Assembly: GCA_943328795.2 (NCBI GenBank)
Contig: CALQBK020000004.1
Location: 1 to 61,586, forward strand
Source of the DNA: Bifidobacterium breve
GTDB taxonomy: Bacteria > Myxococcota_A > UBA796 > SXON01
Direction: 5' to 3'
DNA length: 61,586 nt
A program made the translations under genes and the position numbers. The notes under the pieces were generated by a model. That model ran no database searches, had not been told where the DNA came from, and saw nothing but the letters and a program-made list of their open reading frames with translations. Below are positions 1-61,586 of this stretch, one piece after another. How positions within the stretch are numbered: the first letter of the stretch is position 1; every line of letters starts with the position of its first letter.

Positions 1-291
1 CCGGCCGGCCCAGGATCCTTGGCCCGCGGGGACCGACCGACGACATCGCGCCCCGACCGGTGTCGACGCTGGGCACCGTCGCGGTGCCGGCCCGGAACGA
101 CCACCACAGAGAGCACGAAGTGCACGGAGTGAGGAGGGAGAAGGGAGGAAGTCCAGGTATCAGGCTCCCAAGCGACCCGCTCTTCCGTGCACGGGTCGAT
201 GCGACGCCCCGCATCGCCACCAACACCTTCGTGCGTCCTCCCCGCCTTCGTGGTCGCCTTTCCATCTGCAACCCCGCGAGCCAGCGGCGCT
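1..291. other. left-edge intergenic stretch
   Basis: No convincing gene is visible here. Open frames on both strands have poor codon character and no ribosome binding site. The stretch follows the 3' end of the minus-strand AAA+ ATPase gene, so it should hold that transcript's terminator, but I see no clear hairpin followed by a T-run. Confidence 0.4.
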
Positions 292-1617
292 CTACCCGTT
301 CACCTGCAAGTACCGCTGCACGTCGTCGTACAACCCAGCTTGGTTCGCGTAGGTGACGTACCGGCGGGCGGTCTCGAGCCACTCGACGGTGGTCGGGCGG
401 ACCCGCTCCAACGCGGCGACCAAGTCCGTCGTGGTGATCGACCGGATCTGCCCGGTCTTCAACGCGTCGCTCAACGCTCGTTCGCTCGCGACCTCGACCA
501 AGTGCCGCAGGTCGGCCCCCGAGAACTTGGCGGTGCGGCGCGCGATCAGCGCCAGGTCCACCTCGCCGACCGGGCGCTCCCGCAAGCAGAGCCCCAAGAT
601 GGCCTCGCGTGCGGCTGGATCCGGCGGCGGCACGAACACGACCCGGTCGAACCGGCCGGGCCGGCGGAGCGCCGGGTCGACGTCCCAGGGCGCGTTGGTC
701 GCGCCGAGCACCAACACGGACTCGTTGTCGGCGTTCACGCCGTCGAGCTCGGCCAAGAGTTGGTTCACCATCCGCCGCCCAGGGCCGTGCTTGAGTTGGT
801 GGCGCGCGGCGCCGATCGCCTCGACCTCGTCGAAGAACAGGATTGTCGGGGCCTCGTCCCGCGCCTTCTCGAACAGCTGGTGCAGGCGCTTCTCGCTCTC
901 GCCAAGCCACATGTCGAGCACCGATTGGATCTCGACCGCGTGGAAATTCACGCCGCACTCGCCAGCCGCCGCGCGGGCGAGGTGCGTCTTGCCGCAGCCC
1001 GGCGGGCCGTACAGCAGCACGCCCCCGCCCGGCTTCTTGCCGTAGGCCTTGAACAGCTCCGGCTTTTGCAGCGGGAGCACGATGTCCATCCGGAGGCGCT
1101 CCTTGAGCCCGTCGAGCCCACCGACGTCCGCGAAGGTGATCGTTGGCCGGCTGCGCGGGACCACGGCCTGCGGCGCCTCGGGCTCTTCGTCGGCGGACTT
1201 GCCGACCACCGCGAACCGCAAGCCACGCTCGATCGAGAGGTCCCGCATCGACGGGTCGAGCTCCAAGAGCCGGTCGTACGCCACCTGGGCGTCGGCCCGG
1301 CGGTTCACGCGCAAGGCGGCGTGGGCGAGCTCGGAGAGTTGCGCCGCCTCGAGCGCGCCAAGCACGCCCATCCACAAGTCGACCCCCTCCGGGTCCCGCC
1401 GCAGCCCGAAAGCCGCCTCCCCCGCGGACAACCGGGCGTCCTCCCGCGAGGGGTCCTGGAGCATCGCGGCCTTGAGCTCGATCAGAGCGTCGGCCTGGCG
1501 CCCGGCGTCGAGGTACGCGCGGCCAAGCGCGACGCGGAGCGGGACGTTGGTGGGGGAGACGGCGACCGCCTCGCGCAGCGCGCGAAAGGGGTCGTTGGCG
1601 AGTGGGCGTTCAGCCAT
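292..1617 (-). CDS. TPR-containing AAA+ ATPase
   Basis: Predicted cytoplasmic ATPase of 441 aa. Residues 1-130 are alpha-helical and TPR-like. An AAA+ module of the CDC48/FtsH type follows: Walker A GPPGCGKT at 204-211, Walker B ILFFDEVEAIG at 259-269, sensor-1 GATN at 305-308 and the arginine-finger segment RRPGRFD at 318-324. The C-terminal helical part (about 340-441) fits the AAA lid. There is no protease motif (no HEXXH), so it is not FtsH itself. The ATG overlaps the stop region of the upstream TPR gene by 8 nt, implying translational coupling. The role is probably remodelling of a protein complex through the TPR arm; the substrate is unknown. Confidence 0.85.
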   Translation of the reverse strand: MAERPLANDPFRALREAVAVSPTNVPLRVALGRAYLDAGRQADALIELKAAMLQDPSREDARLSAGEAAFGLRRDPEGVDLWMGVLGALEAAQLSELAHAALRVNRRADAQVAYDRLLELDPSMRDLSIERGLRFAVVGKSADEEPEAPQAVVPRSRPTITFADVGGLDGLKERLRMDIVLPLQKPELFKAYGKKPGGGVLLYGPPGCGKTHLARAAAGECGVNFHAVEIQSVLDMWLGESEKRLHQLFEKARDEAPTILFFDEVEAIGAARHQLKHGPGRRMVNQLLAELDGVNADNESVLVLGATNAPWDVDPALRRPGRFDRVVFVPPPDPAAREAILGLCLRERPVGEVDLALIARRTAKFSGADLRHLVEVASERALSDALKTGQIRSITTTDLVAALERVRPTTVEWLETARRYVTYANQAGLYDDVQRYLQVNG

Positions 1618-2458
1618 CGAGGGCTCCGAGCAAGCGGCGGGCGGTAGGCGAGAGCGTCGAGAGCAGGATCACGAAGACGGCCGCGAGGACGAGGCCCGTC
1701 GACCCGGTGTTGCGCCCGTACAGGCAGAGCCCGGCGCCGACGCACGCGCCGACGAGGGAGACGGCCGGGGGCAGCGCTGCGAGCAGGTGGACGGGGCCGA
1801 GCGCGGGGTGCTGGAGGCGCAGGTCCCGGTCGAGCAATCGGTCGCGCTGCGCGGGGTCGATGCCGAGCGACTCGGCCCACGCCGCCTTGGCGGCTTGCCA
1901 ACGCCCAGCGGCGAGCTCGGCCTTCGCGAGCCCGCGGAACGCCTCGCTCCTGCGTGGGTCGGCGGTGATGGCCGCGGTGAACGCCTCGGCGGCGGGCGCG
2001 TTCTCTCCGACTCGGAGCAGGTGGAAGCCGAGGACGGTGTGCGTCTCGGCGTCGGCGGGGGCGAGCTGGCGCGCCATCTCCAGCGCGCGACGCGCCTCGG
2101 TCGTGTAGTCCAAGCGATCGGCGATGAACCCGACCAGCGCGTGGTAGGCGGCGACCTGGGGGCGCAGGGTGACGGCCTCCCGGCCAAACGGCAGCGCGTC
2201 CTTGAACCGGTGCTGGGCGACCAGGGTGGTCGCGAGGTCCGCGGCGAGCCCGGGATCCCCCGGCGAGAGCGAGATGGCCTCGCGGAAGCTGGCCTCGGCG
2301 TCTACGACGCGGCCCGCTGCGCGGAAGGCCCGGCCCCGCACGCGCAGGAAGTCCACCGACGGCGCGTCCCGCTCTGGCAGCCGCTCGGCGAGCAGCGCCG
2401 CCTCCCCCGGCTTGCCCATCGCCAACAATGCCTCCACCTTGCGCAGCTCGGGGCTCAT
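1610..2458 (-). CDS. TPR protein with C-terminal membrane segments
   Basis: 282 aa from the ATG at 2458. The frame stays open further upstream, but that extension is low-complexity and runs into the divergent oxidoreductase gene, so I prefer the internal ATG opening MSPELRKVEALL. The body is a chain of tetratricopeptide-like helices with typical A/G/Y spacing (for example ALPFGREAVTLRP and AVAYHALVGFI-like units). Two hydrophobic helices (about residues 225-270) near the C-terminus suggest inner-membrane anchoring with the TPR domain in the cytoplasm. It is the first gene of a two-gene operon with the AAA+ ATPase, overlapping by 8 nt, so the two probably work together. Start confidence is moderate. 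Confidence 0.7.
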   Translation of the reverse strand: MSPELRKVEALLAMGKPGEAALLAERLPERDAPSVDFLRVRGRAFRAAGRVVDAEASFREAISLSPGDPGLAADLATTLVAQHRFKDALPFGREAVTLRPQVAAYHALVGFIADRLDYTTEARRALEMARQLAPADAETHTVLGFHLLRVGENAPAAEAFTAAITADPRRSEAFRGLAKAELAAGRWQAAKAAWAESLGIDPAQRDRLLDRDLRLQHPALGPVHLLAALPPAVSLVGACVGAGLCLYGRNTGSTGLVLAAVFVILLSTLSPTARRLLGALDG

Positions 2459-2641
2459 CGAGGGGGACCGGGGAGGCGAAGGGCGCGGGGCACGGGCAAC
2501 TTGGACAACCGGGACCGCCAGGGGTTCCCATAGCGTACCCGTAGCTCGCCCCGGCGGCACGGCCGACGACGGGACGTGACAGGCCGTTGACGGGAAGGGC
2601 CACGGAGCGTCTGGCCCGCAACGTGCGTTACTCGCGCGCCC

Positions 2642-3880
<1,239 letters not shown>

Positions 3881-3886
3881 CCGCAC

Positions 3887-3942
3887 TCAGTCCACGACTT
3901 TCGTCACATTCGCCCCACGATGTAACGAAAGTCGTGGACTGA
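3887..3942. repeat. long inverted repeat between oxidoreductase and AhpD operon
   Basis: Arms 3887-3904 and 3925-3942 are perfect reverse complements over 18 bp (core CAGTCCACGACTTTCGT). A partly matching inner stretch (CACAT/ATGTA) extends the pairing toward a loop of about 10 nt. There is no T-run, so it is not a textbook Rho-independent terminator. Its place 7 nt after the oxidoreductase stop and about 60 nt before the selenoprotein start would suit a terminator, an attenuator or a palindromic operator. Confidence 0.7.
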
Positions 3943-4000
3943 TCTGCGTTATATCGGCCGGTGCGGTTGCGGGGGCTGGGGGCGAAGGGTACGGGCGCGG

Positions 4001-4591
4001 ATGACTTGGATCCGCCCAGTCCACCCCTCCGATCCGGCCCACCCGCTGTACGTGCAGCGCCTGCGCGAGGCCCGGGAAGGCTACCCGCCGGAGTACGGCC
4101 CCCCGCGGCCCGGAAACCAGCTCCCCGCCGCGGTCGCCCGGGACAGCATCGTCGCGTCCCACGGGCAGCTGCCCGACGTGATGTTCCACATGTTCGCCGG
4201 GTTCCGGGCGATGCTCGCGCCCGACCTGCCGTTGAGCCGCCGGGAGCAGGAGCTCATCGCCGTCGTGGTCTCCCGGGAGAACGACTGCTTTTACTGACTG
4301 GAGTCCCACGCAGAGTTTCTGCGTCTCGTGACAGGAGATGACGGGTTCGTGGCCCAGGTGCGCGAGGACCCAAAAACCGCCGAGCTGACGCCGCGCGAGC
4401 GCGCGATCGTGGCGTTCGCCGAGCGGATGACGCGGGAGCCGTGCCAGCTCTCCCCGGCCGACCTGGACAGCCTGAGGGCGGTCGGGCTCGACGAACGAGG
4501 CGTGGTCCAAGTGACCGCGATCGCCGGGTTCTTCAACTATGTAAACCGGGTGGCCGACGCGCTCGGGGTGGGGCGGGACGCGGAGCCGTAG
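4001..4591 (+). CDS. AhpD-like peroxidase-related selenoprotein (CxxU)
   Basis: 196 aa if TGA 4295-4297 (codon 99) is read as selenocysteine. Both halves match the peroxidase-related AhpD/CMD family without a break. The N-terminal half ends LSRREQELIAVVVSREND-CFY. The C-terminal half continues with LESHAEFL, then a helical segment with LTPRERAIVAFAERMTR and GFFNYVNRVADALGV. The family signature E-x11-C-x2-C-x3-H is intact as E84, C96, U99, H103, with the TGA precisely at the second cysteine, the peroxide-reactive one in AhpD. A 7-bp hairpin follows (see 4298-4327). Predicted reaction: reduction of hydroperoxides or other electrophiles through a Cys-Sec redox pair. It is the first gene of an operon with 4652-4954 and 4951-5541. 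The alternative is a nonsense-mutated pseudogene, unlikely given the same arrangement in the third gene. Confidence 0.85.
4298..4327 (+). promoter_or_regulatory. putative bacterial SECIS hairpin 1
   Basis: Immediately after the TGA codon. The stem 4308-4314 (ACGCAGA) pairs perfectly with 4318-4324 (TCTGCGT) around the loop GTT. After a 4-nt 5' bulge the outer GAG 4301-4303 can pair with CTC 4325-4327. The first loop G lies 18 nt after the TGA (17 intervening bases). That spacing and an apical-loop G are what bacterial SelB-binding SECIS elements show. Confidence 0.7.
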
Positions 4592-4651
4592 CCCAGGACG
4601 CGCCGCGAAGGGCTGGCGCGCTCGTGGTAGAATTCGACAGCACGGTGAACG

Positions 4652-4954
4652 ATGGCAGACCCAAATCACAAGAAGGCGGAGACCTTGAGGACCCGGGTGC
4701 TCCAGGGCCCCGGGCACGTGGCCCCGGCGGTCCGCCAGGCGGCCGCGGCCAACGTCGACGTCCCGCTGGCGTTTGCGTCTTACGTGGACACCATCCACGA
4801 GAAGCCCGCCGCCGTGACCGATGACGACGTCGAGGCGCTCAAGGCCTCGGGCTTCACGGAGGACGAGATCTTCGAGGTCACCGTCGCGGCTGCGACCGGG
4901 GCTGGCTTCCGCCGGCTCGACGCCGTGCTCGCTCTACTGGAGGACGAAGGATGA
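4652..4954 (+). CDS. small AhpD-like protein lacking the redox motif
   Basis: 100 aa. It resembles the C-terminal helical half of CMD/AhpD proteins (VTDDDVEALKASGFTEDEIF then VTVAAATGAGFRRLD) but has no cysteine at all, so it cannot run the CxxC chemistry. It sits between the two selenoprotein genes: 60 nt after the first, and its TGA overlaps the ATG of the second (4951-4954, ATGA). Likely role: a structural or regulatory partner in a hetero-oligomer with the Sec-containing subunits. The function is inferred only from family and context. Confidence 0.75.
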   Translation: MADPNHKKAETLRTRVLQGPGHVAPAVRQAAAANVDVPLAFASYVDTIHEKPAAVTDDDVEALKASGFTEDEIFEVTVAAATGAGFRRLDAVLALLEDEG

Positions 4955-5541
4955 GGCTCACTGTCACCGAGTCCGGGCACGCGTTGCCGAACCGGATGTT
5001 CCTGAAGATGCTCAAGTGGTCCACCGGCGCCGAGCCTGTCGACGTGCTGCGCACGTTGCACTACCGCACCGATTTCTGGGGCCGCCCGTACTCCACCCTG
5101 CTCCAGGACGTGATGCGTGGGCCGTCGGAGTGGTCGCCCGGCGAGCGCGAGCTCTTCGCGGCGTTCACCGCCCGGGTCGGCGACTGCGAGTTCTGAACGG
5201 GGGCCCACGGCGCGGTCGCGTCGTTCTACCTCGGAGATACGCTGGCGCAGGACGCGCTGCGCGACTGGCGGCCGGCGGACATCCCGCCGAAGCTGAAGGC
5301 GATGCTCGCGTTCTTGGAGCAGCTCTGTCGCAGCCCGGAGACGGTCGACAAAGAAGGCATCGCGACGCTCCGCGCGGCGGGCATCTCGACGGCCGCGATC
5401 CGGGAGGCCGTCTACGTCTGCGCGCTGTTCTCGACCATCACGCGCATCGCGGACGCGCTGGAGTGGGCGATCCCCCCGAACTTCGGCCAGTCGGTCGACG
5501 CGCTGACGAAGTTCGGGTACAAGCTGCCCCCGTTCCTCTGA
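4951..5541 (+). CDS. AhpD/carboxymuconolactone decarboxylase-family selenoprotein (CxxU)
   Basis: 196 aa with TGA 5194-5196 (codon 82) as selenocysteine. The N-terminal part contains MRGPSEWSPGERELFAAF and ends in GDCEF; after the TGA it resumes TGAHGAVASFYLGDTL, LRDWRPADIPPKLKAMLAFLE and IREAVYVCALFSTITRIADA, all normal for this family. The signature E-x11-C-x2-U-x3-H reads E67, C79, U82, H86. A hairpin with loop GGTC follows the TGA at the same distance as in the first gene. The start ATG overlaps the stop of the upstream small gene by 4 nt. Predicted thiol/selenol peroxidase-like activity in the cytoplasm; the substrate is unknown. A third family member in an operon with the same Sec site makes a random nonsense mutation improbable. 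Confidence 0.85.
5207..5224 (+). promoter_or_regulatory. putative bacterial SECIS hairpin 2
   Basis: The stem 5207-5213 (ACGGCGC) pairs with 5218-5224 (GCGTCGT), 7 bp with one G-U wobble, around the apical loop GGTC. The first loop G lies 18 nt after TGA 5194-5196, the same spacing as in the first selenoprotein gene. A GGU-containing loop matches the E. coli fdhF-type element. Confidence 0.7.
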
Positions 5542-5616
5542 GGGGACTGGGCGAAAACGTACGAGATCCTTCGCTCTCCGGACGACGCTGTCATGGCGGC
5601 CCGATAAACAGGGAGC

Positions 5617-7173
5617 ATGCTCCCCCAACTGTTGTCACTCGTAGCCTTCGTGGCGGCAGCTGAACCTGCGCCGCCCGTAGCAGAGCCCGCGCACGACGCG
5701 ACCACCGCCCCCGCGCCGGCCCTCGCCCCCGAGCAAGCGCCCGCAGCGGCTCCCGAGCCGCCGCCCCCGGCACCCCCACCCGCGCCTGCTGCGCCGCCCC
5801 CTGCTGCGCCGCCCGCCCCCGCGCCGCTCGTGGCCCCCCCGACGTTCACTTGGAACATCGCCTATCGTACGCGCCCTGAGCTGCGGTTGTCCCCGAGCTT
5901 CGAGGCCGAGCCCGCGCTCGACGAGGGCGACTCGCCAGACTTGGCGTTCGTTGGCAGCCGTGCGCGCGCGACGCTGGGGCTGGACACCGGGCACGTGCGC
6001 GTCGCCATGACCATGCAGGACGGGCGCCACTTCGGCTCGGAGGCCTCCAACACGGCGGATGAGGCCACGCTCGACCTGCACCAGGGCTACCTCGAGCTCC
6101 ACGACCTCGCGAAGGGGGCATTGAGCCTCCGGGTTGGGCGGTTCGAGCTCGGCTGGGGCTCGGAGCGGATGATCGGCCCCGCTCCGTGGTCGGACGTCGG
6201 CCGCAGCTTCGACGGGACGCGGCTCCAAGCGCGGCTCTCCAAGCGCTTCACCCTCGACGCCTTCGGGGCCTGGGTGCGCGAGCGCCGCACGATCAGCGTA
6301 CGTGACCAAGTCGGGAGCACGATCTACGCGGCGACCAACGGCGACGCCGTGGTCGGCACGTTCGCGGCGTGGAAGCCCGCCGAGAAGCACGAGCTGGACG
6401 CCTACGTGCTCGCGCGGTTCGACAACCCGACCACCACGCCCCGCTTGCTAGAGCGCCACCGCGAGATCGCCTCCCCGGGGGTGAGAGCGGTCGGCTCGCT
6501 CGGGGGGTTTGACTACAGCGCAGAGGGCGGGGTGCAGTTCGGCCGCGCCGACGGGATGTGCGAGGATCCGTGCGACATCCCCACCAGCGAAACCAACGAC
6601 CACTTCGCGTGGGCGTACGCGGCGAGCGCCCGCTACACGCTCGGCGTCCCCTGGAAGCCCTACCTCGGCGTCGCCTCGGACATGGCCAGCGGCGACGGGG
6701 ACCCCAACGACGGCGACTCGGAGGAGTTCGACAACTTCTTCCCGTCGAACCATGGCAAATACGGCGCGATGGACCTGATTGGCTGGCGAAACATGACCGA
6801 CGAGCACGCGTCCATCGGCGTGTCACCCGCCGCGGGCTGGGTGGTCTCGGCGGACGTGCACCTCCTCGGGTTGCAGCAACAGTACGGGATCTGGTCGGAC
6901 GCCTCGGGCACCGACATGTCCGACGGAGACTACGACCTGTACTACGCGAGCAGCCGGAACCTGGGCACAGAGGCCGACTTGGGCGTCAGTTGGCGCAAGC
7001 AAGGCAGCCCGCTGAAGGCGAGCGCGGGGGGCTCGCGGTTCTGGCCGGGCCCAGCGGCGGCCGAGCGGCGCGGCGCCAACCCGTCCTGGTGGGCGTTCGT
7101 CTCGCTCGAGGCCGAGCTCGGAGGCTCCACCGCCCAGTTGCCCCGATTGGCGCCCGACCCTATGTTGAAGTAG
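5617..7173 (+). CDS. alginate-export-like outer membrane beta-barrel protein
   Basis: 518 aa. It has a short N-terminal signal sequence (MLPQLLSLVAFVAAA), then about 60 residues of Pro/Ala-rich linker (residues 17-75). A long run of alternating amphipathic strands follows, beginning FTWNIAYRTRPELRL. The conserved segments RVGRFELGWGSERMIG, FDGTRLQAR, WKPYLGVASDMASGDGD and DLIGWRNM are those seen in AlgE/alginate-export-type porins. Predicted role: an outer membrane channel, substrate unknown. The Pro-rich linker may span the periplasm or peptidoglycan. It starts 76 nt after the selenoprotein operon and is followed 20 nt later by the copper monooxygenase gene. Confidence 0.75.
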   Translation: MLPQLLSLVAFVAAAEPAPPVAEPAHDATTAPAPALAPEQAPAAAPEPPPPAPPPAPAAPPPAAPPAPAPLVAPPTFTWNIAYRTRPELRLSPSFEAEPALDEGDSPDLAFVGSRARATLGLDTGHVRVAMTMQDGRHFGSEASNTADEATLDLHQGYLELHDLAKGALSLRVGRFELGWGSERMIGPAPWSDVGRSFDGTRLQARLSKRFTLDAFGAWVRERRTISVRDQVGSTIYAATNGDAVVGTFAAWKPAEKHELDAYVLARFDNPTTTPRLLERHREIASPGVRAVGSLGGFDYSAEGGVQFGRADGMCEDPCDIPTSETNDHFAWAYAASARYTLGVPWKPYLGVASDMASGDGDPNDGDSEEFDNFFPSNHGKYGAMDLIGWRNMTDEHASIGVSPAAGWVVSADVHLLGLQQQYGIWSDASGTDMSDGDYDLYYASSRNLGTEADLGVSWRKQGSPLKASAGGSRFWPGPAAAERRGANPSWWAFVSLEAELGGSTAQLPRLAPDPMLK

Positions 7174-7193
7174 TCCAGGAACGAGAGACTCCG

Positions 7194-8210
7194 ATGCGCA
7201 ACCTCACCGCCCTCCTCACGCTGGCTGCCTTCGCCGGGGCCTGCGACCAAGATCGACCCGACGCCCCGCTCGCCGAGAACGAGGACGTCACGCTCGCGCC
7301 GCCCGCGACCGCGGAGGATGGCTTCCAGTACGTGATGCCGCCGTACGACGTCCCGGCGGGGAGCGAGGTCCAGAACTGCTACTTCTTCGAGTCCCCGTAC
7401 GACGAGGACATCTGCGTCGGCGAGATCACCGTGGCGCAGAACCCCGGGACCCACCACATGAACGTGTTTCGCCTCGGGACCGAGTACGACTTGTGGGGGG
7501 ACCCGGGCGACGTCGTCCTCGGCAACAGTGACACGACGAGCCCGTGCTGGCGTAGCTCCAACTGGGCCGACTGGCCTATCTTGGTCAACTCCCAGCAGTC
7601 CTACGCAGACGGGTTCTACGACTGGACGCTGCCGGACGGCGTCGCGCACAAGCTCAAGGCGCACGAGGTGCTGATGTTGCAGTCGCACTACGTGAACGCG
7701 AACACCCAGGCGGGCGACCATGCCGTCGTGTACGTGAACTTCGACCGCGTCCCATGTGACGACATCCAGGAGGTCGGCACGGTGTTCGCCAGCAACCAAG
7801 GCATCGACGTGTGCCCTGGCGACGTCGACGTCACGTTCAGCGCCTCCTGCGGGAACGACTTCCCACAAGACGTCACGGTCATCGCGGCCAACTCCCACTT
7901 CCACAGCCGGGGCACCCACTTCGACATCGAGGCGTACGACCCCGTGAGCGGCGACTACGGCGACCCGTTCTACGAGAACACCTCGTGGGACGAGCCCGTG
8001 ATGGCGACCGACCTGGACGTGGTCATCCCCGAGGGCGAGCGACTCGGCTGGCACTGCTCCTACACCTACGTGGACCCCGTCGCGCCGGCCACGTGCTCCG
8101 ACTTGGGCGCAGGCTGCTGCTACGTGTTCGGGCCGTCGGTCGAGACGAGCGAGCACTGCAACATGTTCGCGTACTACTACCCGAAGGTCGAGGACTACAG
8201 TTGCATCTGA
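7194..8210 (+). CDS. copper type II ascorbate-dependent monooxygenase-like lipoprotein
   Basis: 338 aa from ATG 7194; a longer open frame upstream is only the shadow of the porin gene. The N-terminus MRNLTALLTLAAFAGAC suggests export, possibly with lipidation at C17 although the lipobox is weak. The copper ligands of the PHM/DBM fold can be placed: CuA/CuH site H87-H88 in GTHHMNVFR and H165 in LQSHYVN; CuB/CuM site H235 and H237 in NSHFHSRG plus a methionine, M324 in HCNMFAYYYP. Multiple cysteines suit the disulfides of this fold. Predicted periplasmic or surface monooxygenase; the substrate is unknown. Its TTG-starting neighbour overlaps its 3' end by 10 nt. Confidence 0.75.
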   Translation: MRNLTALLTLAAFAGACDQDRPDAPLAENEDVTLAPPATAEDGFQYVMPPYDVPAGSEVQNCYFFESPYDEDICVGEITVAQNPGTHHMNVFRLGTEYDLWGDPGDVVLGNSDTTSPCWRSSNWADWPILVNSQQSYADGFYDWTLPDGVAHKLKAHEVLMLQSHYVNANTQAGDHAVVYVNFDRVPCDDIQEVGTVFASNQGIDVCPGDVDVTFSASCGNDFPQDVTVIAANSHFHSRGTHFDIEAYDPVSGDYGDPFYENTSWDEPVMATDLDVVIPEGERLGWHCSYTYVDPVAPATCSDLGAGCCYVFGPSVETSEHCNMFAYYYPKVEDYSCI

Positions 8211-8935
8211 TAGCGAGGGCACGGCACGGGCTGCTCGTCAGCGCGGCCCTCCTTGTCTGTGGGTGCGCCGGGCACGACTCCACGCCACCCGTCGAGACGG
8301 GTGAGTCGGACTGCCCGGCGGACGTCGTCGTTGGCGATCCCAGCTTGTCGCCGGAGCTCGAGCCCATCGTGATCCTCCCCGATGGCACCTGGGACGACGT
8401 GGCCGACGGGGACACCATCGACCTCCACACGCCGCTCCAGGGTGGCAAGGTCATCCTCGCCGGCGCTCTCGTCAGCAACGTGCTGCTCCAGGACTGCGGT
8501 CGGCTGCGCATCGGGGCGTTGCTCCGGGACCCGAGCGACCCCGACGAGCGAGCCGTGAAGAACGAGGAGCGGCACGTCCGCTACGCGCCGATGGCCGATC
8601 GGCCGGGCTGGGCGGCGCCGGTAGAGATCAACGACGAGCGCAACATGGCGCCGAACCTCGAGGCCTGCGGGTTTGGCGCCTATGACCGAGACGTCGAGAA
8701 CTGCCCGTGGATCTTGGACATCCGGCTGGAGGACTCCGCGACGGAGGACGTGCTGGCCGAGGTGCGCCGCTCGATCGTCCCCACCTGCCCCGTCGACGAC
8801 CCCGGGGATCCAGGCGTCCCCCAGGAGCTCGAGCAGGCGCTGTGCGAGTGCCAGTGCGCGGCGAACTACGAAGCGGGGCGCTGCGACGAGTCCGACCTCG
8901 CGACCTACGTGCCGCCCGATCCGGTCTGCGACTAG
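8201..8935 (+). CDS. putative lipoprotein of unknown function
   Basis: 244 aa if started at TTG 8201; a CTG at 8207 is the alternative. No ATG gives a signal peptide. The N-terminus reads LHLIARARHGLLVSAALLVCGCAG, a basic n-region, hydrophobic core and cysteine pair typical of lipoproteins. The mature part is acidic, ends with a cluster CECQCAANYEAGRCDESD and has no catalytic motif I recognise. The 10-nt overlap with the copper monooxygenase gene suggests coupled translation and perhaps a partnership. Confidence 0.6.
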   Translation: MHLIARARHGLLVSAALLVCGCAGHDSTPPVETGESDCPADVVVGDPSLSPELEPIVILPDGTWDDVADGDTIDLHTPLQGGKVILAGALVSNVLLQDCGRLRIGALLRDPSDPDERAVKNEERHVRYAPMADRPGWAAPVEINDERNMAPNLEACGFGAYDRDVENCPWILDIRLEDSATEDVLAEVRRSIVPTCPVDDPGDPGVPQELEQALCECQCAANYEAGRCDESDLATYVPPDPVCD

Positions 8936-8953
8936 ACAGCCGCGCGGGTTCGA

Positions 8954-10033
8954 CTACGGCAATCCCTCGCGCGAAAGCGGGCAGCCGTAGTGCAGGATGG
9001 CCCCGTCGCGGGCCGCGGGCTGTGACTCGAGGTAGTTCCCGCCGACGGCGAACTCCTCTCCGTCGTCGTCGCACCAGGTGGCGTGGAGGTCCGGGTCCGT
9101 CGCCCCGGGGAGGGTCTCGACGTGCGCACCTTCGGTGGGGATGGTGAAGCGCACCCCGCCGTCGCCCACGACGCAGACGCTGCCGCTCGGCGCGACGTGC
9201 ACCCCGGTCAGGCCCCCGCCGAACACCGTCGCCCCCGTCGGATCCTCCCACTCGGTCCAGGAAGCGCCGTCGAAGTGCAAGACGGTCGTCGACTCCCCGA
9301 CGGCCCAGACGTCGTCGGCCGCGCGCCCGTGCACCGTGAACAGGCGCGGGGCGGTGCCGTACTCGTCGGTCCACTCGGTGTGCAGCGACCAGGCCTGGCC
9401 GTCGTAGTGCAGGATCAGCCCCTCCGCGCCGACGACCCACACGTCGTCGGCCGCGGCGCCCCAGACCTTGAAGTAGTAGGTGCCGCGCACCTCGGGCGGC
9501 GCGACTTGCGTCCAAGCGGCGCCGTCAAAGTGCAGCAGCACGTCGCTGTCGCCGCCACCATCCGATCCGCCGACCGCCCAGACGTCGTCGTCGGCCGCGG
9601 CCCACACGCCGAACAGCGTTGCGTCCACGCCGGTCTCAAAACGCGTCCCGACGCCACCCCCCCAGCGCACCGCCAGGCCGTCCTCGCCGACCAGCCACGC
9701 GGCGCCGCTCGGGGTCATCGCGACCCACCAGTAGGTCTCGGGCACGTCGAGATCGAGCTCGGTCCACTGCTCGCCGTCGAAGTGCAGCGCGCAGCCCTTC
9801 GCGGGCTCGACGCCCAGGCTGCCGCCGGCGAAGTAGGCGTCGCCAGGCCCGTCCGCGGCGACCGAGAGGATCGCGCAGCCCAGGTCCTGGTCGTCGGCGT
9901 CGGCGTCGTCGAGCGGCGCTTCCCAGGCCGCGGTGCACGCGGAGTCATCGGGGCCGTGACAGCCGGCGATGAACGCCCCGAGCAGGAGCGAACCTGCGAG
10001 AGCGAAGTGCGTGGGTGCGCGGGGGACGAGCAT
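8954..10033 (-). CDS. lipoprotein with beta-propeller-like repeats
   Basis: 359 aa from the ATG at 10033 (MLVPRAPTHFALAGSLLLGAFIAGC), with a lipobox at IAGC. The mature protein repeats a unit of about 45-60 residues around ADDVWAVG / LHFDGAAWT (five or more visible: DVWAVGGSDGG, DDVWVVGAEG, DDVWAVGEST and others). This looks like the propeller blades of secreted photosystem-II-stability/BNR-like proteins common in Myxococcota. Predicted outer-surface or periplasmic binding protein. It is convergent with the preceding lipoprotein gene, separated by 18 nt. Confidence 0.75.
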   Translation of the reverse strand: MLVPRAPTHFALAGSLLLGAFIAGCHGPDDSACTAAWEAPLDDADADDQDLGCAILSVAADGPGDAYFAGGSLGVEPAKGCALHFDGEQWTELDLDVPETYWWVAMTPSGAAWLVGEDGLAVRWGGGVGTRFETGVDATLFGVWAAADDDVWAVGGSDGGGDSDVLLHFDGAAWTQVAPPEVRGTYYFKVWGAAADDVWVVGAEGLILHYDGQAWSLHTEWTDEYGTAPRLFTVHGRAADDVWAVGESTTVLHFDGASWTEWEDPTGATVFGGGLTGVHVAPSGSVCVVGDGGVRFTIPTEGAHVETLPGATDPDLHATWCDDDGEEFAVGGNYLESQPAARDGAILHYGCPLSREGLP

Positions 10034-10118
10034 ACGGCAGGGTAACGCAGGCTGCTGCGAGCTGGCCCGCCGATGCCGACGCCTCGGCACACCTCGCGTC
10101 GGCACCGGCGGTTGCTTT

Positions 10119-10191
10119 GCGCCGTTCCAAGGCACGGTCTGGCGAAGCCGCCGAAGACGTCGGCTCCGCCAGACCCTGCGGGGAACGGCGC
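10119..10191. repeat. long interrupted palindrome upstream of the prenyl-synthase-like gene
   Basis: Nested inverted repeats. The outer arms are 10119-10128 (GCGCCGTTCC) and 10182-10191 (GGAACGGCGC). The inner arms are 10136-10150 (GGTCTGGCGAAGCCG) and 10161-10175, which pair with a single mismatch around a 10-nt loop. It occupies the 318-bp gap 10034-10351 between divergent genes, about 160 nt before the next start. No T-run follows. The rest of the gap shows no gene; a regulatory structure or cruciform is possible. Confidence 0.55.
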
Positions 10192-10351
10192 GGGAGGGGG
10201 CCAGCGAGCGTCCTGCTTCGAGCGATTTCAGGGTGTTGGAGCCGGCTTGTGTGCGCAGCGCCCGGGCTGGCCCCGCGAGCCGGGACCGTGCAATCCACGT
10301 GCACGTGCGGCCCAGCACCGCGCGGGCGCGATAGCCCCCAACCAGGAGAGC

Positions 10352-11359
10352 ATGACCCCGACGCGTTCCAGCACCCGCGCCACATCTGGCAGGAGGCGAC
10401 TCCTGGCCGAGGTCGAGCGCCTCGCGGGCGAGCTCCGGGACCCAGGTCGCATCGAGGACACGCTGGCGACCCTCATCGGTGGCGAGGGCAGCGAGTATGG
10501 CATCGCGCCGGAGGAGCTGTTCTCTGGCGGCGTCCCGCGTATCCGCCCCGTCCTGGTGCACCTCGCGGCGCAGACCGGGCTCCACCCTGGCGCCGAGCCC
10601 GCCGCCGGCACCGCGGACGTCGCGCTCGTCGCCGAGCTGCTCCACGCGGCCGTCTTGCTCCACGACGCGGCGCTCGGTCGGCGCGAGGGCCTGCGTCGGC
10701 GGGCAGCGCGGCGGGTCCTACACCGGGCGAGCCACTGGCTCGGCGGAAACCACCTGACGTTGCGGGCGCTCGAGATCGCGCGGCGGGCGCCTGCGCCGGA
10801 GATCCTCGGCGACGCGCTCGACGCCCTGCGCGAGGTGACCGAGGGGCAAGCGTTCGGCGCGGCGCTGCAAGAGCGCACGCCTACGCCCGCGGACGTGCTG
10901 CAGCATGCGGAGAGCCAGGCGGGCGCGGTGTTGGCGTTCTCGTGCCGCGCCGGTGGGCGACTCGCGGGGGCGGGGCGCCCTTCCCTCACCCGGCTCGGCC
11001 GCTACGGGCGGCACACCGGCGTCGCGTTCCAGCTGGCCGAGGACCTCGCCGCGTTCGACTCGACCGACGGGCTCGACGGCTTGGTGCGGCTTGCAGCGAG
11101 CGGACGGCCCGTCCTCCCGATCGCGATCGCCGCCGAGCGGGACCCGGAGCTGGCTGCGCTCTGGCGCTCCCTGGGGGACCTCGAGGAGCCGGACACGGCG
11201 ACGCTGATCGCGGAGCGAGTCGGCTCGTCCGGGGCGATCGGGCGCGGGCGCGAGGCGATGCTTGAGCACGTCTGGGCTGCCCGCCGCGCCCTCGCAGAGC
11301 TGCCGGACACGCCCGCTCGTGGGGCGATGGACCGGATCGTCGGCAGCCTCGCGGGCTAA
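10352..11359 (+). CDS. polyprenyl-synthetase-like protein with degenerate Asp-rich motif
   Basis: 335 aa from ATG 10352, preceded by AGGAG at 10343-10347. The all-alpha isoprenoid synthase pattern is visible: GGVPRIRPVLVHLA (substrate diphosphate-binding region) and VALVAELLHAAVLLHDAAL, where DDxxD normally sits. Further on are a helix with LREVTEGQAFGAA and VAFQLAEDLAAFD, where the second DDxxD sits. The first aspartate-rich motif is reduced to HDAALGR and the second to EDLAAFD, so metal-diphosphate catalysis is doubtful. It may be a non-catalytic subunit or a neofunctionalised paralog. Terminator-like hairpins follow before the convergent nadE. Confidence 0.65.
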   Translation: MTPTRSSTRATSGRRRLLAEVERLAGELRDPGRIEDTLATLIGGEGSEYGIAPEELFSGGVPRIRPVLVHLAAQTGLHPGAEPAAGTADVALVAELLHAAVLLHDAALGRREGLRRRAARRVLHRASHWLGGNHLTLRALEIARRAPAPEILGDALDALREVTEGQAFGAALQERTPTPADVLQHAESQAGAVLAFSCRAGGRLAGAGRPSLTRLGRYGRHTGVAFQLAEDLAAFDSTDGLDGLVRLAASGRPVLPIAIAAERDPELAALWRSLGDLEEPDTATLIAERVGSSGAIGRGREAMLEHVWAARRALAELPDTPARGAMDRIVGSLAG

Positions 11360-11401
11360 CCCAAAGTGTGCGCGAGGCGCAGCCGCAGCGCGCAATTTGG
11401 G
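11360..11401. terminator. GC-rich hairpin after the prenyl-synthase-like gene
   Basis: CCCAAA 11360-11365 pairs with TTTGGG 11396-11401, and inner TGCGCG pairs with CGCGCA (11389-11394). It lies directly after the TAA of the plus-strand gene. The A/T-ended stem would serve the convergent gene pair in both directions. Confidence 0.45.
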
Positions 11402-11451
11402 CGCTCGCTTCGCCCCGGTCTGGCGAAGGAAGCAGGGCGAAGCAGGACAAC

Positions 11452-11491
11452 TTAGCCCAGGAGGGGCCGCTTTCGGCACATCCTGGGCTAA
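11452..11491. terminator. hairpin overlapping the 3' end of nadE
   Basis: TTAGCCCAGGA 11452-11462 and TCCTGGGCTAA 11481-11491 are perfect 11-bp arms with an 18-nt loop. The right arm includes the minus-strand stop codon of nadE, so the element lies at the end of both convergent transcripts. No long T-run is present. Confidence 0.5.
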
Positions 11492-13104
11492 GCCCGCCAG
11501 CGCTGCGCGAGCGGCATCCGTCGGCCGCTGCCGAACGCCTTCCGGGTGACCCGGAGGCCCGGCGCGGCCTGCCAGCGCTTGTACTCGCTCCCGTGCACGA
11601 GGCGGACCACGCGCTCGACCAGCGCGTGCTCGAAGCCCGCGGCGACGATCTCGGCGATCGTCCGCTGCTCCTCGACGTAGAGGGCGAGGATGCCGTCCAG
11701 CACGTCGTAGGGCGGCAACGAGTCCTGGTCGAGCTGGTTTGGCGCGAGCTCGGCGGACGGGGGCTTCTCCAGGATCGCGGCTGGGATCACCGGGCGCTCT
11801 TGGTTCAGCCACGCGCAGAGCCGGTACACGTCGGTCTTGAACACGTCGGCGATGACAGCCAGGCCCCCGCACATGTCGCCGTAGAGCGTACAGTACCCCA
11901 CCGCGACCTCGGACTTGTTGCCCGTCGTGAGCAGCAGGTGGCCGAGCTTGTTGGAGATCCCCATCAAGACCCCACCCCGGGCCCGCGCCTGTAGGTTCTG
12001 CTCCGTGACGTCCGCCGCGAGGCCTTCGAACAACGGCGCGAGGGAGGCGCGGTACACGTCGTAGATCGGCGTGATGGGCACGAGGTCGAACTGCACGCCC
12101 AGGTTCCGCGCCAACGCGCGCGCGTCGTCGATCGACCCCGCGGACGAGTAGGGGCCGGGCATGCCGATCGCGAGGCAGTTCTCCGCCCCGAGCGCCCGCG
12201 CCGCGATGCACAGCACCAGCGCGCTGTCGATCCCGCCGGAGAGCCCGACCAGCGCGCGCTTGAACCCGCACCGCGCCGCGTAGTCGCGGACGCCGAGCAC
12301 GAGCGCACCGACGACCTCTTCCTCGAACGACACGTCTACCGGCTCAATCGGCGGGCCCTCGGTCTCGATGAACGCGAGCTCCTCGCGGAACTGCGGGAGC
12401 TGAGCGAGCAGGCTCCCGTCCGGCCCCGCCACCAGCGAGCCGCCGTCGAACACGAGCTCGTCGTTGCCGCCGACCTGGTTGCAGTACAGCAGCGCAGCGC
12501 GCGCCTGCGTCGCCTGGGCTTGCACCAGCCGGCGGCGGACCGCGCGCTTGCCGGCCTGGAACGGGGACGCCGAGAGGTTGACCATCAAGTCCGCCCCCGC
12601 CAGCCGAGCGACCGGGTCGATCGCGTACGCGAGCCCGGGGGTGATGCCGGGCTCGTTCCACAGGTCCTCGCACACCGTCACAGCGAGGGTGAGGCCGCCG
12701 ACCTGGACCAGCCGCGGGGCAGTCTCCGGCACGAAGTAGCGGGCTTCGTCGAACACGTCGTACGTCGGGAGCAGCGCCTTGTGCCGCACGGCGACGATCT
12801 CGCCGCCGTAGGCGACCACCGCGCTGTTGCGGAGGCCGCCGGCCTCCCACGGGCAGCCGAAGATCACGACTAGGTCCGAGCCGACCGTCGCCGCTGCGAC
12901 ACGCTCGGCCTCGAGGCGGCAGGCGGCGAGCAGTTCGCGCCCCCCCACCAGGTCACGCGGCGGGTACCCGCAGAGCGTCAACTCCGGCAGGACCAGGACG
13001 CGCGCAGCGCCCTCGATCGCGCGGGCGACCGCCTGCCGGCATCGCTCACCGTTCCCGGCGACATCCCCGACTACAGGTGCGATCTGCCCGATGCAGACGC
13101 GCAA
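11488..13104 (-). CDS. nadE: glutamine-dependent NAD+ synthetase
   Basis: 538 aa, normal for the two-domain enzyme. The N-terminal nitrilase-type glutaminase domain has the triad E41 (LPELTLCGYP), K109 (RHKALLPTYDVFDE) and C145 (VCEDLWNEPG). The C-terminal ATP-pyrophosphatase/NAD synthase domain carries the P-loop LSGGIDSAL near 288-296, GNKSEVAVGY, and a C-terminal EYKRWQAAPGLRV segment. It amidates nicotinic acid adenine dinucleotide to NAD+ using Gln-derived ammonia and ATP. The start is TTG at 13104, since MRVCIGQIAPVVGD aligns with family N-termini and no ATG lies nearby. That TTG directly abuts the TGA of the upstream small membrane protein gene. Confidence 0.93.
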   Translation of the reverse strand: MRVCIGQIAPVVGDVAGNGERCRQAVARAIEGAARVLVLPELTLCGYPPRDLVGGRELLAACRLEAERVAAATVGSDLVVIFGCPWEAGGLRNSAVVAYGGEIVAVRHKALLPTYDVFDEARYFVPETAPRLVQVGGLTLAVTVCEDLWNEPGITPGLAYAIDPVARLAGADLMVNLSASPFQAGKRAVRRRLVQAQATQARAALLYCNQVGGNDELVFDGGSLVAGPDGSLLAQLPQFREELAFIETEGPPIEPVDVSFEEEVVGALVLGVRDYAARCGFKRALVGLSGGIDSALVLCIAARALGAENCLAIGMPGPYSSAGSIDDARALARNLGVQFDLVPITPIYDVYRASLAPLFEGLAADVTEQNLQARARGGVLMGISNKLGHLLLTTGNKSEVAVGYCTLYGDMCGGLAVIADVFKTDVYRLCAWLNQERPVIPAAILEKPPSAELAPNQLDQDSLPPYDVLDGILALYVEEQRTIAEIVAAGFEHALVERVVRLVHGSEYKRWQAAPGLRVTRKAFGSGRRMPLAQRWRA

Positions 13105-13350
13105 TCAGTAGCCGCCGGTCTTCCGCCAGGCGGTCGCGTTCAGCCCGATCAGCAGCGGCGCGCCGAGCCCGAGGCAAAAGGCGGCGATGGGGAAGACGCT
13201 GGTCGGCCGAATGTCGCCCATGCCATCGCTGCCAGCGGCCGAGATGGACGTGGCAAAGTCGCCGTACTCAGCGCCGAAGCTGAAGAGCAGCGAGAGAAAG
13301 CCGACGCCGCACAGCAATCCACCAAGCAGCCAAAACACGGTGCGGGACAT
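13105..13350 (-). CDS. small two-helix membrane protein
   Basis: 81 aa from the ATG at 13350. Two hydrophobic segments (TVFWLLGGLLCGVGFLSLLF, about residues 4-23, and VFPIAAFCLGLGAPLLIGL, about 52-70) flank a short polar loop. It is immediately upstream of nadE with no intervening base between stop and start, so the genes are co-transcribed. No recognised family. A longer frame reading to 13482 is possible, but its extra N-terminus is unlikely coding. Confidence 0.6.
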   Translation of the reverse strand: MSRTVFWLLGGLLCGVGFLSLLFSFGAEYGDFATSISAAGSDGMGDIRPTSVFPIAAFCLGLGAPLLIGLNATAWRKTGGY

Positions 13351-13475
13351 GAGGAACCTCGGAGCGGGCGCCTCGTAACCCGCGCCCCGGCGAGAGCCAA
13401 CCCGGCGGCTCGCGAACGTCCCAGCAGGCGCCGGTCGCGGGCCTTTGTTACCATGCGCGCAACTTCGGAGTTCAC

Positions 13476-14111
13476 ATGTCACGCACGTTTGCCCCCCTCG
13501 CCCTCGTCCTGCCGCTCACGCTCGCCTTCGCCCTCGCCTGCGGCGGCGGCTCCACCACCCCGCTCGCGCCGCCCGCCCCCCCGGCGCCGACTGCGCCCAC
13601 CGCGCCCACCGCGCCCACCGCGCCCACCGCGCCGCCGGCCCCCGTCGCCCCGCCCGCCCCGGTCGCCAAGACCTTCGACACCGCGGCGTGGAGCTGCTGC
13701 GACGCCGACCGCGCCAGCCGCTTGCTCGACCAGTACTTCGATGTCTCCGCGCGCCTCGTCAAGGGCGACAACGAGCACATCAACGGCCAGTACACCGCGC
13801 TCAAGGGCGTCGCCCAGGGTGCGATCGACATGGGCGGGTTCTCCGCCGAGGACGTCGGGCTGCTCAAGAAGATCGTCGCGAACTCCGACGCGTCGACGAA
13901 GGCTGACATCGCGGGCAAGCGCAAGATCTTCAAGGACATCTCCGCGGACACCATCGCGTTCCTCAAGCACCACAACAGCTCCGGCTCGGTGAAGGCGGCC
14001 GTCGCTCACTGCCCGATGTTCGAGGGCGGCGCGGACTGGATTCAGAAGGACGCGTCGCTCGCGAACCCCTACATGGGCGAGTCGATGCTCACCTGCGGCA
14101 GCTTCCAGTAA
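13476..14111 (+). CDS. DUF3347-like lipoprotein with Ala-Pro-Thr linker
   Basis: 211 aa. GGAG at 13468-13471 precedes ATG 13476. The signal peptide ends FALAC (lipidated Cys22). A linker rich in APT/APP (residues 28-65) is encoded by a short tandem repeat of unit GCGCCCACC. The C-terminal domain ends with VAHCPMFEGGADWIQKD and NPYMGESMLTCGSF, the hallmark of DUF3347 domains, often found beside or within heavy-metal efflux components. Predicted periplasmic or outer-membrane-anchored metal-related protein; the exact function is unknown. Confidence 0.75.
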   Translation: MSRTFAPLALVLPLTLAFALACGGGSTTPLAPPAPPAPTAPTAPTAPTAPTAPPAPVAPPAPVAKTFDTAAWSCCDADRASRLLDQYFDVSARLVKGDNEHINGQYTALKGVAQGAIDMGGFSAEDVGLLKKIVANSDASTKADIAGKRKIFKDISADTIAFLKHHNSSGSVKAAVAHCPMFEGGADWIQKDASLANPYMGESMLTCGSFQ

Positions 14112-14121
14112 GGCTGGCGAC

Positions 14122-15255
14122 GTGACCGCCTACATCATTGACGCCGTGCGCTCCCCCATCGGGCGGGGCGGACAGGGGTACAAGGATGTGCGGCCCGACG
14201 TGCTGGCGGGCGAGGTCCTCAAGGCCCTCGTCCTCCGCACCGGCGTCGACCCGTCGATGGTCGAGGACGTCGTGATGGGCTGCGTGACCCAGGTCGGGGA
14301 GCAGGGCCTGAACATCGGGCGCAACGCGGCGCTGCTCGCGGGGTTCCCGGTGGACGTCACGGGGACGTCGGTGAACCGCATGTGCGGGAGCTCGCTGCAG
14401 GCGGTCAACTTCGCGGCGATGGGGGTGGCGTCCGGGTTCCAAGGGCTCGTGATCGCGGGCGGGGTGGAGTCGATGTCCCGCGTGCCGATGGCGAGCGACA
14501 TGGTGCTGAACGGTGCGGTGGTCACTCCCGCGCCCGACATGTCCTGGCGCTACAGCATCGTGCCGCAAGGCACCTCGGCCGAGCTGGTGGCGCAGCGGTT
14601 TGGGCTCGGCCGGCAGGAGCTGGACGCGTTCAGCCTCGAGAGCCATGCCCGGGCGGCGCGCGCGCAAGACGCCGGCTGGTTTGACCGCGAGATCGTCCCC
14701 CTTTGCGGGCTGGCACGCGACGAGGGGGTCCGGCGCGACACCTCGCTCGAGCGACTCGCGAAGCTGAAGCCCGCGTTCGCGGCAGACGGGGTCATCACCG
14801 CGGGGTCCTCCTCCCAGGTGAGCGACGGCGCCGCGGCCGTGCTGATCGCGAGCGGCGACGCGGTGAAGCGCTTTGGGCTCAAGCCGCGCGCGCGGATCAC
14901 CGCGATGGCGACCGCCGGCGTCGATCCCACGATCATGCTCACCGCCCCGATCGGCGCGACGCGAAAGGCGCTGGCGCAGGCCGGGCTCCAGGTCGGGGAC
15001 ATCGACGCAGTCGAGATGAACGAGGCGTTCGCGTCGGTGGTGGTCGGCTGCAGCCGAGCGCTCGAGCTCGACCCCCAGCGCGTGAATGTCCATGGCGGGG
15101 CGATCGCGCTCGGTCACCCGCTGGGGGCGTCCGGAGCGAGGTTGATCGCTACGCTGCTCGGCGTGCTGGAGCGCACCGGCGGCCGCCGCGGGCTCGCGAC
15201 GATGTGCATCGGGTTCGGCCAAGGGATCACGACGATCGTAGACCGGGACGTGTGA
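14122..15255 (+). CDS. acetyl-CoA acyltransferase (thiolase)
   Basis: 377 aa, GTG start. It cleaves or condenses acyl-CoA via the classic thiolase triad: nucleophilic C88 in NRMCGSS, H332 in GHPLGASGAR and the second cysteine C362 in MCIGFGQG. NEAFA (300-304) and GGVESMS (113-119) are also typical. The family glycine pattern C-x-G-G-G is altered to CIGFG, a mild deviation. The cytoplasmic enzyme probably belongs to fatty-acid beta-oxidation or acetoacetyl-CoA metabolism. Its TGA overlaps the ATG of the next gene (TGATG), heading a three-gene operon. Confidence 0.92.
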   Translation: MTAYIIDAVRSPIGRGGQGYKDVRPDVLAGEVLKALVLRTGVDPSMVEDVVMGCVTQVGEQGLNIGRNAALLAGFPVDVTGTSVNRMCGSSLQAVNFAAMGVASGFQGLVIAGGVESMSRVPMASDMVLNGAVVTPAPDMSWRYSIVPQGTSAELVAQRFGLGRQELDAFSLESHARAARAQDAGWFDREIVPLCGLARDEGVRRDTSLERLAKLKPAFAADGVITAGSSSQVSDGAAAVLIASGDAVKRFGLKPRARITAMATAGVDPTIMLTAPIGATRKALAQAGLQVGDIDAVEMNEAFASVVVGCSRALELDPQRVNVHGGAIALGHPLGASGARLIATLLGVLERTGGRRGLATMCIGFGQGITTIVDRDV

Positions 15256-15785
15256 TGCTCGAAGTCTGGATGCCAGGGAGCCCTGGACGCTGGCCGTTCG
15301 CAGGCCACGTGCGCGGCTCCTGGTCGGGCGGGCCCGTGCAGCTCGCGTGGGCAGGCCGCGTCGCGCACTCGGCCTTGCCGGAGGAGGCGTGGGAGGCTGC
15401 GCAGTCGCTGCGTGACGCGCTCGCAGGGGTGACCGGGGACGGCCGCTTCGACGTGATCGCCCGGGCCTGGGCCGCGGTGGACCAGCTCCCGGAGCGGTGG
15501 CGGGCGCGCGAGGATCTCTCGCTGCTGTTCGCGGCGGTGGACCCTGCGGGGGTGTTGCTGTCCGCGACAGGGCTCGCGGGCGTGTTCGTCGAGAGCCCGA
15601 GCGGCTGGGTAGCGGCGGCGCTGTCGGGTTCGCCGCTGTTCACCGAGCCTGGAGTCCCGGCTCGGCCACCCGTCCCCCAGCCCTCGCTCCGCGCCGGGAC
15701 CCGCTTCGCCGGGCTGTGCAAGGACATGCCGCTTCCCCGCCCCGCCGACATCGCGCTCTCGTGCGGCGTGCGGGAGGCGCTTTGA
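15255..15785 (+). CDS. unrecognised protein in the thiolase operon
   Basis: 176 aa from ATG 15255, which overlaps the thiolase stop. It is soluble, with no signal peptide and no clear motif. The central part (REDLSLLFAAVDPAGVLLS then GLAGVFVESPSG) loosely resembles a degenerate PP2C-like fold, but the metal-binding aspartates are not evident, so I do not assign it. Its TGA overlaps the TTG start of the following gene. Confidence 0.6.
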   Translation: MLEVWMPGSPGRWPFAGHVRGSWSGGPVQLAWAGRVAHSALPEEAWEAAQSLRDALAGVTGDGRFDVIARAWAAVDQLPERWRAREDLSLLFAAVDPAGVLLSATGLAGVFVESPSGWVAAALSGSPLFTEPGVPARPPVPQPSLRAGTRFAGLCKDMPLPRPADIALSCGVREAL

Positions 15786-16552
15786 GCGACGACAGCTTCA
15801 CGAGCGGCGTGCTCGACGGAAACCTCGCCGGGCTCGACCTAAGGGCGCAAGCGGACCTCCTGATCCGGGCCGTCAAGGCCGCCGGCGAACGCCCGCTCGG
15901 GCCGCTGCTCGACGCGCTGGCGGAGGCAGACCCTGTCGCGCTCGCCGAGGTGGTCTGCGGCACGCGCTCCCCGGGCGGCAGCGCGCTGATCCTCGCGGCC
16001 CTGCCGCACGCCGAGCGCATCGAAGCCGTCCTCTCGCCGCGTGGCGCGTGGCCGCGGCTGCTGGACTTGGGCGGCGCCGAGTCCGCCCTGCCGGTACTCA
16101 CGACCGCCGCCCGGCGGCACCCGGGCGCGAGCTGGCTCGTCGCGCTCTCCCGGAAGGTGGAGGGCAACAACGCGGGCCTGGCGCACCTCACGGCGTGCGC
16201 GCACCACCCTGCCTTTGCCCAGGCCTGCCGAAATCACGCCGAGGCCGGCCACGTGGAGGGGCTGGTCGCCGCCTCCGGGGCGACCGGCAGGGCGGAACCC
16301 GCCGCGGCCCTGCTCGGCGTCGGCAAGTTTGACGCGATGCTCCGCGCCGCTGGCGCCGCGCTCGACACGGCGCCGGAGAGCCCGCTCGTGGCCCAGCTCG
16401 CCGCGGTGTGGGGCCCGGAGCCCGACGACCTGTTTGTGCGGGTGCTGCCCATCTTGAGGAAGAAACAAGCGGCGGAGGCGATCCGGCGGCATTGCAGGCA
16501 CTTACCGCGCACGGCCCGCCTCCTGGACTTGGTGATCCGCGGGATGGTCTGA
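15782..16552 (+). CDS. unrecognised Ala/Leu-rich helical protein in the thiolase operon
   Basis: 256 aa from TTG 15782; TTGA overlaps the previous stop and no ATG is available near the family-like beginning. The composition is helical and Ala/Leu-rich, with HEAT-like segments such as ALPHAERIEAVL and GGAESALPVLTTAARR. No membrane segment or signal is seen. A repeat-type scaffold is the most that can be said. It is the third gene of the operon. Confidence 0.6.
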   Translation: MSDDSFTSGVLDGNLAGLDLRAQADLLIRAVKAAGERPLGPLLDALAEADPVALAEVVCGTRSPGGSALILAALPHAERIEAVLSPRGAWPRLLDLGGAESALPVLTTAARRHPGASWLVALSRKVEGNNAGLAHLTACAHHPAFAQACRNHAEAGHVEGLVAASGATGRAEPAAALLGVGKFDAMLRAAGAALDTAPESPLVAQLAAVWGPEPDDLFVRVLPILRKKQAAEAIRRHCRHLPRTARLLDLVIRGMV

Positions 16553-16645
16553 ACGTCACGCTCCGTCACTTTGGGAAAGTGCGCTTGACCTGGCGGGTTC
16601 TCGGGCAAATGCTGTGACAGTCCCGTGACACGACAGGAGCCCCCG

Positions 16646-17362
16646 ATGTCCGACCTCGACCTGCCGCTCGCGCACCGGCTGCCGTTGGCTGCCGCGGTGT
16701 TCGTCGGCGCCCTCGGCGCCTACTACTTCTCCGGCGTCGCTCCTCACCACCTGCACGCCGCCCTCGCCACCCCGCTCGACAGCGCGGTGCCGTTCGTGCC
16801 CGAAGCGGTGTGGGTGTACATGCCCTGCTACTACGGCAGCTTCGTCACCACGCTGCTGGTCACCCGCGACCGGTTCGCCTTCCGCGCGGCCGGCACCTCG
16901 TTCTTGACCATCACCCTCCTCGCGCTACCGTTCTTCCTGCTGTTCCCCGTGGCCGCCCCCCGCCCCTTGGCACCGGCCGGGCCCGACTGGACCGCCGCGT
17001 TCGTGCGCTGGCTCTACGAGAACGATCCGCTGGTGAACACCTTCCCGTCGCTGCACGTCGCGAACGCGTTCCTCTGCGCGTTCCTGACGATGCAGACCGA
17101 CCGCCGCTGGGGGTTCGCGCTCGGCATCAACGCGGTCGCGGTGTGCGCCAGCGTGCTGCTGCTCAAGCAGCACTGGGCGGTGGACATCCCCGGGGGCATG
17201 CTGCTGGCCAGCCTCGGCGCGGCCGCCTGGAAGGCGCACATGGTCAGCGTCGAAGTGCGCGGCCGTGTCGAGCCCCCGTGGCAGATCGCCCCGCTCCGGC
17301 TCCCCGTCCCCTTCGATCTCTCCAAGCTCCCGCGCCTCCGGCTCCCCGGCGACGATCGCTGA
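16646..17362 (+). CDS. PAP2-family membrane phosphatase
   Basis: 238 aa from ATG 16646, with AGGAG at 16635-16639 six nt upstream; an upstream GTG (16625) is less likely. There are about six membrane helices. PAP2 superfamily residues are visible: FPSLHVA (134-139; catalytic His of PSxH) and KQHWAVDIPGG (H176 and D180 of the third motif). The layout, with LYENDPLVNTFPSLH, resembles inositolphosphotransferase/Aur1-like PAP2 members. Probable role: dephosphorylation of a lipid phosphate or diphosphate, or transfer of a headgroup, in the inner membrane. Confidence 0.8.
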   Translation: MSDLDLPLAHRLPLAAAVFVGALGAYYFSGVAPHHLHAALATPLDSAVPFVPEAVWVYMPCYYGSFVTTLLVTRDRFAFRAAGTSFLTITLLALPFFLLFPVAAPRPLAPAGPDWTAAFVRWLYENDPLVNTFPSLHVANAFLCAFLTMQTDRRWGFALGINAVAVCASVLLLKQHWAVDIPGGMLLASLGAAAWKAHMVSVEVRGRVEPPWQIAPLRLPVPFDLSKLPRLRLPGDDR

Positions 17363-17392
17363 CTGACCCGCCACGTCCGCGGCCGGCCCCGG

Positions 17393-17471
17393 CCCGGACA
17401 ACTTTTGGCCGTCTCCTGTCCGAATTTGCCCCCTTCAAAATCGGACACGAAAAGGCCATTTTCTGTCCGGG
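17393..17471. terminator. long imperfect hairpin between convergent genes
   Basis: Arms 17393-17428 and 17436-17471 (36 nt each, 7-nt loop) are imperfect reverse complements. Perfect blocks are CCCGGACA/TGTCCGGG, GGCC/GGCC and TGTCCGA/TCGGACA. Internal A- and T-runs (TTTT, AAAA) fit a bidirectional terminator between the PAP2 gene and the repeat lipoprotein. The sequence is more AT-rich than its surroundings. Confidence 0.55.
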
Positions 17472-17510
17472 GGGCGTTGGCGCGGCCCGTTGGCGTTGGG
17501 CCGGGTGTGG

Positions 17511-20500
17511 TTAGCGCGACTCGGAGTTGTCGTAGCCGTCGGTGCACTGCGGATCGTGGGAGTCGGCGCCGCCCGTGCCGTCGTTGTCCACCGAGTCGTT
17601 GCAGTCGTACGCGCTGTTGTAGCCGCCGGTTTCGAGCTCGGTGAGCGGGGTCGGGCAGCCCGGGTCGTCGAGGTCGGACCAGCCGTCCCCGTCGTTGTCC
17701 AAGCCGTCATTGCACTCCGTCATCGGGTCCGCCTCGTCCGCGTCCGACGCAGACTCGCAGCCGAAGTCGGCGGCGTCGATCAGCCCGTCGGCGTCGTTGT
17801 CGATGCCGTCGTTGCACGTCGTCGCCCCGCCGAAGCCGCCGTCCTCCAGGTTGTCCGACGCGTCGACACAGTCGGGGTCCTCGAGGTCCACCCAGCCGTC
17901 GGCGTCGTCGTCGATACCGTCCGCGCACTCGGGCGTGTGCGTCTCGTCGTCGTCGGTGCCACCAAGGCAACCGGGGTCGACCGAGTCCGCCCAGCCATCG
18001 CCGTCGTTGTCGATGCCGTCGTTGCACTGAAACGAGTCGAGCCCCGACTCAATGCCCAGCCAGGCGCAGTCTGGGTCAGAGGAGTCCACCCAGCCGTCGC
18101 CGTCGCCGTCGAGCCCGTCCGCGCAGCTCGGATCCCCCGCCACCGAGGCGGCTTCCAGGTTGTCCGAGGCGTTCGTGCAGTCCGGGTCTGCGGAGTCCTC
18201 AAGCCCATCGGCGTCGTCGTCCACGCCGTTGTTGCACTCGGACACGCCGACGCCGGCCTCTGCCGTCGCGCGCTGGCAGTCCGGGTCTGCGTCGTCCACC
18301 CACCCGTCGGCGTCGGAGTCCACGCCGTCCGTGCACGTGGCGGACAGGTTCGTCTCGACGTCGTCAAGCGCCTCGTAGCAGCCGCTGTCGTCCGCGTCGA
18401 CCACGCTGTCGCCGTCGTTGTCCGCGCCGTCGTTGCACCCGGAGGAGGAGAAGCCGACCTCGACCGTACCCCCGAGCATGCAGTCGGGATCGGCGTCGTC
18501 GGTCCACCCATCGGCGTCACCGTCCACACCGTCCCCGCAGTCCCCCGAGGCGCCGGCCTCCACGTTGCCGTAGCCATCGGCGCAGTCGGCGTCATCGGCG
18601 TCCACGAGCCCGTCCAGGTCGTTGTCCAAGCCGTCGTTGCACTCGGAGTCTACGAACCCGCCGTCCTCGCCGCCAGACGCACAGTCCGGGTCGTCCATGT
18701 CGGTCCACCCGTCGCCGTCGCCGTCGAGCGCGTCGACGCAGCCCGAGTTCTCACTCTCCCAGCCCCATGTCGCGTACGGGCATTCGGGGTCGTCGCTGTC
18801 CAACAGCCCGTCGTGGTCGTTGTCCCGGCCGTCGTTGCACGGGGTCGTCAAGAAGCCGACCTCGTACGACCCGACGCCGCAGTCCGGGTCGTCCGCGTCC
18901 ATGTACCCGTCGGCATCGTCGTCGAGGCCGTTGTTGCAGCCATCGAGCCCGACGGACTCGTCGTCGTCCCAGCCGACGTTGCAGTCCGGGTCGTAAGCGT
19001 CAGCCAGGCCGTCGCCGTCGTCGTCCAGCCCGTTGTCGCACTGGCGCGTGCCAGGGCCGGTCTCGTCCCCGCCGCCGCAGTCGGCGTCCAGCTCGTCGAC
19101 CCACCCGTCGCCGTCGGAGTCCACGCCGTCCTCGCAGTCATCGGCGGCGTCGTCCTCGTTCGTGTCCAGCGCAGAGGCGCAGCCGGGGTCCGCGATGTCG
19201 ATGCGGAAGTCGCCGTCGGCGTCCAGCCCGTCGTTGCACTCGGTCGTGCCGAAGCCGATCTCGTCGATCCCGCCGTCGCAGTCGGGATCCTCGCTGTCCA
19301 CCCAGCCGTCGCCGTCCGAGTCGACGCCGTCGATGCACGTGCCGCTGACGGCGGACTCGTCTGTGTCCCGGCCGTCGTCGCAGCCGCCGTCGTCGCCGTC
19401 CGCGTACCCGTCGGCGTCGTTGTCCACGCCGTCGTTGCAGGCGTCCACGCCGTAGCCGAGCTCGGTGGAGCCGGCGTCGCAGTCAGGGTCCGCGCTGTCC
19501 GCCCAGCCGTCGCCGTCGTCGTCGGCACCGTCGGAGCAGCTGTCCGCTGCGGTGTCCTCCAACAGGTCGCTCGCGTCCAGGCAGTCGGGGTCAGCGGCGT
19601 CGAAGAGGCCGTCGGAGTCGTTGTCGAACGCATCGTTGCAGGGCGTCGAGCTGAACCCGAGCTCGTCGGAGCCGCCGTCCGCGCAGTCCGGATCTTCGGT
19701 GTCGAGCCAGCCGTCACCGTCGTCGTCGAGGCCGTTGTTGCACTTGGTGGCGGGGTCCGTCTCGTCGAGGTCACGCCCAGAGGAGCACCCCGGGTCGTCG
19801 GCGTCGGCGACGCCATCGGCGTCATCATCCGCGCCGTTGTTGCACGCGTAGAGCGACGTGGCGGGAGTCTCGCTGGTGTCCGTCGAGGAGGCGCAGCCCG
19901 GGTCGTCCAGGTCGAACCAGCCGTCGCCGTCGTCGTCGTCCCCGTTCGAGCACTCGTAGCTGCCCTCGGTCGGATCCGACCCTGAGGCGCAGTCCGGGTC
20001 CAACGAGTCCTTCAGCGTATCGCCGTCGTCGTCGCTGCCGTTGTTGCACTGCAGCGTGCCAAACCCGGCCTCCGTGCTGCCCGTGGAGCAGTCGGGGTCG
20101 TACGCGTCCACCCAGCCGTCGCCGTCATCGTCGGTGCCGTCCTCGCAGGACGACGCCTCGGCGCTGACCGTCGCGCTCGTGCAGTTGAGGTCACCGACGT
20201 CGATGCCGAAGTCGCCGTCGTTGTCGACGCCATCGTTGCACGGCAACGCGGTGAAGCCGATCTCCGACGCGCCCGTCGTGCAGTCCGGATCCTCGCTGTC
20301 GCTCCAACCGTCGCCGTCGTTGTCCAGCCCGTCCGCACACAGGCTCGCCTCGAGCGCCCAGGCGTCGGTGCAGTCGAGGTCGAGGCCATCGGCGCGCCCG
20401 TCGCCGTCGTTGTCGATGCCATCGTTGCAGGTGAGGGTGGCGTCGTAGCTGACCTCCGCGGTGCCTGACGCGCAGTCAGGGTCCGCGGAGTCGACCCACA

Positions 20501-21326
20501 GGTCCCCGTCGTTGTCGTCCCCGTCGAAGCAGTCGGTGTTCTCGAAGTCGTCGTCGGCGTCCGAGCAGTCGGTGTCCAACCCGTCGATCGTGCCGTCCAG
20601 GTCGTTGTCCACGCCGTCGTTGCACTGGGTCGTGCCGTACACCCCGCCCTCGGAGTCGGTCGTCGGCGTAGCACAGGAGGGGTCGTCCATGTCGGCCCAG
20701 CTGTCGCCGTCGTTGTCGAGGCCGTCCTCGCACATGTTCGCTTCAGTGTCGTCCTCGGGCCCCGAGCAGGAGGCGTCCGCCGAGTCGGTGAGCCCGTCGA
20801 GGTCGTCGTCGATCCCGTTGTTGCAGAGGTAGTCGCCGTAGCCGGACTCGACGTCCCCCGTCGCGCAGTCGGGATCGTCATCGTCGGTGTAGCCGTCGCC
20901 GTCGTCATCCACCCCGTCGCCGCAGCTCGGGAGATCCTCGGAGTCGTCGTACGCGTCGCTGCAGTCGGAGTCGCCGCCGTCGAAGTCGCCATCCGCGTCG
21001 TCGTCGTGGCCGTTGTTGCACTCGGTGTCCCCGAACCCAGCGCCGTCGGCGGGGTCCTCACTGCCAAGGACGGCGCAGTCGGGGTCGTCGTCGTCGGCAT
21101 AGCCGTCGGAGTCGTCGTCGCGGCCGTTGTTGCAGGGGCCGGTCTCGTCGTCGTCCGTCGCGCCGCTGCAGTCAGGGTCTGCGCTGTCCACGGCGCCGTC
21201 GCCATCGTCGTCTTCGTCGTTGTTGCAGGCGGTCGTGCCGAACCCGGTCTCGTCGTCGCCCGCAGCGCAGTCGGGGTCCCTCCCGTCGATGTACCCGTCG
21301 CCGTCGTTGTCCTCGCCGTCCTCGCA
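17511..21326 (-). repeat. 38-unit coding repeat array
   Basis: The tandem array within the giant lipoprotein gene has a period of about 99-102 bp, occurring as about 19 two-unit pairs. The units differ from one another at the nucleotide level, so the array is old rather than a recent slippage product. Confidence 0.85.
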
Positions 21327-21770
21327 GCCTGTCGGCAAGGGCGGCATCGCCTCGCCGGTGATCGTGAACGAGGTGACCGAGTCGACGCTGAACGACACCG
21401 GGCCCGTGGAGCCCGAGCCAACGGCCTGGTAGTCCCCGTCGTAGCCCTGGAGCCAGAAGGTGAACGGCCCGACGGTGTCTCCCTCGTGCACCTCGGTAGA
21501 GGCGAGCCCGCCGTCCAGCACGTCGAGCGGGATCGCGTACTCCAACGCGTCGTCACCGACCCAGTTGGAAAAGGCGCTGTCGGACGTGTCCGACCAGTCC
21601 GAGTCGGAGCCGACAACGAGCTGCCAGTCGGACGCGAGATCGAAGGTGTCAGCGACGTCGTAGCTGACGATGATCGCGGTCTTCTTCTCCGTGCCGGCGC
21701 AGCCGGCGAGCAAGCCGAAGACGCCGAGGGGGACGAGGAGGCGGGCGCAACGGAACAATCGAGGGCTCAT
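17511..21770 (-). CDS. giant lipoprotein of 38 alternating Asp/Cys calcium-type repeats
   Basis: 1419 aa. The signal peptide has lipobox GLLAGC (Cys24). Residues 25-148 form a non-repetitive globular domain. From residue 149 to the end there are 38 tandem units of about 33 residues, each built as C-x-D/N-G-x-D-x-D-x-D-G...D-x-x-D-P-x-C. Two unit types alternate: one with DGDGWVDxxDPDC and a short E-x-GFG tail, and one starting CNDGxDND with a D/E-rich tail. Each unit has two cysteines and an EF-loop/thrombospondin-type-3-like Asp array, so disulfide-pinned calcium binding is expected. The protein ends abruptly after the last repeat (DGYDNSESR) with no anchor or sorting domain. Its ATG overlaps the TGA of the upstream PEGA gene. 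Likely an extended stalk on the outer surface. Confidence 0.88.
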   Translation of the reverse strand: MSPRLFRCARLLVPLGVFGLLAGCAGTEKKTAIIVSYDVADTFDLASDWQLVVGSDSDWSDTSDSAFSNWVGDDALEYAIPLDVLDGGLASTEVHEGDTVGPFTFWLQGYDGDYQAVGSGSTGPVSFSVDSVTSFTITGEAMPPLPTGCEDGEDNDGDGYIDGRDPDCAAGDDETGFGTTACNNDEDDDGDGAVDSADPDCSGATDDDETGPCNNGRDDDSDGYADDDDPDCAVLGSEDPADGAGFGDTECNNGHDDDADGDFDGGDSDCSDAYDDSEDLPSCGDGVDDDGDGYTDDDDPDCATGDVESGYGDYLCNNGIDDDLDGLTDSADASCSGPEDDTEANMCEDGLDNDGDSWADMDDPSCATPTTDSEGGVYGTTQCNDGVDNDLDGTIDGLDTDCSDADDDFENTDCFDGDDNDGDLWVDSADPDCASGTAEVSYDATLTCNDGIDNDGDGRADGLDLDCTDAWALEASLCADGLDNDGDGWSDSEDPDCTTGASEIGFTALPCNDGVDNDGDFGIDVGDLNCTSATVSAEASSCEDGTDDDGDGWVDAYDPDCSTGSTEAGFGTLQCNNGSDDDGDTLKDSLDPDCASGSDPTEGSYECSNGDDDDGDGWFDLDDPGCASSTDTSETPATSLYACNNGADDDADGVADADDPGCSSGRDLDETDPATKCNNGLDDDGDGWLDTEDPDCADGGSDELGFSSTPCNDAFDNDSDGLFDAADPDCLDASDLLEDTAADSCSDGADDDGDGWADSADPDCDAGSTELGYGVDACNDGVDNDADGYADGDDGGCDDGRDTDESAVSGTCIDGVDSDGDGWVDSEDPDCDGGIDEIGFGTTECNDGLDADGDFRIDIADPGCASALDTNEDDAADDCEDGVDSDGDGWVDELDADCGGGDETGPGTRQCDNGLDDDGDGLADAYDPDCNVGWDDDESVGLDGCNNGLDDDADGYMDADDPDCGVGSYEVGFLTTPCNDGRDNDHDGLLDSDDPECPYATWGWESENSGCVDALDGDGDGWTDMDDPDCASGGEDGGFVDSECNDGLDNDLDGLVDADDADCADGYGNVEAGASGDCGDGVDGDADGWTDDADPDCMLGGTVEVGFSSSGCNDGADNDGDSVVDADDSGCYEALDDVETNLSATCTDGVDSDADGWVDDADPDCQRATAEAGVGVSECNNGVDDDADGLEDSADPDCTNASDNLEAASVAGDPSCADGLDGDGDGWVDSSDPDCAWLGIESGLDSFQCNDGIDNDGDGWADSVDPGCLGGTDDDETHTPECADGIDDDADGWVDLEDPDCVDASDNLEDGGFGGATTCNDGIDNDADGLIDAADFGCESASDADEADPMTECNDGLDNDGDGWSDLDDPGCPTPLTELETGGYNSAYDCNDSVDNDGTGGADSHDPQCTDGYDNSESR

Positions 21771-22870
21771 GGGAGCGTCACCACGGTGTCGCCCGAAGGC
21801 GCGGGTTCAGGTTGGACGGCCGTAGCCGTTGCGATTCCAGCGCCAGCTCCGACGGCGACGCCGCCGCCGACGGCCGCCCAGAAGCCCCAGCGGGCCACGA
21901 GCGGCTTCTGCTTCTCCACCTCGTCGCCCGAGCGACGCAGCAACAGCGTGCCCGACGCCGGCAGGTTGAATGACGCGCTCGCGCGGTCCCCGTCGACCTC
22001 GATCGCCACTTGCGCGCGGCCCTTCTCGACCGGGCCGAACTTGACGGTGGCGCCTTCCCCGATCGGCGTCCCGTTCAGGAACACCTTCCCCGTGGCGCTA
22101 CCCGTGGTGACCTTGATGACGCTCCCGCCGCTCGGCAACGAAGCTGTGACCTGCCCACGGCTGCCATCGGTGGTGTCCACCGTCCGCACCACGGTCGCCC
22201 GGTCGGCGGCCTTGAGCACCAGCCCGTGTACGCCAAGCGGCACGCCCTCGAGCCGCAGCGGCGTGACCCCCACGTCCTTGCCGTCCAGCAGCACGGTCGC
22301 CCCCGACGGCGACGTGTCCACCACCAGCACGCCGGCGGAGGAGACCGCCGGCACGTTCACCAGGTAGTTCTTCCCGGCCAGGAACAGCAACGTGCCCTCC
22401 GCGGGCTCGAACTTCGGCGAGGTGACCTTCCACACGTGCGGCCCCGGCGCGAGGTCCGACAGCCGAATCGGGAGCGCCCCGCGGTCGTGCCCGTCCACCT
22501 CCAGCCGCGATGCCGCCGCCCCGACGAACTCCGCCGTGCCGGCGCCGGCGACCAGGGTCGCGTTGACGTCCGTGGTCTTCCCGTCCTGCACGTCGACCTT
22601 GCGAACGTACGGGTCGAAGTTGTCCGCCACCACGCGGACCGCGTGGCTACCCGGCGCGAGGAACCGGGTCACGGGCACCGGGCCGAGGCTCTGCCCGTCC
22701 ACCCAGACCTCGGCCGCCGCGACGTTGGATCGGACCTTGAGGATTCCATCCGCCGCGCGGGCGATGTCCGAGCCGCCGAGCATCACAGCGAACGCGAGCA
22801 GGAAGGCGCGTAGTTGACGAGCGGGGCGCGAGGGAACGCGCGAGGGGGACGACAGGGGGGGGGTCAGCAT
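21767..22870 (-). CDS. PEGA-domain exported protein
   Basis: 367 aa from ATG 22870 (a GTG at 22894 is possible). After a signal sequence ending ARAADG come several PEGA-type beta units: AEVWVDGQSLGPVPVTRFLAPGSH and VLLDGKDVGVTPLRLEGVPLG are characteristic, with at least four such units. Near the C-terminus a Gly/Ala-rich hydrophobic helix (WGFWAAVGGGVAVGAGAGI) could be a membrane anchor. PEGA domains usually bind surface or cell-wall partners. The 4-nt overlap with the giant repeat lipoprotein gene downstream indicates joint expression and probably a shared surface structure. Confidence 0.8.
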   Translation of the reverse strand: MLTPPLSSPSRVPSRPARQLRAFLLAFAVMLGGSDIARAADGILKVRSNVAAAEVWVDGQSLGPVPVTRFLAPGSHAVRVVADNFDPYVRKVDVQDGKTTDVNATLVAGAGTAEFVGAAASRLEVDGHDRGALPIRLSDLAPGPHVWKVTSPKFEPAEGTLLFLAGKNYLVNVPAVSSAGVLVVDTSPSGATVLLDGKDVGVTPLRLEGVPLGVHGLVLKAADRATVVRTVDTTDGSRGQVTASLPSGGSVIKVTTGSATGKVFLNGTPIGEGATVKFGPVEKGRAQVAIEVDGDRASASFNLPASGTLLLRRSGDEVEKQKPLVARWGFWAAVGGGVAVGAGAGIATATAVQPEPAPSGDTVVTLP

Positions 22871-22928
22871 GGCCACGGTGACGAAGGATACCACCTTCGG
22901 GGCCCCTCGGCGCTGTCGACGATGCCGC

Positions 22929-23771
22929 CTACTGCTGCACGTCCACGTTCCCGCCCTCGTCGATGTGCAGCGGGATGGCGCCGAACGGGGTCGAGACGGT
23001 CACGTCGGCGTCCAGGTCCACCTTGAGCTGCTCGCCGGTCGCGAGCGCGGTGATCGCGTCGATGGCATCGGCGTAGTCAACAGAGAAGGGGAGCTCGAGC
23101 GTCTTCGTGGTCGCGCCTTCGACGTCCCCCACGGTGTCGATCTGACCGTTGCCGACTTGAACCCCGGCGAACTTGATCTTGAGCCCCATGTCGGTGAACG
23201 CGAACGTGGACTCGTGGTCGTTGTCCACGTCCACGTTCAGCCCGAAGTCGACCGACGACGAGCCCACGCTCTTGACCTTCAGCTTGCCAAGCTTGAACGT
23301 CGGCTTCCGGAGGGCCGGGAAATCCCCGCCCTCGTCGTAGGTGATGTCGATCGGCCCGAGATCCGTGTCGAACCCGAAGGCCCCGGCGAGCCCGAAGCCC
23401 ACGTTGTCTTCGCCCCGCGTCGCGGTGATCGCGTCATACACGTTCTCGAAGACGAGGGAAACCGGCAGCGCCACTTCGCTCTCGCCATCGGCCACGAGCT
23501 CCAGGCCGTTCGGATCGTCACCGCTGATGATCGAGACGTCCATCAGCGAGAGGTCGTACTGGAACCGGTCGAGCGGCGCCCCGACCGGGTTCGGGTTGTC
23601 CACGGTGAAGACGAAGTCCGTGTCGATGTGATCGAAGTCGAGATCCGTCACGTCGAAGCGAGAGAATTGGATGGTGGGGATGAAGCCGGAGAGGTCGCCG
23701 CCGCAGCCGGTCAGGAGGAGGAAGGTCAGCATCGCAAGTCCGGAGAACGAGGTTTCATTGGGCGCCAGCAT
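22929..23771 (-). CDS. LEA14-like (WHy-domain) lipoprotein
   Basis: 280 aa from ATG 23771. I chose this start because it gives a normal-length signal ending LLLTGC; the next ATG (23732) leaves too short a signal. There appear to be two late-embryogenesis-abundant type 2 beta-sandwich domains: FDVTDLDFDHIDTDFVFTVDNPNP is the classic WHy opening, and a second unit begins near SSVDFGLNVDVDNDHE. The protein is acidic and exported, probably an outer-membrane-anchored lipoprotein. Similar myxococcal lipoproteins have no assigned biochemical function. Confidence 0.75.
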   Translation of the reverse strand: MLAPNETSFSGLAMLTFLLLTGCGGDLSGFIPTIQFSRFDVTDLDFDHIDTDFVFTVDNPNPVGAPLDRFQYDLSLMDVSIISGDDPNGLELVADGESEVALPVSLVFENVYDAITATRGEDNVGFGLAGAFGFDTDLGPIDITYDEGGDFPALRKPTFKLGKLKVKSVGSSSVDFGLNVDVDNDHESTFAFTDMGLKIKFAGVQVGNGQIDTVGDVEGATTKTLELPFSVDYADAIDAITALATGEQLKVDLDADVTVSTPFGAIPLHIDEGGNVDVQQ

Positions 23772-23906
23772 CAAGTAGACGGCGGAGGCGCAGAAGGATT
23801 CATCTACTGCGTCGCGACAGCACATGCCCACGGGCGTGAAGGGGTGAAGGGGGTTCGCCTCGCTCCAGACGGTTGTGCTACAATTCCGTTACGCAAGAGC
23901 TGCCCG

Positions 23907-24317
23907 ATGACCGGATCATCCTCTCCAGCCGAACACACCTCGTCCGAGGCGCTGGCGCCCGGGTGCACCCAGCACGAGACGTTGGCGACGCGCGAGCTGG
24001 TCCGGATGCTGCGCGTGCCACGGACCGAGGGCGACGTGCTCCCCGAGAGCGCGATCTGGCACGCCTACATCGAGCTCGAGCGCCGCGGCGAGGCGGGTGC
24101 CGGCGCGGCCTTCGTGACCGCGCTCAAGGCGCTGCATCGCCAGCGCTCGTTCGCGCGGTCGGACATGGCCGCGGTAGATGTCTTCCCCGAGGAGCACCGC
24201 CTCGCGTCGGACCCTTACCTGGCGGAGCTGTGGAAGAGCTACAAGCGCTGCATCTGCAGCAACCGCAACGGGCCCGCGGGCCAGCTGCTCCGCGAGCTTG
24301 AGAAGCAAGTCCGCTAG
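23907..24317 (+). CDS. small protein of unknown function
   Basis: 136 aa from ATG 23907. It is soluble and helical, with a compact C-terminus containing YKRCICSNRNGPAGQLLRELEKQ. Cysteines at 20, 115 and 117 are too few and badly spaced for a zinc site. A longer open frame upstream is the shadow of the antisense LEA14-like gene. It is followed 43 nt later by plsC. No family recognised. Confidence 0.55.
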   Translation: MTGSSSPAEHTSSEALAPGCTQHETLATRELVRMLRVPRTEGDVLPESAIWHAYIELERRGEAGAGAAFVTALKALHRQRSFARSDMAAVDVFPEEHRLASDPYLAELWKSYKRCICSNRNGPAGQLLRELEKQVR

Positions 24318-24360
24318 ATCACTCTGAGGGGGCGACTGAAAGCTGGTTAAGGCCATTCGC

Positions 24361-25122
24361 GTGAAACGAGCGTTCGGCTTTCTGTACGCGGTGCTGGGCA
24401 TGCTCGTGGTGCTGGTGTTCGCTGCGACCTCCAGCATCCCGATCCTGCCCACGGCGGTGCTCCCTCGTGGACGGCGCGAGAGGTACGCGATCCATGGCGC
24501 GCGGTACTTCGCGTGGGGGTGCTTGCGCCCCGTGCTGTGGGTGCGCGACGAGGTGATCGGCCGGGAGAACCTCCCGCGCGAAGGCGGGTACTTGGTGGTG
24601 TCCAACCACCGCAGCTGGCTCGACGTCGCGCTCCTGATCCTCCACACGCGGAGTCAAGGCGTCTCCAAGCGCGAGGTAGCCTGGATCCCGTTCTTCGGGC
24701 TCAACGGGTGGCTGACGGGCGCGATCTTCTTCGACCGGCGCGACAAGGCCGGCCGCGCGCGCGTGGTCGCGGAGACGCTGCAGCTGCTCGCGGGCGGCGC
24801 GAACGTGCACGTGTTCCCCGAGGGCACGCGCACGCGGGACGGCCGCCTCTCCGAGAAGGTGCACCTGAAGCTCGTGCACGCCGTCGCACAAGCTGGGCAC
24901 GCGGTGATCCCGGCGTGCACCTGGGGCACCGAAGGCGGCATGCCGGCGGCCGCGGTCCACGCGATGCCGGGCCAGCGGATGGGCATCGAGATCGGCGCGC
25001 CGATTCGGATGGCTCCGGGGGAGACGCCCGAGGCGTTCGGCGACCGGGTGTGGGACGAGGTGCGCCGGATGGCGCGGACGCACGGGGCGGACGAGCCCTT
25101 CCGCGTTGCAATCGAGGGCTGA
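24361..25122 (+). CDS. plsC: 1-acyl-sn-glycerol-3-phosphate acyltransferase
   Basis: 253 aa, GTG start. An N-terminal membrane helix (about 8-30) precedes the acyltransferase domain: NHRSWLD carries the HX4D catalytic pair (H83, D88), then FFDRRDKAGR and FPEGTRTRDG (substrate phosphate binding, about 152-161). Transfers an acyl chain to lysophosphatidic acid at the inner membrane in phospholipid synthesis. The C-terminal part IGAPIRM fits the family. It belongs to the plus-strand run that continues into the MopE-type lipoprotein 18 nt later. Confidence 0.88.
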   Translation: MKRAFGFLYAVLGMLVVLVFAATSSIPILPTAVLPRGRRERYAIHGARYFAWGCLRPVLWVRDEVIGRENLPREGGYLVVSNHRSWLDVALLILHTRSQGVSKREVAWIPFFGLNGWLTGAIFFDRRDKAGRARVVAETLQLLAGGANVHVFPEGTRTRDGRLSEKVHLKLVHAVAQAGHAVIPACTWGTEGGMPAAAVHAMPGQRMGIEIGAPIRMAPGETPEAFGDRVWDEVRRMARTHGADEPFRVAIEG

Positions 25123-25140
25123 ACGGGTCACAATCCCGGC

Positions 25141-25497
25141 ATGCGAACCCTCCTAAGCTCGGTCCTCGTCAGCGCGTCCCTCCTGCTCGTTGGCTGCTCG
25201 TGCAACATCCGGGACGAGGACGAGGACGGCGTCGACGCGTGCCAGGACTGCGATGACCAAGACCCTGGGCTCGGGCTGGAGTTCACGCTGTACGCCGACG
25301 GCGATGGCGACGGCTTCGGCGCGGAGGAGGGCAAGGTGACGTGCGAGGCGATCGACGGGTGGGTGGAGAACAACACCGACTGCAACGACCGCGCGCTCGA
25401 ATTCAACCCGGACGCCGAGGAGCTGTGCAACGACTTCGACGACAACTGCGACGGGGAGATCGACGAAGGCTGCGACACGGCCGCAAGCAGCTCGTGA
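25141..25497 (+). CDS. small MopE-type metal-binding lipoprotein
   Basis: 118 aa. The signal peptide has lipobox LLVGC (Cys19). The mature part contains one putative metal-binding (MopE) motif: YADGDGDGFG, then NNTDCNDRALEFNPDAEELC and NDFDDNCDGEIDEGC, plus an additional DEDEDGVDACQDCDD segment. The Asp/Cys pattern fits calcium or copper binding. Predicted surface-exposed lipoprotein. It is a minimal single-repeat relative of the large protein at 40346-43651. Confidence 0.82.
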   Translation: MRTLLSSVLVSASLLLVGCSCNIRDEDEDGVDACQDCDDQDPGLGLEFTLYADGDGDGFGAEEGKVTCEAIDGWVENNTDCNDRALEFNPDAEELCNDFDDNCDGEIDEGCDTAASSS

Positions 25498-25507
25498 TGC
25501 GGCCGGC

Positions 25508-26470
25508 GTGACCGTCCAGGCCGCGCTGCGGGCCCTCGCCGGGCTCGATCCCCGGGCGTGGAGCACCGGCCTCTCCGCGCCAATGGCGACGGCCACGTGG
25601 TCTACGACCCTGGAGGGGTTCAAGGCCCCCCCGCCCCAGGTCGATCTGAGCGGCGCGACGGTGCTGTTGATCGGGTCCGCGAACGTGTACACCGCGCTGC
25701 TCCCCTGGGTCGTGCTGCTGACGGCATCGGGCGCGCGCGTGCGGGTCAAGCCCGCGCGGGGCCAAGAGCGCGCGGGGGCGGCGATCGCCGGCGCTGTGGC
25801 CACCGCGGGCGGGGACGTCGAGCTCCGCAGCTGGAAGGGCGGCGCGGACGTCGACGCCGAGCGCGACGCGCTGGACGAGGCGGATGCCGTCATCGTGTTC
25901 GGTGGGGACGGCGCGATCGAGGCGATCCGCGCCCGCTCGCGACGCCCTGTGCTGGGGTTCGGCCCGCGCTTCGGTGTAGCCTTCGCGACGTCGGCCGACG
26001 CAGACGCCGTCGCGAAGGACGTCGCGCTCTACGACACGCGCGGGTGCATGTCGCCGGCGGGCGTGTTCGTCGACGGCGAGCCCGCGCTGGACCACTTTGC
26101 CCGCGCGTTGGAGGACGCCGAGCGGCGGTGGCCCGCGGGCGAGGTCTCAGCCAGCGAAGCTGCGGCCCGGCGCACGCGGATCCTGCTGACCCGCGCGCGC
26201 GGCGGGCACGTGCGCGAGGGGGCAGGCTGGACGCTGCTCTACTCCACCGCGTTCACCCCGGTCGCCCTCCCGCGCGTGCTCGCGCTGCACCCCCGGTCCG
26301 CGCTCGATCAGCTCGCTCCTTACGCGCCGTTGCTCGGCACCGTCGCCGGGCAGCACGACCTGCGGGCGCTCCGCACGTGCGCGGTCGGCGAGATGCAGAC
26401 GCCCGTGCATGACGGCATCCACGAGGGGGTTGACGTGCTCGACTGGGTCAGGGCGGCCACCCGCGCCTGA
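25508..26470 (+). CDS. LuxC-like acyl-CoA reductase, short form
   Basis: 320 aa, GTG start, 10 nt after the preceding stop. The pattern is that of the LuxC/acyl-CoA reductase (aldehyde dehydrogenase-like) family: a Rossmann beta strand at LLIGSANVYTALLP, VRVKPARGQERAG (NADP contact), VIVFGGDGAIEAIRAR and the nucleophile region DTRGCMSPAG with Cys180. Full-length family members are considerably longer, so this is a shortened version lacking part of the N-terminal region. Predicted to reduce acyl-CoA or acyl-protein to an aldehyde with NADPH. Location beside plsC suggests lipid metabolism. Confidence 0.72.
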   Translation: MTVQAALRALAGLDPRAWSTGLSAPMATATWSTTLEGFKAPPPQVDLSGATVLLIGSANVYTALLPWVVLLTASGARVRVKPARGQERAGAAIAGAVATAGGDVELRSWKGGADVDAERDALDEADAVIVFGGDGAIEAIRARSRRPVLGFGPRFGVAFATSADADAVAKDVALYDTRGCMSPAGVFVDGEPALDHFARALEDAERRWPAGEVSASEAAARRTRILLTRARGGHVREGAGWTLLYSTAFTPVALPRVLALHPRSALDQLAPYAPLLGTVAGQHDLRALRTCAVGEMQTPVHDGIHEGVDVLDWVRAATRA

Positions 26471-26484
26471 CATCGGCGGCAGCG

Positions 26485-27378
26485 TCAGTACGTGAAGCCG
26501 AAGCCCATCGAAAGCGTAGGCACCACGCTCGGCGCGTAGGTGCTGGCGATCGTGAGGGTGAACTCCCCGCTGACGATCCGGAACCCGCCCCCGACCTGGA
26601 GGGGCGCGAAGCTCTTGTCGAACCCCTCGCCGTTCTTGAAGCCAGACACCTCGGTGACGCGGTCCTCGAGGCCGGTGCGCGAGAGGTCCACCCGCGGCGC
26701 AGCGTGGATTCGCGTCTGCCCGATCGACAGGTACGGCGCGAAGCTGGCCTGGTGGATGCCCTTCGTGACGCCGAAGGGGAGCGTATACCCAAGGGTCGCG
26801 CTCATGTCCATGACGCCGAGCTCCAGCTCGTCGTTGCCGACGTACCCCGCGTACCCGACCTGCACCGAGAGGTCAGGCAGCTGGCGGTACCCTTCGACGA
26901 TGCCCCACCGGCCCCACGCGCCGAACACACCGGTGTGGGTGGTGCCGATCCAGCCGGCGTTCGCGCCGACCTCGAGCGAGAGCGGCAGGCCCTTGCGGAC
27001 GGTCACCCACGGGATGTACAGGTAGGTGGAGGGCTCTTCGTCCGCTGCCGCGAGGTCCCAGCCGGCCGGGTTCGTCCCGTCCAAGGTGCCGGTGCGGATG
27101 AACGAGAACGTGGTGGAGAGCCCGATGTTGAACCCGGAGATCCCCAAGGTCTCCCCCGGGGCCATCGGCTTGTTCGCGATGGTCGCGCCGAGCTCCTTCA
27201 CCATCTCCTGGTACCCGGCGACGACGTAGTCGTCGGACCCGTAGGTCTCCGTAGCCTCGTCGTCAAAGTCGTCCATCGCGAGGAGCGACACGTCATCCGC
27301 GAGCGCGGGGTGGGCGAACAGCGAGAGCAGCGTGAGCACGGCCGACATCTGGTGAAACGTAGCACGGGCAGGAGCCAT
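26485..27378 (-). CDS. outer membrane beta-barrel protein
   Basis: 297 aa from ATG 27378, whose basic n-region MAPARATFHQ improves the signal peptide; ATG 27348 is the alternative. The signal ends HPALADD. After an acidic segment (LLAMDDFDDEATETYGSDD) come alternating strands to a C-terminal GFGFTY, a terminal aromatic of the type recognised by the BAM machinery. No catalytic motif. Divergent from the gene at 27421 with only 42 nt between starts. Confidence 0.7.
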   Translation of the reverse strand: MAPARATFHQMSAVLTLLSLFAHPALADDVSLLAMDDFDDEATETYGSDDYVVAGYQEMVKELGATIANKPMAPGETLGISGFNIGLSTTFSFIRTGTLDGTNPAGWDLAAADEEPSTYLYIPWVTVRKGLPLSLEVGANAGWIGTTHTGVFGAWGRWGIVEGYRQLPDLSVQVGYAGYVGNDELELGVMDMSATLGYTLPFGVTKGIHQASFAPYLSIGQTRIHAAPRVDLSRTGLEDRVTEVSGFKNGEGFDKSFAPLQVGGGFRIVSGEFTLTIASTYAPSVVPTLSMGFGFTY

Positions 27379-27420
27379 GCGCGCAAGTTGCCCGACCGGC
27401 GCCGCGGTTAGTGAGGCCAC

Positions 27421-29721
27421 ATGCTGTTGCTCGCGCTGTTCGCCGCACCCGCGAACGCAGCGGCTGGGCTGGTCGTCGAGCTTCACGTCGAAGGCCGCGT
27501 GCGCGGCAACACCGTAGCAGGGCGAATCGAGCGGACCTGCACGACGGACGGGGAGCCTGGCCCATGCCCAGCGTCGTTCGCCTGGGTGGACCCGCTCGCC
27601 TCGCTGCCCGACCCTGCGTCTGCGACGGACTCGCTGCGGACGTTTCCCGGGCGACCTGACCGCGGAGTGGTGCGCTGGGAGGCCGCGAGCGACGGGCTCA
27701 CATTCGAGGCGCAGCTCCCGCGCCGGTTCGGCGACATCGGCTGGAGCGGCAACCGTGCCCGGCCGCGCGTGAACGCGAACGGCGGGTGGTACCCGCAGCT
27801 CCTCGACGCGGGGCGGGTGGTCACCGCGCACTGGGTGGTCGACGTCACGGTCGACGACGAACGGAGCGAGGCGATCGTCGTCGTCAACGGCGCCGTCGGC
27901 CAAGGCGCTGTCCACTGGGAGGGCGACGCCGACCGCGCAGCGCTGGCGGTCATCCCCGGCGGCCGGATTCACCAGGATCGCGGCTCCGCCGTCACCATCA
28001 TCGATCGTCCCGGCCCGACGCCCAGCTCACACCGCCTCGGGCGTCGGCTGCTCCAAGCCAGCGCAGACTCGGCCGGCACCGGGCTGCCCCCCGTGACGGT
28101 CGTCCAGGGCCCCGACCTCTTGCACCTCGCGCGCCCGGCGCCCGGCATGGTCTACCTCTCGGACCACGCCTTCCGCGTCCTGTGGCTCTTCCGGCCCTAC
28201 CACGCCCTCGGGATCCGGCAGGCGCTGATCGAGGCGACGACCCCGCTACCGGGCGGCTGGGACCGCGCTTTCGTCGCGGACGCCCAGGCCCGGGCCCTCG
28301 GCGCGGTCGACTTGCGCAAAACCCTCGGCTGGCTGACCTGGAACCCCGTCGTGGACGCGATCCTGAACGATGGCAGCTTGCCCTATTACGGGGACCTGTT
28401 CAGCGAGGCGTTCTTCGACGACCCCGAGCTGCTGGACCGCTTCGAGGGCCGGACCCCGGCGAGGGCAGCGGCCCGCCAGCTCGACGACCTGCTGGGGCCC
28501 GGCGCCGCGCTCTCCGAGGCGAACCGGCTGTTGGCTGGGGGCGAAGACCACGTGCCGGCGGCGCTTCGGCGAGGCTGGCTCGCGCGCTACGATCCCGACC
28601 AGGACTACGACCTGGTCATCGAGCAGGGCGCCGTCCAGGCCGTCACCCGCACGGCGGCGCCCGGCGCTGCAGCGGAGGTGGTGACCCTCTCCATCGACGG
28701 CCAGACTACGCCCTGGCTCACCGCGGCCGGCGCGGACCAGCTCGCCGTGCCGGACGCGAAGGTCGTCCGCATCGACCCACCGGGGCACGTGGACGAGTCG
28801 AACCGCGCGAACAACCGGTGGCCGGCGCGCTGGGACGTCATCCTGTCCGGCGGCGCGGGGGGCATCTCCCCGACGCAGGGCAACGTGGACGCCTGGGGCG
28901 AGCTCTTGCTCCGGCCACACGGCGACACGCACAACCGCGGGATCGGCATCCTCGACCACGACGAGCAGGACCTACTCGGCGCGTCCATCGGGTACATCTA
29001 CGCGTTCGGCCCGCTGTTGAACCGCCAGGTGCGCTCCCAGCGGGTGATCGCGCTGGTGGACGGGTCCTGGCTCGACCCCGCGTTCCGACCGACCACGTCC
29101 GGGTTCATCGCCGTTGGCGCGTACGTCGGGTGGACGTGGGAGACGCGCTTGGACTCCCAGGCGTTGTCCGGCCACCGCTACGCGCTGCAGGTCTCCGGCG
29201 GCCTCATCCCGGGCAGCACCGACCGCTGGGCGAGCGCGGGGGCCTCCACCACGTGGCTCGTCGAGCTCCACCCCCGGCACGTCGTCGCGCTCCGCGGGAA
29301 GGCCGGGTGGGCGTCCGGCGACGTCGCCCATCGCCTGCTCCCGCTCGGCGGCGCCGCGGACCTCCGGTCCGTCCCCACGAGCCGTTACCTCGGCAACGAG
29401 AAGCTCATCGCGAACGCCGAGTACCGCTGGGCGGTCTTCCGCAACGCGCAGGTCCCGCTCCCGCTCACGTGGTTCTCGGAGCTGCAGTTGGCCCCGGGGA
29501 TCGAGTGGGGCTCCACGTGGGCGAACGACGGCAGCTCGGCGATGGCCGTCGGCGGGTCGCTCGGGATCCACACGATCAGCGACGAGCTCGGCGCTCGCCC
29601 GACGCTGTTCGGCGTGACCCTGGCGGCCCCGCTCTGGACCCGCACCGTCGCCGATCCCGACCCCGCCCTCCAGCCGCTCGGCGACCTCCAGGTCTACCTG
29701 GACTTCTCGCAGGGCTTTTGA
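27421..29721 (+). CDS. exported protein with M1-peptidase-like front and C-terminal beta-barrel
   Basis: 766 aa with a short signal (MLLLALFAAPANAAA). Residues 20-160 form a beta domain containing LPRRFGDIGWSG and NGGWYPQLLDAG, reminiscent of the N-terminal domain of M1-like peptidases. The middle (about 210-370) is helical, but there is no HEXXH zinc motif. The last 260 residues are barrel strands (IGYIYAFGPLLNR, AYVGWTWETRL, LGNEKLIANAEYRW) ending in an aromatic (QGF), as in Omp85-like surface-antigen barrels. Predicted two-module outer membrane protein with a non-proteolytic or degenerate periplasmic part. Peptidase resemblance is inference. Confidence 0.7.
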   Translation: MLLLALFAAPANAAAGLVVELHVEGRVRGNTVAGRIERTCTTDGEPGPCPASFAWVDPLASLPDPASATDSLRTFPGRPDRGVVRWEAASDGLTFEAQLPRRFGDIGWSGNRARPRVNANGGWYPQLLDAGRVVTAHWVVDVTVDDERSEAIVVVNGAVGQGAVHWEGDADRAALAVIPGGRIHQDRGSAVTIIDRPGPTPSSHRLGRRLLQASADSAGTGLPPVTVVQGPDLLHLARPAPGMVYLSDHAFRVLWLFRPYHALGIRQALIEATTPLPGGWDRAFVADAQARALGAVDLRKTLGWLTWNPVVDAILNDGSLPYYGDLFSEAFFDDPELLDRFEGRTPARAAARQLDDLLGPGAALSEANRLLAGGEDHVPAALRRGWLARYDPDQDYDLVIEQGAVQAVTRTAAPGAAAEVVTLSIDGQTTPWLTAAGADQLAVPDAKVVRIDPPGHVDESNRANNRWPARWDVILSGGAGGISPTQGNVDAWGELLLRPHGDTHNRGIGILDHDEQDLLGASIGYIYAFGPLLNRQVRSQRVIALVDGSWLDPAFRPTTSGFIAVGAYVGWTWETRLDSQALSGHRYALQVSGGLIPGSTDRWASAGASTTWLVELHPRHVVALRGKAGWASGDVAHRLLPLGGAADLRSVPTSRYLGNEKLIANAEYRWAVFRNAQVPLPLTWFSELQLAPGIEWGSTWANDGSSAMAVGGSLGIHTISDELGARPTLFGVTLAAPLWTRTVADPDPALQPLGDLQVYLDFSQGF

Positions 29722-29730
29722 CGTAGCCTG

Positions 29731-30429
29731 TCAGCGCGCGGCGACGGCCTCGGCCTTCCACAAGCTGCCGAACGCCACCCAGAGCTCCCCCGCCAGGTGC
29801 TTGACCTTCGCGCTGTCGCGCTTGGACGCCGCGCGTAGGTAGTCGTTCAGGAGCTGCCCGTTCGCGTCGAGGTGGGTCTCGGGGTCCCGCAGGTTCATCG
29901 TCAAGGACGCGATCCCGCTGCCCCCGAGGTGCACCATCCCGATCGTGCCATCGCCGTCCACCCGCACGACCACCGCGACGTGGGTGAGCGGGTCGTTCAC
30001 GCGCCCGTCGCCGTCCTTGTCGTACGTGTCGTCGAAGAACGCGACGTCCCCCACGTCCGGGCGGTGCCGGCGGTGCAGCACGCCCCGGTCGCGGGCCGTG
30101 TCGAACAGGTCGCGGCTGCTGCCCTCGAAGTGCACCCCCGCGCTGTCCATCGCGGCCTCTACGAAGCCGGAGCAGTCGAAGCGGTACTTCACGCCTCGGA
30201 CGGCGATGGAGCGCGAGCCCTCAAACGCGCAGGCGGCGTCCGCGACGGCTTGCCCGGATGTTCTCTGCCGCGGCGACCGCGCGGCAGGGGGCTTGGCCGC
30301 GGCCGCGACCGCTACGCTCGCGGGGGCGGCGTAGTCCCCGTCTTGCCCGACCGCGCCGAGCGGCCCGGGCATCCGGTACACGGCGGTGCAGCCAGAGAGC
30401 AGCACCAGGGTCGGGAGCAGCGCGCGCAC
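29731..30429 (-). CDS. NlpC/P60-like lipoprotein with calcium-loop insertion
   Basis: 232 aa from GTG 30429 (alternative TTG 30456, 9 residues longer). The lipobox LLSGC lies at the N-terminus. The catalytic core has the nucleophile in YRFDCSGFVEAA (Cys86), then VGDVAFF and THVAVVV with His150. Between these lies DKDGDGRVND (137-146), an EF-hand-like loop, so activity may depend on calcium. Predicted periplasmic peptidoglycan endopeptidase or amidase anchored in the outer membrane. It follows the GGQ-protein gene in the same direction and is convergent with 27421-29721. Confidence 0.8.
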   Translation of the reverse strand: MRALLPTLVLLSGCTAVYRMPGPLGAVGQDGDYAAPASVAVAAAAKPPAARSPRQRTSGQAVADAACAFEGSRSIAVRGVKYRFDCSGFVEAAMDSAGVHFEGSSRDLFDTARDRGVLHRRHRPDVGDVAFFDDTYDKDGDGRVNDPLTHVAVVVRVDGDGTIGMVHLGGSGIASLTMNLRDPETHLDANGQLLNDYLRAASKRDSAKVKHLAGELWVAFGSLWKAEAVAAR

Positions 30430-30469
30430 GGGGGGAGTATACCCTCGACGCGTCAACAGCGCCCCGCCG

Positions 30470-30814
30470 CTATTCGCCCCGGTCGCTCCGCCCGACCTTC
30501 ACGGTCGATCGCACAGCCTTCGCCTTCAGCCGCCGCTCCTTCGCCCCCCGGCTCGGCCGCGTCGGCTTCCGCGCCTTCGGCGGCGGCGCAAAGTGCTTCG
30601 CCAGCAGCTCCCGCAGCCGCTCCAGCGCCACGCCGAGGTTCTGCCCTTGGCTTCGTCGCTCACTCGCCTGCGCCCGGATGCCGGTCGGCCGGTGGATCAG
30701 CCGGACGGCCGTCTCGGTCTTGTTCCGGTGCTGGCCGCCCGGGCCGCTCCCCTTGACGAATTCCACCTCGCACTGCGCGAGCAAGGCGTCGTCGTCGAGC
30801 TGGGAGGTGGACAC
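30470..30814 (-). CDS. release-factor-like GGQ protein (ArfB-type)
   Basis: 114 aa, GTG start. It contains the peptidyl-tRNA hydrolysis loop GSGPGGQHRNKTETAVRL (GGQ at 26-28) without the codon-recognition domain of RF1/RF2, and ends in a strongly basic tail (KARKPTRPSRGAKERRLKAK). This architecture is that of ArfB/YaeJ-like rescue factors, whose tail sits in the empty mRNA channel of stalled ribosomes. It could also be a general release-factor-like protein with a different target. It is the first gene before the NlpC/P60 lipoprotein. Confidence 0.85.
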   Translation of the reverse strand: MSTSQLDDDALLAQCEVEFVKGSGPGGQHRNKTETAVRLIHRPTGIRAQASERRSQGQNLGVALERLRELLAKHFAPPPKARKPTRPSRGAKERRLKAKAVRSTVKVGRSDRGE

Positions 30815-30910
30815 GGCCGCGGGGTAACGCCGGGGGGGCTGCGGGGCGAGCTGCGGGCGAGCAGGAAGATCCCCGGTTGGCTCAAACTCGCACGGCCCGC
30901 GCGGTCTCGG

Positions 30911-31013
30911 TCCCGCCGTCTTCGGCGGGGCCGAACCGTGGGCGAATCTGGCGGGTGTACTCGCCCGCCAGATTCGCCGAAGGGCCGCGGTCGGGGCGCC
31001 CTAGCGCCCCGAC
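30911..31013. repeat. cluster of three strong hairpins
   Basis: Three GC-rich inverted repeats follow one another. The first is CCCGCCG...CGGCGGG near 30911-30930 with a 4-nt loop. The second has perfect 15-bp arms 30941-30955 and 30964-30978 (GGCGAATCTGGCGGG and complement) around TGTACTCG. The third has 9-bp arms 30990-30998 and 31005-31013 around CCCTAG. They fill the non-coding gap 30815-31104, which lies downstream of the gene at 31105-32394 and upstream of the GGQ gene. Probable termination or attenuation structures; otherwise nothing coding here. Confidence 0.6.
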
Positions 31014-31104
31014 CCAGCCAGCAAGCGGAGGCGAGAACCGCGGTCCGGCCGGGTCCCGTTCAAGCGCTCACGATCACGGTGACGAGTTGCCTGGCGACAC
31101 GGCA

Positions 31105-32394
31105 CTAGAGCCCGCCAGTCACGTCGACGTTTTCCACGGCGTTGAACCGGTTGTTCCGCGCGCTGTTGGTGTTGTCCCAGTGAAAGCGCAGGCTGAACCA
31201 GCCCTGCACCTGCAGCGGCTGGGCGTACGACGCCCGGGTGACCTCCTCGTAGTTCGAGGCGTCGATCGCCGATGGTCCGGGGATCGCCTGCTCGGTGGCG
31301 TCCACCTGGACCGAGAGATCGACGTGGTCGCCGAGCGTCAGGTCGGTCTCCACCGACGCGCTGAGCAGGTAGCGCTGGAAGAACGGGTACAGTTGGGCGC
31401 GGGCGGAGAGATCGACCGTCAGCGTGACCTTGTCGACGCGCAGCGAGCCAGACCCGACCAGCAGCTGCGTTGGGAAGATCGCCCGGTCTTGACCCAGCGT
31501 GTTCGTGACGTTGTACCAATCGGCCTGGCCGCCGACCAGCCAGGCGATGGCCAGCACGTTCCCGCGCGGGTCGTCGGAGGGGAACAGGTCGTACTCGACG
31601 CCCGCGCGCAGCCGGGCCGTGGCCAGGTACTGGCCCTCGGGGTCGTCGTGCCCGGCGCCCGCGTTCGCCCCCACGGCCCAGTGCTTCGACAGGAGCCAGC
31701 TCGCGGTGGATCCCCCGACGACGGCGCTGGTGTCCGACGCGAGCGCCACCTCGGTCGTGCCGACCACCAACGAGGGCTGGAGCTCGATGCTCCGGTCGTA
31801 GTTGACCCAGATCTCCTGCGCGTCCGAGTTGGTGATGTGGGCGACGGACATGCCGGCCCACCCGGAGAACGCCTTGTAGTCCTGCGACCAGCTCCCGTAG
31901 CCGCCCGCCCAGGTAGAGAAGCTCCACGGCGAGGTCTTCGACGCGACCTGGACCCCCGCAGGCGTGGTGACGGTCACGCGGACGGCGCCGGGGACAGCGA
32001 GGCTCAGGTACGGGGCGAGCACCCGGAGGAGCGCGGGGTCGAGCGCAGCGCGCTGCTCATCCACCGCCGTGCGGTAGTCGACCTCGACGTCCTGCTCGAA
32101 GCTGGACGGCGCGCCGGGGACGCCGGAGCGCGGGTCCGAGACCGCGCGCAGGTGCACAAAATCCGTCGTAGCCGCGGTGGTCGCGTTCAGGTGTAGCACG
32201 ACTTGCGCTTCGCTCAACGGCACCACGGCGACGACGTCCATCGCGTCGAGGGACCCGCGCACGTACGTGCACGCGTCTACCCGCGCCTGAGTCTGGCAGT
32301 CGAGCGCGACGCGCAGCGGGGACCAGCTCGGCCCCTCGGCGAGCGCGACCTGGAGCGCGGCGAGGATCAGCATCTCGCCGGGTATCCTCGGCAT
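31105..32394 (-). CDS. putative exported outer membrane protein
   Basis: 429 aa from ATG 32394. The signal-like N-terminus MPRIPGEMLILAALQVALAEG precedes a region of about 130 residues with beta/alpha character (SLDAMDVVAVVPLSEAQVVL). Then come barrel-type alternating strands (SWLLSKHWAVGANAGAGH, ATARLRAGVEYDLF, WFSLRFHWDNTNSARNNRF). No lipobox. Predicted outer membrane protein with a periplasmic N-terminal domain; no family assigned. It follows the GTPase gene after 19 nt. Confidence 0.65.
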   Translation of the reverse strand: MPRIPGEMLILAALQVALAEGPSWSPLRVALDCQTQARVDACTYVRGSLDAMDVVAVVPLSEAQVVLHLNATTAATTDFVHLRAVSDPRSGVPGAPSSFEQDVEVDYRTAVDEQRAALDPALLRVLAPYLSLAVPGAVRVTVTTPAGVQVASKTSPWSFSTWAGGYGSWSQDYKAFSGWAGMSVAHITNSDAQEIWVNYDRSIELQPSLVVGTTEVALASDTSAVVGGSTASWLLSKHWAVGANAGAGHDDPEGQYLATARLRAGVEYDLFPSDDPRGNVLAIAWLVGGQADWYNVTNTLGQDRAIFPTQLLVGSGSLRVDKVTLTVDLSARAQLYPFFQRYLLSASVETDLTLGDHVDLSVQVDATEQAIPGPSAIDASNYEEVTRASYAQPLQVQGWFSLRFHWDNTNSARNNRFNAVENVDVTGGL

Positions 32395-32413
32395 CGGCGG
32401 TTGACCGCCGCGC

Positions 32414-33625
32414 TCAGCCCGGGAGGGCCGGCAGCTCGTCCGGGTCCTTCCCCAGCTCCACGAGCCGCTCGCGCAGCCACGCGTGCACCGGCTCGAGCCC
32501 GATTGGCCCAGGCGCCAGCTCCGGCAGCGGGTCGAACGCCACGGGCATGAAGTCCGCCTCCGCCGCGCCGAGCTTGGACCGGGCGTCGGCCAGGTACTTC
32601 TCCTTGTCGCGGGGGCGCAGCACGTCCACCTTGTTGATCAGCGCCAGCACGGGCTTCCCGCTCGCCCGGCAGCGGTCGAAGTCGGCCTTCTCCCGCGCCT
32701 GCACGCCGCCCTCGGCGTTCACCACGTACAGGTAGACGTCGATGTGGTCGAGCACCTGGCGGGCCTCCTCGGTCACCCGCTCCACGACGTCGCCCATCCC
32801 GGGCGTGTTCACCAGGTACAGCGCGGTCGCGCCCGGCGCGCGCTGGATCGCGACCTCCTTCGTGGACCCGGCGATCGGCGAGATGTTGCCGGTGTCCACG
32901 CCGAAGAGCGCCTTGATGCCGGCGTCCTTCCCGCTCGACGGGCTCCCGACGATGCCGATGGTCACGCGGTGCAGCACCTGCTGGCGCAGCCGCGCGACCT
33001 CGAGCACGGCGGCGGCGACCCGGCGCTCGTCCGGCCGAAAGCGCCACCACAACAAGAACGGCAGCAGCGGCACCATCAACGGCCGCACCACGCAGCCGAG
33101 CGGCGACAGGTTCAGCAGCGTGAACAGCGCGAGCCCCCCGGGGTCCGCGACCACGTTGACGGTGCGGGAGAGCACGTACTCGAAGCTCCGCCCGAGCTTT
33201 TGCGCGGCGAGCGTCAACGCGCCCGCGCTCGACTCGGGCAGCGGCGCGGCGATGCCGAACTCCTGCCAAAGCGCCGTGCGCGTCGCGATGTCCGTCGCGT
33301 CCCAGCGACGTTGGAAGTGCCCGGCGAGCACGATGCGCTCGATCTCCCCGGCGTCGGCGGCCTCGGGGACCACCGCGTCGTAGCCCCGCGCCACGCGCCG
33401 GAGCAGCTCCTCGTACGGCCGGCCGTGACCCCTGCGGAACGCGGCGTTGGCGATGTCGTGGCTGCCGGCCCGCCGGAGCGTGATGGCGAGCGCCTTCGCG
33501 AGGTCCCGGAGGCCCACCCCCTCGGTGCGGACCTGCAGGATCGTCGCGAGCGGCAGCAGCTCCGCCCGGTGACAGCGGTGCAGCAACGCCTCCAGCGAGT
33601 CCACGGTCGGGGGGGTGGTGCTCAC
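32414..33625 (-). CDS. membrane-associated GTPase of the YaaW/UPF0174-like type
   Basis: 403 aa. Residues 1-110 match the N-terminal helical domain seen in YaaW-like proteins (ELLPLATILQVRTEG, LRRAGSHDIANAAFR). A hydrophobic hairpin at about 165-195 suggests membrane attachment. The G domain follows: P-loop GSPSSGKDA (227-235), switch-II NTPGMGD (273-279) and NKVD (331-334). The P-loop ends in Lys-Asp instead of Lys-Ser/Thr, which would alter magnesium binding. Predicted inner-membrane dynamin-like or stress GTPase. It lies downstream of the porin at 33639-34841 by 13 nt. Confidence 0.78.
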   Translation of the reverse strand: MSTTPPTVDSLEALLHRCHRAELLPLATILQVRTEGVGLRDLAKALAITLRRAGSHDIANAAFRRGHGRPYEELLRRVARGYDAVVPEAADAGEIERIVLAGHFQRRWDATDIATRTALWQEFGIAAPLPESSAGALTLAAQKLGRSFEYVLSRTVNVVADPGGLALFTLLNLSPLGCVVRPLMVPLLPFLLWWRFRPDERRVAAAVLEVARLRQQVLHRVTIGIVGSPSSGKDAGIKALFGVDTGNISPIAGSTKEVAIQRAPGATALYLVNTPGMGDVVERVTEEARQVLDHIDVYLYVVNAEGGVQAREKADFDRCRASGKPVLALINKVDVLRPRDKEKYLADARSKLGAAEADFMPVAFDPLPELAPGPIGLEPVHAWLRERLVELGKDPDELPALPG

Positions 33626-33638
33626 GCCCAGCCCGCGG

Positions 33639-34841
33639 TCAGATCTTCGCCTGCACCCAGAGGCGCACCGTGTCGTTCTGAACCGGGTCGGACTCGAGCC
33701 GGAGCACGTACCCGGCGCCGATCCGCACGACGTCCGCCATGTCCGGCGTGCCGACGTGGACGATCACCCCGCCGAGCACGTCGGTCCAGCTGCCCAGCGC
33801 GCTGTCCGAGAGCCAGCTCACCCGTGCCGCCGGCTGGAACCGCCCGAGGGCGACGTTCAGCTCGCCGGTCACCCCGACCTGGGTGGTCGGGTCCGTGACC
33901 TCGGGGCTCGCGACGTCCGTCGCGCCCGGCTTGATGTTCGCGAACGTGCCCTCGCCGAACGCCGTGACCGGGCCCGCACGCAGCACCACGTCGCCCGTCG
34001 CGCCCATCGTCGTCGTCGCGACATCAGCCGTGTACAGGCCAGCCGCGCCGAGCCCGACGCCTACGCCGTCGCGGTCCTTCTTCACGTCCCACAGCACGTT
34101 CGTGTTGCGCTTCCCGAGCTTGCCGTCCACGCGGAACACGAGGGTCTTCCCCAAGTTGTCGTCGCCGAACGGGTCGAAGCCGCTGTTGAACACCCCGAGC
34201 GTCCCGGTGATGCCGCCGCCCTTGGACCCGGCGCGGCCGACGATGCCCGTGCCGCGGTCGTCCGCGATGTGCTCGGCGGCGAGCCCGCGCTCCTCGAAGG
34301 TCAGCTCCCCCGACCCGATCATCGCGTCTGCGGAGAACGGGAGCTCGATCACGCCCGCGTCCACCCCGAGGCGGCAGCCGCCGGCCACGTGCTCCCAGCC
34401 GAGCGAGGCCTCGTAGAGCGAGAAGTCGCGCTCGTCCTCGCTGAACGCGTCGTACCGCGCACCCGCGCCGCCGACGAGGCCGAGCCGGAGCTCGCCCCAG
34501 TCCGCCCGCACCCCCAGGCGCGCGCGCTTGACCTTCACCCCGGGATCGTCCTCGGGATCGCCGTAGCCGGTCGCGTCGGCCTGGGCGTTCTCGTCGAAGT
34601 CGTAGACGGTGCCCCAGAGCTGCAGCAGGCCAACGGGGCGGAGCGTGAGCCCGTCCAACACGCCCTTGCGCCCCTTTGCGTCCTTCGTGTCCTGCTGCGC
34701 GTCCGCCTTCTGCTGCGCACCCTCGGCGCGCGCCGCTTCCTCCCGCGCAGCGGCGTCGCCGCCGGGGACCCCGTCATTCGCGTGGGGGTCGACAGCGAGC
34801 GCAAGGGACGAGACGGCAAGGGTAGCGAGGACCAGGATCAC
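33639..34841 (-). CDS. porin-like outer membrane protein
   Basis: 400 aa from GTG 34841, with GGAG five nt upstream; the frame stays open far beyond, but that part is antisense to the PHP-domain gene. The signal ends SSLALAVDP. A charged helical stretch (AAREEAARAEGAQQKADAQQ, about 27-46) probably forms a trimeric coiled coil, as in phosphate-selective (OprP/O-like) porins. Strands then run from LRPVGLLQLWGTVYDF to the C-terminal LWVQAKI. Substrate unknown. Its start is 36 nt from the divergent PHP-domain gene. Confidence 0.75.
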   Translation of the reverse strand: MILVLATLAVSSLALAVDPHANDGVPGGDAAAREEAARAEGAQQKADAQQDTKDAKGRKGVLDGLTLRPVGLLQLWGTVYDFDENAQADATGYGDPEDDPGVKVKRARLGVRADWGELRLGLVGGAGARYDAFSEDERDFSLYEASLGWEHVAGGCRLGVDAGVIELPFSADAMIGSGELTFEERGLAAEHIADDRGTGIVGRAGSKGGGITGTLGVFNSGFDPFGDDNLGKTLVFRVDGKLGKRNTNVLWDVKKDRDGVGVGLGAAGLYTADVATTTMGATGDVVLRAGPVTAFGEGTFANIKPGATDVASPEVTDPTTQVGVTGELNVALGRFQPAARVSWLSDSALGSWTDVLGGVIVHVGTPDMADVVRIGAGYVLRLESDPVQNDTVRLWVQAKI

Positions 34842-34877
34842 AGGGGCTCCAGAGCCCCCGCATGGTACCCTACTCAG

Positions 34878-37800
34878 ATGCGCTACGCTTCCCCCCGACG
34901 CCCGTCTGCCCGCCCCAGCCCAGCCCCGATCTGCCGCCTGTTGGCGCTCTCGTTGGTCACCGGAATTCCGGTGCTCGGGGGCCTCGCGGGCTGCACGACG
35001 GACGGCGCAATGGCGCACGCCAGCAGGATTGAGAGCCTCGACCAGGCGATCGGCGGGCCCAAGGCTACCGCGCGCGTCGGCGACTACCTGCTCGAGAACG
35101 GCAAGGTCCGCTTCGCGGTGCTCGACGGCCGCTACTCGTACGGGCCTGCGCCGTACGGCGGCACGCTGGTGGACGCCGACCTCGTGCGGAGCGACCCGAA
35201 GTGGGGCGGCGGCCACGGCAACGACCAGATGGCGGAGACGTTCTCCGCCGTCGATCTCGACCTGGCCGCGGCGGACACCCCCGAGGAGGTCCAGGTCCTG
35301 AACGACGGCAGCGACGGCAACGCGGCGATCATCCGAGTCGACGCCTCGGACGAGCCGTTCCTCTCGGCCCTCGGCTTGCTCTGGGGGATCGTGCACCACC
35401 CCGAGATGCGGCTCACCACCGACTACATCCTCGAGCCCGACGCCGACGTGCTGCTGATGCGCACCACCGTCACCATCCTGGACCCCGACGGCGACGGTTC
35501 GGTGGTCCCCATGAGCGAGCTCGCGGACGCCCCGGTGATCCCCGGCAGCACCGAGCCCGTGGACATCATCGGCACCGCGACGGCGACGGGCTGCGCCATG
35601 GGCGACTTCTACCTGCAAGGCGGCACGATCGACGTGTTCGCCCCCGGCATCGGCTTCGACGAGGACGGCGCGGTCTACCGTGCGTCGCTCGAGGGCCAAA
35701 ACCTGTTCCAGGAGCCGTTCCAGTTCCCGTTCATCGGCGGCACCGGCACGGACGTCTCCTACGGCCTGGCTGCGGCCACCGGGGACCTCTACGTCCCGCT
35801 GTTCACGTCGTCCCAGACGGCCGGCTTCGGCGCGTTCAAAGAGGGCGATGGCACGAGCGAGCGGTTCCCCCAGGGCACTGCGTTCTCGTACGAGCGCTAC
35901 CTGGCCGTGGGGTCGGGCGACATGGGCAGCGTGTACGACAAGCTCGCGGCAGCGCGCGGGGACGTGACGGGCACCGTGAGCGGGAACGTGCTCGAGGAGG
36001 GCTCGTACGAGCCAGTGACTGGCGCGATGGTGTTCGCGTACGAGCCGGGGGCCGAGTACCCGTGGATGCAGTGGGAGGCTGACGTGGGGGAGGACACGCA
36101 GGTCGACGGCTCGTTCGGCGGGCACCTGCCGCCGGGGGAGTGGGAGTTGGCCGCGTACATTCGCGGCCGCCCCGAGGGGCAGCGCGTCGCGGTCACGGTC
36201 GCGGAAGGGCAAGACACCACGGTGGCCCTCGGGATCCCGCCCGCGGGCGAGGTGCGTGTACACATCGTCGACGAGGCCGGCCGGCCGATGCCCGGCAAGG
36301 TCAGCTTCTTCGGGGGCACGTCGCTGTACCCGGACCGCGGTGACCCGTTCATCGGCGGCGACCCGTCCGAGGTCACGTTCGTCCCGTACGGCGACGCCAC
36401 GCTCAACCTCCCGCCGGGGCACTACACCGCGATCGCGACCCGCGGCTTCGAGTACGAGATCGACCAGGTCGAGTTCGACCTCTCCGCCACTGGCGCGGCC
36501 GAGATGACGTTCCAGTTGGTGCACAGCGTCGACACCGAGGGTTGGGTCTCGGCCGACTTCCACGTGCACTCGATGCCGAGCTTCGACTCCGGCGTCACGC
36601 TGCCCGACCGCGTGACCAGCATGGTGAGCGAAGGCGTCGAGTACTTCTCCTCGTCCGACCACGACTCCATCACCGACTTCTCGCCCACCGTCGAGGCGAT
36701 GGGCATGGAGCCCTGGTTGCAGACAGGCATCGGCCTCGAGACCACCACGCTCGAGCTCGGCCACTACATCGGCTTCCCGCTCGCCCACGATTTCGAGGTC
36801 GAGGCCGGGGGCGCGTTCGACTGGACAGGCATGGACCCCGGCGAGATCATGGACACCCTCACGGAGGTCGGGAACGACGCCGGGATGGACCCCGTGCGGC
36901 TCGTCGCGCACCCCCGCGACGGCATCCTCGGGTACTTCGACCAGTACGGGTTCGACCCCTACACCGGCGAGACCAACACCCCCATCCTCTCGACGGTCAA
37001 CCCGCTGTTGAAGGATCCAAAGAACATGCGGCTCGACTTCGACGCGTTGGAGCTGTTGAACGGCAAGCGCTTCGAGCTCATCCGCACGCCGACCCAACCC
37101 GAGCTGGACGCGTACGCTGCGGACCACACCGCGCTGCGGCCCTACGACATGGTCGAGCGCACGCCCGAGGAGCAGGAGGCGCTGATCAACGACGACTACC
37201 GGCTCGGCTACGGCTACGAAGGCCAGATCGACGATTGGTTCACGTTGATCAACTTGAACAACCGCATCCCCGGCTTGGCCAACTCGGACACGCACGACAA
37301 GTACGGGATCGAGTCGGGCTGCCCCCGCAACTTCGTCGCGGCGAGCACCGACAACCCCGCCGAGCTCGACGACCAGGCGATCGCAGACGCTGTGAAGGCT
37401 GGGCACTCGTTCATGTCGTCCGGGCCCTTCGTCCGGTTCTACATCAACGACGAGAGCACGGGGATCGGCGACCAACTGACGGACACCGACGGCACCGTCC
37501 GACTGTTCATCGAGGTGCAAGCGCCTTCGTGGATGAAGGTGGACCGCGTCGAGGTGTACGAGAACGGGACGCTCTTGTACGCCGACACCAACTTGGAGTC
37601 CGGCATCGTCCGGTACCTCCAGTACAAGGACGTCGCGGTCACCAAGGACAGTTGGTTCGTCGTCAGCGTGATGGGCGACGACGACATGTCGCCGTTGTTC
37701 TCCGCCGTCGAGATCCCGCCGATCCAGCTCCAGGACGTCGTCATCGAGGCGCTCTCCACGGTGCCCGCGGTGTCGAGCTTGCTGGACGCTGCTGTCCCCA

Positions 37801-37928
37801 TCCCGCGCTCTGGGGCCGTGTTCCCGTACGCCCTCACGAACCCCATCTACGTGGACGTAGACGGCGACGGCGAGTGGACCGCGCCCGGCATCCCTGCGTG
37901 GATGCAAGAGCCGCAGGCGCCAGAATGA
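34878..37928 (+). CDS. PHP-domain (CehA/McbA-like) metallohydrolase lipoprotein
   Basis: 1016 aa from ATG 34878. The lipobox is GLAGC (Cys39). The N-terminal half is a beta-sandwich/supersandwich-like region, followed at about 360-480 by carboxypeptidase-regulatory-like folds (GTVSGNVLEEGSYEPVTGA and VRVHIVDEAGRPMPGKVSF). The PHP catalytic domain starts near residue 555 with ADFHVHSMPSFDSG, then SSDHDSITD, LVAHPRDGI and GLANSDTHDKYG, giving the metal-binding His/Asp set. Predicted periplasmic or outer membrane phosphoesterase or related hydrolase. The C-terminus carries a beta domain. Its stop overlaps the ATG of the Nudix-fusion gene. Confidence 0.85.
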   Translation: MRYASPRRPSARPSPAPICRLLALSLVTGIPVLGGLAGCTTDGAMAHASRIESLDQAIGGPKATARVGDYLLENGKVRFAVLDGRYSYGPAPYGGTLVDADLVRSDPKWGGGHGNDQMAETFSAVDLDLAAADTPEEVQVLNDGSDGNAAIIRVDASDEPFLSALGLLWGIVHHPEMRLTTDYILEPDADVLLMRTTVTILDPDGDGSVVPMSELADAPVIPGSTEPVDIIGTATATGCAMGDFYLQGGTIDVFAPGIGFDEDGAVYRASLEGQNLFQEPFQFPFIGGTGTDVSYGLAAATGDLYVPLFTSSQTAGFGAFKEGDGTSERFPQGTAFSYERYLAVGSGDMGSVYDKLAAARGDVTGTVSGNVLEEGSYEPVTGAMVFAYEPGAEYPWMQWEADVGEDTQVDGSFGGHLPPGEWELAAYIRGRPEGQRVAVTVAEGQDTTVALGIPPAGEVRVHIVDEAGRPMPGKVSFFGGTSLYPDRGDPFIGGDPSEVTFVPYGDATLNLPPGHYTAIATRGFEYEIDQVEFDLSATGAAEMTFQLVHSVDTEGWVSADFHVHSMPSFDSGVTLPDRVTSMVSEGVEYFSSSDHDSITDFSPTVEAMGMEPWLQTGIGLETTTLELGHYIGFPLAHDFEVEAGGAFDWTGMDPGEIMDTLTEVGNDAGMDPVRLVAHPRDGILGYFDQYGFDPYTGETNTPILSTVNPLLKDPKNMRLDFDALELLNGKRFELIRTPTQPELDAYAADHTALRPYDMVERTPEEQEALINDDYRLGYGYEGQIDDWFTLINLNNRIPGLANSDTHDKYGIESGCPRNFVAASTDNPAELDDQAIADAVKAGHSFMSSGPFVRFYINDESTGIGDQLTDTDGTVRLFIEVQAPSWMKVDRVEVYENGTLLYADTNLESGIVRYLQYKDVAVTKDSWFVVSVMGDDDMSPLFSAVEIPPIQLQDVVIEALSTVPAVSSLLDAAVPIPRSGAVFPYALTNPIYVDVDGDGEWTAPGIPAWMQEPQAPE

Positions 37929-38689
37929 CCCGCCGCTCCTGGTCGGTGTCCATCCTCGCTCGCAACGCCGGCGACGTGCTGCTGATCCGGCACAAGCGCC
38001 TCGGCACGTGGCTGCCCGTTGGCGGGGAGGTCGAGGCGGGGGAGACCCCGCTGGAGGCCGCGCGCCGAGAGCTGCGCGAGGAGACGGGCTTCGAGGGGGT
38101 GTTCGTGCCCGGGCTCGGGGTGACGGGCACACCGGCCGGGCTGCTCGGGTACGAGGAGCACGACGCGGGATCGAAGGGCACCCACTTGAACTTCGCGTTC
38201 GTGGCCGATGTACCGGACCGGGCGGTGGTCCCGAACGACGAGTACAGCGAGTTCCAGTGGGTCGCAGACGCGGGAGAGCTCCCCTGCCCGGCCAATGTCC
38301 GCGAGCTGGTGCGGATGGCGCGGTTCGCGGGAGAAGGCGCGCTGCACGCGTTGGCGCGCCGCTGGCTGCAGGCGTTCAACGGGCGGGATCTCGACGCGCT
38401 GCTCGCGCTCTACGCGCCCGACGCGGTGCACGTGAGCCCCAAGCTCCGGGACCGCCAACCCGAGACGAAGGGCGAGATCCGTGGGACCAACGCCCTGCAC
38501 GCGTGGTGGCGCGGCGCGATGGACCGCCTGCCCGGGCTTCGCTACGAGCCGCTCCACCTCACGGCCTCGGGCGACCGGGTGTTCATGGAGTACCTGCGGA
38601 CGGTCCCCGGTGAGCCCGACTTGGTGGTCGCCGAGGTGCTTGTCGTGCGCGACGGGCTGATCCAGCACTCCATGGTCTTCCACGGATGA
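37925..38689 (+). CDS. Nudix hydrolase fused to an NTF2/SnoaL-like domain
   Basis: 254 aa from ATG 37925 (ATGA overlap). Residues 1-125 are a Nudix domain with the complete box: GEVEAGETPLEAA, then RRELREETGFEG (34-58), giving the catalytic REEtG helix. Residues 128-254 form an NTF2-like alpha+beta cone (ALARRWLQAFNGRDLDALLA, LYAPDAVHVSP, MEYLRTVPGEPDLVVAEV). Both domains look intact with a short linker. The Nudix part should hydrolyse nucleoside diphosphate derivatives; the NTF2-like part could bind or isomerise a small product. The fusion could be real or two genes joined by a lost stop. I consider it real because no start signal lies at the junction. Confidence 0.8.
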   Translation: MTRRSWSVSILARNAGDVLLIRHKRLGTWLPVGGEVEAGETPLEAARRELREETGFEGVFVPGLGVTGTPAGLLGYEEHDAGSKGTHLNFAFVADVPDRAVVPNDEYSEFQWVADAGELPCPANVRELVRMARFAGEGALHALARRWLQAFNGRDLDALLALYAPDAVHVSPKLRDRQPETKGEIRGTNALHAWWRGAMDRLPGLRYEPLHLTASGDRVFMEYLRTVPGEPDLVVAEVLVVRDGLIQHSMVFHG

Positions 38690-38702
38690 CCGGGGCCGAC
38701 GC

Positions 38703-39617
38703 GTGAAGACAACCGCCGAAAAGGCCAAGACCGGGCGTGCCGCGAAGACAGCAGGGCGGGCCGGCAAGGCTGACGCCGGCACCGAGCAACTAAAAAAGCT
38801 CTCCAAGAAGCTCGGCAACACTCAAGTCCAAGCGTTGATCGGCAAGAACGACGCCGCGCGCGACCAAATCTACCAATTCATCCTGCACCGACTCCAGAAG
38901 CTGCACTCCATCCAACTGCGCGAGAAGCAGGCGATGAAGAAGCAGCGCGTCTGGTTCGACGAAGTCGCGCACAAGAAGGCTGGCTTTGGGCTGCCCGACC
39001 CGACGCGCTGGCGGGAGTCGGCGAGCGAGTACAAGCAGTCGGCGCAAGCGCTCTCGCGGGGCAACCTCGGCCAGGCCGTGGACCACCTGGACCGGGCCAT
39101 GGAGGCCGAGCGGAAGGCGATGGAGAGCTTGCCCAAGCAGGTGCCGCTCGACCACGACGACATCGCCATGGAGCGCCCGACGGCGTCGGTCGGGGTGAAC
39201 GCCGGCGAGGGCTGCACGCCCCGCGAGGTGATCGAGGCCGTGCACCTGGCCGAGACCATCGAGCGCGAGAGCGACAAGTCGAAGGCCGAGGGCCTGTACC
39301 GCACGCGGAAGCACTGGTGGGGGGAGGTCGGGGAGGACGACGAGAAGAAGGATGACGAGAAGAAAGCCGACAAGAAAGCCGAGAAGAATGGAGCGAAGCC
39401 AGGGGCGAAGAAGGGAGCGAGCGGCGAGGAGGTCGAGGCCGACAAGGCGGCCCCGGGGCCGGACACCGAGACCCAGCAGGAGCAGCAGCCCGAGCGAGAG
39501 CCGGTCGCCCAGGACCTGCGCCCGCAGGTGGAGGACGAGCTGGTGGCGCCGCCACGCCCGGGGCAAGAGCCGGCACCTCCCGCTCGCAAGGTCAAGACGG
39601 CGGTGAAGCGTAAGTAG
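38703..39617 (+). CDS. charged coiled-coil protein of unknown function
   Basis: 304 aa, GTG start. Lys-rich N-terminus, central helical region (QIYQFILHRLQKLHSIQLRE, about 55-75), then a helix-rich part to about 205. The C-terminal 95 residues are low-complexity Lys/Glu/Asp/Pro (KKDDEKKADKKAEKNGAKPG). No catalytic motif or membrane segment. Its TAG stop (39615-39617) is the first triplet of the dispersed hairpin repeat described at 39615, so the C-terminus may have been set by the repeat insertion. Confidence 0.6.
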   Translation: MKTTAEKAKTGRAAKTAGRAGKADAGTEQLKKLSKKLGNTQVQALIGKNDAARDQIYQFILHRLQKLHSIQLREKQAMKKQRVWFDEVAHKKAGFGLPDPTRWRESASEYKQSAQALSRGNLGQAVDHLDRAMEAERKAMESLPKQVPLDHDDIAMERPTASVGVNAGEGCTPREVIEAVHLAETIERESDKSKAEGLYRTRKHWWGEVGEDDEKKDDEKKADKKAEKNGAKPGAKKGASGEEVEADKAAPGPDTETQQEQQPEREPVAQDLRPQVEDELVAPPRPGQEPAPPARKVKTAVKRK

Positions 39618-39780
39618 CTTTGGCGGGCTCGCGCCCCCCAATCCCCCGATGGCCGGGCGGAAAAAGGCGGGCGGGGTACCGCCCGCCTTTTTCCTCGCGA
39701 TTCGGCGGATGCCGAATCGCCCCGGCCGGTACAGCGGGCAGTGGTGGTGCGCAGGGGCGGGCGCGCGGGCTGTAGGCCGC
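39615..39780 (+). repeat. dispersed hairpin repeat, copy 1
   Basis: Begins TAGCTTTGGCGGGCTCGCG, whose TAG is the stop of the upstream gene. Contains a strong terminator hairpin (39661-39692: A5-GGCGGGC-GG, loop GGTA, CC-GCCCGCC-T5). A second perfect 10-bp hairpin lies at 39697-39706/39711-39720 (GCGATTCGGC). Sequence similarity to copy 2 runs through about 165 bp. Confidence 0.8.
39661..39692. terminator. bidirectional Rho-independent terminator in repeat copy 1
   Basis: A 14-bp stem with loop GGTA, bounded by AAAAA and TTTTT on either side, so it can end transcription in both directions. Confidence 0.85.
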
Positions 39781-39787
39781 CCCCGAG

Positions 39788-40087
39788 GTGCCCGTGGAGA
39801 ACCAAGAAGCCCAGCCCCAACAACGCGACATGCTCGCCGTCGCGTCCGCCGTGCTCGGGGTCGTCGGGTGCGCGGTCTACTGCTGTGGCTCGTTCATGTG
39901 CGTCGGGTGGCTCGCCTTCCCCGTGTGGTTCATCGGGTTCGCGTTGGGCGTGTTCGGGGCAGTTCGCGGCGCCGGGAACGATCGCATCATCGCGATCGTC
40001 GGCATCGCGTTGAACGTCCTGCCCGGGCTCGTGTTCATGGTGTTGACGATGCTCGGGGTTGGCTTGGCGATGTTCAATCAGAACTAG
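39788..40087 (+). CDS. small membrane protein
   Basis: 99 aa, start GTG 39788 (GTG 39794 and ATG 39830 are alternatives). Two or three hydrophobic helices: AVASAVLGVVGCAVYCC, GWLAFPVWFIGFALGVFG and IIAIVGIALNVLPGLVFMVL. It resembles small DUF-type membrane proteins of Gram-negative bacteria; function unknown. It lies between repeat copies 1 and 2, and its TAG stop is again the first triplet of the following repeat. Confidence 0.6.
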   Translation: MPVENQEAQPQQRDMLAVASAVLGVVGCAVYCCGSFMCVGWLAFPVWFIGFALGVFGAVRGAGNDRIIAIVGIALNVLPGLVFMVLTMLGVGLAMFNQN

Positions 40088-40257
40088 CTTTGGGGGCTCG
40101 CGCCCCCAAGCCCCCGATGGCCGGGCGAAAAAAGGCGAGCGGGGTACCGCTCGCCTTTTTTCTTCGCGATTCGGCTGGGGCCGAATCGCCCCGGCCGGTA
40201 AGGCGGGTCGTGGTGGTGCACAGGGGGGGCGGCGCGTGGCCTGAAGCCCGCGCGGCC
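40085..40257 (+). repeat. dispersed hairpin repeat, copy 2
   Basis: Same organisation and orientation as copy 1. It starts TAGCTTTGGGGGCTCGCG with TAG serving as the stop of the upstream gene. In its terminator stem, GGCGGGC/GCCCGCC of copy 1 is replaced by GGCGAGC/GCTCGCC, a compensated base-pair change. The second hairpin keeps GCGATTCGGC arms with a changed loop. Confidence 0.8.
40128..40161. terminator. bidirectional Rho-independent terminator in repeat copy 2
   Basis: Six A's, a 9-bp GC stem with loop GGTA, six T's. The compensated pair relative to copy 1 argues that the stem is functional. Confidence 0.85.
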
Positions 40258-40345
40258 GAAGAGTTGTGCGCGTCCACCCCTACAATTTTCCGCGCGGTCC
40301 CCGCCGCCCTCGGGCTACCTTCGCAAGCCCACCCCCGGATATCCC

Positions 40346-43300
40346 TTGCAGTTGCTTCGCCTCTCCGCCGTCCTCCTCGCTATCGCCTGCACCGACAAGT
40401 CCGCTGACGGCATCGACACGGGCCCGGTCGTACAAGACTCGGACACGCAGGACTCGGACACGCAAGAGACCGGCGCGGTGGACGTCGACGGGGATGGCTA
40501 CGACGCCGACGTAGACTGCAACGACTCCGACAGCACCGTCCACCCCGACGCCATCGAGGTGTGCGACGGCGTCGACCAGGACTGCGACGACGTGGTGGAC
40601 GACAACGCGACGGACGCGCCGACCTGGTACGACGACGCGGACGGCGACGGCGACGGCGACGTGTCGACGGCGGTGCAGGCCTGCGACGCGCCGCAGGGGG
40701 CGGTCGCCACCGGCACCGACTGTGACGACACGGAGAGCACGATCCACCCCGGCGCGGAGGAGTCCGACTGCTCGGACCCGGTCGACTACAATTGCGACGG
40801 CTCTGTCGGCTACGCCGACGCGGACGCCGACGGCTTCGCGGCATGCAAAGAGTGTGACGACGCCTCGGCGAGCGTGAACCCGGACGGGATCGAGACCTGC
40901 AACGACATCGACGACAACTGTGATGGCACCACCGACGAAGGCGCGACCGACGCGACCGACTGGTACCTGGACAGCGACGGCGACGGGTACGGCGATCTCG
41001 CGATGCCCACCACCGAGTGCAACGCCCCCGAAGGCTACGTCGCCGACGGGACGGACTGCAACGACACCGACCCGGCGGTGAACCCCGGTGCGACCGAGGT
41101 CTGCGACGCGCTGGACACGGACGAGGACTGCAACGGCTCTGCGGACGACGCGGACGCCGGGGTGGACCCAAGCTCGCTCGGCACTTGGTACATGGACGCC
41201 GACCTGGACGGCTACGGCGACGACGCCAACAGCACGGCCTCTTGCGACGCCGGCACCAACTGGGTCGCGGACAACACCGACTGTGACGACTCCGATCCCT
41301 CCTTCCACCCGGGGGCCGACGAGAGCGACTGCACCGACCCCAACGACTACAACTGCGACGGGTCCACCGGCGCGACGGACAGCGACGGCGACGGCTTCGT
41401 CGCTTGCGAAGAGTGCGACGACGCCTCGGCCGACGTGAACCCCGACGCTACCGAGACCTGCAACGGCTTCGACGACGACTGCAACGGCACGATCGACGAG
41501 GAAGGCGCGGTGGGCGAGGTGCCCTGGTACCTCGACGCAGACTCCGATGGCTACGGCGACGCGGACAGCGCGTGGGACCGGTGCGAACAGCCGAGCGGGT
41601 ACGTCGGCAACTCTGAAGATTGCGACGACGCAGCGGTGGCTGTCAACCCCGGCGGCACCGAGGTGTGCAACGGCGTGGATGATGACTGTGATGGCGGCGT
41701 CGACGAGGCCGGGGCGCTCGACGAGCCGACCTGGTACGCCGACGCCGACGAAGACGGCTATGGCAGCACCATCGACGTCCTCGGCGCCTGCGCGCAGCCC
41801 AGCGGCTACCTGGCCTCGACCGGCGACTGCGACGACGCGAACGGCGACACGAACCCCGGCGCGTCTGAGCAGTGCAACGGCATCGACGACAACTGCGATG
41901 GCAGCGTCGACGAAGACGGCGCGGTCGACGCGTCGACCTGGTACCTCGACGGGGACGCCGATGGCTTCGGCGGGACGTCGAGCACGCAGTCCTGCACGAT
42001 GCCGAGCGGCTACGTGGCCGACGCCAGCGACTGCGACGACGGCGACAGCGCCGTCAACCCCGATGCCATCGAGGTCTGCAACGGCATCGACGACGACTGC
42101 GACCGCATCGCAGACTCGTTCGACGCGGTGGACGCCACGTCCTACTACCAGGACCTGGACAGCGACGGGTACGGCTCTGCCCTCAGCATGTTGTCCTGTG
42201 ACCCGCTCGAGGGCTTTGTCCTGGACGGCGGCGACTGCGACGATGACGCCGCAGCCGTGAACCCCGGCGTGACCGAGTACTGCAACGGCTTCGACGACAA
42301 TTGCGACGACCAGGTGGACGAGTCCGGCGCGGCCGGGGAGTACACTTGGTACCCGGACAACGACTTGGACGCTTACGGCGACCCGGACCTCGCGGTCCTC
42401 GCCTGCAGCGGCACCCAACCGACGGGCTTCCTGCTGACCGGCGGGGACTGCCAAGACGCCGACCCGACCACGCACCCCAACGCCGACGAGTACTGCGACG
42501 GCGTAGACCACGACTGTGACTCGCTCGTCGACGAAGACAGCTCGGTCGACGCGTCCACCTGGTACCTCGATGCGGACACGGATGGCTACGGCTCCGACAC
42601 CACCGCGGCGTCCTGCGCGTTGCCCTCCGGCTACGCGGCCAACTCGGACGACTGTGACGACGGCAGCGGCGACGTGAGCCCCGGCGCCCTCGAGACCTGC
42701 AACGGCGTCGACGACGACTGCGACGGATCGGTGGACGAAGACGACGCGGTGGACGCCACCGTGTACTACGCGGACGGCGACAACGACGGGTTCGGCAACC
42801 CCGACATGCCGCTCAGCGCCTGTGCGACGCCCTCCGGCTACGTCGCCAACAACGCGGACTGCGACGACACGAACGCGGCGCTCTACCCCGACGCGAGCGG
42901 TGTCTGCGCCGCGGGCGCATCCTGCGGCGACGCGTTCGACAACGGCGCTGGCTACGACGGGATCTACACGATCGACCCGGACGGCCCGGACGGCGCGACG
43001 GCCGCCTACGACGCGTGGTGCGACATGACGGAGGACGGCGGGGGCTGGACGCTCTTGCTCTCGGCGGACGGCGCCTCCACCACCTGGGGCAACAACGCGC
43101 CCGCGTGGGCGTCGAACTCCTGGGACTCCTCGGCGCCCCCGTCGACCCTCACCGACGCCGACTACAAGTCGGAGGCCTACGTCGACCTGCCGACCTCCGA
43201 GATCCGCATCTGCTACGACGGTACGTCGCGCTGCTACACGTTCAACCACGGGTACGACATCTCGCTGTACGACTTCTTCGCCGACGGGATCACCTACGTC

Positions 43301-43651
43301 GACTACTCGTCCGGCATGTACGGGATCCCGAACGCCGGGTCCGCCAGCACCATCACCGACTACCTCGCCGATCTCGGCTTCTCGCAACACGAGGTGTCGT
43401 GCACTTGGCTCGGCATCAACGACACCCGTTCCATCTCGTCGATCGGGCTGCTCGGCGACTGGAACGGCGGCTGCACCGGGTCGGGCGTCCCGTACTCCGA
43501 CGACCTCGCGATCGGGGTCGGCCTGCAGTCCTGCTACGACGCCAACGGCTGCAACAACGGCGGCACGGCCAACGCGGCGGGCCAGAGCCGCGGCCTCAAC
43601 GGCGTGGACGACTCGGGCGTGTTCGGGCCCTGGCACGTGTTCGGGCGGTAG
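40346..43651 (+). CDS. lipoprotein with 12 MopE repeats and a fibrinogen-like C-terminal domain
   Basis: 1101 aa from TTG 40346; no ATG or GTG gives the signal peptide. Signal MQLLRLSAVLLAIAC with probable lipidation at Cys15. Residues 45-865 hold twelve complete MopE metal-binding motifs (pattern DCDDxxxxVNPGAxEVC then NGxDDDCDGxxDE) and a partial thirteenth, spaced by WYxDADxDGYG segments. The last ~230 residues begin YDAWCDMTEDGGGWTLLLS, the hallmark of a fibrinogen-like domain, and end GVFGPWHVFGR. Predicted calcium-dependent surface adhesin or binding protein: an Asp-rich stalk carrying a carbohydrate- or protein-binding head. Confidence 0.87.
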   Translation: MQLLRLSAVLLAIACTDKSADGIDTGPVVQDSDTQDSDTQETGAVDVDGDGYDADVDCNDSDSTVHPDAIEVCDGVDQDCDDVVDDNATDAPTWYDDADGDGDGDVSTAVQACDAPQGAVATGTDCDDTESTIHPGAEESDCSDPVDYNCDGSVGYADADADGFAACKECDDASASVNPDGIETCNDIDDNCDGTTDEGATDATDWYLDSDGDGYGDLAMPTTECNAPEGYVADGTDCNDTDPAVNPGATEVCDALDTDEDCNGSADDADAGVDPSSLGTWYMDADLDGYGDDANSTASCDAGTNWVADNTDCDDSDPSFHPGADESDCTDPNDYNCDGSTGATDSDGDGFVACEECDDASADVNPDATETCNGFDDDCNGTIDEEGAVGEVPWYLDADSDGYGDADSAWDRCEQPSGYVGNSEDCDDAAVAVNPGGTEVCNGVDDDCDGGVDEAGALDEPTWYADADEDGYGSTIDVLGACAQPSGYLASTGDCDDANGDTNPGASEQCNGIDDNCDGSVDEDGAVDASTWYLDGDADGFGGTSSTQSCTMPSGYVADASDCDDGDSAVNPDAIEVCNGIDDDCDRIADSFDAVDATSYYQDLDSDGYGSALSMLSCDPLEGFVLDGGDCDDDAAAVNPGVTEYCNGFDDNCDDQVDESGAAGEYTWYPDNDLDAYGDPDLAVLACSGTQPTGFLLTGGDCQDADPTTHPNADEYCDGVDHDCDSLVDEDSSVDASTWYLDADTDGYGSDTTAASCALPSGYAANSDDCDDGSGDVSPGALETCNGVDDDCDGSVDEDDAVDATVYYADGDNDGFGNPDMPLSACATPSGYVANNADCDDTNAALYPDASGVCAAGASCGDAFDNGAGYDGIYTIDPDGPDGATAAYDAWCDMTEDGGGWTLLLSADGASTTWGNNAPAWASNSWDSSAPPSTLTDADYKSEAYVDLPTSEIRICYDGTSRCYTFNHGYDISLYDFFADGITYVDYSSGMYGIPNAGSASTITDYLADLGFSQHEVSCTWLGINDTRSISSIGLLGDWNGGCTGSGVPYSDDLAIGVGLQSCYDANGCNNGGTANAAGQSRGLNGVDDSGVFGPWHVFGR

Positions 43652-43694
43652 CCAGGCGGGGCCGCTTCGGCGGCGTGTGTAGCTTCATCAAGAG

Positions 43695-44069
43695 GTGACC
43701 GTGGTCTTCATCGCGCTCTTGAGCGGCTGCTTTGCTCCGCTGGATGGCCAGCTCCCGGCCGGCCTCTGGGGCGGGGAGCACTGGTCGCTGACCGTCGCAG
43801 AGGACGGGAGCGCCCAGCTCGAAGGGGACTGCTCCCACGCCGATCTCCCCGGGCCGCTCGTCGCGACGGACGGCGACCTGGTCGTGACCTTCGACCTCGT
43901 GGGCGAAGGCGGCCCCGTGCCCGACACGGGGTGGGGTCCCGGCGAGCCGGCCGAGCTGGACGCCATGGTCTCGCCGACCCGCGTGGAGGGCACGATCGAG
44001 GTCGGGGGCGCGAGCGAGGCCTTCGTCGTCGTGCTCGGTGATGCGCCGAACTTGATGAAGTGCCTTTGA
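43695..44069 (+). CDS. small putative lipoprotein
   Basis: 124 aa, GTG start at 43695 (43701 is an alternative) with an AAGAGG-like ribosome site. Signal MTVVFIALLSGC with lipobox LLSGC. The mature part is a short beta-rich domain (HWSLTVAEDGSAQLEGDC, LVVTFDLVGEGG) that looks like a small calycin or beta-sandwich. No family assigned. Confidence 0.6.
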   Translation: MTVVFIALLSGCFAPLDGQLPAGLWGGEHWSLTVAEDGSAQLEGDCSHADLPGPLVATDGDLVVTFDLVGEGGPVPDTGWGPGEPAELDAMVSPTRVEGTIEVGGASEAFVVVLGDAPNLMKCL

Positions 44070-44105
44070 CGCCACCTGCGACCCCACCCGGATAGGCTCG
44101 CCAGC

Positions 44106-44327
44106 ATGATCTCCGCCACAGACATCCTCTCCGGCATCCGGGAAGCCAGCCGGGGCGTCGAGCCCTGGGCTGTAGCTGAGCTGGACGACCCGTGCCCCCC
44201 CACCGCCGCGATCGCGGCCGGACTCCAAGCCCACTTCGGGGTGGTCTTCGGCGCGGGTGACCTCGACCAGGTCACGACGGTGCGCTCCCTCGCCGAGCTG
44301 CTTCAGCGCAAGTTCGCGGAGGAGTGA
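44106..44327 (+). CDS. small protein, acyl-carrier-like fold possible
   Basis: 73 aa. The C-terminal VTTVRSLAELLQRKF resembles the last helix of acyl carrier proteins, but the phosphopantetheine DSL serine is absent (the corresponding region reads PCPPTAAIAA). Either a non-carrier relative or an unrelated helical protein. Ends just before the repeat cluster. Confidence 0.5.
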   Translation: MISATDILSGIREASRGVEPWAVAELDDPCPPTAAIAAGLQAHFGVVFGAGDLDQVTTVRSLAELLQRKFAEE

Positions 44328-44332
44328 CGGCC

Positions 44333-44469
44333 GGGGGGCTTGGGGGTCACGGCCGGGCGAAAGCGCGCCACGCCGCGCTTTCGGTAGGAAAAAGGCGGGA
44401 GGTACCCCGCCCGCCTTTTTCCGCCCGGCCCCTGGGGGCTTAGTAGGGGGCGTGAGCCCCCCAAAGCTA
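44333..44469 (-). repeat. dispersed hairpin repeat, copy 3
   Basis: Orientation reversed relative to copies 1-2. The terminator core is at 44387-44422. The neighbouring hairpin has arms 44358-44367 (CGAAAGCGCG) and 44374-44383, different from that of copies 1-2, so the family has two sub-types. The copy ends with the 21-mer 44449-44469 (GGCGTGAGCCCC then CCAAAGCTA) that recurs at 47565 and 47689. Confidence 0.8.
44387..44422. terminator. terminator hairpin of repeat copy 3
   Basis: GGAAAAAGGCGGG pairs with CCCGCCTTTTTCC; bidirectional. It follows the small gene ending at 44327. Confidence 0.75.
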
Positions 44470-44590
44470 TAGGGTCACGGCCGGGCGAAAGCGCGCCACG
44501 CCGCGCTTTCGGTAGGAAACGGCGGGAGGTACCCCGCCCGCCTTTTTCCGCCCGGCCCCTGGGGGCTTGGGGGGCCGCACACCCCCCACA
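44470..44590 (-). repeat. dispersed hairpin repeat, copy 4 (partly decayed)
   Basis: In tandem with copy 3 and nearly identical to copy 5. Its A-run side of the terminator stem has mutated (GGAAACGGCGGG), so only the T-run side is intact (44516-44549). The remaining gap 44591-44804 before the next gene shows no coding frame I trust; it presumably carries the promoter of the RTX-like gene. Confidence 0.75.
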
Positions 44591-44804
44591 CACGCAAGAA
44601 CGCCGCCTCGAACCAACATCGATGCCGATATGGGGGTGCTTGGCCGGCCTCGGCGGATTTGCAACCGTGGCCTCTCGGCTCGCTGCCGGCTCCAGCGGGC
44701 GCGATCGACCCGAGTTCGCGAATTCCTGGTATCGGACTTGAGGTCGCGTGGCCTCGGGATGGTCCTCGAACCGTGCTATCCTTCGACAACCCGGAGACAG
44801 GCTG

Positions 44805-45758
44805 ATGAACCGCACCACCCTTCTACGCACGGCGATGATGGCGGTCGTCCTTTCCGGCACCGCCAGTGCGGCCTGCCCTACAGGCTACACGGTGTGCAAG
44901 CCGGACGGCGTCCACGACGTGTGCAGCACGGACACGCACTCCGTCAGCTGCAACCTGACCGCATACTACGGTGGTCTCGGGAGCACCGAGTCCTGGTTCA
45001 TTTCGCCGACTTCGACCTCGTTTCGCGGATGGGGCCTGCTCGCCGACGGCTCCAAGTTTTGCTGCGAGTTCAGCGGGTTGGACGATGGCTGCGGCGTCGG
45101 AAACGCACCGCTCCCCGTTGACGTCACCGGGGGCGACACCACAGACATCATTCACCTGAACTACGGGGCTACCGACCTGGATTGCAGCTCGGACTACATC
45201 TATGGCGCCGACCTCGACGACACGATCTACGGCTCTCGCCTAACGACGACCAGCGACCATCTCTACGGAGAGGACGACGACGACACGATCTACGGTCTCG
45301 ACGGGAACGACTACATCGAAGGCGGGTTTGACATTGACACTATCGATGGGGGGGACGGGGCGGACACCTGCTACGGGGACCAGCCCACGCCGAACGCGGA
45401 CGACAAATTGGACTACGTCACTGGCGGACCAGGCGACGACACCCTGTACGGCAACGCCGGTGGCGACTTCCTCTGGGGCGGCGACGGGGCTGATACCATC
45501 TATGGCGGCGACGGGGACGACTCCGTAAAGGGAGACGCTGATGGCGACGTGATCTACGGGGAGGCGGGGGCGGATAGTCTTTGCGGCAACCCCGGCAACG
45601 ACACCATCGATGGTGGCTCGGGGAACGACGACATTTACGGAGGCACTGGCTCAGACACGGTGATCGGCGGCACAAACACCAATCACTGTGGGCCCAGCAC
45701 AGCCAGCTTCCCATACTCGGATTGTGTAAGCTACAACCTTAACGTGTGCCCGTGGTAG
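44805..45758 (+). CDS. secreted protein with RTX-type calcium-binding repeats
   Basis: 317 aa from ATG 44805, preceded by GGAG eight nt upstream. A Sec-type signal peptide (MNRTTLLRTAMMAVVLSGTASA) is followed by a Cys-rich region (CPTGYTVCKPDG, CSTDTHSVSC). Then come about ten nonapeptide repeats of GGxGxDxUx type (GGPGDDTLYGNAGGDFLWGG, GGDGADTIYGGDGDD), which form a parallel beta-roll with calcium. Unlike type-I-secreted RTX toxins it has an N-terminal signal peptide, so export is by Sec. No enzymatic domain seen. Confidence 0.82.
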   Translation: MNRTTLLRTAMMAVVLSGTASAACPTGYTVCKPDGVHDVCSTDTHSVSCNLTAYYGGLGSTESWFISPTSTSFRGWGLLADGSKFCCEFSGLDDGCGVGNAPLPVDVTGGDTTDIIHLNYGATDLDCSSDYIYGADLDDTIYGSRLTTTSDHLYGEDDDDTIYGLDGNDYIEGGFDIDTIDGGDGADTCYGDQPTPNADDKLDYVTGGPGDDTLYGNAGGDFLWGGDGADTIYGGDGDDSVKGDADGDVIYGEAGADSLCGNPGNDTIDGGSGNDDIYGGTGSDTVIGGTNTNHCGPSTASFPYSDCVSYNLNVCPW

Positions 45759-45764
45759 CCGGCC

Positions 45765-47477
45765 GTGAACCAAGCTTTTCCGCTCTTGGCGCTGTTCAGC
45801 GGCTGCTTGGAGTACCGCGTGAAGGGCGCGGATGGCGACGCCGCCAGCGGTGATTCCGCCCCCCTCACCGGCAGTTGCAGTGCGCTGAACACAGGTGCCT
45901 CGGGCCCGGCGAGCGAGGCCACATGTTCCGGCCTTGGCGAGGTCGAGTGGGGCATTCAGGTCGAGGACGAATGGGTACCTCCCACCGGCGTATGGCAGTC
46001 CAAATTCATCGTGGCGTCCGTCCCCGGGGTTGAGGGGGCGAGAGTAGTCGCCGGTAACGAGACGGAGCTGTACCAGCTGGCTCCGGGCGACGAGCCCGTC
46101 CCGCTGGCGCCCTGCGACTCCGGAGGATTGATCGCTCTCGCGTCGGTGGACGGATTTGGTACGCTCCTGACCTGCACCGACATCGGCGACTTCGGTTACC
46201 GGGCCAAGGTCCTTTCTCTGGACTCGGGCACGTACGCCTTCGGCCCAGAGAGCTCGGACGAGCCAGACGTTGGCTACGTGTTTCGCGACGTAGACGGCGA
46301 CGGTGTTGCCGACATCGTCACGGATCATCACGCCTTCGCCGGGGATGCGACTGTGCTCGGCCACTTCGCTGGCCCGATGATGGGCCTTTCCATTCCCGCT
46401 GTCGCTGACCTGAACGCCGATGGCAACGTCGAGGTCGTCAACACGCTGGGGATCTCCGACGCGCTCTCCGGCGAGTTGACCCCATGGGGCTCGGGAATCG
46501 GCGGGAACACCTTTCTGGGCGGGGTCGTCCTCGACGGCGAGGACGCGCGAATCCTGGGGATCGACGGACTCGTCGTCTTTCTGGCCGACGCCGCGGGCGA
46601 CCCTCTCTGGACCGTGCCTGGAGTCTCCGCGCCTCAGGCAGATGTCGCGATCGCCGACGCCACAGGGGACGGTCTTGCTGACATCTGTACGTTCGTGGAC
46701 GGCGCCGTCACCCTTCTTGGGCTGGACGGGGTCGTCGAGAGGAGTTGGCCGCGTTCCGGCCTGTCCGCGGGCGGATGTACGATGGCCGATCTGGACGCTG
46801 ACGGCGTGTACGAGGTGCTCGTCCTGGACCCCGTCGGATTCGCCATTCTGGACGGAAGGGACGGTTCCGAGCTGGCGAGCGACAACGAGTTCACGACCAC
46901 CCTCGGTTTCGACGCACCGATCGTTGCCGACATCGATGACGACGGCAGCGCCGACGTCGTCATCCTCGGTAAACCCGCTGGCACTGGCAAGTACGTCATC
47001 CGAGCGCTGGGAGCCGCGAGCGGGCGCTGGGCGCGAACACGGAGCGCTTGGCCGGAGAGCGGGTATGTCGCATCCGCATTCGTCGCGGGCGGCGTCACGG
47101 CGCCATGGCCCGCCAACCCGTGGGAGACGGATGCGCCCTACCGGGCCCAGCCGTCGTATGACGGGGACCGTCCTGATCTCTCGCTGACCGTCACCGACTC
47201 CTGTCATGACGCGGCTGGGTGGCATCTTGCTGTTCAGGCGCAGAACGCCGGGAGCGCCGACGCCCCGCCCGGAGCAACAATCGAGGTTGTTTCTCACCAG
47301 GACGGTGCTTTCACCGTGCTGGGGTCGGTCGATCTGGGCGCCATCCCGGCCGGAACGACCGCCGAGGGGGTTGTTCTGGATCTGCCGGAGCCAGGATCCG
47401 CTGGGGTGTTCGCGCGGATCGTAGGCGGCTTTGAGGACTGCGATCCGCAGAACAATCGCATCCGGATCGATCCATGA
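45765..47477 (+). CDS. lipoprotein with FG-GAP/VCBS-type repeats
   Basis: 570 aa, GTG start 6 nt after the RTX-like gene. Signal MNQAFPLLALFSGC with lipobox FSGC. The body contains FG-GAP-like calcium loops: DVDGDGVADIV, DLNADGNVEVV, DATGDGLADIC, DLDADGVYEVL and DIDDDGSADVV, consistent with a seven-bladed integrin-type propeller. The C-terminal ~110 residues form a CARDB-like beta-sandwich (WHLAVQAQNAGSADAPPGA). Predicted cell-surface binding protein, co-expressed with the RTX-like protein. Confidence 0.82.
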   Translation: MNQAFPLLALFSGCLEYRVKGADGDAASGDSAPLTGSCSALNTGASGPASEATCSGLGEVEWGIQVEDEWVPPTGVWQSKFIVASVPGVEGARVVAGNETELYQLAPGDEPVPLAPCDSGGLIALASVDGFGTLLTCTDIGDFGYRAKVLSLDSGTYAFGPESSDEPDVGYVFRDVDGDGVADIVTDHHAFAGDATVLGHFAGPMMGLSIPAVADLNADGNVEVVNTLGISDALSGELTPWGSGIGGNTFLGGVVLDGEDARILGIDGLVVFLADAAGDPLWTVPGVSAPQADVAIADATGDGLADICTFVDGAVTLLGLDGVVERSWPRSGLSAGGCTMADLDADGVYEVLVLDPVGFAILDGRDGSELASDNEFTTTLGFDAPIVADIDDDGSADVVILGKPAGTGKYVIRALGAASGRWARTRSAWPESGYVASAFVAGGVTAPWPANPWETDAPYRAQPSYDGDRPDLSLTVTDSCHDAAGWHLAVQAQNAGSADAPPGATIEVVSHQDGAFTVLGSVDLGAIPAGTTAEGVVLDLPEPGSAGVFARIVGGFEDCDPQNNRIRIDP

Positions 47478-47564
47478 TCATCTGCGGGTCCGTGTGACCC
47501 GGTCAAACCAAGCGGATGTGGCCTGCCTGCTCGCCACCCGGAGGACGCGGCGGGGGTGATCGCC

Positions 47565-47709
47565 GGCGTGAGCCCCCCAAAGCTATAGGGTCACGGCCGG
47601 GCGAAAGCGCGCCACGCCGCGCTTTCGGTAGGAAAAAGGCGGGAGGTACCCCGCCCGCCTTTTTCCGCCCGGCCCCGGGGGATTGGGGGGCGTGAGCCCC
47701 CCAAAGCTA
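47565..47709 (-). repeat. dispersed hairpin repeat, copy 5, flanked by 21-bp direct repeats
   Basis: The 21-mer GGCGTGAGCCCC+CCAAAGCTA lies at 47565-47585 and 47689-47709, 124 bp apart. Between them are the CGAAAGCGCG hairpin and the terminator core 47631-47666. Read on the minus strand, the first triplet (47709-47707) is TAG and is the stop codon of the copper ATPase gene. The rest of the gap 47478-47564 shows nothing. Confidence 0.82.
47631..47666. terminator. terminator hairpin of repeat copy 5
   Basis: GGAAAAAGGCGGG with CCCGCCTTTTTCC, bidirectional; it terminates both the FG-GAP lipoprotein and the copper ATPase transcripts, which converge here. Confidence 0.8.
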
Positions 47710-49923
47710 GAAACGCCGCAGGCGCAGCGCGTTGGCGACCACCGACACCGACGACATCGCCATCGCCGCGGATCCGATCATCGGTGACAGGAGCCCGAGC
47801 GCGGCGACAGGGATGCCGACCACGTTGTAGGCGAACGCCCAGAACAGGTTTTGCCGGACGATGCGGAGGGTCGCCTTCGACAGCTCGATAGCGGTCGCTA
47901 CGCGCCCGATGTCGCCCCGGATCAGCGTCATGCCCGCCGCGGCCATCGCGACGTCGGTGCCCGTGCCGATCGCGAACGAGACGTCCGCGGCGGCCAGCGC
48001 CGGCGCGTCGTTGATCCCGTCCCCGACCATGCCAACAACGCGCCCCTCGGCCTTCAGCCGCTGCACCAGCGCCAGCTTGTCGCCGGGCGACGCGCCCGCG
48101 ATCACCTCGTCGATCCCCACGGCCTTGGCGATGGCATCGGCGGTCGCCTGGTTGTCCCCGGTCGCGAGCACCAGTCGAACGCCCATCTTCTTCAACCGCG
48201 CCACGGCTTCCGCCGAGGTGTCCTTCAGCGTGTCTGCGAGCCCGATCACCCCGAGCGGCCGACCGCCGAGCGCCGCGAGGATGCCCGTCCGGCCCTGGGC
48301 CTCGATCGCCTCGAGCGCTGTCGTGAACACGCCGAGGTCGACGCCGCGCTGCTCCAAGAGCCGAGGGGTCCCGACGACGAGCTCCGAGCCGCGAACGTGG
48401 CCGACCACGCCCGCCCCCGTGACCGCCTCGAACCCCTCGACCGTCAGCTCCTCGAACGCGCCGGCCGCCCGCGCGTGCGCGACGATCGCCTGGCCCAGCG
48501 GGTGCTCCGAGTAGCGCTCAATGGCCGCGACGATGCGGATCACCTCGCGCTCGTCCAGCTCCCCCAGCACTCGAACGTCCGTGACCGAGGGTTCGCCCCG
48601 CGTGAGCGTGCCCGTCTTGTCGAGCACCAGCACGTCGAGCTCCTGCGCGAGCTCGAGCGCGCCCGCGTTCCGGACCAGGATGCCGTTCTCCGCGGCCTTG
48701 CCCGTGCCGACCATCACCGCCACCGGCGTCGCCAGCCCAAGCGCGCATGGGCACGCGATCACGAGCACTGCCACGGCGGGCACCATGGCCCCGGTGAACC
48801 CGGCCCCCGTCGCGAGCCACCCGAAGAACGTGAGCGCCGCGATCACGAGCACGGCCGGGACGAAGCGGCCCGCCACCTTGTCCGCGAACCGCTGGATCGG
48901 CGCCTTCGAGCCCTGGGCGTCCTCCACCATCCGGATGATGCCCGCCAGCGCCGAGTCCGACCCGACCCGCGTGGCTTCGACCAACAACCGGCCGTTGCGG
49001 TTCATCGTCGCGCCGATCACCACGTCGCCCGGGCCCCGTGTCACCGGCAGGCTCTCCCCCGTGATCATGGACTCGTCCAGCGCGGAGCTCCCCTCGAGCA
49101 CCCGTCCGTCCACCGGCACCCGCTCGCCGGGCCGCACCACCACGTGGTCCCCGACGACTACGAGCCCTACCGCCACGTCCTGCTCCACCCCGCCGCGGAC
49201 CACCCGTGCGGTAGGCGGGCGCAGCCCCGCGAGCTTGCGCACTGCGTCGCCCGCGCGGGCCTTCGCGCGCTCCTCCAGGAAGCGCCCGAGCAAGATCAGC
49301 GTGACCACCACGCTCGCGGTCTCGAAGTACAGCATCTCGCCGACGACCGTCGCGTAGACGCTGTAGCCGTACGCTGCCCCGGTCCCGATCGCGATCAGGG
49401 TGTCCATGTTCGCAGACCCCGACCGAGCGAGCCGCCAAGCGACTCGGTAGAAGTCCTGCCCCGCCCAGGCCAGCACCACCGTCGTGAGCGCGAGCTGCAC
49501 GAGCGCAGAGGGCAGCCCCATCACGTCGAGCATGCCGAGGACGAAGACGGGGGCGGAGAGCACAGCGGCCACCAGGAGTCGCTTGCGGGTCCGGCCAAGG
49601 TGCTCGGACTCCTGCGCCCCGACGTCGACGGGCGCCGGGGCCGGTGCGCCCGAGGTCACCGCGCCCGGCGCGGGCTCCGGGACGGGGGGCACCGCGACGT
49701 AGCCTGCACGCTCGACCGCGGCGGCGATGTCCGCCCACGCTGCGTCGGCGTGGATCGTCGCCTTGCCCGTGGCGATGTTCACGACCGCGGAGTCAACGCC
49801 CGGCAGCTTGCCAAGCACCTTCTCGACACGGGCCGAGCACGAAGCGCAGGTCATGCCGTCCACCGCGAAGGTCAGGTCGCCGTTCACGCGGCCTGGGAGC
49901 GAGGGCGACGGGAGTGCGGCCAT
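47707..49923 (-). CDS. copA: copper-translocating P-type ATPase
   Basis: 738 aa from ATG 49923; the frame continues upstream without a plausible start. One N-terminal heavy-metal-associated domain with GMTCASC (C26, C29), eight predicted membrane helices and the A-domain TGES (288-291). The intramembrane metal site is CPC (391-393). Also seen are the phosphorylation motif DKTGT (435-439), SEHPLG (472-477) and [10 protein letters not shown] near 650. Exports Cu(I) across the inner membrane with ATP. The CPC motif and single HMA are typical of CopA/CtpA-type exporters. Its stop codon is supplied by repeat copy 5. Confidence 0.94.
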
Positions 49924-49994
49924 CGGGGAGCAATAGGCACGGGCGACGTGGAAGGAAGGCGGCAAGCGCCCGACGGCGCCTGTCCGACGCGCCG

Positions 49995-50465
49995 CTACTT
50001 TGCCCCGAGGCGCACCAGCTCGGCCTTCGCCTCCCGCGCCCCGAGCGCTGCCAGCTCGTCCGCGCGCGCGTTCCCGGCGTTCCTGGCGTGCCCCCTCACC
50101 CACTGCCAACGCACCACGAGCCCCTTCCCGACAATGTGCGCGTCGAGCGCACGAACCCACTCGACGACCGCCGGGTCCACCTTCGCAAAGCCCTGCAGCC
50201 GCCACGTCTCGAGGTTCTTGACGAGGCTCTCCACCAGCGGTTGGTTGTCCGAGTAGACCACGACGCTCGACGCCCCCGGCACGGCGGCCAGCGCCTCCGC
50301 GATCGCCCGCACCTCCATCCCCTTCGCTTGCGTCCCCACGGCGGCCCCGTGACCCTCGACGTCGGGCGCGCCGGCGGTCCGAAGCAGGTAGCCCCAGCCG
50401 CCGGGCGATCCCGCGACGCCCGGCTTGCAGGCGCCGTCGGTGTAGCAATGCCATTCGCGGGGCAT
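49995..50465 (-). CDS. rnhA: ribonuclease HI
   Basis: 156 aa from ATG 50465 (a GTG at 50480 would overlap the upstream stop). All four acidic residues of the DEDD set are present: D10 in [11 protein letters not shown]51 in [12 protein letters not shown]73 in [13 protein letters not shown] and D136 in NARADELAA, with H126 in [10 protein letters not shown]. Degrades the RNA of RNA:DNA hybrids in the cytoplasm. It starts 7 nt after the NhaD stop, so the two are probably co-transcribed. Confidence 0.92.
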
Positions 50466-50472
50466 GCTCCGC

Positions 50473-51756
50473 TCACCCACCGAGCGCCGATTGTACCAAG
50501 TACACCGCGATCCCGGCGAAGTACCCTACCGCCGCCGGGACCCCGATCACCCGGGCGTACCAGCCGAACTCCAGCCGTTCGAGCCCCATCGCAGCGACCC
50601 CCGCCGCGGACCCGATCACCAGGATCGAGCCGCCCGTCCCCGCGCAGTACGCGAGGAACGCCCACGGGAAGTCCGCAGCGGAGCCCGACGCGTACATCCC
50701 CAGCGAAGCGGCCACGAGCGGCACGTTGTCCACCACCGCGCTCGCGAGCCCGATCAGCGCGACGATCACGCCCTGGTGGCCCACGTGAGCATCCAGCCAG
50801 CCGGCCATCGCGCCCAGCACCTCGGTGTGCTCCAGCACGCCCACCGCGAAGAGGATCCCAATGAAGAACACGATCGAGCTCATGTCGATGCGCGTGAGCG
50901 CGTGCACCATCGTGAGCGGCGCCTTGTCCTCGTCCTGCTTGCCCCGGTGGATCACCTCTCCGACGAGCCACAGGAGCCCGAGCCCAAACAAGATGCCCAG
51001 GTACGGCGGGAGGTGCGTCAGGGTCTTGAAGACGGGCACGGCGACCAGGATCCCGAGGCCGAGGAAGAACATCACGTTCTTCTCGAAGCTGGTGGTCTCG
51101 AGCCGCCCTACTCCCGACTCCACGGGCGGCTCCACCGTTCGTCCGCGCAGCCCGCGCGCTATCCACGCGAGCGGCACCGCCAAGTTCACCGCCGACGCCA
51201 GGAACACCGACTGGATGACCCCGGACGGCGTGATTTTGCCCGCGATCCACAGCATCGTCGTCGTGACGTCGCCGATCGGGCTCGACGCGCCCCCCGCGTT
51301 CGCTGCGATCACGACGAGGCCCGCGAACAGCATCCTGTCGTCCGCGCGCCCGAGCACCCGCCGTAGCAGCGAAACCATCACGATGGTCGTCGTGAGGTTG
51401 TCCAAGATGGCGCTCAGGAGGAACGTGACGAGCCCCACGAGGACGAGCAACGTTGTGAGCTTCCGGGTGCGGATGTGCGTCGTGATGACGTCGAACCCGC
51501 CGTGGGCGTCCACGACCTCGACGATCGTCATCGCCCCCATCAAGAAGAACACGACCTGCGCGGTCTCCAGCAAGGTCTCGCCCAGCTGCGCCGCGACGAG
51601 CTCCTGCGTGCCGCTCAACATCGCGTAGAGCGTCCACAACACGCCCGCGCCGACCAACGCAGACGCGGACTTGTGGACCCCGAGCGGCTGCTCCAACGCG
51701 ATGGCCGCGTAGGCGACGACGAACACGAGGACCAGCAGGGGCAGCAGGGCGAACAC
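50473..51756 (-). CDS. nhaD: NhaD-type Na+/H+ antiporter
   Basis: 427 aa with about 12 membrane helices. Family signatures: FLLSAILDNLTTTIVMVSL, AANAGGASSPIGDVTTTML and IGLASAVVDNVPLVAASLG, the paired re-entrant/DN motifs of the ion-transporter superfamily. Predicted inner-membrane exchanger of sodium or lithium for protons. No signal peptide; ATG start. It is divergent from the beta-helix gene with a 110-nt gap that should hold both promoters, though I could not place them with confidence. Confidence 0.9.
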   Translation of the reverse strand: MFALLPLLVLVFVVAYAAIALEQPLGVHKSASALVGAGVLWTLYAMLSGTQELVAAQLGETLLETAQVVFFLMGAMTIVEVVDAHGGFDVITTHIRTRKLTTLLVLVGLVTFLLSAILDNLTTTIVMVSLLRRVLGRADDRMLFAGLVVIAANAGGASSPIGDVTTTMLWIAGKITPSGVIQSVFLASAVNLAVPLAWIARGLRGRTVEPPVESGVGRLETTSFEKNVMFFLGLGILVAVPVFKTLTHLPPYLGILFGLGLLWLVGEVIHRGKQDEDKAPLTMVHALTRIDMSSIVFFIGILFAVGVLEHTEVLGAMAGWLDAHVGHQGVIVALIGLASAVVDNVPLVAASLGMYASGSAADFPWAFLAYCAGTGGSILVIGSAAGVAAMGLERLEFGWYARVIGVPAAVGYFAGIAVYLVQSALGG

Positions 51757-51866
51757 CGGGCGCCGGGGGAAGGCGCTCCGGCAGGCCTGCGAACTAACCC
51801 GCGTCGCGCCTCGGGTGTCCTTGCGTTGCGCACCCGCCCGCCGCGCTACGTCGGGCGGGTGAGCTC

Positions 51867-53414
51867 ATGAGCGCCTACTACGACCGTTGCCTCCCCGAAC
51901 CACTGTTTCGCCACGTCCGCCCCGGCGGCGGCTTGGACTGGCTCCCCGGCTGGCTGCGGTCGCCGAAGGCGGTCGAGCGCCGCGCTCGTGTCGAGTTCCG
52001 GCGCAGCTCGGGGGGGCACAAGGACGGCGCGCTGATGGTGTACATGGGACGAACCCGCACGAAGCTCCTCGGCGAGCCCGCGGACGGAGGGGGCGGCGCG
52101 TCCGCCAAAGATCCCGGGTCGCTGGTGGCGATACGCGTCTGCGGCGTCGATCTGCACGTCCCCGTGTGGGCGGGCGCGCCCGAGTGGTGCGATGGCGTTC
52201 AACAGGATTGTGCGAACACCGCGTGGCACGACGACGCGGGCGTGGCCACTTGGGTCGCCGGCTCCGGAGAGTCCAGCGACCTGACGCCCACCCTCGCGCA
52301 GGGCGAGGACTACGCCCCGATCGACCTGCCGCTCACCGAGTCGGGCGGACTCCAGGTGTGCGCGGGCACGTGGTACGTGAGCATCGACGTGGCGATGGGT
52401 GTTCACGTGACGATCTCCGATCCCACGGCGAGCGGGCTCGCGATCCTGGACGGCGGGGACGTGGCGCAGGTGCTGCAGATCGAAGACGGGGAGACGACGA
52501 CGGTGGCCTCCGCCTCGGACGTGACATTCACACGCGGCCGTTCGGAGGACGATGGCGGCTGCGTCGAGGTCGGGTCGGGAGCGGAGGTCAACCTCACCCG
52601 GGTGCAGATCGTCGACTGCACGGCTGCGGACCGCGGCGGCGGGTTCGCCGCCATCACGGGGGATACTCGCATCGAGATCGCCGACACCACGGTCTCCGGG
52701 TGCGCGAGCGGAACCCAGGGCGGCGGCATGATGTTCGGCGGAGACGAGGCGTGGTGGTCGAGCGACACCACGCTACAAGGCGTGGAGTTGAGCGAGAACA
52801 CTGCCGGGGGCAACGGAGGCGGGATCCTCCTGAACGGGCACACGGCGAGGATGAGCTCCCTCTCCGTCCATGGCAACTACGCCAGCGGCTGGGGCGGCGG
52901 CATCGGGATGGCCGGAAGCGAGGTCGAGCTCTTGGATTCGACACTGACGGGCAACTCCGCCGGCGCCGAGGGCGGCGGGTTCTACGCGGGTGGCCAGACC
53001 ACCGTCACCATCACCCGCACGGTGGTCTCCGAGAACTCGACCACCGACAGCGGGGGCGGCGCCTGGGTCGAAGGGTCCATCTGCGCGCTGATCGACTCCT
53101 CCCTCTTCGACAACACCGCGACGGTCACCGCGGGCGGGCTCGACCTCGCATACGACAGCGGGGTGTCGAGCGCCTACAACCGGGCGAGCTGCACGGGCTC
53201 ATCGCTCTCGGACAGCCTCGGTTTCGCCGGGAACCGGGACGGGGAGGACATGGTCGAGGTCCGGGTGCGGACGGGCACGACGTTCAGCGCCACGGAGTGC
53301 GACTGGCAGGGCGCCGAGGGCGGGCCCGGGGCTGTGCTTTCGGAGGCCACGGGCACCATCTCGTCCTGGGGTTTGGACGCGACGTTCGAGTGTGGCGACT
53401 CAGGCTGCTTCTGA
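51867..53414 (+). CDS. beta-helix repeat protein with atypical N-terminus
   Basis: 515 aa from ATG 51867 (GGTGAG upstream). Residues ~105-515 are a normal exported-type protein: EWCDGVQQDCANT is the tail of a MopE motif, VCAGTWYVSI opens a right-handed beta-helix, and GGGF/GGGI-type rungs follow (NGGGILLNGHTARMSSLSVH, EGGGFYAGGQ). Residues 1-70 (MSAYYDRCLPEPLFRHVRPGG and onward) look like the start of an unrelated soluble protein and contain no signal peptide, so export is not explained. I suspect a gene fusion or deletion joint around 52.07-52.18 kb. As it stands the protein may be non-functional. Confidence 0.6.
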   Translation: MSAYYDRCLPEPLFRHVRPGGGLDWLPGWLRSPKAVERRARVEFRRSSGGHKDGALMVYMGRTRTKLLGEPADGGGGASAKDPGSLVAIRVCGVDLHVPVWAGAPEWCDGVQQDCANTAWHDDAGVATWVAGSGESSDLTPTLAQGEDYAPIDLPLTESGGLQVCAGTWYVSIDVAMGVHVTISDPTASGLAILDGGDVAQVLQIEDGETTTVASASDVTFTRGRSEDDGGCVEVGSGAEVNLTRVQIVDCTAADRGGGFAAITGDTRIEIADTTVSGCASGTQGGGMMFGGDEAWWSSDTTLQGVELSENTAGGNGGGILLNGHTARMSSLSVHGNYASGWGGGIGMAGSEVELLDSTLTGNSAGAEGGGFYAGGQTTVTITRTVVSENSTTDSGGGAWVEGSICALIDSSLFDNTATVTAGGLDLAYDSGVSSAYNRASCTGSSLSDSLGFAGNRDGEDMVEVRVRTGTTFSATECDWQGAEGGPGAVLSEATGTISSWGLDATFECGDSGCF

Positions 53415-53956
53415 CCCTCCGGATCAGAACCGCGCTCCGATCCCCGCTGGGCCCAGCCGCGGTTGGAGCGGTTCCAGAGCGTGGTGCCCTGTTCATACTA
53501 CTTGTCCTCCGGCTTGCTAACCCCAAAATGTTCCAGGCGACCTGCGTATTTTCGTGTTATCCTATTACATACTGCTTAGTTTGACTATCTCTCACGAGCC
53601 GGGGCCCAAAATGCGGGGTTCGCCGTACGCGCCTGGATGATTGCGACCGTTTGCATGTGTGCCAGCCATCCGGTGGTGAACCTGACCCCGTGCGCGTCAC
53701 ACCGTGAACCCGATCGCCCGGGGGTCTGGCCTTCGCTTGGTGCACACACTGAACACGGCTGAATCGGGCGGAGCGACAGGGGTTTCGCGTCGGCACCTGA
53801 GTGCGTCATGCACTGATTCACTCGGTTCGACCGAGCGTGTGCTGACTCGTCGAACAGTTGTTTAAATAGCCTATATAAGGACGGGCCTCGCGCCGGGGAA
53901 TTCGATCTCGCGATGTGCGTTGAAAAAGTTATACTTGTCTTTGTTCCAAGGTGAAC
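53415..53956. other. AT-richer gene-free gap
   Basis: About 540 bp with no gene I can support and noticeably more A+T than the surroundings, especially 53500-53600 and 53840-53950. It includes a perfect small hairpin, CTCGGT-TCG-ACCGAG, at 53821-53835. A TATATA run near 53870 and TATACT near 53930 lack well-spaced -35 partners. This is the likely promoter and leader of the PilZ gene and could be the edge of a transferred segment. Confidence 0.5.
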
Positions 53957-55690
53957 ATGTCCATCACCCGTCCGATCAGCGATGACCTCCCTTTGGCCGA
54001 GGGCCCGTGTGCCGTGGTCATCGGCCCGATGAGCTTCTCAGGTCACATCACGCTCACGACCCGCCGGGTTTCGTTCAAGCCAACCAGCTTCAGTGCCCGA
54101 ATCGGTGTTGAGCCCTGGGCGGTCGAGATCGCATCGATCCGGAGCGCCCACCTGGGGGGAGCCGAGTCATCGCTCTCGCTCGTCTGTGCACAAACCCTGC
54201 CCCGGGTCGTTGGGCTCGGCGCCCGGATCGTCCACGAACGGCTCTCGGCGCTGCTCACCGACGGGGGGGACCTGACCTACCACCCGGGCGAGCGGGTGCT
54301 CCTGCACGCGAGCGCGAGCGTGGAGTGGAACGATCTGATGTCCGCGGTGGGTGAAGTCACGGTGACGACGAGGCGGATCCGGTTCCGGCCAAACCGGATG
54401 GACCGCCTCCTCTGGCCGGACACCGCATTTGAGACCGACCACGAGCGGGTCACGCACTTTTCCGTGGGTGGGGTCCGCCCGGGGCTCGAGGTGCGGACCC
54501 CGACGGACCGGCGAAGGTTCATCGGCGACGTCATCCCGGCGCTGTACGCCGCGCTCCGGAGCAATGCCGAGGTGCGCGGCGGGGAGGTGCACCCGGACTG
54601 CGCCAGCTTCGCCGTGTGGCCTGCTGCGCTCTGCTCGGGACCCGTTATGCACCAGGGGGCGCTGCTCCACACGGCAACCCGGCTCGCGTTCGTGGCCACC
54701 GGTCTGCTGGACTCCCTCGTGGGGGTGCAGGGAGTCACGGAGTTCCCGGTCGGGACAATCACCGCCCTCGCGCTCCGCGGCCAGTTCGACCACCGGCTCG
54801 TCGTGTCCTCGCACTCGGGGCAGATGACGATCGCAGGCGAACAGCTCAAGGATCGCTACGCCGACCTCCTGCCGTGGCTGGCGGCGGGTGGGGCCGGGCC
54901 CGTATGGGTGGGGGACGGCCCTCCCCCGGAGGATGTGGCCGCGGAGATCGAGGCGGTGCTGGGACCCTGGCGGGCGTTTCACCGGCTCTCCGAGCGCGTA
55001 CGGCTGTTTACCCCCGGCGTGGCTGTGGTTGGCAACGTGGCCACCACCGGCTGGTTGTTGGTCACCACCGGGTCCGTGGTGTGGCTGCCGGGCTTGCTGA
55101 CCCCGGACACAGCGCCCGTCCTGATCCCGCTCACCGCTGGCCCGTGGCGGTGGGATGACGATCCCGACGAGCTTCGCGCGGAGGTCGGCAAGACTTCGCA
55201 CCGATGGCTCACGAAGGCGCGGCGGGCCTTCCGGGTTGCGCTGTTCCAGGACTTGGCTCGCACGACGGGACGGGCTGCGCACGACCAGGGCGCTGCCGCT
55301 GAGCTCGGGAACCGGAGGGACAGTTTTCGGGTTGAGGTGCCCGACGATTGGCAGTCTGCAATCACCGTGTGGGGGACCAGGGACGGAAAGCTGCATTCGT
55401 TGGACTGCAGGATCGTCGACCTCTCGCTGGGGGGCATCGGCATCGCGCTCGGGGACCAACTCCCGGCGGGGGCCAGCCTGCGGGTTGACTTGGTGGACGG
55501 CCGGCGCACGCTCTCTGTCGATGCGAAGGTCACCAACTCGTGGGCCGGGCCGCACGGGGTGGGTTGGCGCTCGGGCATCACGTTCGCTTCGCCGCAGGCC
55601 AATTTCGAGGATGCGCTGCGCACGCTGTGGATGGAGTTGCAGCGCTTGGAGCTCAAGAGGTTGAGCGGAGGGCGCGACGTCGACTATTGA
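53957..55690 (+). CDS. GRAM-like repeat protein with C-terminal PilZ domain
   Basis: 577 aa from ATG 53957, preceded by AAGGTGA; a GTG at 53951 is part of that site. Residues 1-430 hold three or more beta-rich units of GRAM/PH-like pattern (ITLTTRRVSFKP, VTVTTRRIRFRP, WLLVTTGSVVWLP). From about 450 there is a PilZ domain: NRRDSFRVEV supplies the RxxxR loop and DLSLGGIGIAL the D/NxSxxG motif, together binding cyclic di-GMP. Cytoplasmic, no membrane helix. It sits 24 nt before pseG, suggesting that surface glycosylation or motility is tied to c-di-GMP signalling. Confidence 0.78.
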   Translation: MSITRPISDDLPLAEGPCAVVIGPMSFSGHITLTTRRVSFKPTSFSARIGVEPWAVEIASIRSAHLGGAESSLSLVCAQTLPRVVGLGARIVHERLSALLTDGGDLTYHPGERVLLHASASVEWNDLMSAVGEVTVTTRRIRFRPNRMDRLLWPDTAFETDHERVTHFSVGGVRPGLEVRTPTDRRRFIGDVIPALYAALRSNAEVRGGEVHPDCASFAVWPAALCSGPVMHQGALLHTATRLAFVATGLLDSLVGVQGVTEFPVGTITALALRGQFDHRLVVSSHSGQMTIAGEQLKDRYADLLPWLAAGGAGPVWVGDGPPPEDVAAEIEAVLGPWRAFHRLSERVRLFTPGVAVVGNVATTGWLLVTTGSVVWLPGLLTPDTAPVLIPLTAGPWRWDDDPDELRAEVGKTSHRWLTKARRAFRVALFQDLARTTGRAAHDQGAAAELGNRRDSFRVEVPDDWQSAITVWGTRDGKLHSLDCRIVDLSLGGIGIALGDQLPAGASLRVDLVDGRRTLSVDAKVTNSWAGPHGVGWRSGITFASPQANFEDALRTLWMELQRLELKRLSGGRDVDY

Positions 55691-55714
55691 ACTCGCGGTT
55701 GATAGCCAGCCGGC

Positions 55715-56797
55715 ATGTTTGCGACCTCGTCCACCCCGCCACTCGGCGCCGTCAATCCGGCCGGAAGGTGGCCTCGGGCGATGTTCCGGGCCGACGCATC
55801 CGCGGAGATGGGCCTCGGACACGTGATGCGCTGCCGGGCACTGGCGGAGGCGGTCGTCGAGCGGGGTGGCAGCGCGCTGTTTGCGATGGCAGGGTGTTCG
55901 CCCTCGCTCGCGGCGGCGCTGGCCACGGTGCCCGCCGACGTGGTCGAGGTGCCGGGCCCGGGTGGGGGTGACGCAGACCTGCTGGCTACGCTCGCGCTCG
56001 TGCAGCGGTGGCGACCCCGGGCAGTGGTCCTCGATGGCTACCACTTTCCTGACGACTACCTGGCCGCCCTCCACGCGCGCTCGCGCCTCGCGGTCCTCGA
56101 CGACATGGCGGATCGCGCGCACCTGCCGTGCGCGTTGGTGCTGAACTCCTCCTCACGCGCACCTGGCCTGCCTTACGCACGCCTCGCGCCGGGCGCGCGG
56201 CTGCTCCTCGGGCCGGCCTACGCGCTGCTGCGGCGCGACGTCCGATCGGCGATCGGCGCGGTGCGAGCGCCCCTCGAGCAGCGACGATCGGTCCTCGTCA
56301 CCTTCGGCGGCTCGGACCCGCTCGCGCTGAGCGCGCCGGTCGTCGAGGCGCTCGCCCCGCGGCTCCCCCCAGACGTGCAGATCGACCTCCTCGTCGGCTC
56401 CGGAAACCCAAGCGCGCACTCGTTGCGGGCGCTGGCAGACACGCACGGCGGGCGAGTCTCCGTCGTGGTGGACCCGCCCTCGGTCACGCCCCTGTTCAGC
56501 GCTGCGGGCCTGGCGGTCGCCGCCGCGGGCGGAACCGTTCGCGAGCTGGTCGCGCTGGGCATACCCGCGCTCACGATCGTCGTCGCCGACAACCAGGTCG
56601 GCGCGCTCGCGGAGGGACCATACCCGTGCATCGACGGGCGGCAGGCGGGGGCTGCGGCGCATATCGCGGACCAGGCTGTGCTCCTCTGGCGGGACTCGCG
56701 CGCACGGATGCAGATGGCGGCTCGCGTGGCCGGGATGATCGACGGGAGCGGTGCACTCCGTGGCGTCGACGCCATCCTCGCCTTGGGCGGGCGCTGA
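55715..56797 (+). CDS. pseG: UDP-2,4-diacetamido-2,4,6-trideoxy-beta-L-altropyranose hydrolase
   Basis: 360 aa. MurG-like (GT-B) hydrolase of pseudaminic acid synthesis: FRADASAEMGLGHVMRC (24-40) contains the catalytic-site GxGH (His36). VVLDGYHFPDDYL, LVTFGGSDPLALS and AVAAAGGTVRELVALGIPAL are the donor-site signatures. It removes UDP from the altropyranose intermediate before condensation with PEP by PseI. The first ~20 residues (MFATSSTPPLGAVNPAGRWP) exceed the usual start; an internal ATG at residue 23 is a possible alternative. Its TGA overlaps the ATG of the next gene. Confidence 0.88.
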   Translation: MFATSSTPPLGAVNPAGRWPRAMFRADASAEMGLGHVMRCRALAEAVVERGGSALFAMAGCSPSLAAALATVPADVVEVPGPGGGDADLLATLALVQRWRPRAVVLDGYHFPDDYLAALHARSRLAVLDDMADRAHLPCALVLNSSSRAPGLPYARLAPGARLLLGPAYALLRRDVRSAIGAVRAPLEQRRSVLVTFGGSDPLALSAPVVEALAPRLPPDVQIDLLVGSGNPSAHSLRALADTHGGRVSVVVDPPSVTPLFSAAGLAVAAAGGTVRELVALGIPALTIVVADNQVGALAEGPYPCIDGRQAGAAAHIADQAVLLWRDSRARMQMAARVAGMIDGSGALRGVDAILALGGR

Positions 56798-57534
56798 TGG
56801 GAACACCGCGGGTCGTCTGTGTCACACAGGCGCGCATGACATCGACGCGCCTGCCAGGCAAGGTGCTGCTACCCGCGTGCGGCCGCCCGCTCCTGGACCA
56901 TCACCTCGAACGACTGTCGCGGGCACACAGGGTGGACGAGGTCGTGCTCGCCACGACCGTGAACGCCACGGACGACCCGCTCCTTGCTGTCGCGGCAGCC
57001 CGGGGGATCCGCGTGGTGCGAGGCCCGGAGGATGACGTCCTCCACCGCTATGCCCTCGCGGCCGAGGCGGCCGGCGCCGACATCGTGGTCCGCGTCACCT
57101 CGGACTGCCCGCTCATCGACCCGGGGCTCATCGATCTCGTGGTCGAGACCTTCCTGGAGGACCCCTCCTCCGACTATTGCGGCCTCGATGTCGGCAGTTA
57201 TCCGCGAGGTCTGGACGTGGAGGTCTTCCGGCGCCGCGATCTCGACGCCGCGGACCGGGATCCGGCGACCGTCGCTTACGAGCGGGAGCACGTCACCCCC
57301 TACATCTACCGCCGACCCGGGCGCTTCACGCTCTCGAGGGTGTCCCACCCCGGACCGGCGGTGGCGTATCGCTGGTGCGTTGACGAGCCGTCGGACCTCG
57401 ACCTGGTTCGGCGACTCCTGGAGGCGCTGCTCCCGGAAAATCCTCGATTCACATGGCGAGACTGCATGCAGCTGATGACCCTGCACCCGGAGTGGGCGGC
57501 CATCAACGCAACCGTTCAGCAGAAGCACGCCTGA
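56797..57534 (+). CDS. SpsF-like nucleotidyl/cytidylyltransferase
   Basis: 245 aa from ATG 56797 (TGATG overlap with pseG). Begins with the nucleotidyltransferase loop VCVTQARMTSTRLPGKVLLP. Then come GPEDDVLHRY and RVTSDCPLIDPGLIDLVV (metal-binding Asp region), and YEREHVTPYIYRRPGRF, characteristic of SpsF. In pse loci the equivalent step is CMP-activation by PseF; SpsF-type enzymes occur in the same setting in Gram-positives and many environmental genomes. Predicted to activate the nonulosonate with CTP. Convergent with the truncated NeuB-family gene 18 nt downstream. Confidence 0.82.
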   Translation: MGTPRVVCVTQARMTSTRLPGKVLLPACGRPLLDHHLERLSRAHRVDEVVLATTVNATDDPLLAVAAARGIRVVRGPEDDVLHRYALAAEAAGADIVVRVTSDCPLIDPGLIDLVVETFLEDPSSDYCGLDVGSYPRGLDVEVFRRRDLDAADRDPATVAYEREHVTPYIYRRPGRFTLSRVSHPGPAVAYRWCVDEPSDLDLVRRLLEALLPENPRFTWRDCMQLMTLHPEWAAINATVQQKHA

Positions 57535-57552
57535 TCGCGGCACAGCCACGCC

Positions 57553-58284
57553 TCACCTCCGCGGCCGGAAATTCTCGCGCAGCTGCTTGAACGGGCGCAG
57601 CCCGTCAGACGGATCGGCGCGCCACAGGCGATCTGGCAGCTCCGAAGGAACGGGAGCCTTGACTCCATCGCCATCCGCGCCCAGTGCACGCTCGACCTGT
57701 TCGATCACCACCCGGATCCGGTCGGGCAGCCAGCAATGGCCGGCGGCGAACTCGTCGCCCGTGCCATCGAGATCGAGGTGGAACTCGACAACCTCCGCGC
57801 CCCAGCGGTGGACTGCGCGGTGGATCACGCCTGGCTCAACGGTGTGATCGGACCAACCCGTACGACAGCCAGTTGCCTGGCGCAGGGTCTCGATCGCAGC
57901 GAGATTGGCCTCGCGGTACGGGGTCGGGTAGGCCGACGTGCAGTGCAGGAGCACAGGATCAGCGCAGCCGCTGCGCTTCAACACGTCGGTGGCGTGACCG
58001 ATCTCGTCCATCGTGGCCATCCCGGTAGAGAGAACCACGGGTTTCCCCGTTTCCGCGCACGCAACCAGCAGCTCATCCCACAGCAATTCGTACGATGCTA
58101 CCTTGTAAAAGTCGACATACCGCTCGAGTTCGCGAACGGCGTCGAGGTAGAACGGCGTACAACCGAATTCAACGTTGCGCTGCTCGCAACGCTCAGCTAG
58201 CGCCGGAAGGAAATCTACCGGTAGCTCCCACTCCCTGCGCTTGCGGTGGGTCTCCGACCGCTCGAGGATCTCAACCACGTGGCG
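57553..58284 (-). pseudogene. 5'-truncated NeuB/PseI-family synthase
   Basis: The recognisable protein runs from about ERSETHRKRREWELPVDF to the C-terminal LRENFRPRR, roughly 240 residues. It contains the NeuB core GCTPFYLDAV, VDFYKVASYELLW, GKPVVLSTGMATMDEIG, LLHCTSAYPTPYREANLAAI and GWSDHTVEPG. The family's N-terminal ~60-80 residues (the IAEIG...NH and KFQ segments that bind PEP and metal) are absent: upstream of about 58284 the reading continues open but is unlike the family and is antisense to another gene. So the gene has lost its 5' end. It would have condensed PEP with the altropyranose sugar; as it stands it should be inactive. Confidence 0.75.
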
Positions 58285-59112
58285 CGGGTGTCGGCGTGGC
58301 GTGAAGGAACCCGTCAGGTGGAACGCGGAATAGAGCGAGAGCCCAGGGTCAGGGTCGTGTTCAACACGACGCGCGGCCTCGTGCTCGAGTCCGTCGTATT
58401 CCCCGAGCGATCCGCTCACCCTCTGTTGGGGACAATCCCCCATGGTCACTACGACTATGTCCCGTTGAATGCGGACTGGTACACGGGCGACGTCGTGAGC
58501 GACGCGCCTGGGGAGCGCCGCGTGAGCGACCTGCAGCCGGTGCGGGGCTTGTGCGTCGAGGAGGACGCTCGCGGCGTCGTTGTTCGCGGTCGGGTACCGT
58601 TCGGCGACGGCTTCGTAGACAAGCGCATCTGCGTGAACCAGGATGGCTCGATCGACCTCGCGTACGAATCGGACGTGCAGCTTGCCACGCCCTGCACGCT
58701 GCACGTGGCGCATCTCACGCTGATGCCCGGGGCTTTCGACAGGGCGTCCCTGTTCTACAGCTGCCACGACGGCGGGGAGGATGTCGAGCGGTTCGAATTG
58801 GCGCAGGTCAAGAGCGTGGAGCACCGGCCCGTCTCGCTGCTCGTCTCCTCGAACGCCGTGCTTGGGAATACCACGGGCACCTTTGCGCTCGGCGACGCAA
58901 CGACCGAGCTCGTGATCACAACCAACCCAGCCGCTCTCGCAGCGCTGCCGTTCATTGAATTTCTTGATGTCCGTGGCCGTTATTTCTTCCAGGCCTGCTT
59001 CTCGGTGGCTGAGTTCGACGACACCACGCGGCTGCGCCGCGGAGCGCCCCTGCCAGTGCTCCGCTTCTGTTGTACTATCTCAGCACGTAGCGGACGTGTT
59101 GCACCCGGGTGA
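58285..59112 (+). pseudogene. 5'-truncated gene, beta-sandwich hydrolase-like C-terminal part
   Basis: An open reading of good quality runs from about VSAWREGTRQVERGIEREP through RVVFNTTRGLVLESVVFP, LLGTIPHGHYDYVPLNADWY, VRGRVPFGDGFVDKRICV and LHVAHLTLMPGAF. It ends shortly after RGAPLPVLRFCCTI. It looks like the C-terminal beta-rich module of a sugar-active enzyme (GH57-like in feel), but I cannot name it. There is no start codon or ribosome site at its left end; it begins exactly where the minus-strand NeuB homology stops. Both genes appear to be missing their 5' ends, as a deletion across a divergent pair would leave them. It ends 23 nt before the convergent pseC. Confidence 0.6.
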
Positions 59113-59135
59113 ACGCCTCCTGGGCACGCCAGTCA

Positions 59136-60347
59136 CTACAGGAGGGTGCGCTCGAGGGTCTCGATCACACGGTCGACGTCTTCGTCCCCGAGCGTGGGGT
59201 ACAACGGCAGGCTGAGGCAGCGTGCGTAGTGGTCTTCCGCGCGGTCGAGGAGACCGGCACGAGGGGCGTCGCGGTGCACCGGGTGATGGTGAACCGGCAC
59301 GTAGTGGACCTGAGCCAAGATCCCGGAGTCGCGCAGCGCCGCGTGCAGGTGCCGGCGCCGGGTCGCGACCTCGGGCGTACGCTCCCCGTCGCGGCGCTTG
59401 AGGCGCACGACGTAGAGGTGGTAGGCCGACCGCACGCCAGCCGGCACGGCCAGCGGCTCGAGCACGGCGGCGAGCGGCCCACCGCCGATCGCGGCGTTGT
59501 ACCTGGCGACGATGGCCCGGCGAAGCTCGAGGAACCGGTCCAGCCGAGCCAGCTGCGAGAGCCCGAGCGCGCAGGCGACGTCTCCGATCCGGTAGTGGTA
59601 CCCGAGCGCGACCTGCTCGTAGTACCAGGGGCCGTCGTTCTTCGACATCCGCGCGGGGTCCCTCGTGATGCCGTGCGAGCGAAGCTCGATCAGCTCGCGG
59701 TAGGCGCCCTCGTCGCGAGTGAGGATCGCGCCGCCTTCGATCGTGGTGATGTGCTTGACGGGGTGAAAGGAGAGGATCGCGAAGTCGGAGTGCTCGCACG
59801 AGCCTGCACGGTACACGCGGCCCTCGTGGGAGTAGGTGGCTCCGAGGGAGTGCGCGGCGTCCTCAATCACGCGGGCACCGACCTCCCTTCCCAGCGCAGC
59901 GATCCCCGGCAGATCGACTACGGAACCGGCGTAGTCGACGGGGACGAGGGCGCGAACGGGCACGCCTGCCGCGTCGAGGGCGCCGGCAGCGGCCCGCAGG
60001 GTCTCCGTCGTGGTGAGCGCAGTGGCCCCGTCCACGTCGGCCAGGGCGGCCGTCCCGCCGCAGTAGAGCAGCCCGTTGGCGGATGCGGCGAAGGTGATGT
60101 CCGAGGTCACGCCGCCGGTCGCCGGACGGACGCCCGCCACCATCGAGGAGAGGTGGAGCGCAGCGGTCCCGCTCGACACCGCCACGCAGTACGGAGCGCC
60201 GCACCGATCGGCCAACGCCTCCTCGAAGCGACCGACGGTCGGACCCTGGGTGAGCCAGTCGCCCCGCAGGGCCCCGAGCACCGCGGCTACGTCCTCGTCA
60301 TCGATCGTCTGCCGCCCGTACGGGAGGGGTTTGAGCGGCTGGGTCAC
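59136..60347 (-). CDS. pseC: UDP-4-amino-4,6-dideoxy-N-acetyl-beta-L-altrosamine transaminase
   Basis: 403 aa PLP-dependent aminotransferase of the DegT/DnrJ/EryC1 family. Seen: LPYGRQTIDDEDV start, SSGTAALHL (phosphate-binding), VPVDYAGSVVDLP, IEDAAHSLGATY (Asp163) and the PLP lysine in SFHPVKHITTIEGG (K198). The C-terminal YVPVHHHP segment fits the PseC branch. It converts the 4-keto intermediate made by PseB to the 4-amino sugar with glutamate as donor. Its start overlaps pseB by 4 nt. Confidence 0.92.
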   Translation of the reverse strand: MTQPLKPLPYGRQTIDDEDVAAVLGALRGDWLTQGPTVGRFEEALADRCGAPYCVAVSSGTAALHLSSMVAGVRPATGGVTSDITFAASANGLLYCGGTAALADVDGATALTTTETLRAAAGALDAAGVPVRALVPVDYAGSVVDLPGIAALGREVGARVIEDAAHSLGATYSHEGRVYRAGSCEHSDFAILSFHPVKHITTIEGGAILTRDEGAYRELIELRSHGITRDPARMSKNDGPWYYEQVALGYHYRIGDVACALGLSQLARLDRFLELRRAIVARYNAAIGGGPLAAVLEPLAVPAGVRSAYHLYVVRLKRRDGERTPEVATRRRHLHAALRDSGILAQVHYVPVHHHPVHRDAPRAGLLDRAEDHYARCLSLPLYPTLGDEDVDRVIETLERTLL

Positions 60348-61387
60348 GGGCGCGGGGGCGGCGCGTCGACCCGCGCGAGGTGGGCTTCCACCATCCCTCG
60401 GAGCTCATCGACGTTCAGCCAGTCGGTGTTGGTGTCACTCGCGTAGTGGAACCCGGGCGTGACCATCTTGCCCGCGCGGTCCCGTAGGTACTGCACCTCG
60501 TCCCACATCGGCGAGGTCGGCAGGATCACGAAGTGCCCGGGGAACTGCGCGGTGCGCAGCGAGTCCGAAGGGGTGATCATCTCCTCGTGGAGCTTCTCCC
60601 CTGGCCGCACCCCGATGATCTCCAACCGGCAGTCCGGCGCGACCGCCCGGGCGAGGTCGGTGATCCGGAAGCTCGGGAGCTTCGGGACCACGATCTCCCC
60701 GCCGGCCATGACGCCGAGCATCCGGAGGACCTGATCCACGCCCTGGTCGAGGGTGATGTTGAAGCGGGTCATCCGCTCGTCGGTGATCGGCAGGACACCC
60801 GATGCCTTCTTCGCGAGGAACGCGTGCACGACGCTCCCGCGGCTCGCCAGCACGTTCCCGTAGCGCACTACGGAGTACCGCACCGGGTGCGAACCCCGCC
60901 CGGCGTTGGCCGCGACGAAGAGCTTGTCCGAGCAGAGCTTGGTGGCACCGTAAAGGTTGATGGGGGCGGCCGCCTTGTCCGTCGAGAGCGCCAGCACCCG
61001 GGAAACGCCCGTGTCCATCGCGCAGTCGATGACATTCTGCGCGCCCAGCACGTTGGTCTTGATGAACTCGAAGGGGTTGTACTCCGCCGCGGGGACCTGC
61101 TTGAGGGCCGCAGCGTGGATGACCACGTCGATCCCCTCGAAAGCGCGGCGCATGCGGTCGCGGTCCCGCACGTCACCGAGGAAGAAGCGCATTCGCCGGT
61201 CATCGAACTCCGGCCGACGGCTCATGTCGAACTGCTTCAGCTCGTCGCGCGAGAACACGACGATGCGCGCCGGGCCGTGGGGCATTCGAAGGAGCGCCTC
61301 CACGAACCGCTGGCCGAACGAGCCCGTTGCTCCCGTGACCAGGATTGCGGCGCCATCGAGGCTGGAAGCGGGAGTCTGTTCAACCAT
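60344..61387 (-). CDS. pseB: UDP-N-acetylglucosamine 4,6-dehydratase (inverting)
   Basis: 347 aa short-chain dehydrogenase-type dehydratase (FlaA1/PseB). The NADP-binding loop is TGATGSFGQRF near 18-28. Active-site residues sit in ALSTDKAAAPINLYGATKL: T136-D137-K138, Y146 and K150, the SDR variant with the extra Asp/Lys that makes the inverting dehydratase. NITLDQGVDQVL and IGVRPGEKLHEEMI are typical of the family. First step of pseudaminic acid synthesis, from UDP-GlcNAc. The ATG at 61387 is followed upstream by a further minus-strand gene, so it belongs to a larger operon. Confidence 0.95.
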   Translation of the reverse strand: MVEQTPASSLDGAAILVTGATGSFGQRFVEALLRMPHGPARIVVFSRDELKQFDMSRRPEFDDRRMRFFLGDVRDRDRMRRAFEGIDVVIHAAALKQVPAAEYNPFEFIKTNVLGAQNVIDCAMDTGVSRVLALSTDKAAAPINLYGATKLCSDKLFVAANAGRGSHPVRYSVVRYGNVLASRGSVVHAFLAKKASGVLPITDERMTRFNITLDQGVDQVLRMLGVMAGGEIVVPKLPSFRITDLARAVAPDCRLEIIGVRPGEKLHEEMITPSDSLRTAQFPGHFVILPTSPMWDEVQYLRDRAGKMVTPGFHYASDTNTDWLNVDELRGMVEAHLARVDAPPPRP

Positions 61388-61443
61388 CGAGCGAGGCCTG
61401 GGGGGCCCACGTCCTATCCTGATCGCTCCACGAAGACATCAAC

Positions 61444-61586
61444 TCAGCCACGCGCCACCTCCTTCGCGAGCCGCGTCGCGCCGCTGGAGAAGATGGGTCG
61501 CAGCAGGGCGGCTGCAGAGCGCACGACCTCGTACAGCTCCACTGAGGCGTCGAGGCTCTGCGCGAGGTTCTTGCTCTGCCGGCCGC
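61444..61586 (-). CDS. C-terminal fragment of a gene running off the right edge
   Basis: The open frame on the minus strand ends with TGA at 61446-61444 and continues to the window edge. It reads, from the edge, GRQSKNLAQSLDASVELYEV and a tail containing ALLRPIFSSGATRLAKEVARG. Helical, 46 or more residues visible. It is the gene upstream of pseB in the same direction, 56 nt away. No family can be assigned from this fragment; a glycan-cluster or flagellar glycosyltransferase is only a guess. Confidence 0.5.
   Translation of the reverse strand, partial: GRQSKNLAQSLDASVELYEVVRSAAALLRPIFSSGATRLAKEVARG

Follow-up and report, generated by a model that had tools for sequence, protein, structure and literature searches.

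A TGA codon within an AhpD-like reading frame

The locus at positions 4,001 to 4,591 raises the question of whether a TGA in the middle of an AhpD-like reading frame ends the protein or encodes selenocysteine (Sec) and, if the latter, what the resulting protein would do. It lies in a window of 61,586 nucleotides, that is, the whole stretch of DNA that was analysed, from a genome (G000) of 4.79 Mb assembled into 298 contigs and estimated to be 86% complete. The frame, here called gene 1, starts with an ATG at 4001 and ends with a TAG at 4589-4591, and codon 99 is its sole internal TGA. The features concerned are as follows:

4001..4591, + strand: gene 1, predicted AhpD-like (TIGR01926) selenoprotein of 196 aa with Sec99 (from the frame, profile matches and relatives)
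4295..4297, + strand: putative Sec-UGA codon of gene 1, at the second position of the CxxC motif, here CFYU (from the homologue alignment and the TGA column)

A preliminary description of this DNA had taken the frame to be continuous on both sides of the TGA, and profile searches bore this out. The read-through product matched the Pfam family CMD with 38.1 bits (cut-off 23), whereas neither of the two halves obtained by splitting the gene at the TGA had a Pfam match. Among the NCBIfam models, TIGR01926 (peroxidase-related enzyme) scored 118.2 bits against gene 1, above its cut-off of 81.8, while NF041238 reached 67.4 bits for a cut-off of 175 over about 357 aa. The classical AhpD model, TIGR00777, was absent from the match list at E 0.001. 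Eight sequences of solved structures matched gene 1, and Cys stood opposite codon 99 in the three alignments printed (2oyo, 6k40 and 2pfx). The product carries the catalytic pattern Glu-x11-Cys-x2-Cys(Sec)-x3-His, with E84, C96, U99 and H103 exactly where they had first been placed. These residues, together with Y98, were invariant among nine aligned TGA members of the gene-1 type (9 of the 10 members scoring above the TIGR01926 cut-off, that of G054 having been left out).

Predicted fold and likely reaction of the gene-1 protein

An AlphaFold2 model of gene 1, based on the nine aligned members, reached a pLDDT of 80 and a pTM of 0.80. Foldseek placed peroxidase-related AhpD structures at the top ranks (6k40, 2oyo, 2prr, 2pfx and 3c1l), and these Cys-type proteins were the best matches of gene 1 in sequence as well as in fold. 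The debrominase Bmp8 (6ohj and 6ohi), a CMD-fold enzyme using thiols, was also matched. A further close counterpart is PA0269 of Pseudomonas aeruginosa (2o4d and 2ijc), which has the same relay residues at the same spacing as gene 1, but a Cys (Cys51) instead of the Sec and a shorter chain. In that protein, Glu36, Cys48, Tyr50, Cys51 and His55 constitute a proposed proton relay, and weak H2O2 reduction was measured (PMC3141380).

By homology, the set Glu84-Cys96-Tyr98-Sec99-His103 would serve Sec99 in the manner of the proton relay of AhpD-like proteins. Sec99 would take the place of Cys51 of PA0269 and, within the CxxU redox motif, act as the partner of Cys96, the two forming a selenenylsulfide during turnover. 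The protein would most likely reduce a hydroperoxide or, alternatively, carry electrons as a thiol-disulfide adaptor. The match to Bmp8 would also suit a selenoprotein with a reaction other than that of a peroxidase, for instance a thiol-dependent dehalogenase or another reaction of the CMD fold. We consider this unlikely, given that the peroxidase-related AhpD proteins are the best matches in both fold and sequence and that gene 1 shares its residue set with PA0269, for which the peroxidase activity, albeit weak, was measured (PMC3141380).

Conservation of the TGA and selection on both sides of it

Matches to gene 1 were found in 17 of the 58 related genomes searched, and its nearest relatives, in G017 (78% identity), G014 (73%) and G034 (55%), have the TGA at the same codon. 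Across the order, TIGR01926 had matches in 35 of 63 genomes. Ten of these were above the cut-off, and each of the ten genes contains one TGA, located at the U of CFYU. The remaining 25 matching genomes had only weaker matches, below the cut-off. Among the below-cut-off genes inspected, four had CxxC (L029/L051, L030/L047, L037 and L057), a pattern search retrieved no CxxC-type motif in the loci L031, L049, L054 and L056, and the G036 and G029 genes contain a TGA and are of the gene-2 type described below. The TGA of gene 1 and the hairpin that follows it persist in relatives whose identity is as low as about 31-37%. Downstream of the TGA, dN was lower than dS in all six pairs formed by four orthologues (0.17 against 0.79 between the window and G017), much as it was upstream, which points to purifying selection on gene 1 continuing past the TGA. 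When plasmids were searched, a single partial match was obtained; it covers 32% of the query, downstream of the TGA, and belongs to a gene with the annotation peroxidase-related enzyme.

If the TGA were a true stop, gene 1 would be a pseudogene or a pair of separate short genes, one encoding 98 aa and the other, starting at a GTG, 87 aa. Two such frames do exist mechanically, since a listing of ORFs with table 11 divides gene 1 into 4001-4297 and 4328-4591; nevertheless, with no Pfam family for either half, the same codon occupied by TGA in all ten above-cut-off genes, and dN below dS beyond it, this explanation is very improbable. In the same listing, both selenoprotein genes of the locus end at their TGA; because plain table-11 ORF calls stop there, selenoprotein genes of this kind are easily under-annotated.

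A hairpin downstream of the TGA of gene 1

A candidate bacterial SECIS element (bSECIS) follows the TGA:

4308..4324, + strand: putative bSECIS hairpin of gene 1, with a 7-bp stem and the loop GUU (from the stem search, covariation and recoding)

A spacer of 10 nt (4298-4307) leads to the stem (4308-4314 paired with 4318-4324), and the loop GUU (4315-4317) begins after 17 nt, a layout that the preliminary description had given exactly, with its 7-bp hairpin 10 nt past the TGA and an apical loop at 17 nt. The loop agrees in sequence and distance with the published bSECIS rule, which asks for a G in the first two loop positions and a loop 16-37 nt from the UGA (PMC13188914). In all 13 TGA genes compared, ten of the gene-1 type and three of the gene-2 type, the best hairpin had its apical loop 17 nt past the UGA and a G as the first loop nucleotide.

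Covariation was assessed in the ten gene-1-type sequences against shuffles that leave the relatedness of the sequences in place. Base pairing was observed in 95% of the cells, compared with 86% in the shuffles, and seven cells had changed on both sides, compared with 1.9 (0 of 500 shuffles as high). Sliding the stem partners against each other abolished the signal. Two other measures did not stand out: two-sided changes affected 3 pairs, a number reached in 34 of 500 shuffles, and there were 4 further pair types, compared with 4.4 in the shuffles, 456 of the 500 being as high. Synonymous recodings of gene 1 reached a 7-bp stem in 0.14% of cases at offset 17 (P 0.0014) and in 4% at any offset from 12 to 25 (P 0.04). 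Four distant Cys homologues had 2-3 bp at offset 17 and 3-6 bp at any offset. The hairpin appeared in the predicted fold of the stretch following the TGA, although this stretch as a whole was not unusually stable: 4290-4345 had a z of -0.54, and 56 of 200 shuffles were at least as stable. Given this stability and the recoding probability of 0.04 at any offset, the significance of the hairpin lies in its conservation and not in its stability. The alignment of the ten TGA genes indicates that the hairpin is conserved and co-varying, and gene 1 provides a clear example of covariation in a putative bSECIS.

Selenocysteine machinery and other selenium genes

A search of the genome for the Sec genes found selA, selB, selD and tRNA-Sec, all on contigs other than that of the window, in an assembly that is fragmented. 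SelB scored 287.7 bits, above the cut-off, in a frame that runs to the end of contig C68. SelA, with 403 bits, was also above the cut-off and is split, one part lying at an end of contig C194 and the other at an end of C129. The selD gene was likewise above the cut-off, and tRNA-Sec scored 66.9 bits for a gathering score of 47, ARAGORN calling it a tRNA-SeC with anticodon tca. Above-cut-off selA was present in all ten genomes with a TGA gene and in 52 of the 63 genomes of the order overall, so its presence in the former discriminates little.

Other selenium-related genes were noted along the way. At 2904-3797 of contig C258 (L075), selD shares its frame with an N-terminal part that has CGGC instead of Sec. 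We read this part as NADH-dehydrogenase-like, which fits the Ndh-SelD fusions with CxxC that have been described (PMC2398784). A gene of the SelW-like CxxU family at 16295-16495 of contig C10 (L123) has a TGA at the Sec position and represents a third selenoprotein candidate of the genome. No formate dehydrogenase alpha chain with a TGA was detected: none of the nine matches had a stop, and none was above the cut-off.

A sequencing or assembly error that turned a TGC or TGT codon into TGA might be suspected in an assembly of 298 contigs, but the same TGA and hairpin occur in the separate assemblies G017 and G014, and the chance of such an error is negligible. Genome-wide reassignment of TGA to another residue, for example Trp, is just as improbable, since gene 2 and its partner gene both end in TGA, the genome encodes tRNA-Sec, SelA, SelB and SelD, and the homologues have Cys rather than Trp in the TGA column.

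The reading we favour, with a probability of about 96%, is that gene 1 encodes an AhpD-like selenoprotein: SelB and tRNA-Sec would decode the UGA at 4295 as Sec, the hairpin at 4308-4324 would act as the bSECIS, and Sec99 and Cys96 would form the CxxU redox pair of a probable hydroperoxide reductase or thiol-disulfide adaptor. The Sec genes, the conserved TGA and the co-varying hairpin lend support to the preliminary description, which had proposed a likely selenoprotein with a TGA at the catalytic Cys. It had nonetheless rated the novelty of the gene too high, AhpD-like CxxU selenoproteins being a described family, and it had overlooked the second selenoprotein gene nearby.

Relationship of gene 1 to known selenoproteins

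Published accounts of AhpD-like CxxU selenoproteins go back to 2005, the Sargasso Sea study having reported 27 sequences (COG2128), and a 2026 review places these proteins under TIGR01926, with MCB9421940.1 as an example. As proteins of this sort are already described, gene 1 belongs to a known kind, with which it shares the family model (COG2128/TIGR01926) and the position of Sec in CxxU; it differs in lying directly before a second AhpD-fold selenoprotein gene. The CFYU motif is shared with NF041238 (AhpD_rel_CFYUT, an alkylhydroperoxidase-related (seleno)protein corresponding to hypothetical protein 1 of the Sargasso Sea), whose C-terminal half aligns with gene 1 (NF041238 alignment built from 7 of the 12 loci fetched). 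However, gene 1 scores far below the cut-off of that model and does not have its N-terminal domain, which contains a CxxC of its own. Of the 282 phylum genomes, 36 had an NF041238 match above the cut-off, and every such match listed contains one TGA.

A probable second AhpD-fold selenoprotein gene

The search with gene 1 also returned the stretch 5134-5460 of the window, with a TGA of its own, which proved to be part of a second gene:

4951..5541, + strand: gene 2, predicted second AhpD-fold selenoprotein of 196 aa with Sec82 (CEFU) and a TGA stop (from the homology search, profiles and phylum relatives)
5194..5196, + strand: putative Sec-UGA codon of gene 2 (from the TGA in relatives and the Cys, TGT, in the orthologue of G177)
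5207..5224, + strand: putative bSECIS hairpin of gene 2, stem ACGGCGC/GCGUCGU, loop GGUC (from conservation and covariation)

Comparison of the gene-2 and gene-1 profiles gave an alignment of 151 columns with an E of 5e-27. Against TIGR01926, gene 2 scored 81.6 bits, just below the cut-off of 81.8, and its relatives in G066, G144 and G177 scored 66-72; NF041238 gave 28.6 bits for a cut-off of 175. Matches to gene 2 were present in 57 of the 282 genomes of the phylum. There are 11 close members, that of the window included, ten of which have TGA and one, in G177, TGT.

A 6-7-bp hairpin with the loop GGUC at offset 17 was found in 11 Sec-type genes (the ten close members and the more distant one of G029), G219 and G029 having an equal or longer stem elsewhere as well. 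The gene of G177, the sole close Cys orthologue of gene 2, has only 2 bp at the hairpin site and is a natural control without the hairpin. Three cells of the stem had changed on both sides, compared with 0.4 in the shuffles (0 of 500 as high), while 170 of 500 shuffles were as high in further pair types. On its own, the recoding test was not significant (P 0.16 both in the window and in G036, 0.22 in G029), so the support for the hairpin of gene 2 comes from its conservation. Gene 2 appears to be a second selenoprotein related to gene 1, probably working with a small protein whose gene immediately precedes it.

A candidate partner gene preceding gene 2

The partner lies between the two selenoprotein genes:

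4652..4954, + strand: 100-aa protein without Cys that resembles the C-terminal half of the TIGR01926 domain, candidate partner of gene 2 (from profile comparison and synteny)

The end of the partner overlaps the start of gene 2 by 4 nt (ATGA), and it precedes gene 2 in all 11 close members across the phylum. In the ten relatives, the two genes overlap or lie at most 18 nt apart, with the 4-nt overlap in four of them. None of the 11 partners has a CxxC, and five have no Cys at all. At six more distant AhpD-type loci (L090-L095), the partner was not found, the sole exception being a short matching segment within the AhpD gene at L093. In G029, a partner-related sequence (29% identity over 70 aa) forms the C-terminal part of the gene-2 protein. 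A model of this fusion (pLDDT 76) matched the same peroxidase-related structures as gene 1 and, weakly (E 0.03), human Sestrin2, a protein of two AhpD-like halves.

Searches with the partner gave no Pfam match, and NCBIfam offered only TIGR01926, whose C-terminal part was matched below threshold. A partner profile built from 9 of the 11 sequences (those of G259 and G123 were left out and two N-termini trimmed) was aligned by hhalign with 38 columns of the gene-2 profile, in its C-terminal half, at a probability of 79%. The N-terminal domain of NF041238 was also considered as a relative and rejected, its hhalign probability of 20% being lower than the 79% obtained with the C-terminal half of gene 2.

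No library model covered the gene-2/partner pair above its cut-off, and we found no description of it in the open-access literature searched. Published relatives include the CMD-like CxxU selenoproteins (PF02627) and, as an instance of adjacent selenoprotein genes with an AhpD member, the Prx-like/AhpD-like neighbours of the GOS data; at this locus, by contrast, both selenoproteins have the AhpD fold and a gene for a CxxC-less half-domain lies between them. Among the loci fetched, gene 1, partner and gene 2 occur in a row in this genome only. The conserved pair, its tight spacing and the related fusion of G029 suggest that the two proteins may bind each other and function jointly. The odds are roughly even that they form an undescribed two-part selenoenzyme, in which a Sec-bearing AhpD half would bind a CxxC-less half-domain, conserved across the phylum and in one case fused into a single chain, the model of which bears a weak resemblance to Sestrin with its two halves; next to gene 1, it would make up a small AhpD-type selenium cluster. 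A partner without CxxC provides a testable lead on the assembly of an AhpD-type selenoenzyme.

Genomic surroundings

Neighbourhoods were compared through an all-against-all search of the ORFs around 12 gene-2 loci and six gene-1 loci. The recurring ORFs were the selenoprotein genes, the partner, shadow frames and a low-complexity-looking group from two loci (G123 and G246); apart from this last group, no neighbour of gene 2 beyond the partner was conserved around the 12 gene-2 loci. Within the window, Rfam gave no match at gathering scores, and no tRNA was detected by ARAGORN. In G017 and G014 only, gene 1 has a repeat-rich, Asp/Cys-rich gene beside it on the opposite strand (L107 6565-8700 and L108 6641-7894). 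The window has an unrelated neighbour in that place, so no pathway can be read from the context.

The upstream flank (2642-3880) encodes an Oxidored_FMN protein (old yellow enzyme), and the downstream flank (5617-7173) encodes an Alginate_exp protein (PF13372); neither recurs beside the selenoprotein genes in the relatives compared. An inverted repeat (3871-3958) separates the gene for the old yellow enzyme-like protein from gene 1. Its arm, AGTCCACGACTTTCGTNAC, has 11 copies in the genome at ≤2 mismatches, compared with 0 for a reversed control, several of them on contigs C207 and C85.
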